A DNA stretch of 38,091 nucleotides from the NCBI GenBank assembly GCA_013203465.1, contig JABMNR010000048.1:1-38091 (forward strand), in the 5' to 3' direction. Below, one piece after another: positions 1 through 38,091 of this stretch; the first letter of the stretch is position 1, and each line of letters starts with the position of its first letter. Source of the stretch: Alphaproteobacteria bacterium (GTDB lineage Bacteria > Pseudomonadota > Alphaproteobacteria > Thalassobaculales > Thalassobaculaceae). A program made the position numbers and the translations under genes. Under the pieces are notes generated by a model, which saw nothing but the letters and a program-made list of their open reading frames with translations, was not told the DNA's origin and did not search any database.

Positions 1-802
1 CCACCGCCTGCACGCGCGAGCCGCGCATGCCGACACAGGCGCCGACCGGATCGATCCCACTGTCGTAGGAAATCACCGCGATCTTGGCGCGCGAGCCTGG
101 GTCCCGGGCCACCGCCTTGATTTCGATGATGCCGTCATAAACTTCCGGCACCTCCTGGCGGAACAACTGGCGCATGAAGTCGGGATGGGTCCGCGACAAG
201 AAAATCTGCGGGCCGCGTGGCTCCTCCCGGACGTCCTCGATATAGGCGCGAATGCGGTCGCCTTGACGGAAGGTCTCGCGCGGCAGCAATCGGTCACGGC
301 GCAGGATCGCCTCGGCACGGGCAATCTCGACCGTGACGTTGCCGTATTCCACACGCTTGACCACGCCGTTGATGATCTCACCCGCGCGATTCTTGTATTC
401 ATCGTACTGGCGCAGGCGCTCGGCCTCACGAACCTTCTGAACGATCACTTGTTTGGCGGTCTGGGCGGCAATGCGGCCGAAATCGATCGGCGGCAGCGGC
501 TCCTCGATGACCCCGCCAACCTCCAACGATGGATCGCGGCGTTTGGCCTCGTCCAAGGTGATCTCGGCGAATTCGTCCTCGACCTCCTCGACCACGGTGG
601 TGCACCGTTTGAGGAAAATCTCACCGGTGCGCCGATCAATCGTCGCCCGGATATCAAGATCGGGACCGTACTTCGACCGGCCGGCCTTCTGAATCGCCTG
701 CTCCATGGCGATCAATACTTCCTCGCGGTCGATCCCCTTGTCGCGGGCGACCACATCGGCGACCTGGATTAGCTCCAGTTTCGGTTGCGTCGCGGTGTCC
801 AT
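1..802 (-). CDS. nusA: Transcription termination/antitermination factor NusA (N-terminal part, cut by window edge)
   Basis: NusA binds RNA polymerase and modulates pausing, termination and antitermination. About 267 residues are visible. The N-terminal polymerase-binding domain starts MDTATQPKLELIQVADVVAR and contains EEVLIAMEQAI. An S1 domain follows around residues 135-195 (EIINGVVKRVEYGNVTVEIA), then the start of the first KH domain (FLSRTHPDFMRQLF) with the GIDPVGACVGMRGSRV motif at the edge. The frame runs off the left end, so the second KH and C-terminal domains are not seen. The start is either the ATG at 802 or an in-frame ATG at 814; neither has ideally spaced Shine-Dalgarno sequence (GAGAGG abuts the upstream one). 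It lies about 50 bases downstream of rimP in the same direction, the usual rimP-nusA operon. Family assignment is firm; the exact start is not. Confidence 0.95.
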   Translation of the reverse strand, partial: MDTATQPKLELIQVADVVARDKGIDREEVLIAMEQAIQKAGRSKYGPDLDIRATIDRRTGEIFLKRCTTVVEEVEDEFAEITLDEAKRRDPSLEVGGVIEEPLPPIDFGRIAAQTAKQVIVQKVREAERLRQYDEYKNRAGEIINGVVKRVEYGNVTVEIARAEAILRRDRLLPRETFRQGDRIRAYIEDVREEPRGPQIFLSRTHPDFMRQLFRQEVPEVYDGIIEIKAVARDPGSRAKIAVISYDSGIDPVGACVGMRGSRVQAV

Positions 803-851
803 TCCTGCGTCCATCCTCTCATACGGCCATTTCGGACCCCGAACCGGCCGG

Positions 852-1352
852 TCAGCGTGTGCCTTCGCGGCTGGCCTTCAGCAAGGCGTCAGTCAAGACC
901 AACTTGGCCCGGGCGATGGCCTCGAACGGCAGCGGTGCCGTCGTACCCGGGTCGATCTCCACCAACACCCGGTTCTCGCCATCAACCCCGGCGAGCCGGC
1001 CATTGAACCGCTTTCGTCCCTCGATCGCCGGATCGACGTCGATCCGAGCGTCGAAACCGGCGAACCGACGGTAGTCCTCAAGGCGCATCAGCGGACGATC
1101 GATACCCGGCGAGCTGACCTCCAGCGTGTATTCGCTGGAGATCGGGTCCTCGACATCCAGAACCGCCGAGATCGTCCGGCTCAACTCCGCACAATTCCCC
1201 ACCGTCATCGGGCCACGATCGGCGCGCTCCGCCATGATCTGCAGCGTTGGGCGGTCGCCGCCGGTCATCATGACCCGCACGAGTTCGTACCCCATCGCCT
1301 CGATCGACGGGCCAACAATCGTCATGATGCGTCGGGTATGCACGTCCGTCAC
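852..1352 (-). CDS. rimP: Ribosome maturation factor RimP
   Basis: RimP assists maturation of the 30S ribosomal subunit in the cytoplasm. The 166-residue protein has the usual length and two-domain layout. The N-terminal alpha/beta domain contains IEAMGYELVRVMM and LQIMAER, with CAELSRTISAVLDVEDPI in the middle. The typical segment YTLEVSSPGIDRPL follows at about residues 75-90, then the C-terminal Sm-like barrel. The start is a GTG at 1350-1352, supported by GGAG and AGGAG upstream (about 1358-1367). It is the first gene of the rimP-nusA transcription unit and is preceded by a leader carrying a terminator-like hairpin (see 1352-1450). Confidence 0.95.
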   Translation of the reverse strand: MTDVHTRRIMTIVGPSIEAMGYELVRVMMTGGDRPTLQIMAERADRGPMTVGNCAELSRTISAVLDVEDPISSEYTLEVSSPGIDRPLMRLEDYRRFAGFDARIDVDPAIEGRKRFNGRLAGVDGENRVLVEIDPGTTAPLPFEAIARAKLVLTDALLKASREGTR

Positions 1353-1450
1353 GCGGTCTCCGCTCCTAATGGGGGCGGGTCGTCCGATAGGCCGGCACCA
1401 ACAAAAAAGTGGGCCGTTGGCCCACCCCCGATCGAATCTCGATGAAAGCT
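1352..1450 (-). ncRNA. Candidate rimP leader (transcription attenuator)
   Basis: The predicted transcript leader of rimP-nusA is about 98 nt. Seen in RNA order: a small hairpin (ATCGA/TCGAT, 1431-1443), a GC-rich hairpin followed directly by six U (1403-1425), then the ribosome-binding site. A 9-nt G-rich run (1421-1429, GGGGGTGGG in RNA sense) contains part of the terminator 5' arm. It can also pair with CCCGCCCCC (1371-1379), just before the AGGAG. The second arm is made after the U tract, so it is not a classical antiterminator; it could reshape the ribosome-binding region in read-through RNA. As I recall, a 'rimP leader' with a premature terminator has been predicted for Alphaproteobacteria. 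NusA feedback at this hairpin is inference. Confidence 0.55.
1403..1425 (-). terminator. Intrinsic terminator hairpin before rimP
   Basis: On the minus strand a perfect 7-bp stem GTGGGCC/GGCCCAC with a 3-nt AAC loop (1409-1425) is followed at once by TTTTTT (1403-1408). This is a textbook intrinsic terminator. It lies about 90 bases beyond the end of trmB, so it can stop metK-trmB transcripts. It also lies downstream of the likely rimP promoter, so it can act as an attenuator. Confidence 0.8.
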
Positions 1451-1456
1451 GATTGG

Positions 1457-1485
1457 GATATATCGCAACCCCACCATGATCGCAA
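1457..1485 (-). promoter_or_regulatory. Candidate promoter for rimP-nusA
   Basis: On the minus strand TTGCGA (1480-1485) is separated by 17 bases from TATATC (1457-1462), a good sigma-70-type match. It lies just past the end of trmB. Transcription would start near 1450 and run through the terminator hairpin into rimP. Confidence 0.5.
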
Positions 1486-1513
1486 GCCCGGCCATTTTAT
1501 GTCTCGGCATCTT

Positions 1514-2233
1514 TCAGTGACGCCGAAACTCAAGATAGGCGGGCGAACGCCCCTGACGGCGCGCCTTCGTCTCGTAACGGGTCTCGGGCCAGTCGGCGCG
1601 GCGGTCGGTGAGATCGGTGAGCTGAGTGCCGGTCCAGCGAAACCCCGGATGCGCCGTCAGCCGGGCCAGCATCCAGCGCAGATATCCAACGTCGTCGGTC
1701 GCGAGCCGCAGCAAGCCCCCCGGAACCAGCACCTCCCACATCCGGTCGAGCCACCCTCGCTGCACTAGGCGGCGGCCATGATGGCGCCGTTTCGGCCAGG
1801 GGTCCGGGTGCAACAGAAACACCCGCTCCAAACCTCCCGAAGGAAGGGCCTCGATCAGCGGTCGCGCATCGTCGGGGTGAATCCGAACGTTGCGCAGACC
1901 GCCATGAGCAATGTGGCGCAACAGCGAGGCCACACCGTTCACGAACGGCTCGCAACCGATGATGCCGACATCGGGGTTGTGCTCAGCCTGCCATGCCAGA
2001 TGCTCACCGCCGCCAAAGCCGATTTCCAGCCAAACCGCACGGACCGGCGGATCGAACACGCCGCTCAGATCGACCGTGCCGACTGTCTCGGGTGGCGGTG
2101 GCATCAGGAGATCGGGCAGCCTATTCTCGATCAACGCCTGTTGGCCTTGCCGTAGCGGCCGGCCCTTACGGCGACCGTGGAACAACGAGTGCCGCGCGTC
2201 GACGTCCCAACTCACCGCACCGGTCCGCATCAT
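1514..2233 (-). CDS. trmB: tRNA (guanine-N7)-methyltransferase TrmB
   Basis: TrmB uses S-adenosylmethionine to methylate N7 of G46 in the variable loop of tRNAs. The 239-residue protein has the class I methyltransferase glycine motif LEIGFGGGEHL near residues 69-79. The family signature HPDPWPKRRHHGRRLVQ is in the middle, and TRYETKARRQG near the C-terminus matches the conserved T-x-Y/F-E motif. The start is one of two adjacent ATG codons (2233 or 2230). It follows metK by 10 bases in the same direction, so the methyltransferase is transcribed with the enzyme that makes its methyl donor. The terminator at 1403-1425 lies downstream. Confidence 0.95.
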   Translation of the reverse strand: MMRTGAVSWDVDARHSLFHGRRKGRPLRQGQQALIENRLPDLLMPPPPETVGTVDLSGVFDPPVRAVWLEIGFGGGEHLAWQAEHNPDVGIIGCEPFVNGVASLLRHIAHGGLRNVRIHPDDARPLIEALPSGGLERVFLLHPDPWPKRRHHGRRLVQRGWLDRMWEVLVPGGLLRLATDDVGYLRWMLARLTAHPGFRWTGTQLTDLTDRRADWPETRYETKARRQGRSPAYLEFRRH

Positions 2234-2243
2234 TCGACCAGGG

Positions 2244-3425
2244 TCAGGTCAAGGCCGATTTCAGATCCTCGACCAAATCCAGCTTCTCCCAAGTGAAGCC
2301 ACCCTGGTCATCCGGCTCACGGCCAAAATGACCATAGGCCGAGGTGCGGGCGTAGATCGGGTTGCTAAGCGCCAACCGTTCACGAATGCCACGCGGCGAC
2401 AGATCAATCTCCTTGGCGATCACATCGGCCAGTTTGACTTCGTCAACATGACCGGTGCCATGGGTCTCGACGTAGATCGACAGCGGATGTGACACACCGA
2501 TGGCGTACGATACCTGAATGGTGCATTTGTCGGCCAACCCGGCGGCGACGATGTTCTTGGCGACCCACCGCGCGGCATAGGCGGCCGAGCGGTCGACCTT
2601 GGTCGGGTCCTTGCCCGAGAAGGCGCCGCCGCCGTGGGGTGCTGCGCCACCGTAGGTATCAACGATGATCTTGCGGCCTGTCAGCCCACAATCGCCATCG
2701 GGACCGCCGATCACGAACCGACCGGTCGGGTTGATATAGATGGCGGTGTTGTCGTCCACCCAGCCATCCGGCAACACTTCGTGAATGAACGGCATGACCA
2801 ACGCGTGCACGTCGTCCTGAGACAGCTCGGCGTCATGCTGGGTCGAAACCACGACAGACGTGGCACAGACCGGCTTGCCGTTCTCGTAACGCAGCGTGAC
2901 TTGGTTCTTCGAATCCGGCCCGAAACCCTTGGCCGAGCTGCCTTTACGCGCCTCGGCCATGCGTCGGAGGATTTGGTGGCTGTAGTGGATCGGCGCCGGC
3001 ATCAGCACATCGGTCTCGGTGCAGGCATAGCCGAACATGATGCCCTGATCGCCGGCGCCCTCGTCCTTGTTGCCCGACGCGTCGACGCCCATGGCGATGT
3101 CACTCGACTGCTCGTGCAACAGGATGTCGACCGACGCATCGCGCCAGTGAAAGCCCTCCTGCTCGTAGCCGATGTCCCGCACGGCCTCGCGTGTGGCCTG
3201 CTCCATGATCTCTCTGGTCACCGAAGCCGGCCCTCGCACCTCTCCGGCCAGCACGATTTTATTCGTGGTCGCCAGGGTTTCACACGCCACGCGGCTGCCC
3301 GGGTCGGCCGCCAAGAACAGATCGACGATGGTGTCCGAGATTCGATCGCACACCTTGTCGGGATGCCCCTCGGAGACGGACTCGCTGGTGAACAAATAGC
3401 TGGTCTGGCTCAATTGGGCCTCCAT
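2244..3425 (-). CDS. metK: S-adenosylmethionine synthase
   Basis: MetK makes S-adenosylmethionine from methionine and ATP. From the chosen ATG at 3425 the protein has 393 residues, the normal length. It opens with [20 protein letters not shown], holding the ATP/methionine-binding His and Asp. It also contains the hexapeptide-type [12 protein letters not shown], ending at a [10 protein letters not shown]-terminus, and the phosphate-binding [19 protein letters not shown]. An in-frame upstream extension to 3503 exists, but its sequence is unlike the family, so I reject it. No clear Shine-Dalgarno precedes the ATG. The gene heads metK-trmB and sits between the XRE regulator and trmB, the usual alphaproteobacterial order. 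I could not match its leader to a known SAM riboswitch. Confidence 0.97.
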
Positions 3426-3522
3426 GTTTTTAGGGAACACGCTCGCGACTCGAAACGGGTCCGCAAATACCGGCCACGAAGCACGTCCTGAGCCGACAGC
3501 CACCGGTTCAGGATCGGGCTGG

Positions 3523-3552
3523 GGTTTAGGCGGGATTCCTGGTCGCGGTCAA
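3523..3552 (-). promoter_or_regulatory. Candidate metK promoter
   Basis: On the minus strand TTGACC (3547-3552) and TAAACC (3523-3528) are separated by 18 bases in the gap between the XRE gene and metK. The predicted leader would be about 90 nt. The -35 match is good and the -10 is fair. Only sequence similarity supports it. Confidence 0.4.
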
Positions 3553-3577
3553 GGGAGAACCCTACTCGACACGCGCA

Positions 3578-4033
3578 TCAACTGTCGCTGCCATCCAACG
3601 CGTTGGCAATCGAGCGCGTCAGTTCGTACAGACGTCGGCGCGCCGTGGCATCTTGGATGCGGTAATACGCTCGCACCAGCTCGACCGTCTCGCGCCGTTG
3701 CATCGGATCACCCTCGCCAATCGCGGGGGCTATCGTCGGCGCGTCCTTGTCGACCGAATCCGGCAGATCATCGAAGAAGAAGCCGATCGGCACCTGCAAC
3801 GCCTTAGCCAAGTCGTAAAGCCGGCTAGCGCCGATGCGATTTGCGCCGCGTTCGTATTTCTGCACCTGTTGAAACGTCAGACCCAAGGCATCGCCGAGGC
3901 GTTCCTGACTCATCCCGAGCAGCGTGCGACGCAGACGGACCCGGGCGCCAACATGCACGTCGATCGGGTTCGGATTTCCAGCCGTCGGGGGTCTGCCGAC
4001 CCGCCGTCGGCCCGAACTCTGGCCCGTCATCAT
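3578..4033 (-). CDS. XRE-family transcriptional regulator (PraR/PhrR-like)
   Basis: This small DNA-binding regulator has about 151 residues. A helix-turn-helix of the Cro/C1 type spans roughly residues 25-80: VGARVRLRRTLLGMSQERLG, then LGLTFQQVQKYERGANRIGA and SRLYDLAKALQVPIGFFFDD. A basic, proline-rich N-terminus precedes it. A C-terminal helical segment (ETVELVRAYYRIQDATARRR) is typical of this alphaproteobacterial group. The lnt-regulator-metK position is that of phrR in Sinorhizobium and of praR in other rhizobia, regulators reported for acid response and for biofilm or R-body genes. Its targets here are unknown. The start is one of two adjacent ATGs (4033 or 4030), after TTGGGGTAC. A palindrome in its promoter suggests self-repression. 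Confidence 0.85.
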   Translation of the reverse strand: MMTGQSSGRRRVGRPPTAGNPNPIDVHVGARVRLRRTLLGMSQERLGDALGLTFQQVQKYERGANRIGASRLYDLAKALQVPIGFFFDDLPDSVDKDAPTIAPAIGEGDPMQRRETVELVRAYYRIQDATARRRLYELTRSIANALDGSDS

Positions 4034-4067
4034 GTACCCCAATTGTCATTAACCAAGCGACAACCAA

Positions 4068-4097
4068 CTACTAGACCATACACTTGTATGCAGTCAA
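4068..4097 (-). promoter_or_regulatory. Promoter of the XRE regulator gene with palindromic operator
   Basis: On the minus strand TTGACT (4092-4097) is followed after 18 bases by TAGTAG (4068-4073). The spacer holds a 14-bp palindrome at 4077-4090, CATACA-CT-TGTATG, with 6-bp perfect arms. It covers most of the space between the -35 and -10 boxes, where bound protein would block RNA polymerase. The promoter is between lnt and the regulator, so the regulator can be transcribed separately from lnt. Autoregulation is inference. Confidence 0.5.
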
Positions 4098-4136
4098 CGC
4101 TCCTAAAGCCCTAAAATCATAGAGTTTCAATCAACT

Positions 4137-5741
4137 TCACTGCTTTTTTTCAACCTCGAATGATCTCGCCAAAACCGCGATCCCAAGAATTAAAATAATC
4201 GCAAGAAAGAAACCAAGATCACCAAATTGTCCGTATACCGTGTTTACAATAGGCCTTGGCAAGTTCACGTCGAGGCTACCGGTCACACCGATCTCCAACC
4301 GCGCGAGAACACGGCCTACGGGATCGATCATCGCCGAGATTCCGGTGTTCGCCGCCCGCGCCATCGGCAGGCCCTCCTCGACACTGCGCAGGCGCGCGAT
4401 GGCGAGATGCTGATGCGGCCCACTGAACCGGCCGAACCAAGCGTCGTTGGTGGCGTTCAACAGCCATTCCGGTCGCTGCTCCGGCGCCGTGACGGCACCT
4501 GGAAAGATCGCCTCGTAACAGACGAGCAATGACACCGATGGCGCGCCCAGCAACTCCAGCGTGCGCGGCCCCGGCCCCGGGGCGAAATCGCGAATACCCT
4601 GGACAATCGGCTCCAGCGGCAAGATGGAGCGCAACGGGACGTACTCGCCGAACGGCACTAGGTGGAACTTGTCGTAAATCCACCGCGGCACGCCGCGGCC
4701 TTCCAACGCCACCATGCTGTTGTGTAGGACCGGTGTGGCATCGCGGCGGTCGACCCTGGGGGCGCCAAAAAGCAACGTGCCGTTTGGCGGAATCGCCGCC
4801 GCGACCGCCCGCGCGATATCGGCCCGCGCGCCGAACAGATGAGCGACCGCCGTTTCCGGCCAAATCACCACCGTCGGCGCGACGACGGTCGGCGTTCCCG
4901 CCGACGTGACGGTAGCCGCCATATCGGCGCGGCTGAGTCGGAGATAGCGGCTTAAATGCTCCGGCTTCAGGGCGGGGTTCCATTTGTCCCGTTGCGGCAC
5001 ATTGCCCTGAACAATGCGCAAGCGCACGCCTTCGACCGCCGGTCGGTCGGCAATCGTCGCAATCCGTGCCTCGCCCCACAGCCAGGTAACCGACACCATC
5101 ATAATCAGCCCGGCCGTTAACCATCCCACACGCCGGCGCGGCACGGCTGGATCGAAAAACAGTGCCGGTGCCGTGGCCACCAGCACGGTCGCCAGGCCCA
5201 GACCATAGGCACCGACGATCGAAGCGGGCTGTAACAGGGCCAACACCGCGTCCAGCGCCGCCCCGGGCAGGTTCCAGGGAAACCCTGTGAAAACGTGACC
5301 GCGCAGCCATTCGGTCAACCCGACACAGCCCGCGAACCCGGCCCACAGCGCCAGCCCGCGATCGGCGAGCCGGCGCGCGACCGCGGCGGCAACAGCGGTA
5401 AACAGCGCCAATATAGCGGGCAGACCAAGCACCGCGAACGGGATCAGCCAAGCGTGCTGGTCGGCGTTCACCACCATCGCATTGGCGATCCAGTGCAGGC
5501 CCGCGACGTGGTACCCGAGCGCCCACAGCCATCCGGCCAGGGCGGCGCCACGCCAACCAGGTGCGACACGAATAGCCCAGGCGAGAACTGACCAACCGAA
5601 GACCGCTGGCACCACGTCCAATGGCGGCAGAGCAAGAGCGGTAAGCGCTCCACTGAAAAGGACAAGCGCCGCTCGGACTCGCGCCGACAGGACGGTGGAC
5701 ACGATCGCGCCGATCACTAGATCATTCGGCGGCACGATCAA
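4137..5741 (-). CDS. lnt: Apolipoprotein N-acyltransferase
   Basis: Lnt is an inner-membrane enzyme that adds the third acyl chain to the N-terminal cysteine of lipoproteins, using phospholipid as donor. The protein is about 534 residues. The N-terminal half is hydrophobic with several membrane helices (about 20-220). A periplasmic nitrilase-like domain follows, then a final membrane helix (GFFLAIILILGIAVLA). The catalytic triad is visible: Glu296 in WPETA, Lys358 in YDKFHLVPFGEYVP and Cys408 in LVCYEAIFP. The longest frame begins with a TTG at 5741 that overlaps corC by 20 bases. GTG codons at 5735, 5717 and 5702 are alternatives, and none has a good Shine-Dalgarno. It is the last gene of the miaB-phoH-ybeY-corC-lnt cluster. 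Confidence 0.95.
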   Translation of the reverse strand: MIVPPNDLVIGAIVSTVLSARVRAALVLFSGALTALALPPLDVVPAVFGWSVLAWAIRVAPGWRGAALAGWLWALGYHVAGLHWIANAMVVNADQHAWLIPFAVLGLPAILALFTAVAAAVARRLADRGLALWAGFAGCVGLTEWLRGHVFTGFPWNLPGAALDAVLALLQPASIVGAYGLGLATVLVATAPALFFDPAVPRRRVGWLTAGLIMMVSVTWLWGEARIATIADRPAVEGVRLRIVQGNVPQRDKWNPALKPEHLSRYLRLSRADMAATVTSAGTPTVVAPTVVIWPETAVAHLFGARADIARAVAAAIPPNGTLLFGAPRVDRRDATPVLHNSMVALEGRGVPRWIYDKFHLVPFGEYVPLRSILPLEPIVQGIRDFAPGPGPRTLELLGAPSVSLLVCYEAIFPGAVTAPEQRPEWLLNATNDAWFGRFSGPHQHLAIARLRSVEEGLPMARAANTGISAMIDPVGRVLARLEIGVTGSLDVNLPRPIVNTVYGQFGDLGFFLAIILILGIAVLARSFEVEKKQ

Positions 5742-6636
5742 CCGAATTTGGCCGCCTGCGCACCCGCAACGTGCGCAACCGCCGAGGGTCGGCGTCGGCG
5801 ACCTCGAACTCGATCCCGGAACTGTGACGGATCACCTCGCCACGGGTCGCTACCCGGCCGGCCAGACTGAACACCAAACCGCCCAGAGTGTCGATTTCCT
5901 CGCGCTCCTCTGCGGTAAGCACCGGCCCAACCAACTCCTCAAACTCCTCCACCGTGGCGCGGGCATCGGCCAGGATGATTCCGTCATCACGCTCCGTGAG
6001 TTTCGGTCCTTCCTCAACCTCGTGCTCGTCGACGATGTCACCGACGATCTCCTCGACCAGATCCTCGATGGTGATCAGCCCATCGATCCCGCCATACTCG
6101 TCCACGACCAGCGCCAAATGGCGCCGGGTCATGCGCATCTCCTGCAATAGATCGAGGGCCCGAGACGACGGCGCGACGAACAACACCTCACGCAACAGTT
6201 CGCTGACCGCCACATCCTCGCCCTTGTGGAGATAGGCGACGACATCCTTGATGTGGACCATGCCAACCACGTCGTCGAGGGTCTCGCGGTAGACCGGCAC
6301 CCGGCTGTGCGACGCATCGATCATCTGGCCCGCGAGGTCGGACAACGTCAACGAAACGTCGACCGCGACAATATCGGCCCGGGGAACCATGACGTCGTAG
6401 GCTGTGATGTCACGTAGGCCCAGCACGTTACGGATGATCGCACCCTCGTGCGGGTCGATCGGCGAAGCGTCTTCGCCGTTCTCGTCGATCAGTTCTTCCA
6501 GCGAGGCGCGCACCGCCGATGTTCCGCCACGGCCAAACCCAACCGCGCGCATCAACGTGCGCCATGCGTCGACGATCGCGCCACGTTCCGGTGCCGTCGG
6601 GCCGCCTCCGCTATTGGTTCCGGTGGTCTCGTTCAT
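5722..6636 (-). CDS. corC: CBS-domain CorC/HlyC-type protein
   Basis: The protein has 304 residues with two CBS motifs at about 75-200 ([20 protein letters not shown], then [14 protein letters not shown] and [20 protein letters not shown]). A C-terminal CorC/HlyC transporter-associated domain follows at about 210-295 ([32 protein letters not shown]). There are no membrane helices, so it is the soluble YbeX/CorC form rather than the membrane-bound form. The family is linked to Mg/Co efflux and, in Escherichia coli YbeX, to ribosome-related phenotypes. It overlaps ybeY by 4 bases (ATGA), so the two are translationally coupled. The specific role here is inferred from family and position. Confidence 0.9.
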
Positions 6637-7208
6637 GCCGCCACGTCATCATCGGCATAGGGATCGGCGACGCCCAGACGCGCGAGAATGCACCGTTCCA
6701 ACGACTCCATGACCTCCGCCTCGTCCGGGGCGTCGTGATGGTGACCCAAAAGATGAAGCACGCCATGCACCACCAGATGGCTCAGATGATCCGCAAGGGT
6801 TTTCCCCTGTTCGACTGCTTCGCGTGCGGAGACACCGTAGGCGATGGTGATGTCGCCCAGCGGTTTCGGTCCAGCCGGCGGCGCATAACCAGCAGGAAAC
6901 GACAACACGTTGGTGGCGGCGTCCTTACCCCGATGGTCGCGATTGAGAACGCGCTGGGCCGGGTCATCAATCAATAAAACGGCAAGCTCGGCGCCACGGG
7001 AGCGTACGGTTCGATCCATCGGCGCCACCGTCAACGCGGCCTCGACCGCTCGACGCACCACGGCGTCGGCATCGTCCAAAGCCCGGCGCCACGCGGAGGC
7101 ATTAATTTGTACGTGAAGGTCAGCCCAATCGTCCAACGCGAAGCCGGAGGGCCGGCCGCTAGATCGGGGGCGACTGTCGCCCTCGGGGGATGGATCGTCG
7201 TCGGTCAT
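6633..7208 (-). CDS. ybeY: Endoribonuclease YbeY
   Basis: YbeY is a zinc-dependent single-strand endoribonuclease involved in 16S rRNA 3'-end maturation and ribosome quality control. The 191-residue protein has the family metal motif H-x3-H-x5-H in HGVLHLLGHHHD. Upstream are the conserved NRDHRGKDAATNVLSFP segment and LGDITIAYGVSAREA. The N-terminus has about 30 extra residues rich in Asp, Pro, Ser and Arg before the conserved core, a common low-complexity extension. It overlaps phoH (ATGA at 7205-7208) and corC (6633-6636) by 4 bases each, a tightly coupled operon. The phoH-ybeY-corC-lnt order is widely conserved in Proteobacteria. Confidence 0.95.
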   Translation of the reverse strand: MTDDDPSPEGDSRPRSSGRPSGFALDDWADLHVQINASAWRRALDDADAVVRRAVEAALTVAPMDRTVRSRGAELAVLLIDDPAQRVLNRDHRGKDAATNVLSFPAGYAPPAGPKPLGDITIAYGVSAREAVEQGKTLADHLSHLVVHGVLHLLGHHHDAPDEAEVMESLERCILARLGVADPYADDDVAA

Positions 7209-8227
7209 CGTCCGTCACTATCGGGAAGCAAGGCTGCTTCGCGTGAATTGTACGCCTGAACGATCCTCGTCACCAGAGGGTGGCGGACCACGTCGGCAAC
7301 CGTGAATTCGACAAAGCCGATACCCTCCACACCACGCAGATGGTCGACCGCGTCGCGCAGCCCGGATTTACTGCCCAGCGGCAGATCGACCTGCGACGGA
7401 TCACCGGTAACCGCCATGCGGGAGTTCTCGCCAAGCCGTGTCAGGAACATCTTCATCTGCGTCGGCGTCGTGTTTTGCGCCTCGTCGAGGATCACAAAGG
7501 CGTTGGACAGGGTCCGCCCCCGCATGAAGGCGAGCGGCGCCACCTCGATCTCGCCGGCCGCCAACCGCCGCTCGACCTGTTCGCCTGGCATCATGTCGTA
7601 GAGCGCGTCGTACAACGGCCGCAGATAGGGATCGACTTTGTCCTTCATGTCACCGGGCAGGAAACCCAGCCGCTCGCCGGCCTCGACCGCCGGGCGGGAC
7701 AGAATGAGCCGATCGACCTGCCGAGTCTTCAGCAAGGAGCACGCGATCGCCACCGCCAGATAGGTCTTACCTGTCCCGGCCGGTCCCAAGCCGAATACCA
7801 GCTCGTTCTGTTCCAGTGCCTTGATATAAGCCGCTTGATTGGGCGAACGAGGCGCCACCGGCCGCTTCCAGTTTTCCAGCGTGCCTTCACCGGCGGCATA
7901 GCGGCCAATATCGCCGGTTTGGCCGTCGTCGATCGCCCACTTCATCGCCGCATCGACATCGCCGAGCTCAAAAACATAGGGCGCGCGCCCCTTGTCACGG
8001 GTCCTCTCTAGTCGCTTGTAGAGCGCTTCGAGGGACCGTTGCGCCACCGGAACATTGTCTTCGTCACCAAGAATCCGGATCGTGTTGCCAAACGCCTCCA
8101 GCGAGACCTTCAGCTTCTGCTCGATCCGGGTAAGATTGCGGTCGTGGTCGCCAAACAACAGCGGCAACAGAGAGTGGTCATGGAATTCAAGCTGGATAGA
8201 CGTTGGAATAACGGTGTCCGTGCTCAC
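7205..8227 (-). CDS. phoH: PhoH-like ATPase (YbeZ family)
   Basis: This predicted cytoplasmic ATPase has 340 residues. An N-terminal KH-like region ([20 protein letters not shown]) precedes the P-loop domain. Walker A is [15 protein letters not shown] with Lys154, and Walker B is [10 protein letters not shown]. The conserved segments [20 protein letters not shown] and [20 protein letters not shown] are also present. It belongs to the PhoH-like/YbeZ branch that partners YbeY in RNA metabolism; despite the name, phosphate regulation is not implied. It starts with a GTG that overlaps the miaB stop by 4 bases (GTGA). The YbeY partnership is family knowledge supported by the overlap. Confidence 0.95.
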
Positions 8228-9627
8228 GCAATCGCCCTTTCGGCGTTTGAGGACAATTCACGATCGATCCGGGGCATCTCCCCGGTGACCACGGTTCCGG
8301 CTAGGCTGTTGGCGCGCCCGTCGTCGATCCGCACCAGCAACTGCCGGCCAAGGAGCCGTTCCGGCGCCTGGACATGCACCGCCTGCATCCAGGGCCCACG
8401 ACCGACTAACTGCCCCTCGCGACGGCCGCGACGTTCAAACAACACCGCCTGTACGCCGCCGACACTCGCTTGATTAAAAGCCAATTGCTGGGCGTTCAGA
8501 AGCTGTTGTAGCGCTTCGAGGCGGTCGGCTTTGACATCTTCCGGAATCTGATCGTTGAGCACCGCCGCCGGTGTCCCGGGTCGGGCGCTGTATTTGAACG
8601 AATACGCCTGGGCGTAACCAATTTCGCGGACCAAGCGCAGGGTCTCGACGAAATCGGCATCGGTTTCACCAGGAAACCCGACGATGAAATCCGAACTGAA
8701 AGCCAAATCGGACCGCGCCGCGCGCAATCGGTCGACCACCCGCCGGTAGTCGTCGGCGGTGTGCTTGCGATTCATCGCCGCAAGCACTCGATCGGCACCG
8801 GATTGCACCGGCAGATGCAGGTACGGCATAACGGTATCCACGTCTCGATGGGCCGCGATTAACGCATCGTCGACGTCGCGCGGATGCGAGGTGGTGTACC
8901 GCAATCGCTTCAAGCCCTCGATCTCGGCCAAACGGCGGAGCAGCGCGCCAAGGCCCCAAACCCGTCCATCCGGACCCGCGCCATGGTACGCATTGACGTT
9001 CTGGCCCAGTAGCGTGATCTCCATCGCCCCGCCGGCGACAAGACGGTTGGCCTCGGCCTCGATGGCATCGACCGGGCGGGAAAACTCGGCGCCACGGGTG
9101 TAGGGCACCACGCAGAACGTGCAGAACTTGTCGCAGCCCTCCTGCACCGACAGGAAGGCCGCTGGCCCATGGGCGCCGTTCTCCTCGGGCAGATGATCGA
9201 ACTTGCTCTCGACCGGGAAGTCGGTGTCGACCACTCCGGATCCGCCAGAAGTTCCGCGCTCGGTTGCCCGGGCGACCAATTCGGGCAGCCGGTGATAGGT
9301 CTGCGGGCCGAAGACCAAGTCAACGGTCGGCGCCCGACGCACAATCTCCTCGCCCTCGGCCTGGGCGACGCAACCGGCGACACCGATCAGCACCTGTCGG
9401 CCGTCACGGGCCGCCGCTTCCTTCAAGAGGCGCAGGCGCCCCAACTCGGAGTAGACCTTCTCGGTCGCCTTCTCGCGGATGTGGCAGGTGTTCAGAATAA
9501 TCAGATCGGCGCCCTCGGGAACCTCCGAGGGCGTATACCCATGCGGCGCCAGAACATCCGCCATGCGGGCGGAGTCGTAGACGTTCATCTGGCAGCCATA
9601 GGTCTTTACGTGAAGGGTTTTTGCCAA
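8224..9627 (-). CDS. miaB: tRNA-2-methylthio-N6-dimethylallyladenosine synthase
   Basis: MiaB is a radical-SAM methylthiotransferase acting on isopentenyl-adenosine at position 37 of tRNAs. It has 467 residues and three domains. The N-terminal UPF0004 domain carries Cys12 (YGCQMN), Cys48 (NTCHIREKA) and Cys86 ([10 protein letters not shown]), which bind the auxiliary 4Fe-4S cluster. The radical-SAM core has Cys165, Cys169 and Cys172 in [19 protein letters not shown]-terminal TRAM domain spans about 385-450. The start is a TTG at 9625-9627, which fits the family N-terminus [15 protein letters not shown]. It heads the miaB-phoH-ybeY-corC-lnt cluster; about 209 bases separate it from the acyltransferase gene upstream. 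Confidence 0.96.
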
Positions 9628-9756
9628 GGTCGTCGCCTACCACTCTCCGGCGTTGGACCCGACATGGACCGGGAATACGATCGCATTCAACTCGAAGTCG
9701 ACTCCTCGATTCTTTGTTGTCTCGCAGGTCCAGCTTGGATGCGCGACAGTCCGCTC

Positions 9757-9775
9757 CACGAGCGTCTCTCTCGTG
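9757..9775 (-). other. Small hairpin between acyltransferase and miaB genes
   Basis: CACGAG and CTCGTG (6 bp) flank a 7-nt loop within the 209-base gap between the acyltransferase stop and the miaB start. No U run follows on either strand, so it is not a standard terminator. I see no open frame or other clear element in this gap. Confidence 0.3.
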
Positions 9776-9836
9776 ACCCTACGAATCGACGGCGCCAAGT
9801 CAAGCGACAGTGCGATGGGCAACGCAACTTTCCACA

Positions 9837-10742
9837 TCATCGGCCCGCGTTGGCCCGCGCCAAACCCTGGGCAATGCTCTCGTGGCAACGTCGAGCAAGC
9901 TCCTTACGACTACCCGCATTCTCTACGGTAATCGGTGGGTGGCACTCCACGACCACGGTCAATTGGCCGAGCGATGCCACCGTCCACAGATGCGGAGCCA
10001 GATCCATGTCGCCATACCAGGCGAAGAACGGCCGCAAGCCGCGCCCTAGTGGAATGCCGTTTAGCCGGGTATAGGCGATCGAGACCGGTTGCACCTTTAC
10101 CGGCTCGCCACCCAGCGGAACCTCGGCTGCCGCCAGCAGGCCGCTGCGAAACGGCAAGACGCGTGTGCCATCCCCGCTCGTCCCCTCGGGAAACAGGATC
10201 AGGTTGTCGCCCGCCGCCATGCGATCAACCAGCTCGTTGCCGTGCCGTGCCACATCGGCGCGCTTGCGGCGGATGAACACCGAGCGCTGCAGCTTGGCCA
10301 AGACACCAAACAACGGCCAGCTCGAGACCTCCGATTTGGCGACGAAGCACCCTGGAATCACCGCACCCAACACGGTGATATCAAGGTAGGAAATGTGATT
10401 GCAGACAAACAGCACCGGCCGTTCGCGCAGCCGTTGTCCTCGGATCACCACGTTGAATCCCATGATCCGGACGCACAGCCGGTGATAAAATTGCGGTAAC
10501 CGCTCCGCCAGCCGCCAACCCAGCGCGACCGCGGTCGCCTGGACCGGGAGCAGCCCCGCGGTCAACCCGAAATAGAGCAAAAGCCGGGTGACCGCACGCC
10601 ACCGCGATCGGATCAGGCCGCGTCCGAGACCCAGCAGCAGCCGCTCTTCGCGCGCGTCGAGCTGCACGGAGCCTAGGCGTGCGCCCAGTGAGTGGCTCGC
10701 GCTCACCGAGCCATGGCCTGGTTCAGCCGACGCGGCGCTCAC
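9837..10742 (-). CDS. 1-acyl-glycerol-phosphate-type acyltransferase (PlsC/OlsA family)
   Basis: This predicted membrane-associated acyltransferase has 301 residues. The family HX4D motif is CNHISYLD, and the glycerophosphate-binding FPEGTSGDGTRVLPFRSG is present; a hydrophobic stretch (LLLYFGLTAGLLPVQATAVALG) lies N-terminal to them. The enzyme could acylate lysophosphatidic acid (PlsC). Paired with the GNAT acyltransferase just upstream, it more likely acylates lyso-ornithine lipid (OlsA). Its GTG start overlaps the upstream stop by 4 bases (GTGA at 10739-10742), strong evidence for joint expression. PlsC/OlsA family is certain; the substrate is inferred. Confidence 0.88.
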   Translation of the reverse strand: MSAASAEPGHGSVSASHSLGARLGSVQLDAREERLLLGLGRGLIRSRWRAVTRLLLYFGLTAGLLPVQATAVALGWRLAERLPQFYHRLCVRIMGFNVVIRGQRLRERPVLFVCNHISYLDITVLGAVIPGCFVAKSEVSSWPLFGVLAKLQRSVFIRRKRADVARHGNELVDRMAAGDNLILFPEGTSGDGTRVLPFRSGLLAAAEVPLGGEPVKVQPVSIAYTRLNGIPLGRGLRPFFAWYGDMDLAPHLWTVASLGQLTVVVECHPPITVENAGSRKELARRCHESIAQGLARANAGR

Positions 10743-11581
10743 ACCCCCCGCGCCTCTCGTTGGTAGTGCTTGTAATATTTATCGGTCACAGCATCGGTCT
10801 GGACGATCACGCAAACATCGGTCGTGTTGAACTGGGGATCGATCACAGCACCATCGCCGACAAACCCGCCGAGCCGCAAATATCCTTTGATCAGGGGCGG
10901 CAACGTCGCGAGCGCCCGTTTTGCGTCGATCGATTCGCGCGGCGCTCGGTTCATCTCAATGTGCAGTCCCGGCAACGCCCGCACCAGTAAGCGGTCCGGC
11001 GCCAAGTGGTAATGGTAAAGGTAGCTCAGATGTTTGCTCAACGCGTCAACATCGTTGCCGGGCAACGAGGCGCAACCGAACATCAATGTGATGTCGTAAC
11101 GAAATACGAAGGCGGCGATGCCTTTCCACAGCAACTGCATGGTCGGTCGGTTGCGATAGGCGGCGTCAACGCAGGACCGGCCGAGTTCCAGCAATTCCCC
11201 CGGAAAGGCGAGGATTTTGGCGATTTCATACTCACCGGCCGTATAGAAGCCGCCATGAGCCACGGCACGGCTATGCCGAATCAGCCGGTAGGTGCCGACC
11301 ACCGAATCGGCTCCCGGCCCACGCACGTGATCGATCACTAACAGATGATCGGCGATCGCATCGTAGTCGTCGAAATCCCGGCGTCGCGCCGCCATCGCGC
11401 CAACCGGCTTGGCCGCCCGTTCATCGTAAAACACCCGATAGCGCAGGGCCTGAGCGGCGTCGACGTCTGCCGCGTCAGCCGCTAAACGCACCTCCATGGT
11501 CCCAGACACAGCGAGGCCAAGATCGCCGTTTGCCCCGGGGACCATCGTCGTAATCGCCGTTTTAGAGTCGGTCTCGCTCAT
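10739..11581 (-). CDS. olsB: GNAT-type N-acyltransferase, OlsB-like (ornithine lipid synthesis)
   Basis: OlsB transfers a 3-hydroxyacyl chain from acyl carrier protein to the amino group of ornithine, the first step in ornithine-lipid synthesis. The 280-residue protein has the OlsB/hemolysin-like GNAT pattern: AQALRYRVFYDE near the N-terminus, DHLLVIDH, VVGTYRLIR, then ELGRSCVDAAYRNRPTMQLL and LMFGCASLPG. The C-terminal part includes LPPLIKGYLRLGGFVGDGA. These membrane lipids replace phospholipids in many Alphaproteobacteria, often under phosphate limitation. It is coupled to an acyltransferase of the OlsA type. No Pho box is visible upstream, so phosphate control is not supported here. Confidence 0.82.
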   Translation of the reverse strand: MSETDSKTAITTMVPGANGDLGLAVSGTMEVRLAADAADVDAAQALRYRVFYDERAAKPVGAMAARRRDFDDYDAIADHLLVIDHVRGPGADSVVGTYRLIRHSRAVAHGGFYTAGEYEIAKILAFPGELLELGRSCVDAAYRNRPTMQLLWKGIAAFVFRYDITLMFGCASLPGNDVDALSKHLSYLYHYHLAPDRLLVRALPGLHIEMNRAPRESIDAKRALATLPPLIKGYLRLGGFVGDGAVIDPQFNTTDVCVIVQTDAVTDKYYKHYQREARGV

Positions 11582-11617
11582 TCGCCGCCGGTAGGGAGTT
11601 CCGCCACGCGCGGTTTC

Positions 11618-11646
11618 CGCGTCGACGGAATCGCTCCGCCGACGCG
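11618..11646. other. Strong imperfect hairpin between mucR-like and olsB-like genes
   Basis: CGCGTCG-a-CGGA, a 5-nt loop, then TCCG-c-CGACGCG gives an 11-bp stem with one mismatch. It lies in the 157-base gap after the mucR-like gene and about 40 bases before olsB. There is no U run on the minus strand, so it is not a canonical intrinsic terminator. It could mark transcript processing, factor-dependent termination or a protein site. Confidence 0.4.
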
Positions 11647-11738
11647 CCGGTCGTGGAAGTCGTGAATCTACATGGCGTTAACCATCGCGACAAGCGGCGT
11701 GAGACCGATCCCGGACTCCTTCGACAGGGAACAAGCTA

Positions 11739-12155
11739 TCAGCGCTTGATGCGTTTTTGCGTGCCGAGGCCAATCGCTTTCGCGAGCTGGGAACGTCGCT
11801 GCGCGTAGTTCGGCGCAACCATCGGATAGTTCGCCGGCAAGCCCCAACGCTTGCGGTATTCATCTGGCGTCATCCCATAGGCGGCCATCAGATGCCGCTT
11901 CAGCATCTTGAGTTTCCGGCCGTCCTCCAAACACACGATGTAATCCGGTGTTATCGACTTCTTGATGGACACGGCGGGTTCCGGTGCCAATTCCTTGGCT
12001 TTTCCTCCTCCGTTCACGACGTTGGACAACGCCTTGTGAACGACGCGGATCACGTCCGGAACCGCCTCGACCGGCATACCCGTCTTGGACAGATGCGCGG
12101 CAACAACATTGGTTGTCGCGTGAAGCAAGATATCGTGATCATGCATGTCGGTCAT
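11739..12155 (-). CDS. MucR/Ros-family transcriptional regulator
   Basis: MucR proteins are small nucleoid-associated-like regulators that silence AT-rich promoters of exopolysaccharide, motility and virulence genes. The 138-residue protein has the family helix (VPDVIRVVHKALSNV) and core CLEDGRKLKMLKRHL followed by GMTPDEYRKRWGLPANYPMV and APNYAQRRSQLAKAIGLG. The second histidine of the usual H-L-x-x-H is alanine here (HLMAAY), and the second cysteine of Ros is absent. The fold is therefore probably held without zinc, as reported for some rhizobial homologues. The ATG at 12155, preceded by GGATGGAACT, is preferred over an upstream in-frame TTG. It lies between the RTX gene and the olsB-like gene, all on the minus strand. 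Confidence 0.9.
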   Translation of the reverse strand: MTDMHDHDILLHATTNVVAAHLSKTGMPVEAVPDVIRVVHKALSNVVNGGGKAKELAPEPAVSIKKSITPDYIVCLEDGRKLKMLKRHLMAAYGMTPDEYRKRWGLPANYPMVAPNYAQRRSQLAKAIGLGTQKRIKR

Positions 12156-12279
12156 AGTTCCATCCAATGGTTCAATACAATCGAGCTAATCCAGGCGAAG
12201 AACACCATTCGTCCATGGCCGGCAACGATGCTCACAAAAACACGCGCAATGCTATCGAGGTTAAACAACTCACCACGAG

Positions 12280-13557
12280 CTAGACGAAGAGGAAGCCGTC
12301 GGCCGAAAGGCTGGAAGACGGTACCCCCACGAGAGTAATGCTGTTGCCGCCGCCTAGGTCGATTACGGCGTCGCCACTCGCGGCATCACCGATCCTAGCG
12401 GACAAATCCGCGAAATCCGCAATGCCGCTCCCGTTAAGACCGGAGACCAACTGGATCATATCGCCGGCCTCCCAATCAGCGATCGTATCGGCCCCGGAAC
12501 CACTGTCGAACACAAAAACATCGGCTCCCGCCCCGCCGGCCAAAACATCGTCGCCGGCGCCACCCGAAAGAGTGTCGTTGGCGAGATTGCCGAACAACAC
12601 GTCGTTTCCGGCGCCGCCATCGATAACATCGGCGCCCTGGCCGCCGAACAGGGTATCGGCCGACGCCTCGCCCGACAGTTGGTCATCCTCAAGGTTTCCA
12701 TACAACACATCCGCGCCGTCGCCGCCATAGAGGTTGTCGTCCTGTTTGCCGCCGTAGAGAGAATCGTCGCCCTGATCACCATAAGCCGTGTCGGAATCGG
12801 TGTTGCCATATATCACATCGGACCCTTCACCGCCGGACAGGATGTCGTCGCCGCCGCCTCCAACGAGGGTGTCGTCACCCAACGCACCATCGACGGAGTC
12901 GTCATCATCGGCACCGACGATCGTATCGTCATCGTCGGTGCCGTGAATCTGCTTGCCGTTCAGCAGGAAATCGCTGGCGCTTAAGTCGGCCGGCTTAACG
13001 CCCAGAATGGTCAAGCTATTGCCGGAGCCGAAATCGATCAGCGTGCCGCCGTCGGCGGTCTCGGAGAAAGAGGTGGATAACGTGGCGAACTTGTCCGAAC
13101 CGCCGGCGCGAATCCCTTGATGCACCCGGATCACGTCTTCACCGACGGTGAAATCGGCGATCACATCGGCGCCGAACTTACCCTTGACGATGAACATGTC
13201 CGCCCCGGCGCCGCCGCTCAGCGTGTCGGCGTCCTTGTCGCCGAACAGGGTGTCATCGCCGTCTCCCCCGAACAAGGTGTCCGACCCCTTGCCGCCGTCG
13301 AGGTCGTCATCGCCGACGCCGCCATCCAGAAAGTCGTCGCCCTTGTCGCCTTCCAGTTCGTCGGCACCCGCACCGCCGGACAGGGTGTCGTCACCATTTT
13401 CGCCTTCAAGCTCTTCATCGGCAGCGGTGCCAACCAGGGCATCATTGCCCTTGGTGCCGCTGATCGTCTCCGGCTCGTCATCCTCGTCCGAATCATCGGA
13501 ATCCAGGATGTCGTCATCGTCGATGTCATCGTCGTCGATCAGATCGTTGCTGGACAT
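12280..13557 (-). CDS. RTX calcium-binding protein with two repeat modules
   Basis: This predicted secreted calcium-binding protein has 425 residues and no Sec signal peptide. Residues 5-30 are extremely acidic (18 of about 27 are Asp or Glu). Two modules follow. Each has a run of glycine-aspartate nonapeptides (about 33-117 and 204-345; e.g. GGAGADELEGDKGDDFLDGG) closed by a non-repetitive cap (about 118-200 and 346-425). The caps share the pattern ADxFxV...ADxIADxxxGDxI...IDxGxGNSxTxxGV. Such repeats fold into calcium-filled beta-rolls and are typical of type I secretion substrates; the C-terminal cap (ending DGFLFV) would hold the export signal. The ATG at 13557 has a very good GGAGG. No enzyme domain is seen, and no secretion genes are in the window. 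Function unknown. Confidence 0.88.
   Translation of the reverse strand: MSSNDLIDDDDIDDDDILDSDDSDEDDEPETISGTKGNDALVGTAADEELEGENGDDTLSGGAGADELEGDKGDDFLDGGVGDDDLDGGKGSDTLFGGDGDDTLFGDKDADTLSGGAGADMFIVKGKFGADVIADFTVGEDVIRVHQGIRAGGSDKFATLSTSFSETADGGTLIDFGSGNSLTILGVKPADLSASDFLLNGKQIHGTDDDDTIVGADDDDSVDGALGDDTLVGGGGDDILSGGEGSDVIYGNTDSDTAYGDQGDDSLYGGKQDDNLYGGDGADVLYGNLEDDQLSGEASADTLFGGQGADVIDGGAGNDVLFGNLANDTLSGGAGDDVLAGGAGADVFVFDSGSGADTIADWEAGDMIQLVSGLNGSGIADFADLSARIGDAASGDAVIDLGGGNSITLVGVPSSSLSADGFLFV
12523..12948 (-). repeat. Second RTX nonapeptide array
   Basis: This region codes residues 204-345 of the RTX protein: about 15 nonapeptide-like units of the GGxGxDxLx type (SGGEGSDVIYGN, GGDGADVLYGNLEDD). 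It is longer than the first array and contains several variant units with Asn or Gln. Confidence 0.8.
13207..13461 (-). repeat. First RTX nonapeptide array
   Basis: This region codes residues 33-117 of the RTX protein: about nine units such as SGGAGADELEGDKGDDFLDG and GGDGDDTLFGDKDADTL. The units diverge at DNA level but keep the Gly/Asp calcium-binding pattern. Confidence 0.8.
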
Positions 13558-13584
13558 TTTGGCCTCCATTAAGAATTTAACTGT

Positions 13585-13612
13585 ATTATATGTTTTACGG
13601 TTCAAATGACAA
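13585..13612 (-). promoter_or_regulatory. Strong promoter of the RTX gene
   Basis: On the minus strand TTGTCA (13607-13612) and a perfect TATAAT (13585-13590) are separated by 16 bases. Transcription would start about 20 bases before the ATG at 13557, which has a good TGGAGG. The surrounding 13560-13675 is markedly AT-rich against the GC-rich background, the kind of region MucR proteins bind; that link is inference. Confidence 0.7.
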
Positions 13613-13805
13613 GTAAAAATATAGTTTTCATTAAGTTATCGAAGCCATTGAAAATTTTACATTAAACTGATGCGCGGTTATGCAATTCGCGTCGCATGGG
13701 CCTGAGAAGGACGATTGGCCTCATATGTCGAGGCGTTCGCTGATGCGGTCTGGGCACATCCAGGTCCGGCAGCAAAATCCCGGTTAACTAATTGGTTTCT
13801 CGGTT

Positions 13806-14270
13806 TTAGTTGAGACCGCGCGCCATCACCACCGCGTCGACCGGCGCAACGCGGCCACGGCGGTAATAGCCGGGTCGTTCGCCGGCCACGATATACCCGC
13901 GCGCGGCGTACATCCGGCACGCCGGGTTATTATCGGCGGCGACGTCGAGCACGACGCGTTCAGCGCCCAAGGAGGCCGCGACGCCCTCGAACATCGCGAG
14001 GAGCCGGCCACCGAGACCGGCGCGGCGAGCCTCCGGCGCCACCGCGATCGAGGTGAGTTCCGCCACCTCGCCGATGGCGTGCCCAAGCGCGTAGCCACAC
14101 AGTGTGCCCGAGCCGGCGACCGCGACCAGCAAGACCGCGCCGGGCAGCGCGGCGAGCCGTGCGATAGAGGCCGCGTCCCATGGATCGGAGAAGCTATCGG
14201 TTTGCAACGCGGCGATCGCGGCCAAATCTGACGGCGCGGCGCCGCGTATCGTCACCCGTGGCGCCGTCAT
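13806..14270 (-). CDS. rimI: GNAT N-acetyltransferase RimI (ribosomal protein bS18 alanine N-acetyltransferase)
   Basis: RimI acetylates the N-terminal alanine of ribosomal protein S18, using acetyl-CoA. The 154-residue protein has a full GNAT fold: IRGAAPSDLAAIAALQTDSF, then DPWDAASIARLAAL. The acetyl-CoA motif follows as ELTSIAVAPEARRAGLGGRL, and LDVAADNNPACRMYAARGY and the YYRRGRVAPVDAVVM ending fit the RimI family. The ATG at 14270 is chosen because it overlaps the tsaB stop by 4 bases (ATGA). A longer in-frame extension would lie inside tsaB. Coupling with tsaB is common in bacteria. Some GNATs of this group have other substrates, so RimI rests on similarity and context. Confidence 0.9.
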   Translation of the reverse strand: MTAPRVTIRGAAPSDLAAIAALQTDSFSDPWDAASIARLAALPGAVLLVAVAGSGTLCGYALGHAIGEVAELTSIAVAPEARRAGLGGRLLAMFEGVAASLGAERVVLDVAADNNPACRMYAARGYIVAGERPGYYRRGRVAPVDAVVMARGLN

Positions 14271-14938
14271 CGCGGCGGCAACACGTCCGGCGGGCGCATG
14301 TAAAAAGGCCGTAGGGCGCCACCACCCAACCGCAGAAACCGTTCGGTCGCCAAGGCCGCGACCACGCAAGCGTCCGGCCGATCGGCTTCCGGTACCGATT
14401 GAACATCAAACCCGTCGGCTACGAGAACCTCCGCCAAACTCGATCCGGCGTCACCCGCCAGACGCAGAGCGCCGTTGACCGCACGTTCACGGGCGCTGAC
14501 ACGTAACCCGTCGATTGTCACAACCGCTGGCGGGTCGATCGGCTGGGCCGGGCTCTCGAACCATTGAGCGTACAAATCCCGCCGCTTGCTGTCGAGCGCG
14601 ACTAAAAGCGGCGCATCCCCGGCACCGGCACCAACGGCGATTGCTTCCAGGGTCGTAATCGGCACGGTCGCCGCGCCGGTCGCCAGAGCGAGGCCGCGTG
14701 CCGCCGCCAACCCGATTCGCACACCGGTAAAGCTGCCGGGCCCAACCGTGGCGGCGATCGCGGTGAGCTCCGGCCAAGCGATTCCGGCCGCCGCCACGAC
14801 CTGTTGGATCATCGGCATCAGCACCTCGGCATGTCCGCGACTCATCGCTTCCGCCGCGGCTGCCAAGGGCACGCCATCACGGGCCACCGCCACGGAGCAG
14901 CCACCAGTGGCGGCGTCAATCGCGAGCACGATTGTCAC
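14267..14938 (-). CDS. tsaB: tRNA threonylcarbamoyladenosine biosynthesis protein TsaB
   Basis: TsaB is the non-catalytic partner of TsaD in the complex that installs t6A at position 37 of ANN-decoding tRNAs. The protein has 223 residues from the GTG at 14938. It opens VTIVLAIDAATGGCSVAVAR, has SRGHAEVLMPMIQQVVAAAG and the signature ATVGPGSFTGVRIGLAAARG, then LVALDSKRRDLYAQWF. An in-frame extension to 15148 is rejected as unlike the family and because it would run into the divergent deacetylase-like gene. The GTG has no strong Shine-Dalgarno. It is translationally coupled to rimI. Confidence 0.93.
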   Translation of the reverse strand: MTIVLAIDAATGGCSVAVARDGVPLAAAAEAMSRGHAEVLMPMIQQVVAAAGIAWPELTAIAATVGPGSFTGVRIGLAAARGLALATGAATVPITTLEAIAVGAGAGDAPLLVALDSKRRDLYAQWFESPAQPIDPPAVVTIDGLRVSARERAVNGALRLAGDAGSSLAEVLVADGFDVQSVPEADRPDACVVAALATERFLRLGGGALRPFYMRPPDVLPPR

Positions 14939-15011
14939 CGGCGGCGGCCTTCGACGCCGGGATATGCGCCGGCACTTCGTTTCGTCAGACGCATCGGGTA
15001 CTCTTGGGTGT

Positions 15012-16028
15012 ATGAGATTCTTGTCATGTCTTCTGGCTCTCCCGTTCGTTCTGATGGCCGCGCTGCCCGCCATGCCGTCCATCGCCGCCGAGGGAGCGGT
15101 GATCTTCATGTACCACCGATTCGGTGAATCGGAATGGCCGACCAGCAACGTCCGTATCGATCAGTTCGAGGAGCATCTGACCGAGCTGAAAAGCGGCGGT
15201 TACACGGTTCTGGCCGTGCCGGAGATTCTGGAAAACATGCGCCGCGGTGTTGCGCTTCCAGACCGCACGGTCGGCATCACCATCGACGACGCCTATAAAT
15301 CAGTCTTCACCGAAGCGTGGCCGCGCCTCAAGAAAGCCGGGTATCCGGCGACCTTGTTCGTTGCCACCGACGCGATCGACCGCGGGTCGCCCGCCTATAT
15401 GTCCTGGGATGAGATTCGCGAGGTGAAGAACGGTGGTTGGAGCATCGGTAGCCAGACCGCATCACACCCGCACCTGCCAGAGATCGCCCTGGAGCGTACA
15501 AAGCTGGAACTTGACCGTTCGGCCCAGCGCCTTGCCGACGAGGTCGGCGACCGACCGACATTGTTGGCTTATCCCTATGGGGAATATGGCCTCGACATAC
15601 AGCGGATCGTCGCTGAGCGCGGGTACGTCGCCGCCTTCGGCCAACAATCCGGCGTCATCCATGCCGGCAACGACCGATTCGGGCTGCCGCGGTTCGCTCT
15701 GAACGAGGCCTATGGCGGCATTGACCGCTTTCGTCTGACCGCCAATGCCTTGCCGCTTCCGGTCCGAGACCGGGTGCCGACCGATCTAATTCTACGAGCC
15801 AACCCTCCTTTGTTCGGCTTCACCGTCGGAGATGAAGTCGGTAATGCCGAGCGGATCGACTGCTACGCGTCAGGTCAGGGAAAGACCAAGACCGAGGCGT
15901 TGGGTCAACGGATTGAGGTACGGCTGATCGAACCGTTTCCGCCGGGCCGGGCGCGCATTAACTGCACGATGGCGGGACCTGAAGGGCGCTGGCACTGGTA
16001 CGGCGTTCAGTTCTACATCCCACAGTGA
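15012..16028 (+). CDS. Secreted polysaccharide-deacetylase-like protein with altered active-site motifs
   Basis: The 338-residue protein starts with a signal peptide (MRFLSCLLALPFVLMAALPA, ending near SIAAE). A NodB-like domain follows: AVIFMYHRFGE, then ITIDDAYKSVF with Asp92 and Asp93, WSIGSQTASHPHLPEI, and LLAYPYGEYG. In active family members motif 1 is usually TFDDG and motif 2 is SHTxxHP, with both histidines binding metal. Here motif 1 is TIDDA, and the first histidine is glutamine (Gln148), leaving His152. The C-terminal 100 residues (GFTVGDEVGNAERIDCYASG to the end) form an extra domain. It may bind glycans or use a modified metal site. It is divergent from tsaB, with the ATG at 15012. 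Enzyme activity is uncertain. Confidence 0.85.
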   Translation: MRFLSCLLALPFVLMAALPAMPSIAAEGAVIFMYHRFGESEWPTSNVRIDQFEEHLTELKSGGYTVLAVPEILENMRRGVALPDRTVGITIDDAYKSVFTEAWPRLKKAGYPATLFVATDAIDRGSPAYMSWDEIREVKNGGWSIGSQTASHPHLPEIALERTKLELDRSAQRLADEVGDRPTLLAYPYGEYGLDIQRIVAERGYVAAFGQQSGVIHAGNDRFGLPRFALNEAYGGIDRFRLTANALPLPVRDRVPTDLILRANPPLFGFTVGDEVGNAERIDCYASGQGKTKTEALGQRIEVRLIEPFPPGRARINCTMAGPEGRWHWYGVQFYIPQ

Positions 16029-16059
16029 CAGGCATCGCGTCACCGGTTGTGATCGGCCG

Positions 16060-17049
16060 TCAGAGGCGAGCCTGATCGAAATCCTGCAATTGGTTCTGCT
16101 GGATAACCACGATCAACTCCTCGATATAAGCCTCGCGCCGTTCGCTATAGGACTGCAAGTAGCGGCTCAGCAGCAGCGAGTTGAGACGGCTCTGGGCCAC
16201 ACGGGTTTGCCGCCGGGCCGCACGAAAATCAGCATAGCTGGGATGGGTGTTGAGATTGTGGGCATAGGCCCGGACCGAATCCAAAAGACTGTCGAACGCG
16301 CGGATCGCGTGCCCTTCGCCATCATCGCGCTCGGTCGGCGCGATGCCCGCGCTTTCGTCCCACGTCCATTGCCCGAACAACGCGTTGCCAACCGTGGCGA
16401 AGCGTGACGTGCCCCAGCCGCTTTCAACGGCCGCTTGGGCGAGAACAAGCGAGGGAGGAAATCCGTCGATCCGGCGCAGCAGCCGAGCCCGCGCCGCCGC
16501 GTCGAGGCTGGCGATATCATCATCGACACCCAGCACCTTGTAGCGTCGGCTCAACGCCACCAACCAACGTTCGTCCCGGCGCGACAACCCTTCGCCATCC
16601 ACGAGACGGCCGAGCAGATATCGAGCCCGTATCCGGTCGACCTCGATCTCCAGATTGACCCGCAGGATCAACGGCAGCACCACACGGAGGAACAACGCCT
16701 TACGCTCGTCGGCCGGTTCCATTTCAGCCATGCCGGCGGGAAAGCGCGCCAGATAGATGCGCGGAACCGTGGCGGCCGCGTCCCGCACATGGTCCAACCG
16801 GTATTCCGCTCGGGTGAAAATTCGATGCAATTGCTGGACGTTGGCGATACTGACACCGTGGCCAATCGACGGCAGGTCCGCCGGCTGCGCGATGGTCGGC
16901 CGACGTGACTCGGAAAGGCGGTCCGTTGCCGGCAGCGGGAATGACGGGGCGTCCATCGACAACGGGATAATTTGAAACCCGCCCGCAACGATGACGACGA
17001 CAAGGGCGGCCCGCGACGCGCGGCCCTTGGGCATGACGACTCTGATCAT
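16060..17049 (-). CDS. Bax-like glucosaminidase-domain protein
   Basis: The 329-residue protein is probably anchored or exported by an N-terminal hydrophobic segment (AALVVVIVAGGFQIIPL). A long helical region follows. The C-terminal glucosaminidase/lysozyme-like domain has PSLVLAQAAVESGWGTSRFA with a likely catalytic Glu209, then GNALFGQWTWDE and AIRAFDSLLDSVRAYAHNLN. The layout resembles Escherichia coli Bax, a poorly characterised peptidoglycan hydrolase-like protein. It converges with the deacetylase-like gene, 31 bases away, without a clear terminator. An ATG at 17034 is an alternative start. Cell-wall hydrolysis is inferred from the domain. Confidence 0.88.
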   Translation of the reverse strand: MIRVVMPKGRASRAALVVVIVAGGFQIIPLSMDAPSFPLPATDRLSESRRPTIAQPADLPSIGHGVSIANVQQLHRIFTRAEYRLDHVRDAAATVPRIYLARFPAGMAEMEPADERKALFLRVVLPLILRVNLEIEVDRIRARYLLGRLVDGEGLSRRDERWLVALSRRYKVLGVDDDIASLDAAARARLLRRIDGFPPSLVLAQAAVESGWGTSRFATVGNALFGQWTWDESAGIAPTERDDGEGHAIRAFDSLLDSVRAYAHNLNTHPSYADFRAARRQTRVAQSRLNSLLLSRYLQSYSERREAYIEELIVVIQQNQLQDFDQARL

Positions 17050-17123
17050 CGGACGATCATAACGGGACCGTGGGCCATATTAAGACCCGTACCGTCATGA
17101 TGCTGCCATCAGCGGCTCAAGGC

Positions 17124-17687
17124 TCAGTAAAGTCCGGCCGCGCGAACCTCGCGCACCTCGGGGATGTAGTGCCGCAGCATGTTCTCGATGCCCATCTTGA
17201 GTGTCGCGGTCGAGCTGGGACAACCGGCGCACGCACCCTGCATATGCAGCGTCACCACACCGTCGTCATAACCCTGGAAGACAATGTCGCCGCCATCCAT
17301 GGCCACCGCCGGACGCACGCGGGTATCCAGCAACTCCTTGATCTGCGACACCACCTCGGCGTCCTCGGCCGCAACGTTTTCCTCGAGCGCCGCCTCGGAC
17401 TCATCGGTGATCACCGGCTTGCCGGCGACGAAATGTTCCATGACAACGCCGAGAACACCCGGCTTCATCAGATACCATTCCTTGTCGTCACGCTTGGTGA
17501 CACTGATGAAATCGCCGCCCAGGAAAACCGCGGTTACACCGTCGACCTGGAACAGGGCTTGGGCCAGGGGCGAACGCGCCGCGTCATCCTCCGACTTGAA
17601 CTCGGCCGTGCCGGTCTGCATAACGCTCCGACCCGGCAAGAACTTCATGGTCGCCGGATTTGGGGTTTCTTCCGTCTGAATGAACAT
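17124..17687 (-). CDS. nfuA: Fe-S cluster carrier NfuA/NifU-like
   Basis: The 187-residue protein has an N-terminal Nfu_N domain (MFIQTEETPNPATMKFLPGR, then SPLAQALFQVDGVTAVFLGG) and a C-terminal NifU domain. The latter has RPAVAMDGGDIVFQGYDDG and the cluster-binding Cys153-x-x-Cys156 in GACAGCPSST. Such proteins carry 4Fe-4S clusters to targets; mitochondrial NFU1 has the same layout. Likely clients in this window include MiaB, though that is inference. The ATG at 17687 follows a clear GGAGGG. It stands alone between the Bax-like gene and the divergent cyclase gene. Confidence 0.95.
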   Translation of the reverse strand: MFIQTEETPNPATMKFLPGRSVMQTGTAEFKSEDDAARSPLAQALFQVDGVTAVFLGGDFISVTKRDDKEWYLMKPGVLGVVMEHFVAGKPVITDESEAALEENVAAEDAEVVSQIKELLDTRVRPAVAMDGGDIVFQGYDDGVVTLHMQGACAGCPSSTATLKMGIENMLRHYIPEVREVRAAGLY

Positions 17688-17807
17688 GTCGACCCTCCAG
17701 GATCCAATGGAAACGGTGCCGTCGCGACGGCAGGCCGTCCCACGAACTCACCCGCATACTTGGGGCCACACCCGGTGACGTCAAGCCATCTACCCGGCGG
17801 CGGTCCC

Positions 17808-19082
17808 GTGAGCCGCGCACTTGGGCCGCGCAACCTCGAGGCTCGCCAGCTGGTCGATGTCCTAACCAGCGATCACGACACCTCAGCCCCGACACCAATC
17901 GACCCGTCGATCACACCGATCGATTGGCTGCTCGGCCCGGCGGCGATCTACACCTCCCGTACCCGGCTGATTGGCGATCTCGGGCGGCTTCTGGTGGCAC
18001 GTGGCCTGCCGTTGATGCGATTTACCGCGTTTCTCCGAACCTTGCACCCACAAGCAACTGGTTATTCGGTGATTTGGTACCGCGACGTCGAACAACCCCA
18101 GGCCTTGCGTATCCTGCGCGGGATGGAGGACACCGAAGCGTTCCGCCGCAGCCCGCTGCCGTTGATCTTCGAGGGCGCCGCCGGCATCCGCCGCCGGCTC
18201 GATATTGCCGACGAGAATTTCGACTTTCCCGTCCTAGAAGACCTGAAGGCCGAGGGCATGACCGATTACGTCGCCATGCCGTTGGTGTTCTCCGACGGGC
18301 TGATCAATTTCGTCACCTGGTGCTCCGACCGACCCGGTGGGTTTTCCACCGACGCGTTGAGTGAGCTGTGGGAGATGCTGCCGGCATTGTCGCTTCGATT
18401 GGAGGTAATGGAGCGACGGGCGCTGACCGAACAGCTCATGCGGATTTATCTCGGCCGACAAACCGCCGAGCGCGTGCTGTCGGGCCAGATCATCCGAGGG
18501 CGTGCCGAGAGCATTCGAGCGGCGGTTTGGTATTCCGACCTGCGGGACTTCACCATGCTAAGCGATCGGCTGGATCGAGACATCATCATCGCGCTGTTGG
18601 ACGCCTATTTCGAGGCGGCGGTCCAAGCGGTGGAGGAGCGCGGCGGCGAAATCTTGAAATTCCTCGGCGATGGCATGTTGGCGATCTTCCCAGCCGACGA
18701 GAATTCGGGCGCCGAGGGTGACGAAGCCGCCTGTCGGGCAGCCTTGGCCGCCGCGCGCGATACCGTGACCCTGATCCGCGCCCTGAACACCCGACGTCTC
18801 CAGCATGACAAACCAACCATCGAATACGGCATCGCCCTGCATCTGGGCGAAGTTGGTTACGGCAACATCGGCGGGCCCGAACGGCTCGACTTCACGGTGA
18901 TTGGCCCGGCGGTGAATCTGGTCAGCCGGATCGAAGGCCTGACACGCGTGCTCGGCGTTCGCGTCCTGGCGTCGGCCGATTTCGCCGAGACGGTGCATGA
19001 GACGCTGACACCAATGGGCGAGCATCCGGTCAAAGGGTTGTCGCGCCCGGTGACGGTATTCGCTCCCTCCGACCTGCTTTGA
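17808..19082 (+). CDS. Class III adenylate cyclase
   Basis: The predicted 424-residue enzyme makes cyclic AMP from ATP. The C-terminal cyclase domain (about 235-415) has both metal aspartates, Asp244 in WYSDLRDFTMLS and Asp288 in ILKFLGDGM. The adenine-selecting residues Lys284 and Asp361 (ERLDFTVIG) are present, as are the transition-state Asn370 and Arg374 in NLVSRIEGL. This predicts ATP rather than GTP as substrate. The N-terminal 200 residues have no membrane helix and probably sense a signal; I cannot name the domain. The start may be the GTG at 17808 or 17775. The frame extends further upstream but would run through nfuA on the opposite strand. A flippase-like gene follows 6 bases later. 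Confidence 0.9.
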   Translation: MSRALGPRNLEARQLVDVLTSDHDTSAPTPIDPSITPIDWLLGPAAIYTSRTRLIGDLGRLLVARGLPLMRFTAFLRTLHPQATGYSVIWYRDVEQPQALRILRGMEDTEAFRRSPLPLIFEGAAGIRRRLDIADENFDFPVLEDLKAEGMTDYVAMPLVFSDGLINFVTWCSDRPGGFSTDALSELWEMLPALSLRLEVMERRALTEQLMRIYLGRQTAERVLSGQIIRGRAESIRAAVWYSDLRDFTMLSDRLDRDIIIALLDAYFEAAVQAVEERGGEILKFLGDGMLAIFPADENSGAEGDEAACRAALAAARDTVTLIRALNTRRLQHDKPTIEYGIALHLGEVGYGNIGGPERLDFTVIGPAVNLVSRIEGLTRVLGVRVLASADFAETVHETLTPMGEHPVKGLSRPVTVFAPSDLL

Positions 19083-19088
19083 GTCGGT

Positions 19089-20432
19089 GTGGCCGCCATC
19101 ATCCCTCCCCGCTTAACCGAGGATCGCGCGGTCATGCGCGCCAGCTTAATCGTTGGGGTGCTCTCGGTGGTGGCCAAACTCGCCGCCTTTGTCCGTGAGG
19201 CGATTATTGCCTCGCTGTATGGTCGCTCGATCGAGGTCGACGCGTTCTTCCTAGCGCTGGCGGTGCCGATCTTCCTGCTGAGCCTGATCGCCCATTCGTT
19301 CCAAATCGCCCTAGTGCCCACCTATCTGGCTGAACGCCGAACCGCTGGAGCCGACAACGCGAACGCCCTCGCCGCCACGGGTGCCACACGCATGTTGGCG
19401 CTGTTGGCCGTGGTGGCGATGACAATGGCGGCGGCGGCACCGCTCTATCTGCCGATTCTGGCACCGACGTTGAGCGCGGAAACTCTGGCGCTGACCGCCG
19501 ACATGCTGTGGATCATGACGCTGTTCGTCGTGCTCGCCGGCGCCGCCCTGGCCTGGGGTAGCGTGTTGAACGCCGAGCGGCGGTTCGCGCTGCCCGCAAT
19601 CGCGCCGATTTTCACGCCTCTGGTCATGGCCGGACTGCTGGTGGCGGCGCGTGACGAGCTGGGCATCGAAGCGTTGGCGTGGGGTGCGGTGATCGGCACC
19701 TCGATCGAGGCCGTGCTGCTCGGGATCGCCGTCCGGCGGCGCGGCGGTTCGGTGCGCCCGCGCTGGCACGGCCCGGACCTCACCCCGCTGCGGCGACGCT
19801 GGGGCCCGGTGCTGCTCGCCACCCTGCTGCTGTCCGGAGCTGGATTGATCGATCAGGTGATGTCGGCCGCTCTCGGCCCCGGCGCGGTCTCGGCGATTGG
19901 GTATGGCACCAAGCTGGTGCTGGCCGGCTTGCACGTGGCGACCCTCGCCCTCGGAGTGGCGGTATTGCCGGCCTACGCCGATGGGGCGGTGGCCGATCCC
20001 GACGGTCTCCGCCGGCAGCTGCGGCGACATCTACTGGCGGTAGCCGTGCTGTCGATTCCGGCCGTCATCGTGGTGGTGCTGATTGCCGAGCCGGTAATCC
20101 GGTTGTTGTATCAGCGCGGCGCCTTTGGCCCCGAGGATACGATTCTGGTCGCAAACGTCATGGCCGCCTATGTGCTTCAATTGCCGGCCTATGCGGCGGC
20201 GGTGATCCTGGTGCGGGCGGCGGCGGTGTTGGAGCGGGGCCGCAGCTTGGCCCTGGCAGCGACCGCGAACCTGATCTTGACCGTCGCGCTGAACGCCATC
20301 TTCATGAGCCTATGGGGAGTGGTTGGTATCGCGCTGGCCACCGCGCCAGCGTTTCTAGTGACGGCGATTCTGCTGTATCTGCCCATCGATCAAGCGCTTG
20401 CCCGATCGGCCACCGCCAGGGCCTCCTCGTAA
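19089..20432 (+). CDS. MurJ/MviN-like MOP-superfamily flippase (divergent paralogue)
   Basis: The membrane protein has up to 447 residues and about 12-14 predicted helices. It is related to MurJ (LAAFVREAIIASLYGRSIEV, DAFFLALAVPIFLLSLIAHS). Key lipid II flippase arginines are changed: the position of Arg18 is Lys, the RR after PNFF is missing (IFLLSLIAHSF), and Arg270 in ADR is replaced by GTK. A canonical murJ is at 22649-24211. This copy therefore probably flips another lipid-linked glycan. The start is a GTG at 19089 or an ATG at 19134 preceded by GAGGA. It follows the cyclase by 6 bases and ends within the convergent glycosyltransferase gene (43-bp overlap). Confidence 0.85.
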   Translation: MAAIIPPRLTEDRAVMRASLIVGVLSVVAKLAAFVREAIIASLYGRSIEVDAFFLALAVPIFLLSLIAHSFQIALVPTYLAERRTAGADNANALAATGATRMLALLAVVAMTMAAAAPLYLPILAPTLSAETLALTADMLWIMTLFVVLAGAALAWGSVLNAERRFALPAIAPIFTPLVMAGLLVAARDELGIEALAWGAVIGTSIEAVLLGIAVRRRGGSVRPRWHGPDLTPLRRRWGPVLLATLLLSGAGLIDQVMSAALGPGAVSAIGYGTKLVLAGLHVATLALGVAVLPAYADGAVADPDGLRRQLRRHLLAVAVLSIPAVIVVVLIAEPVIRLLYQRGAFGPEDTILVANVMAAYVLQLPAYAAAVILVRAAAVLERGRSLALAATANLILTVALNAIFMSLWGVVGIALATAPAFLVTAILLYLPIDQALARSATARASS

Positions 20433-21577
20433 AGTGCGATCAACCGCTCGCAAACCATTTCCATACTGAAATGATTCTCAACCCGCCGACGCGCGGCCCG
20501 TCCCAGCCGCCGCCGCCGATCCCCGTCCGTGGCCAAGGCAACCAGCGCCTCGACCAATGCCGCCGGATCGCGCGGCGGCACCAGCAGACCGGTCACGCCA
20601 TCCACCACCGCCTCGCGACAGCCGGGCACGTCGGTCGTCACCGCCGGCCGGCCACAAGCCGCCGCTTCCAGCAGACTCATGCTCAACCCCTCGCGGTGTG
20701 ACGGCAGCACGGCAACATGCGCCCCGCGCCAAACCGCCGGGATATCCTCGGTCGCACCCTGCCAGGTCACGGCTCCCTCCCGGGTCCAGCCGTTCAGGGT
20801 TGCTTCTGGAATCGCCGTGGGGTTTTCCGGATCGGGCGCGCCAACCAGCCGGACCGTAAGGTCGATGCCCCGCGCCCGCATCCGGCGGGCCGCCTCCACC
20901 AGATCAACCAGCCCCTTCTCGCCCAACATGCGCCCGGTAAACGCCGCGACGATCGGGCCGGCCGGTTCCTCGCTCACCGTGAAGCGGTCGAGATCGACGC
21001 CGGTGCCGGGCATGACGACGACCCGATTGGATGGCACGCCGATCAGCCGCGCGACCATCTGCTGATCATCGGCGTTGAGCACCATCGCCCGGGTAACACC
21101 GTCTCCCAACGCCCAGCGCAGCAATCCGGTCACGACCTGGCGCAGCAGCCATGTCTTGATGCCACGGGCCGTGAACACATGCCCAAGGCCCGGCAACCAG
21201 GCGCAGCGTGCCGCCACCCCGGCTCGGCGGGCGGCGATGGTACCGTAGATCACCGGCTTCATGGCCACCGTCTGAACCAGATCGGGTGCCAAGCGACGGC
21301 ACAGCGCGGTCAGCTCATCCACAGCGCCGAGATCGGCACGCGGATCGAGGCCGGTTCGGTCCAGCTTGGCGAGCGGGTGGACGCGGATACCCGCCGCCGC
21401 GATCGCGGTCGCATGGCCGGCACCGCGCCGACCAAAACGGGCGGCCAAATGCACCTCCGCGCCAGCGGCGACCAGCGCCTCGGCCAAAGGCAGATAGTGC
21501 AGACCGAAGAACCAATCCTCCGCAACAATCCATAGGATTCGACGGCCATTCATTCCCGAGCGGCGACGCTCGGTCAT
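20390..21577 (-). CDS. Glycosyltransferase family 4
   Basis: The predicted 395-residue cytoplasmic glycosyltransferase has a GT-B fold. The N-terminal domain begins RILWIVAEDWFFGLHYLPLA and has DLVQTVAMKPVIYGTIAARR. The C-terminal donor-binding domain has VAAFTGRMLGEKGLVDLVEA and the GT4 E-x7-E-type motif HREGLSMSLLEAAACGRPAV, then DVPGCREAVVDGVTGLLVPP. The sugar donor and acceptor are unknown. Its ATG overlaps the trpS stop by one base (TAATG), so it is coupled to trpS. An ATG at 21553 is an alternative. Its tail overlaps the flippase-like gene by 43 bases on the opposite strand. A role in making the glycan the flippase moves is inference. Confidence 0.9.
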   Translation of the reverse strand: MTERRRSGMNGRRILWIVAEDWFFGLHYLPLAEALVAAGAEVHLAARFGRRGAGHATAIAAAGIRVHPLAKLDRTGLDPRADLGAVDELTALCRRLAPDLVQTVAMKPVIYGTIAARRAGVAARCAWLPGLGHVFTARGIKTWLLRQVVTGLLRWALGDGVTRAMVLNADDQQMVARLIGVPSNRVVVMPGTGVDLDRFTVSEEPAGPIVAAFTGRMLGEKGLVDLVEAARRMRARGIDLTVRLVGAPDPENPTAIPEATLNGWTREGAVTWQGATEDIPAVWRGAHVAVLPSHREGLSMSLLEAAACGRPAVTTDVPGCREAVVDGVTGLLVPPRDPAALVEALVALATDGDRRRRLGRAARRRVENHFSMEMVCERLIALYEEALAVADRASA

Positions 21578-22587
21578 TAACCGTTGGGACGCAGGAAGCC
21601 GACGGTATCGTAAACTTCGGCGACGATCGGTCCGGCAATCGCCCGCGCCCGTGAACCGCCCTTGGCCAAAACCCCGTCGACGTACCCAGGATCGGCGGAC
21701 AATCGCTTCATCTCGGCGCCGATCGGCCCCAACACGTCGACTGCCACCTCCGACAGCGCCTTCTTGAAGTCACCGAAACCCTTGCCGCCGAACTCGCTCA
21801 GCACATCGTCCATCGATTGGTCGGAGAGGGCGGCGTAAACACCAACCAGATTGCGCACCTCCGGCCGACCCTCCAACCCCGCCACCTCGCTCGGCAACGG
21901 TTCGGGGTCGGTCTTCGCCCGGCGGATCTTCTGGGCGATGGTGTCGGCATCATCGGTCATGTTGATGCGTGACATGTCGGAAGGGTCCGACTTGCTCATC
22001 TTCTTGGTGCCGTCGCGCAGGCTCATCACCCGGGTGGCGGCACCGAGGATCTGCGGCTCGGGCAGCGGGAAGAAATCCACCCCGAACATCGAATTATACG
22101 CCTGGGCGATGTCGCGACTCAGTTCCAGATGCTGTTTCTGGTCGTCGCCGACCGGCACGTGGGTGCCCTTGTAGGCCAGGATATCGGCCGCCATCAGCAC
22201 CGGATAGACGTAGAGCCCGACGGTGGCGTTATCGCGGTTCTTGCCGGCCCTTTCCTTGAACTGGGTCATCCGGTTGAGCCAGCCAAGCCGGGCCACGCAG
22301 TTGAACACCCAGGCCAGCATGGCCTGCTCCGGCACCTGCGACTGGTTGAACAGGATGCAGTCGCCCGGATCGATGCCGGACGCGATCATGCCCGCCGCCA
22401 CCTCCCGCGTCGCCTGACGCAGCACCGCCGGGTCCTGCGGGACGGTGATCGCGTGCTGATCGACGACACAGAAGATGCAGTCGTAGCTCCGCTCCTGCTG
22501 CAGCGCCACCCAGTTGCGGATCGCCCCCAGGTAGTTGCCGAGGGTCAGGTTTCCGGACGGCTGAATGCCGGAGAAAATGCGTTTCAT
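21577..22587 (-). CDS. trpS: Tryptophan--tRNA ligase
   Basis: TrpS charges tRNA-Trp with tryptophan. The 336-residue class I synthetase starts [20 protein letters not shown], carrying the HIGH-type motif in its usual TrpRS form (TLGN). Conserved features include [37 protein letters not shown] and the KMSKS loop [12 protein letters not shown]. The ATG at 22587 is chosen from the family N-terminus; a longer in-frame extension is rejected because it is unlike TrpRS. It lies 61 bases after murJ, in the order glnD-murJ-trpS common in Alphaproteobacteria, and is coupled to the glycosyltransferase gene. Confidence 0.97.
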
Positions 22588-22648
22588 GATCGGGCTCGCG
22601 GGTCGCGTGGTCAAAGAGCGAGGGTTATCCCCGCCACGGCCGATGGAA

Positions 22649-24211
22649 TCAAGGTATCTCGCGTGTGCCACCGCGCCGGAATGCCGCCCGAAGTTCCGCC
22701 GGTCGAGCGGCGCCGAGCACAACACACGCGGTCCCATAGACCATCAACCCGAGCACGACCAACCCGACCAATCCGATAATACCCGCCACGGAATCCGCTT
22801 GTAGCCAAGATTCAAACACCCGGCTCACCGCCCATACCGCCAGCGCCATACCGCCCGCCGCCAGCACGATGCGCGGCGCCCGGCGGATCAGCCGGTCATC
22901 CGGATCGAAATGCCCGCGCTTGTGCAGCAGCCACGCCAAGGTTCCGGCGTTTAGCCAGGCCGCCAGAGTGGTCGACAGGGCGATGCCGACATGGGCGAAC
23001 AATGGCAGCAGCGCCAGATTAAACGCCAGATTCGCGATCACCGCCGCCACCGCGACCTTGACCGGGGTGGCGGTGTCCTGGCGCGCGAAGAAACCCGGCT
23101 GGAACACCTTGATCAGTACGAAGGCCGGCAAGCCAGCGGCGAACGCCGCCATCGCGGCGGCGGTGGCGGCACTGGCCTCGGCGGTGAAGCGGCCGCGCTC
23201 GAACAGCACCGCCGTCACCGGCTCGGCGATCACCGCCAAGGCGGCGGCGGCCGGCACGGTTAGCAACAAGGCCATCTCCAAAGCACGGTTCTGGGTATCG
23301 CGCGCCTCGGCCTCCCGGCCGCCACGCACCTGACGCGACAGCAACGGCAGCACCACCGTACCAATCGCCACCCCGACCACGCCCAACGGCAACTGCACCA
23401 CCCGGTCGGCGAAATAGAGATAGGAGATCGCCCCCGCCGGTAGCAGGGACGCCAACAAGATGCCGATGAACTGGTTGACCTGCACCACCCCGGCGCCTAG
23501 CGCGGCCGGTGCCATCAGGGTCAGCAATCGTTTGACCTGCGGCGTCAGGCGCGGCCAACGCAGGGGCGGAAACGCGCCGGACCGGCGACAGGCCAACGCC
23601 AGGAATAACGCCTGCGCCAACCCCGCCGCCGCCACGCCCCAGGCCAAGGCATGACCCGGCGTCTCCAGCCTGTCGACCGCCGTCACCAAGGTGATGATCA
23701 GAATCAGGTTCAGCAGGATCGGCGCCGCCGCCATCGCCCAGAATTTCTCCAGGCTGTTCAGAATACCGCCCCACAACGCCACCATGGAAATCAGCGGCAG
23801 GTAGGGGAAGGTGATCCGCGTCAACTCGACCGCGAGGTCGAACCGCTCCGGCTCGTCCGCGAACCCCGGTGCCAGCACCAGCATGACCCACGGCATGGCG
23901 ATCTCGGCGACCAGCAGGAACGCCAGCAACACCGTCAGCAGCACCGCCTGGACCTGCCCCGCGAAAGCCAGCGCCGCCTTGCGCCCGTCACTCTCCAACG
24001 TGCCAGCGAATAATGGCACGAAAGCAACCGTCAGCGCCCCCTCGCCGGTCAAGCGCCGAAAGAAATTCGGGATCTGGAAGGCAACAAAGAACGCGTCCGC
24101 CACCGGCCCCGCGCCAACTATGGCGGCGATCAGCACATCGCGCACGAAACCGGTGACCCGGCTGATCATGGTGTAGCCGCCGACAGTGGCGATGGCGCGG
24201 GCGAGGCTCAT
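22649..24211 (-). CDS. murJ: Lipid II flippase MurJ
   Basis: MurJ flips the peptidoglycan precursor lipid II across the inner membrane. The 520-residue protein has about 14 membrane helices. Residues known to be essential in Escherichia coli are present at matching positions: Arg18 and Arg24 in [15 protein letters not shown], Arg52 in [13 protein letters not shown], and the ADR arginine in [15 protein letters not shown]. The C-terminal part is hydrophobic and ends in a short basic tail ([10 protein letters not shown]). This is the housekeeping copy; a divergent relative is at 19089-20432. It lies between glnD and trpS, the usual order. The ATG has no clear Shine-Dalgarno. Confidence 0.96.
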
Positions 24212-24286
24212 GGTGTTCGGTGTACGTGATTCGGTACGCTCGACCTATCCCGTGATTGCGGCGGGTTCGCGGCCAAAAACCGTCGT

Positions 24287-27106
24287 TCAGTCGTTGGCCG
24301 CCCCCAACGCCTTCATCAGTACGGCCCGAACCTCGGCCAGCTTGCGCTCGCTGTCGATCTTCAGGCCGAACACGTTCTTGACGTAGAACACGTCGACAAA
24401 CCGTTCACCATAGGTCGAGATCAATGCCGAATGGATCTGCACGCCAGCCCCCGCCATAGCCCGTGTTATGCGCCACAGAACGCCCGGCTCGTCCCGGGCG
24501 TTTATTTCGACCAGGGTGTGGGCGGCGCTGGCCGTGTTATCGATCAGCACCCGCGGCGGCACCTTGAGCGCCCGGGTGCGTTTGCTGATCGTCGGCTTGC
24601 GGGCCTCGATCGCCTCTTCCAGGCGCAGGGTGCCCTCGAGCGCCCGCTCGATCGACGCCACCAGCCTGGCGATCTTGTCCGGCCGGTCGAACGCCGTACG
24701 CCCCTCGTCCTGAATCATGAAGCTGTCCAATGCCATGCCATTGGCCAGCGTGAAGATGCGCGCATCGACCACGTTGGCACCGCACGCCGACATGGCACCG
24801 GCGACACGAGAGAACAATCCCGGATGATCGGTGGCGTAGACCGTCACTTCGGTCGCCTCACGATGGGCATCGACCCGGGTATCGACCGCTAGCGGGGCCT
24901 TGTCGCGGTTGGCTTGCCGGATCAGACGAGCATGGCGGGCGTGGGTCTCGGCATTATAAGCCAGCCAATAGGGCCCATAGCCGAGGGCGGTGTAAGGCTC
25001 GATCTCCTCGGCTGGCCAATCGGGCAACTGCTCGGCCAGCCGCGTCTTGGCCGCCGCGACCCGGCTCTCGATCCCGCGCCGCGCCGATTGACCCGCCAGC
25101 GCCTCGTCGGCGGCGTAGTAGAGATCGCGCAGCAGTTGCGCCTTCCAGCCGTTCCATACATGCGGGCCGACGCCGCGAATGTCCGCCACCGTCAGCACCA
25201 GCAACAGCCGCAGGCGTTCCGGCGATTGGACGACCTTGACGAAATCCTCAACCGTTTTTGGGTCTTGGATGTCGCGCTTGAAGGCGGTGTTGGACATCCA
25301 CAGGTGCCAGCGCACCAGCCACGCGACGGTATCGGTCTCCTCGTCGGTCATGCCGAAACGCGGGCACAGCCGGCGAGCCACCCGCTCGCCGAGAACCGAG
25401 TGATCCCCGCCCCGGCCCTTGGCAATGTCGTGCAGGAACGCCGCCACATACAGCGCCCGACGCGACAGCGCCTTATGGACCACCTCGGTGGCGATCGGCG
25501 CGATCTCCGCCAGCTCCCCCTTCTCAATCGCGTGCAACACACCAAGGCAGACCAGGGTATGCTCGTCGACCGTGTAGACGTGGTACATGTCGAACTGCAT
25601 CTGGGCCATCACCCGACCGAAATCCGGCACGAACTTACCCAGTACCCTGGCCTCACTCATGCGGCGCAGGATGCGTTCCGGCCCCTTCGGGCTCGTTAGC
25701 ATCTCCAGGAACAGCCGGTTGGCCTCCGGATCGCGGCGCAATGCGCGGTCGATGCGGTTCAGGTTCTGGGTAATCAGCCGCAACGCCACCGGATGGATCA
25801 TCGCGTCGCGGGCCTGGGCCTCGTGGAATAGGCGGATGATGTTGACCGGATCGCGTTCGAAGGCATGATCGTCGACGACGGTGACCCGGTCGCCTTCCAT
25901 ACGGAAATCACCGAACCGCGCTTCGCCCCAAAACCGTGGCAAACGCAATCGCGGACGTCGCCGTTTGTGCTCGGCCTCGATCGCGGCGCAAAAGATCCGA
26001 GTCAGGTCGCCGACATCCTTGGCGGTCAGGTAGTAATGTTTCATGAAACGCTCGACCGCAACGGCACCGGCGTGGTCGGTGTAGCCCAGCTTGCGAGCGA
26101 TGATCGGCTGCACATCGAAGGTCAGTCGCTCCTCCGGCCGGCCGGCCAGATAATGAAGGTGGCAACGGATGGTCCAAAGCTGCTTCTGCGCCTTGGCGAA
26201 GCGCCGCGCCTCGTCCAGCGCCAACACGCCACGGCCGACGAGCTCCCTCACGTCATCGACCCGGTAGACGTATTTGCCGATCCAGAACAAGGTGTGCAGG
26301 TCGCGCAAACCCCCTTTGCCGTCCTTGATGTTCGGTTCGACGACGTAACGACTGTCGCCCATGCGATGATGGCGCTCGTCGCTCTCGGCCAGTTTGGCCT
26401 CGACGAAATCGAGCGGCGAGCCGGTGGCCACATCGGCGAAGAACCGATGCCGCATCTCGCCATAGAGATGCGCGTCGCCCCACAGGAAACGGGATTCGAG
26501 AAGCGCTGTGCGGATCGTGATGTCGGCCTTGGCCTGGCGAACGCATTCCTCGGTCGAACGGGTGGAGTGGCCGACCTTCAGGCCAAGATCCCACAGCAGA
26601 TACAGCGTGTATTCGACGATCTGTTCGCCGCGCGCGGTCTGTTTGTAGGGTCTCAGAAACAGCAAATCGACGTCGGATTGTGGTGCCAGCTCGCCACGGC
26701 CATAGCCTCCGACGGCGGCGACGGCGATACGCTCGGCATCCGTCAGGCTGGTGGTTGGGTATTCGCGCCCGGCCGCGTGATCGGCGATCACCCCAAGCAG
26801 CTGGTCCATCAGCCAGGCATGTCCACGCACACAGGCCGCCCCGTCGTTGCTGGTCTCGAAGCGATGACGAATCTCCGTCGTTCCGGCGGCCAGGGCGATC
26901 TTGAGCCGGTCGAGGATCGCCACCCGGCGTGTTACGTCGTTTGCCTCGTCCTTGGCGATCACGGCAATTTCGCCGGCCAGCGTCTCGGTGTCGCACACCG
27001 CCTTGCGGTTCGGCACCCGTTTGCCGGTAACGGCCAAGCCATCGACCACCAGGGCAGCCTTCGCCTCGCGGCGCTCCGAGGGCTCAGCATCAATGACGGC
27101 AGCCAT
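24287..27106 (-). CDS. glnD: Bifunctional uridylyltransferase/uridylyl-removing enzyme GlnD
   Basis: GlnD senses glutamine and adds or removes UMP on PII proteins, controlling nitrogen assimilation. The 939-residue protein has the nucleotidyltransferase domain with GGYGRGELAPQSDVDLLF (about 133-150). The PII-uridylyltransferase central region follows (EPNIKDGKGGLRDLHTLFWI). The HD hydrolase domain has AAFLHDIAKGRGGDHSVLGE. Two C-terminal ACT domains start at TVYATDHPGLFSRVAGAMSA and LVEINARDEPGVLWRITRAM. All parts of the active enzyme are present at normal length. The ATG at 27106 follows AAAGGA at good distance. It is divergent from the FOXRED1-like gene and precedes murJ. Confidence 0.97.
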   Translation of the reverse strand: MAAVIDAEPSERREAKAALVVDGLAVTGKRVPNRKAVCDTETLAGEIAVIAKDEANDVTRRVAILDRLKIALAAGTTEIRHRFETSNDGAACVRGHAWLMDQLLGVIADHAAGREYPTTSLTDAERIAVAAVGGYGRGELAPQSDVDLLFLRPYKQTARGEQIVEYTLYLLWDLGLKVGHSTRSTEECVRQAKADITIRTALLESRFLWGDAHLYGEMRHRFFADVATGSPLDFVEAKLAESDERHHRMGDSRYVVEPNIKDGKGGLRDLHTLFWIGKYVYRVDDVRELVGRGVLALDEARRFAKAQKQLWTIRCHLHYLAGRPEERLTFDVQPIIARKLGYTDHAGAVAVERFMKHYYLTAKDVGDLTRIFCAAIEAEHKRRRPRLRLPRFWGEARFGDFRMEGDRVTVVDDHAFERDPVNIIRLFHEAQARDAMIHPVALRLITQNLNRIDRALRRDPEANRLFLEMLTSPKGPERILRRMSEARVLGKFVPDFGRVMAQMQFDMYHVYTVDEHTLVCLGVLHAIEKGELAEIAPIATEVVHKALSRRALYVAAFLHDIAKGRGGDHSVLGERVARRLCPRFGMTDEETDTVAWLVRWHLWMSNTAFKRDIQDPKTVEDFVKVVQSPERLRLLLVLTVADIRGVGPHVWNGWKAQLLRDLYYAADEALAGQSARRGIESRVAAAKTRLAEQLPDWPAEEIEPYTALGYGPYWLAYNAETHARHARLIRQANRDKAPLAVDTRVDAHREATEVTVYATDHPGLFSRVAGAMSACGANVVDARIFTLANGMALDSFMIQDEGRTAFDRPDKIARLVASIERALEGTLRLEEAIEARKPTISKRTRALKVPPRVLIDNTASAAHTLVEINARDEPGVLWRITRAMAGAGVQIHSALISTYGERFVDVFYVKNVFGLKIDSERKLAEVRAVLMKALGAAND

Positions 27107-27217
27107 TCATATTCCTTTCGACGTCTCCCTTGGTCTCCGCGCGCAGGATAGGGATCGGACGACGCGAACGCTACGACCGGCTTGCGAGCCGGCCGCAAAT
27201 CCCCGACGCTCGCCATC

Positions 27218-28408
27218 ATGAACGCGACACAGGATCGTGCAGAAGTGGTGATCGTCGGCGGTGGGGCCGTGGGTTCGGCCACCGCGTATTTCCTGGCGAC
27301 GGACCCCGATTTCACGGGCCATATCGTCGTGGTGGAGCGTGACCCGACCTACGCCCGCGCCTCGACCCCGCTGTCGGTCGGCGGCATCCGTCAGCAATTC
27401 TCGATCCGCGAGAACGTTGAGATCGGCTTGTTCGCCCGCGCCTTTATCGGACAAGCCCCGGAACTCTTGGCGGTGGATGGTGAGGCGCCCGATCTCGGCT
27501 TCGTCGAGGGCGGCTACCTGTTTCTTGCCTCCGAGGAAAACCGCGCGATCCTCGCCGAGAACCACGCCGTCCAGACCGAGGCCGGCGCCACCATCGTTTG
27601 GCTGGACACCGATGCGCTGACGGAACGGTTTCCCTGGATCAACACCGATGGGCTCGCCGCCGGCACCCTGGGCGAGCGCGGCGAGGGGTGGATCGACCCG
27701 AACACCCTGTTGCAGGCATTCAAGCGCAAGGCCCGATCGCTCGGCGTGCGGTACGTCACCGGCGAGGTGACGGCGATCGATAGGATCGGCGGCAAGGTCG
27801 AAGGCGTCCGCCTCGCCGACGGCAGCCGCATTGCCTGCGGACACTGCGTTATCGCGTCGGGCGCCAATTCCGGCGCCGTAGCCAGACTGGCCGGTGTCGA
27901 GCTCGCGGTCGGCCCGCGTATCCGCACGGTCTATCAAATTGATTGCCGCACTCCGTTGAAGCCGCGCCTGCCGCTCACCATCGACACCACGGGCGTGTTT
28001 GTCCGACCCGAAGGCACCGGCTATGTCTGCGGCGTCTCGCCGCCCGAGGACGACGACCCCGAAAGCTGGGCGATCGAAGTCGACTGGCGGTGGTTCGAAG
28101 AGGTGGTGTGGCCATCGATCGCCCACCGCATCCCGGCGTTCGAGGCGATCAAGCTGACCGGCGCCTGGGCCGGGCCTTACGATTACCACGCCCTCGACCA
28201 GAACGCGGTGATCGGCCGCCACCCGGAGATCGGCAACCTTCTCATGGCCACCGGTTTCTCCGGCCACGGCCTGCAGCAGTCGCCGGCGGCGGGACGGGCG
28301 ATCGCCGAGTTGATCACCCATCGAGCGTATCAGACCCTCGATCTGACCCGGTTCGGCTACGAGCGGGTGTTGGCAGGCAAACCGTTACGAGAGCGGAATA
28401 TCGTGTAG
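27218..28408 (+). CDS. FAD-dependent oxidoreductase of the DAO family, FOXRED1-like
   Basis: The flavoprotein has about 396 residues. The N-terminal Rossmann motif is VVIVGGGAVGSATAYFL, with the dinucleotide-binding acid in VVVERD. From memory it is strikingly like human FOXRED1, a mitochondrial complex I assembly factor. Shared segments include STPLSVGGIRQQFS, FPWINTDGLAAGTLGERGEG, WAGPYDYHALDQNAVIG, ATGFSGHGLQQSPAAGRAIA and an ending close to NIV. The family also contains sarcosine and D-amino-acid oxidases, so it may instead oxidise an amino or imino acid. The ATG at 27218 fits the family N-terminus; a start at 27182 is possible. A DapA-like gene follows after 96 bases. Confidence 0.88.
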   Translation: MNATQDRAEVVIVGGGAVGSATAYFLATDPDFTGHIVVVERDPTYARASTPLSVGGIRQQFSIRENVEIGLFARAFIGQAPELLAVDGEAPDLGFVEGGYLFLASEENRAILAENHAVQTEAGATIVWLDTDALTERFPWINTDGLAAGTLGERGEGWIDPNTLLQAFKRKARSLGVRYVTGEVTAIDRIGGKVEGVRLADGSRIACGHCVIASGANSGAVARLAGVELAVGPRIRTVYQIDCRTPLKPRLPLTIDTTGVFVRPEGTGYVCGVSPPEDDDPESWAIEVDWRWFEEVVWPSIAHRIPAFEAIKLTGAWAGPYDYHALDQNAVIGRHPEIGNLLMATGFSGHGLQQSPAAGRAIAELITHRAYQTLDLTRFGYERVLAGKPLRERNIV

Positions 28409-28504
28409 CCAACCAAACAGTCTCCTTACCGCATCACGTCCTTGGTTGGCGCGAACCCGACGACGGCGTAGGCTATTGGCCACACAAGTTTCCGGGAGGA
28501 TGTG

Positions 28505-29467
28505 ATGACCGCGCCATTGCCGTTTCAGCCCCGGGGCGTCATTCCCGCCTGTCTGCTGCCGTTCGACCGCGATCTGGCGATCGACGAGCCGGCGTTTCGC
28601 GCCCACCTGAACGATGTCGGCGCCGTCGACGGTATCACCGCGATCACCATCAACGCTCACGCCACAGAGGTCGCCACCTGTTCGATCGAGGAACAGGAGC
28701 GGGTCATGGCGATCACCATGGAGGAGGTCGGCGACCGCCTGCCCGTGGTGCACGGGGTCTATGCCGACGGCTCGCATCAGGCGGCGCGGATCGCCAGACG
28801 CGCCCAGCGCGATGGTGCCGGCGCGCTGTTGGTGTTTCCGTCGAACACGCTCGGCATGGGCGGGCAGCTACGGCCGGAGATGGCTCTCGCCCACCTCAAG
28901 GCCATCGCCGACGCCTCGGACCTGCCGATCATCATCTTTCAGTATCCGCTCGCCGGCGGCCTCGGCTATCCGGTCGATACCTTGCTGCGGATGTGCGACG
29001 CCGTGCCGACGGTGGTCGCCATTAAGGATTGGTGCAACGACGCCAAGCAGCACGAACAGCAACTGCGCGAGCTGCACGCCCTGTCGCGCCGGGTCAACGT
29101 GCTGTCGACCCACAGCTCCTGGCTGCTGTCGTCGCTGGTGCTCGGCTGCGACGGACTGCTCTCCGGGGCCGGCAGCGTGATCGCGGCGCTTCAAGTCGCG
29201 CTGTTCAACGCCGTGCAGGCGGGCGATCTGGCCGAGGCGCGGCGCATCGCCGACCGCATCTATCCGACGACGCGGGCGTTCTACGACCCGCCGTTCCTCG
29301 ACATGCACAACCGCATGAAGCACGCGCTGGTCCATCTCGGCCGGCTGCGCGAGGCCCATGTGCGCCCGCCGCTGATGAAGCTGCCGGATGCCGAGATCCG
29401 ACGCATCGGCCACGCCATGGACGCCGCCGGCCTGACCGGCGAGACGGTGTATTCAAAGGTGGCGTGA
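28505..29467 (+). CDS. Dihydrodipicolinate synthase/N-acetylneuraminate lyase family protein
   Basis: The class I aldolase of 320 residues has the TIM-barrel layout. The Schiff-base lysine is Lys174 in VVAIKDWCNDA, and the barrel tyrosine Tyr147 is in IIIFQYPLAGG. The glycine-rich G-x-x-E region is GITAITINAHATEVATCSIE, different from the GTTGE of true DapA. It is therefore unlikely to make dihydrodipicolinate; this family also includes keto-acid aldolases, dehydratases and deaminases. The ATG at 28505 follows GGGAGGA; a GTG one codon earlier is an alternative. It lies 96 bases after the FAD oxidoreductase, suggesting a shared catabolic route. Hydroxyproline-type degradation is one candidate, unproven. 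Confidence 0.85.
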   Translation: MTAPLPFQPRGVIPACLLPFDRDLAIDEPAFRAHLNDVGAVDGITAITINAHATEVATCSIEEQERVMAITMEEVGDRLPVVHGVYADGSHQAARIARRAQRDGAGALLVFPSNTLGMGGQLRPEMALAHLKAIADASDLPIIIFQYPLAGGLGYPVDTLLRMCDAVPTVVAIKDWCNDAKQHEQQLRELHALSRRVNVLSTHSSWLLSSLVLGCDGLLSGAGSVIAALQVALFNAVQAGDLAEARRIADRIYPTTRAFYDPPFLDMHNRMKHALVHLGRLREAHVRPPLMKLPDAEIRRIGHAMDAAGLTGETVYSKVA

Positions 29468-29494
29468 GACCCGCTGTCAGGGTCGCGCTGGTAC

Positions 29495-29908
29495 TTAATC
29501 CGCTGCGTACTGCTTCAGGAATTCCTCGCTGGGCGGAATCGGCTTGATCACGTCGATCAGAACACCATTCGGATCGCGGGTGATGAAGTGTCGTTGGCCA
29601 AAGGGCTCATCTCTCAACGAAAGCAGGATCGGCAACCCCTTTTCCCGCATGTGCCGGAACTCCGAATCGATGTCTTCGACCTCGAAGTTGATCAACAGAC
29701 CGGACGCGCGGCCGCGGCCTTCCTCGGGAATTGTGACATGATCCCCATGCAGGATCGCGATGTTCACCGTCTCGTCCTCACGCGACTTCAGGTGAATGTA
29801 CCAATCGCTCTCGAAACTCGGCTCGAAGCGAAAATAGTCCCGGTAGAACTGGGCCGTTCCGATCACATCATCGGTCATGAGCACCGGGTAGAACTGCGTG
29901 CATTTCAT
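29495..29908 (-). CDS. VOC-family (glyoxalase/bleomycin-resistance-like) protein
   Basis: The 137-residue protein has one vicinal-oxygen-chelate fold made of two beta-alpha-beta-beta-beta halves. The N-terminal half is [20 protein letters not shown], then [10 protein letters not shown]; the C-terminal half is [20 protein letters not shown] and [19 protein letters not shown]. The family includes glyoxalases, dioxygenases and antibiotic-binding proteins; the substrate cannot be told. The ATG at 29908 (MKCTQFYPV), preceded by GAGAG, fits the family better than an in-frame extension to 30073, which would run through the operators into the divergent TetR gene. It is most likely the target of that TetR regulator, with two operators in the shared 70-base gap. 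Confidence 0.88.
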
Positions 29909-29932
29909 TGCTTTCACTCTCACGAAATTAAA

Positions 29933-29981
29933 CATACAGTCTGCATGCATGTAATTTATTAACATACAGGCTGAATGTATG
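29933..29981. promoter_or_regulatory. Two tandem operator-like repeats between VOC and TetR genes
   Basis: Two 19-bp copies, CATACAGTCTGCATGCATG (29933-29951) and CATACAGGCTGAATGTATG (29963-29981), match at 16 of 19 positions. Each is partly palindromic, with arms CATACA and TGTATG (or TGCATG) around seven bases. The copies start 30 bp apart, about three helical turns, so proteins would bind on the same face. The second copy ends on the TetR start codon (ATG 29979-29981). They are the likely binding sites of the adjacent TetR protein and would control both divergent genes. Confidence 0.7.
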
Positions 29982-30575
29982 CAAAAAAATTTCACGCGAC
30001 GCTCGAACAAAGAACGCACCGAGGCCACCCGCGCTGCGCTGATTGCAGCAGCTCGCATGTTGTTCGTGGACAAGGGCTACGCTGACACCAGCACGCCAGA
30101 GATCGTTAATGCGGCAAAGGTGACCCGCGGCGCGCTCTACCACCATTTTGCCGACAAGGCCGATCTGTTCCGGGCGGTGGTGGAACGTGAGGCACAAGCT
30201 GTTGCGGAACAGATCGAGCGAAACACAACAGAACCCACCTCTGCGCTCAACGCCCTCGCTAGCGGGGCAACTGCCTATTTCAACGCCATGGCGATACCTG
30301 GACGGGTACGCTTGCTATTGCTCGACGGACCGTATGCGCTCGGGCACACCGAGATGCATCGGATCGACCAGAACACTGGCGGCGAAAAGCTGCGGCAAGG
30401 GTTGGCCTTCGCCCTTGACGATAACAATCGGACGAATGTTTCGTTGGACGCACTAGCCGACGTGCTCTCCGCCGCCTTCGACCGCGCCGCGCTTGCAATT
30501 ACCGACGGAAAAAACGCCGACGAATACAAAGCCGCCATTCAATTAATTCTAAACCGATTGCTGAAACCGGATTGA
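29979..30575 (+). CDS. TetR-family transcriptional regulator
   Basis: The 198-residue regulator has an N-terminal helix-turn-helix at about 15-60: [20 protein letters not shown], then [20 protein letters not shown] and [16 protein letters not shown]. The C-terminal ligand-binding domain is helical with no recognisable ligand. The ATG at 29979 lies inside the second operator copy, so bound repressor would cover its own start region. It is divergent from the VOC gene, which it probably represses. Its stop is one base from the stop of convergent mutS, with no room for a terminator. Confidence 0.93.
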
Positions 30576-30576
30576 G

Positions 30577-33273
30577 TTATTCAGCAGTTAGCTTGCCCCG
30601 CAGCGCATACAGCGCCTCCAGCGCCTCGCGCGGGGTCATCGCGTCCGGGTTGAGGCCGGCCAGCGCCTGTTCCACGGCGCCTGGTCCAGTCGATGCCGCG
30701 GGCGGTTTCGCGGCGGCGCTGAACAGCGGCAGGTCGTCGATCAACGTGATCGCCGCCTTGCCCTGCTCCCCCGCCTCCAGCCGTTTCAGAACATCCTCGG
30801 CCCGGCGCACCACGGCCTCCGGCAGCCCGGCCAACTTGGCGACGTGAATGCCGTAGGAACGATCCGCCGCCCCGGCGATCACCTCATGCAGGAACACGAT
30901 GTCGTCCTTCCACTCCTTGACCGCCATGGTGTGGCAACTTAGCGCCTGCAACCGATCGGCCAGGGCGGTCAGTTCGTGATAGTGGGTGGCGAACAACGCC
31001 CGGCAGCGGTTGGTCTCGTGCAGATGCTCGACCGTCGCCCAGGCGATCGACAACCCGTCGAAGGTGGCGGTGCCCCGGCCGATCTCGTCGAGGATCACCA
31101 GGGCGCGCGGCCCGGCCTGGTTCAGGATCGCGGCGGTCTCGACCATCTCGACCATGAAGGTCGAGCGCCCGCGCGCCAGATCGTCGGCCGCTCCCACGCG
31201 GCTGAATAACCGATCGACCACCCCCAGCCGGACCCGGCGCGCCGGCACGAAGGCGCCGATCTGCGCCAGGATGGCGATCAACGCGTTCTGCCGCAGGAAG
31301 GTCGACTTGCCCGCCATGTTCGGGCCGGTCACCAGCCACACCCGGTCGTCGGAACCGAGCGCGCAGTCGTTGGCGACGAAGGCGCCGGGCCCGTCGGGCA
31401 ACATCGCCTCGACCACCGGATGCCGTCCGCCCTCGACCTCGAAGCCGGCTCCGTCGTCGACCATCGGCCGGCTCCAATCGCGGACAACCGCAAGATCGGC
31501 CAACGCCGCCGCCACGTCCAGCCGCGCCAGGGCCGCCGCCGCCAGGGCGATGGCGTCGCTCTCCGCCAGCGTGACCGCCAATAGTTCCTGAAACACCGCC
31601 AACTCGACCGCCAATGCCTTGTCGGCGGCGCTGGACAGCTCCTTCTCCAGTTCGCCCAGCTCGACCGTGGTGAAGCGTGCGGCGTTGGCCATCGTCTGGC
31701 GGTGGATAAACCCCTCGCGGCCCATCAGCTTGTCGGCATGGGCAGCGGTCACCTCGATGAAATAGCCGAGCACGTTGTTGTGCTTGACCTTCAGGCCCGT
31801 GACCTTGGTCGCCTCGACATAGGTTGCCTGCAGGGCGGCGATCAGCCGCCGGCTCTCGTCGCGCAGGCCGCGCAATCGGTCCAGCTCCGGCGCGTACCCG
31901 GCGGCGATAAACCCGCCATCGCGCACCAACAGCGGCAGCTCCTCGGCCAACGCCCGGCTTAGGGTGTCAACCAAGGCCGCGTGTTCGCCCAGATCGTCCA
32001 CCGCGTCGCCAACGGCGGCAGGCGGGGGTTGCAGCGGCCCGGCCGCCGCGATCGCCGCGCGCACCGGCCCGATCTGCGTCAACGCGTCGCGGATCGCCGC
32101 CAGATCGCGCGGCCCGCCCCGGTCAAGCGCCAAGCGGGACAGCGCGCGATCCATATCCGGAATCCGCGCCAACACCACACGCAGGTCCGTACGCGCACGC
32201 TCGACGGTGACGAAGAACCCCACCGCATCGAGCCGCGTGGCGATCGCCGCGGGATCAGTCAATGGCGCCGACAGCCTCGCGGACAACAGGCGGGCGCCCG
32301 CACCGGTCACCGTTCGGTCGATGGTGGCGAGCAGGCTGCCCGCCCGGTCGCCCGATAACGTTCGGGTAAGCTCCAGGTTGCGGCGGGTAGCGGCGTCGAT
32401 TTCCATCACCCCGCCGGGCCGCCATCGCCGTGGCTGGCTCAAACGGGGCATTTTGCCTTTCTGGGTCAGCTCCAAATAGTCGACCAGGGCGCCGGCCGCC
32501 GATAGCTCGGCCCGCTCGAACGCGCCAAAGGCGTCCAATGCGGCCACTCCATACAACGCCTCCAGCCGGCGGCGGCCGTTCTCGCTGTCGAACCGCGCGC
32601 TTGGCAGTGGTGCCAGCGCCGGGCGCCAGTCCGACAGCGTCATGGCCAGTCGCCCATCCGCCACCAGCGCCTCCGATAGCAGCAGCTCGGACGGCGCCAG
32701 CCGCGCGAGCGTCGCCTCAAGGCCGCTTACGGTGACCGGCTGGGCTTGGAAATCGCCGGTCGACATGTCGACCCAGGCGAGACCGAGCCCACCGCCGGCC
32801 TCGGCCAGCGCCGCCAGATAATTGTTCCGGCGGCTGTCCAGCAACGTGTCCTCGGTCAGCGTGCCCGGGGTGACGATCCGGATCACGCCGCGCTTCACGA
32901 TCGACTTGCCGCCGCGCTTCTTGGCCTCGGCCGGGTCTTCCATCTGTTCGCACACCGCGACCCGGAAGCCCTTGCGGATCAGCCGCGCCAGATAGGCTTC
33001 GGCGCTGTGATGCGGCACGCCGCACATCGGGATCGGCTCACCCTGGTGCTCACCGCGCTTGGTCAACGTGATGTCGAGCGCTTGGGCAGCGGCGACCGCG
33101 TCCTCGAAGAACAGCTCATAGAAATCGCCCATCCGATAGAACAACAGACAGCCCGGATGCGCCCGCTTGACCTCGAAGAACTGCTCGAACATCGGCGTGG
33201 CACCGACGGCGCGGGCCTCGATACGCGCGAGGATATCGGCGTCGGTTGCAGGAGAGGATTGTGGTGCGCTCAC
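30577..33273 (-). CDS. mutS: DNA mismatch repair protein MutS
   Basis: MutS recognises mismatched bases and starts mismatch repair. From the GTG at 33273 it has 898 residues, within the usual range. The mismatch-binding domain has the Phe-x-Glu motif in [15 protein letters not shown]. The connector, lever and clamp regions follow. The C-terminal ATPase has Walker [16 protein letters not shown] and Walker [20 protein letters not shown], then [15 protein letters not shown]. The start is uncertain: a GTG at 33348 gives a longer N-terminus unlike the family, and the chosen GTG lacks a good Shine-Dalgarno. It converges with TetR (one base between stops) and is divergent from maeB. Confidence 0.97.
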
Positions 33274-33439
33274 GGGTGGTTCGAACTCGGACTGATGGAT
33301 TGACGAATGGTTGGCGGACCCTAGCACGCGAGCGGCGCGGATCGCCACGTCGAGCGGGGCTTTCCCAGCTCCCCGGCGACAGGTAACGTGGTGACAATCA
33401 AATCAAGAAAACACCCACAGGGACGGCCAAGGAAACGCC

Positions 33440-35704
33440 ATGGAAACCGATAACCGCACCGACGCCGAAGAGGCGCTGCTGTTCCACAGCTCGGGCCGAC
33501 CGGGAAAGATCGAGATCACCCCAACCAAACCGCTGACCACCCAGCGCGAGCTGTCGCTCGCCTATTCACCCGGGGTTGCGGTGCCGTGCCTGGAGATCGC
33601 GAAGGATCCCAACACCGTCTACGATTACACCAGCCGCGGCAACATCGTGGCGGTGATCTCGAACGGCACGGCGGTGCTGGGACTGGGTGACATCGGCGCG
33701 CTCGCCTCCAAGCCGGTGATGGAAGGCAAGGCGGTCCTGTTCAAACGCTTCGCCGACCTTGACGGGATCGACCTAGAGGTCGACACCAAGGACGTCGACG
33801 AATTCGTGAACTGTGTGCGCTACCTCGGTCCAAGCTTCGGCGGCATCAATCTGGAGGATATCAAGGCGCCGGAATGCTTCATCATCGAGCAACGCCTGAA
33901 GGAGCTGCTCGACATCCCGGTGTTCCACGATGACCAGCACGGCACCGCGATCATCGCCGCCGCCGGCCTGATCAACGCCTTGCACCTGACCGGCCGCAAC
34001 ATCAAGGACACCCGGCTGGTGGTCAACGGCGCCGGCGCCGCCGCCATCGCCTGTGTCGAGCTGCTCAAGGCCATGGGCATGCCGCATGATCACGTCATCC
34101 TCTGCGACACCCGGGGGGTGATTTACCAAGGTCGCGAACAGGGCATGAATCAGTGGAAATCGGCCCACGCCGCCATCACCGACGCCCGCAGCCTCGCCGA
34201 CGCGTTGGACGGTGCCGACGCCTTCTTCGGGCTGTCGGCCAAAGGAGCGGTGACCAGGGACATGGTCCGCTCAATGGCGGACAAGCCAATCATCTTCGCC
34301 ATGGCCAACCCGGACCCGGAGATCACACCGGAAGAGATCAAGGCGGTTCGCGAGGACGCGATCATCGCCACCGGCCGGTCGGATTACCCGAACCAGGTCA
34401 ACAATGTTCTAGGGTTTCCCTACATCTTTCGCGGCGCGCTGGACGTCCGCGCCTCGGAGATCAACGAGGCGATGAAGATCGCCGCGGCCCATGCGATCGC
34501 CGAGCTGGCGCGGGAGGACGTGCCGGACGAGGTCGGCGCCGCCTATTCCGGCCGCCGGCTGCACTACGGCAACGACTACATCATTCCGGCGCCATTCGAT
34601 CCCCGGCTAATCGCGCACGTCTCGGGCGCGGTCGCTCAGGCGGCGATGGACACCGGCGTGGCCCGACGGCCGCTTGAGGATATGGACGCCTACCGGGCCG
34701 AGCTGACGGGACGTCTCGACCCGACCGCGGCCAGCATCCAGAATATTCTCGACCGCATCCGCAAGAATCCGCGCCGCGTGGTGTTCGCCGAGGGCGAAGA
34801 GGAGAAAACCATCCGCGCCGCCGTCAGCTTCAAGAACGGTGGCTACGGCCACCCGATCTTGATCGGGCGGGAGGACCGAATCCGGAAAACCATTGCTGAA
34901 ATAGGCATCAACGGCGCCGAGGAATTGGAAATCCACAACGCGCGGCTCTCCCACTTCAATCAGAAGTACATCGCCTTCCTCTTCGATCGCCTGCAAAGGA
35001 AGGGAGCGCTACACCGCGACTGCCAAAGAATGGTGAACCAGGACCGCAACGTGTTCGCCGCCTGCATGGTCTCCGCCGGCGATGCCGATGCCATGGTGAC
35101 CGGTCTGACACGCGCATTCGAGGTGGCGCTCGACGACATCACCCGGGTGGTCGATCGACGGCCGAACGAACTGATCATGGCGTTCACCATGGTCATCGCC
35201 CGTGGCCGGACCGTGTTCATCGCCGATACCAATGTCAATGAGCTTCCAAGTCCGGAAGAATTGGCCGATATCGCCTGCCAGACCGCCGCCCGCGCGCGCG
35301 CCTTCGGTCATGAGCCGCGGGTGGCCTTGCTGTCATTCTCAAATTTCGGCAGTCCCATGCGCGAGAAAACGCTGCGCATTCGCGAGGCGGTCGCGGTTCT
35401 GGACGCCCGCAACGTCGACTTCGAATATGACGGCGAGATGGCTGCCGACGTGGCACTCGATCCCGAGATGAAGACCCTGTACCCGTTCTCGCGGCTCAGC
35501 GGGCCGGCCAATGTCTTGGTCATGCCGGCCCTGCATTCAGCCAACATCTCCTACAAACTGCTGCAACGTTTCGGTGGCGGATCAGTCATCGGGCCAATGT
35601 TGTTGGGGTTGGATAAACCGGCACAGATCGTCCGGATGGGTGCGACGGTATCCGACATCGTGAACGCGGCCGCCATCGCGGCCCATGAATCGCTCGACCC
35701 CTAA
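33440..35704 (+). CDS. maeB: NADP-dependent malic enzyme, MaeB type (malic enzyme-phosphotransacetylase fusion)
   Basis: This enzyme converts malate to pyruvate and CO2. At 754 residues it is the long form. The N-terminal malic-enzyme half (1-430) has [38 protein letters not shown] and the metal/NADP-binding segments [20 protein letters not shown] and [16 protein letters not shown]. The C-terminal half (from about 440) resembles phosphotransacetylase ([55 protein letters not shown]). In known cases this half is usually regulatory rather than catalytic. The ATG follows AAGGA at good spacing. It is a single gene between divergent mutS and phoR. NADP preference is family-based. Confidence 0.95.
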
Positions 35705-35715
35705 CCCAGCAGCCC

Positions 35716-35772
35716 CCCGCCGGCCATCCTCGCGTGTAACGGGGTTGCATGGACCATCGCCGAGCCGGCGGG
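35716..35772. repeat. Inverted repeat after maeB
   Basis: CCCGCCGGC (35716-35724) and GCCGGCGGG (35764-35772) are perfect 9-base inverted copies separated by 39 bases. They lie in the maeB-phoR gap. There is no U run after the second arm, so it is not a standard terminator; it may be chance in GC-rich DNA. Confidence 0.35.
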
Positions 35773-35788
35773 AGGGCATCGGGCCGGG

Positions 35789-35802
35789 GGTGTTTCGACA
35801 CC
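35789..35802 (+). other. Short hairpin before phoR ribosome-binding site
   Basis: GGTGT-TTCG-ACACC forms a 5-bp stem with a four-base loop. It sits just upstream of the phoR AAGGATC-ATG and could affect phoR translation. Small, and possibly chance. Confidence 0.3.
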
Positions 35803-35812
35803 GATAAGGATC

Positions 35813-37315
35813 ATGACCGACGACCACCCCTCCCTGGCCGGGGACCCTGAGCCCAAAGTCGGCCGCACTCAGCGGCGGGTTACCGTGACCGACGTCGCGC
35901 GCGCCTCATGCTTGCTACTGCTGCCCACTCTCGTGGTTGTCGTGATTGCGGTGATGGCATTTGACGTACCATTACTCTATGCGCTGAGCGGAATCCTGGT
36001 TGTCGCAACGGTCATCGGCGCCATGGTGCGGCGACATTATCAGGAGCTCGCCGTGCTGCTTGGCCGCCTAGAAGCGCGCGCCGCCGCCGAGGATCCGGCC
36101 CAGGTCTTGATCGATCATCAAGGCGCTATCACGGGCATCGGCGACGTTGGTCCAGCCGCCGATCTCGCTCTGGCCTTGGAACGTTCCGACCGGCGGCTCT
36201 TGAACTGGGCGTCGGACGTCGCGCGGGAAACCGCCTCCCGGGCCTTGGTGATCGAATCGATCCCTGATCCATTAGTGCTCATCGATACCCGCTCGCGCGT
36301 TGCCTTGGCAAATCGGGCGGCGCGTGAGCAGTTCGGCCACCAGATCGTGGGTCGTGATCTCGCGGCGGTGATACGGCAGCCGGAAGTGCTCGCCACGGTG
36401 CGCCGCGCTCTTAACGGTGGCGCCGGTGGCGACGTGGAAATCGCGCTGGCGGCCCCGGTGGAGCGGGTGTTCGGCGTGCGTATCCAGGCACTGTCCGCGA
36501 CTCCAGATCAACCCGCCTCGGCCTTGATGCTGTTCGTCGACCTATCGGCGGTGCGGCGGGTGGAACAGATGCGCGTCGATTTTGTCGCGAACGTCAGCCA
36601 CGAGCTGCGCACGCCATTGGCCACCTTGATGGGCTTCATCGAGACCCTGCAAGGGCCGGCCCACGACGATGGCGAGGCCCGCGACCGGTTTCTAGAGATC
36701 ATGCGGTCCCAAGCCAACCGAATGAGCCGTCTGGTCAACGATCTGCTGTCGCTGTCACGGATCGAGAGCAACGAGCACGCATTGCCCAAAGGACGGGTCG
36801 CGCTGCCGCCTTTGCTGAACACCGTCAGGGCAACCCTGGATCTGGAAGCCCGGCGCAAGGACATGCGGGTGCGCCTGGAGATCGAAGACAATCTGTTCGA
36901 GGCGGTCGGCGAGCAAGATGAACTCGTGCAGGTGATCCAGAACTTGATGGACAATGCCATTAAATATGGTCGACCCGGCACCGACATCACGGTATCGGCC
37001 CGCCGCGCGATCGATCTGCCGACCTCCTACTCCGACCCCCGGCGCTCAGCCGTGGCGATTGCTGTGCATAATCAAGGCGAGGGCATTGCGCCTGAGCATA
37101 TTCCACGGCTGACGGAGCGGTTCTATCGCGTCGACACCGCCCGCTCGCGCGCGTTGGGCGGCACCGGACTTGGGCTCGCCATCGTCAAACATATCCTCAG
37201 CCGTCATCGCGGCACCCTGACGATCGAGTCCGCCCTCGGCAACGGCAGCACATTCACGGCCTACCTTCCCGCCGACGCCGCAAACCAGACCACGCCAAAC
37301 GCATCCGCTGTCTGA
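35813..37315 (+). CDS. phoR: Phosphate-regulon sensor histidine kinase PhoR
   Basis: PhoR senses phosphate status through the Pst transporter and phosphorylates PhoB. The 500-residue protein has two N-terminal membrane helices (about 31-50 and 53-71) with almost no periplasmic loop, as in known PhoR. A PAS domain follows at about 143-250 (IESIPDPLVLIDTRSRVALA). The dimerisation domain has His263 in VANVSHELRTPLATLMGFIE. The ATPase domain has the N box QNLMDNAIKYG (about 376-386), the G1 box GEGIAPEHIPRL, and the G2 box GGTGLGLAIVKHIL. It precedes pstS, the alphaproteobacterial phoR-pst order; phoB is not in the window. No Pho box is seen before it, though one lies between it and pstS. Confidence 0.94.
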   Translation: MTDDHPSLAGDPEPKVGRTQRRVTVTDVARASCLLLLPTLVVVVIAVMAFDVPLLYALSGILVVATVIGAMVRRHYQELAVLLGRLEARAAAEDPAQVLIDHQGAITGIGDVGPAADLALALERSDRRLLNWASDVARETASRALVIESIPDPLVLIDTRSRVALANRAAREQFGHQIVGRDLAAVIRQPEVLATVRRALNGGAGGDVEIALAAPVERVFGVRIQALSATPDQPASALMLFVDLSAVRRVEQMRVDFVANVSHELRTPLATLMGFIETLQGPAHDDGEARDRFLEIMRSQANRMSRLVNDLLSLSRIESNEHALPKGRVALPPLLNTVRATLDLEARRKDMRVRLEIEDNLFEAVGEQDELVQVIQNLMDNAIKYGRPGTDITVSARRAIDLPTSYSDPRRSAVAIAVHNQGEGIAPEHIPRLTERFYRVDTARSRALGGTGLGLAIVKHILSRHRGTLTIESALGNGSTFTAYLPADAANQTTPNASAV

Positions 37316-37341
37316 CACCGTAACAACGACCTGTCTTGCGT

Positions 37342-37362
37342 GGCCGCCGGGCCTTCGCGGCC
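37342..37362 (+). other. Weak hairpin after phoR
   Basis: GGCCGC and GCGGCC flank a 9-nt loop 27 bases after the phoR stop. No U run follows, so termination here is doubtful. It ends two bases before the Pho boxes. Confidence 0.3.
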
Positions 37363-37364
37363 GG

Positions 37365-37408
37365 CTGTCATAAAACCTTCATCTCAATGTCGTAAAAGCT
37401 TTGTGACC
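37365..37408 (+). promoter_or_regulatory. Two tandem Pho boxes upstream of pstS
   Basis: Four 11-bp units lie in a row: CTGTCATAAAA, CCTTCATCTCA, ATGTCGTAAAA and GCTTTGTGACC. The first two form a good Pho box (CTGTCAT-AAAA-CCTTCAT, 37365-37382; consensus CTGTCAT, four AT-rich bases, CTGTCAT). The next two form a weaker second box (37387-37404). A possible -10, TACAAG, lies about 12 bases downstream, the usual place for PhoB-activated promoters. They predict phosphate-starvation induction of pstS. Confidence 0.8.
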
Positions 37409-37502
37409 CGGTCGGTACAAGCCGCCCACCGGGTCGTGCCGCCAGCCGGTGCGCGCGAACTCGGACACGCCATCCTGCCATGCCAAAGACTGGAGGCATT
37501 TC

Positions 37503-38091
37503 ATGACTTTATCATTCGGTAAGGCGGCCGCGATCGCCGCAATCGGCGTCGTCGCGATGACCGCGAGCGCCGAGGCCCGCGACCAGATTCGTATCCTCGG
37601 CTCGTCGACCGTGTTTCCGTTCGCCACGGTGGTCGCGGAGACCTTCGGCAAAAGCACGCCGTTCAAGACCCCGGTCATCGAGTCGACCGGTTCCGGTGGC
37701 GGCCTGAAGTTGTTTTGCCAAGGCGTCGGCACCGACCATCCGGACATCACCAACGCCTCGCGCCGGATCAAGAAATCCGAGGTCGAGCTGTGCGCCGAGA
37801 ACGGCGTGACCGATGTTATCGAGATTCAGATCGGCTTCGACGGCATCGTGCTCGCGAACGCTAAGACGGCGCCGACCTATAAGTTGACCCGGGCTCAACT
37901 CTTCCTGGCCCTGGCCAAGCAAGTGCCGATCGACGGCAAGCTGATCGCCAATCCCTACACGACTTGGTCGCAGATTGACCCGGCACTGCCCAACGCCAAG
38001 ATCGAGGATCTCGGCCCGCCGCCGACCTCCGGCACCCGCGACGCCTTCGTCGAGTTGGTCATGGAAGCGGGTGCGGAGGAGATTCCATTTC
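37503..38091 (+). CDS. pstS: Phosphate ABC transporter substrate-binding protein PstS (cut by window edge)
   Basis: PstS is the periplasmic phosphate-binding protein of the high-affinity Pst transporter. About 196 residues are visible. A signal peptide (MTLSFGKAAAIAAIGVVAMT, ending near ASAEA) precedes RILGSSTVFPFATVVAETFG. The phosphate-binding segments are ESTGSGGGLKLFCQGVG, DITNASRRIKKSE and GPPPTSGTRDAFVELV. This matches the alphaproteobacterial PstS type. The ATG follows GGAGG at ideal spacing. It is preceded by two Pho boxes and by phoR. The C-terminus and any pstCAB genes lie outside the window. Confidence 0.95.
   Translation, partial: MTLSFGKAAAIAAIGVVAMTASAEARDQIRILGSSTVFPFATVVAETFGKSTPFKTPVIESTGSGGGLKLFCQGVGTDHPDITNASRRIKKSEVELCAENGVTDVIEIQIGFDGIVLANAKTAPTYKLTRAQLFLALAKQVPIDGKLIANPYTTWSQIDPALPNAKIEDLGPPPTSGTRDAFVELVMEAGAEEIPF

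Follow-up and report, generated by a model that had tools for sequence, protein, structure and literature searches.

The window, i.e. the whole stretch of 38,091 nt of Thalassobaculaceae DNA analyzed here, has a GC-rich hairpin followed by a run of U residues between a promoter-like sequence and rimP. An earlier note on this sequence proposed that the hairpin is a terminator in the leader of the rimP-nusA operon through which NusA represses its own synthesis. The question raised by the locus is whether the hairpin belongs to this operon, and if so, what factor acts on it.

The order of genes and elements on the minus strand is metK, trmB, promoter, hairpin, rimP and nusA (Table 1); the MetK assignment is confirmed by Pfam. 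rimP is the first gene after the terminator and nusA is the second. The contig starts inside nusA, and the rest of nusA together with infB would fall beyond the contig end.

Table 1. Position of the rimP leader elements and neighboring genes in the window.
Feature	Position	Strand	Basis
nusA, N-terminal 271 codons	1..814	-	Pfam NusA_N 3e-39, S1, KH_5
rimP, GTG start at 1352	852..1352	-	Pfam RimP_N 1.6e-23, DUF150_C 7.5e-12
Shine-Dalgarno of rimP, AGGAG or GGAG	1367-1363 or 1361-1358	-	sequence
C-rich CCCGCCCCC, possible long-range partner just before the Shine-Dalgarno	1371..1379	-	duplex computation
U6 tract, expected 3′ end of the short leader RNA	1403..1408	-	sequence
Terminator hairpin GTGGGCC-AAC-GGCCCAC	1409..1425	-	sequence, terminator scan, genome pattern and covariance searches, comparison
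G-rich GGGGGTGGG, overlaps the terminator 5′ arm, possible partner after read-through	1421..1429	-	invariant in nearest relatives
Small 5-bp stem ATCGA-GAT-TCGAT directly before the terminator	1429..1441	-	fold, weak
Promoter-like pair: -35 TTGCGA 1485-1480, 17-nt spacer 1479-1463, -10 TATATC 1462-1457	1457..1485	-	sequence
trmB-type methyltransferase, upstream, same strand as rimP	1514..2233	-	Pfam Methyltransf_4 2.7e-40

The arms of the hairpin are at positions 1425–1419 and 1415–1409 and form a perfect stem of seven base pairs with the loop at 1418–1416. The U tract is separated from the rimP start by 50 nt (1402 to 1353). The features described in the earlier note are confirmed, and the coordinates of the hairpin, the U6 tract and the promoter all agree with the minus strand sequence. 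In a 6-kb scan the hairpin ranks first of six terminator-like sites, however shuffled sequences give 5.0 such sites. The scan count alone is thus uninformative, and the case is carried by comparative evidence. The pattern GGGC-N3-8-GCCC-NN-TTTT has two matches in the 4.48-Mb genome and the window site is one of these. The short leader (1447–1404) has a predicted fold of -17.0 kcal/mol (z -2.57); the whole read-through leader does not fold better than shuffles (z -0.32). The letters of the small stem ahead of the terminator vary among relatives. Apart from the loop, GATCGGGGGTGGGCCA..GGCCCACTTTTTT does not vary between the window and its seven nearest relatives.

The promoter-like pair lacks the final T that a simple promoter scan requires in the -10 box and does not pass that scan. 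In all seven nearest relatives, as in the window, TTG and TATATC occupy the same place with the same spacing. Of 149 distinct loci, 90 have a promoter-like pair, defined as TTG...TA matching the consensus at 8 or more of 12 letters, upstream of the hairpin (shuffles, 5.2), and the distance from the -10 box to GGGC in this set is mostly 25–70 nt. Transcription in the window is expected to start at about position 1450.

Occurrence of the hairpin ahead of rimP

When genome contigs were scanned for GTGGGCC-N3-GGCCCAC-TTTTTT, at least 117 loci were detected. Among the matches listed, 111 of 117 exact copies of hairpin and U6 have rimP directly downstream, i.e. a RimP profile match within 900 nt on the same strand. 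In two of the six exceptions listed the sequence stops within 100 nt past the hairpin, and the other four have no RimP match. These four (L083, L097, L100 and L132) are records from Ectothiorhodospiraceae, Verrucomicrobia, Competibacteraceae and Dehalococcoidia, and may represent ordinary terminators or carry a divergent RimP. The exact copies listed are mostly alphaproteobacterial, with several from Acidobacteriota (Holophagae, Thermoanaerobaculales); one listed copy with rimP is labelled Gammaproteobacteria.

An unbiased survey was made of the DNA upstream of 90 loci with a RimP match from 122 related genomes, where the start could be placed in 86. The motif GGGC-N3-9-GCCC followed by T4 is present within 300 nt upstream in 54 of these 86 alphaproteobacterial rimP loci, compared with 0.24 in dinucleotide shuffles and three in reverse complements. 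When the motif is not required, 69 of the 86 loci display a terminator-like hairpin within 250 nt. Fifty-five of these hairpins are of the GGGC...GCCC type and most of the others are close variants, e.g. GGTAGGC...GTCTGC. About one fifth of the surveyed rimP loci show no terminator-like hairpin upstream. Hairpin-less loci include L158, L168, L176, L186, L202 and L207, and the element seems to have been lost in parts of the class. Four of these six belong to the window's own family, and two of the four are in 1.5-Mb genomes.

Pairing in the stem is preserved despite changes on both sides at three of eight pairs in the main alignment and at four of eight in a set of variants, whose alignment was fitted to the structure. 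The changes that preserve pairing fall in outer and variant positions. Invariance of the core pairs in the main alignment is partly built in, as the sequences were selected by GGGC/GCCC; the pairing in the variant set and the motif-free survey are checks made without this selection. A covariance model built from 37 sequences outside of the window's family, so that the ranking is not circular, places the window site first in the 4.48-Mb genome (40.6 bits, E-value = 1.2e-5), with the next site at 21.3. A short model applied across the phylum gave 29 fetched loci, 25 of them outside the class; RimP lies just downstream in 12 of the 29 and is not found there in the other 17. Since these 17 include ordinary terminators, the short model is specific only within the class.

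These comparisons across rimP loci strongly support the proposal that the hairpin is the leader terminator of rimP-nusA. Comparison shows the hairpin, its location and its tie to rimP, and the sequences make it very likely that it is an attenuator belonging to this operon; that it terminates transcription inside the cell is our inference.

Other elements are found in the rimP leaders of relatives. A second conserved element, ACATTCTTG, is located near the expected transcript start, about 10–50 nt before the hairpin, in Magnetospirillum-like and some deep alphaproteobacterial leaders (L016, L024, L046, L069, L070, L092, L130, L172, L210 and others). The sequence ACATTCTT is present in 28 of 171 loci, compared with 0.1 in shuffles. 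The ACATTCTTG element is absent from the window. In L067, L069, L070, L092, L093, L129 and L130 a small C-rich/G-rich stem lies between ACATTCTTG and the terminator; by eye, its letters vary, e.g. CCCGCC...GGCGGG. An inverse CCCg...cGGG stem has been reported in rimP leaders of Gammaproteobacteria; the small stem is similar to it and might form in competition with the terminator. In Acidobacteriota (L049, L053, L056, L078, L087, L108, L123) CTGCTTTCG or a close sequence is seen by eye before the hairpin, and several of these leaders have a GCAGC stretch after it that could pair with CTGCTTTCG around the hairpin.

Known rimP leaders and the role of NusA

Naville and Gautheret (2010) found rimP to be top-ranked among genes with predicted attenuators (PMC2965389). 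The rimP-leader described there is a terminator whose stem has the unusual form GGGc...gCCC and which lies 4–130 nt before the gene in rimP-nusA-infB operons, and an antiterminator is not visible in most species (PMC2965389). The window has the same arrangement: an intrinsic terminator ahead of rimP as the first gene before nusA, a GGGc...gCCC stem followed by a U tract, a distance to the gene that is well within this range, and no larger riboswitch-like conserved element, the stem being preceded by about 25 nt and Rfam giving no match. The groups named in the published description however are Firmicutes and Gammaproteobacteria (PMC2965389), whereas the window is from an alphaproteobacterium. 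The window element is best explained as a rimP-leader, an attenuator of transcription located between rimP and a promoter belonging to the operon itself; taken together with control by NusA, this reading is quite probable.

A search with the Rfam rimP leader model, which the earlier note had suggested as a check, was negative: RF01770 has no match in the window, either at the gathering score or at E-values up to 10. Its cut-off (47 bits) is reached neither in the window nor in any of the 21 genomes searched, and among 14 control genomes the model matches only E. coli. RF01770 appears to describe the enteric form. The window element has the same position before rimP, but given these results its sequence should not be filed under RF01770.

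In the proposed mechanism, polymerase would start near position 1450 and transcribe about 25 nt before it makes the hairpin and the U6 tract. A fraction of polymerases would stop at U6 and release a short RNA of about 43–48 nt, and the remainder would continue into rimP-nusA. The product of the second gene, NusA, most likely increases termination at the hairpin, and abundant NusA would keep expression of the operon low. Premature ending of many transcripts at the hairpin most likely limits NusA output in this way.

By analogy with other systems, it is reasonably likely that NusA is the signal that controls the attenuator. It was proposed as the best candidate regulator of the rimP-leader (PMC2965389). 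NusA of Bacillus subtilis is described as autoregulated via NusA-stimulated termination in its own leader, according to a 2025 review (PMC12288461, citing Mondal et al. 2016). Both leaders have an intrinsic terminator in a nusA operon, however the NusA dependence which that review describes as shown in B. subtilis is here taken from precedent, and the B. subtilis leader is 180 nt in length (PMC2965389) compared with about 100 nt here. In Streptococcus agalactiae, RNA-seq displays termination 31 nt after the operon start and NusA feedback has been proposed (PMC4448216). The very short terminated RNA is similar to that of the window, which is predicted whereas that of S. agalactiae was detected by RNA-seq. 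E. coli has terminators t1 and t2 upstream of rimP and the operon, metY-rimP-nusA-infB, is regulated by NusA (PMC6511841). The E. coli leader differs in being longer and in containing metY, RNase III sites and several promoters.

The roughly 25 nt that precede the stem could not accommodate a sensor domain or an upstream antiterminator, and neither is visible. This would suit a constitutive partial terminator that sets a fixed low output of rimP-nusA without NusA feedback. Such a fixed terminator is unlikely though, as conservation of the stem at the letter level across phyla exceeds what it would need, and as feedback by NusA is reported for B. subtilis in the review cited above. The short RNA before the stem would also fit a factor that acts on paused polymerase.

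It is rather doubtful that the stem letters are a specific NusA or RimP site, kept from Alphaproteobacteria to Acidobacteriota, to which lineage-specific second parts add further signals. These parts would be long-range refolding in Thalassobaculaceae and the 5′-end ACATTCTTG in Magnetospirillum-like leaders.

Another RNA-binding protein, e.g. RimP, may read the hairpin instead of NusA. The stem letters are unusually constant and RimP was also named as a possible regulator by Naville and Gautheret (PMC2965389), however the experimental precedent belongs to NusA in S. agalactiae and, as far as the review describes it, in B. subtilis. Thus a reader other than NusA appears improbable.

Long-range pairing and the trmB gene

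The earlier note had also described a pairing between positions 1421–1429 and 1371–1379 that might couple read-through to translation. The pairing itself is present, with nine base pairs including one G-U and a computed duplex energy (1429–1421/1379–1371) of -22.4 kcal/mol. Equivalent segments pair better than shuffles in the window and all seven nearest relatives (L001–L008, z -2.0 to -3.4), which span three genera and thus represent few independent cases. Across the class the mean z of the equivalent pairing is -0.17 over 53 loci. By the time the C-rich segment is transcribed, polymerase has left the U tract behind; the segment therefore cannot determine whether termination occurs and could act only by refolding the read-through RNA. 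The Shine-Dalgarno sequence is predicted to become somewhat more exposed in the window and less exposed in L008, and its exposure is nearly unchanged in the other placeable loci (start codons in L002–L008 are approximate). Coupling of read-through to translation is therefore unsupported, as the accessibility shifts are inconsistent between relatives. A second layer of control, in which base pairing between the C-rich stretch and the G-rich 5′ arm after read-through tunes rimP translation, agrees with the strength of the duplex in the nearest relatives. The class-wide mean, the invariant G arm, which gives no covariation, and the differing directions of the shifts make it quite improbable.

It is very improbable that the hairpin serves solely as a 3′ terminator for trmB, or for metK-trmB, and lies before rimP by chance: it is about 90 nt beyond the trmB stop, and the window as well as 101 of 152 loci have trmB upstream in the same orientation, however a conserved promoter-like pair sits between trmB and the hairpin, 111 of the 117 listed exact copies precede rimP, TrmB was not found upstream in 51 of the 152 loci (by a single query at E-value 1e-3, so that some may have been missed), and the upstream gene is divergent in Acidobacteriota. 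In five of these (L053, L078, L087, L108, L123) a long open reading frame is directed away from rimP and starts 71–121 nt from the hairpin; that of L053, the one tested, is a Methyltransf_28 protein. The hairpin is thus kept where trmB was not found and next to a divergent neighbor, i.e. it follows rimP and is not simply a trmB terminator, the alternative that the earlier note had itself raised. It could additionally end trmB transcripts.

Significance of the element

NusA is a general termination factor. A terminator placed before its own gene would therefore constitute a simple self-metering circuit. The element is well preserved in this alphaproteobacterial relative of Thalassobaculum and is of a kind known from other bacteria. 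Within Alphaproteobacteria and some Acidobacteriota the hairpin marks rimP almost specifically; the Rfam model does not seem to cover these groups. The motif and the covariance alignment provide starting material for a broader family.
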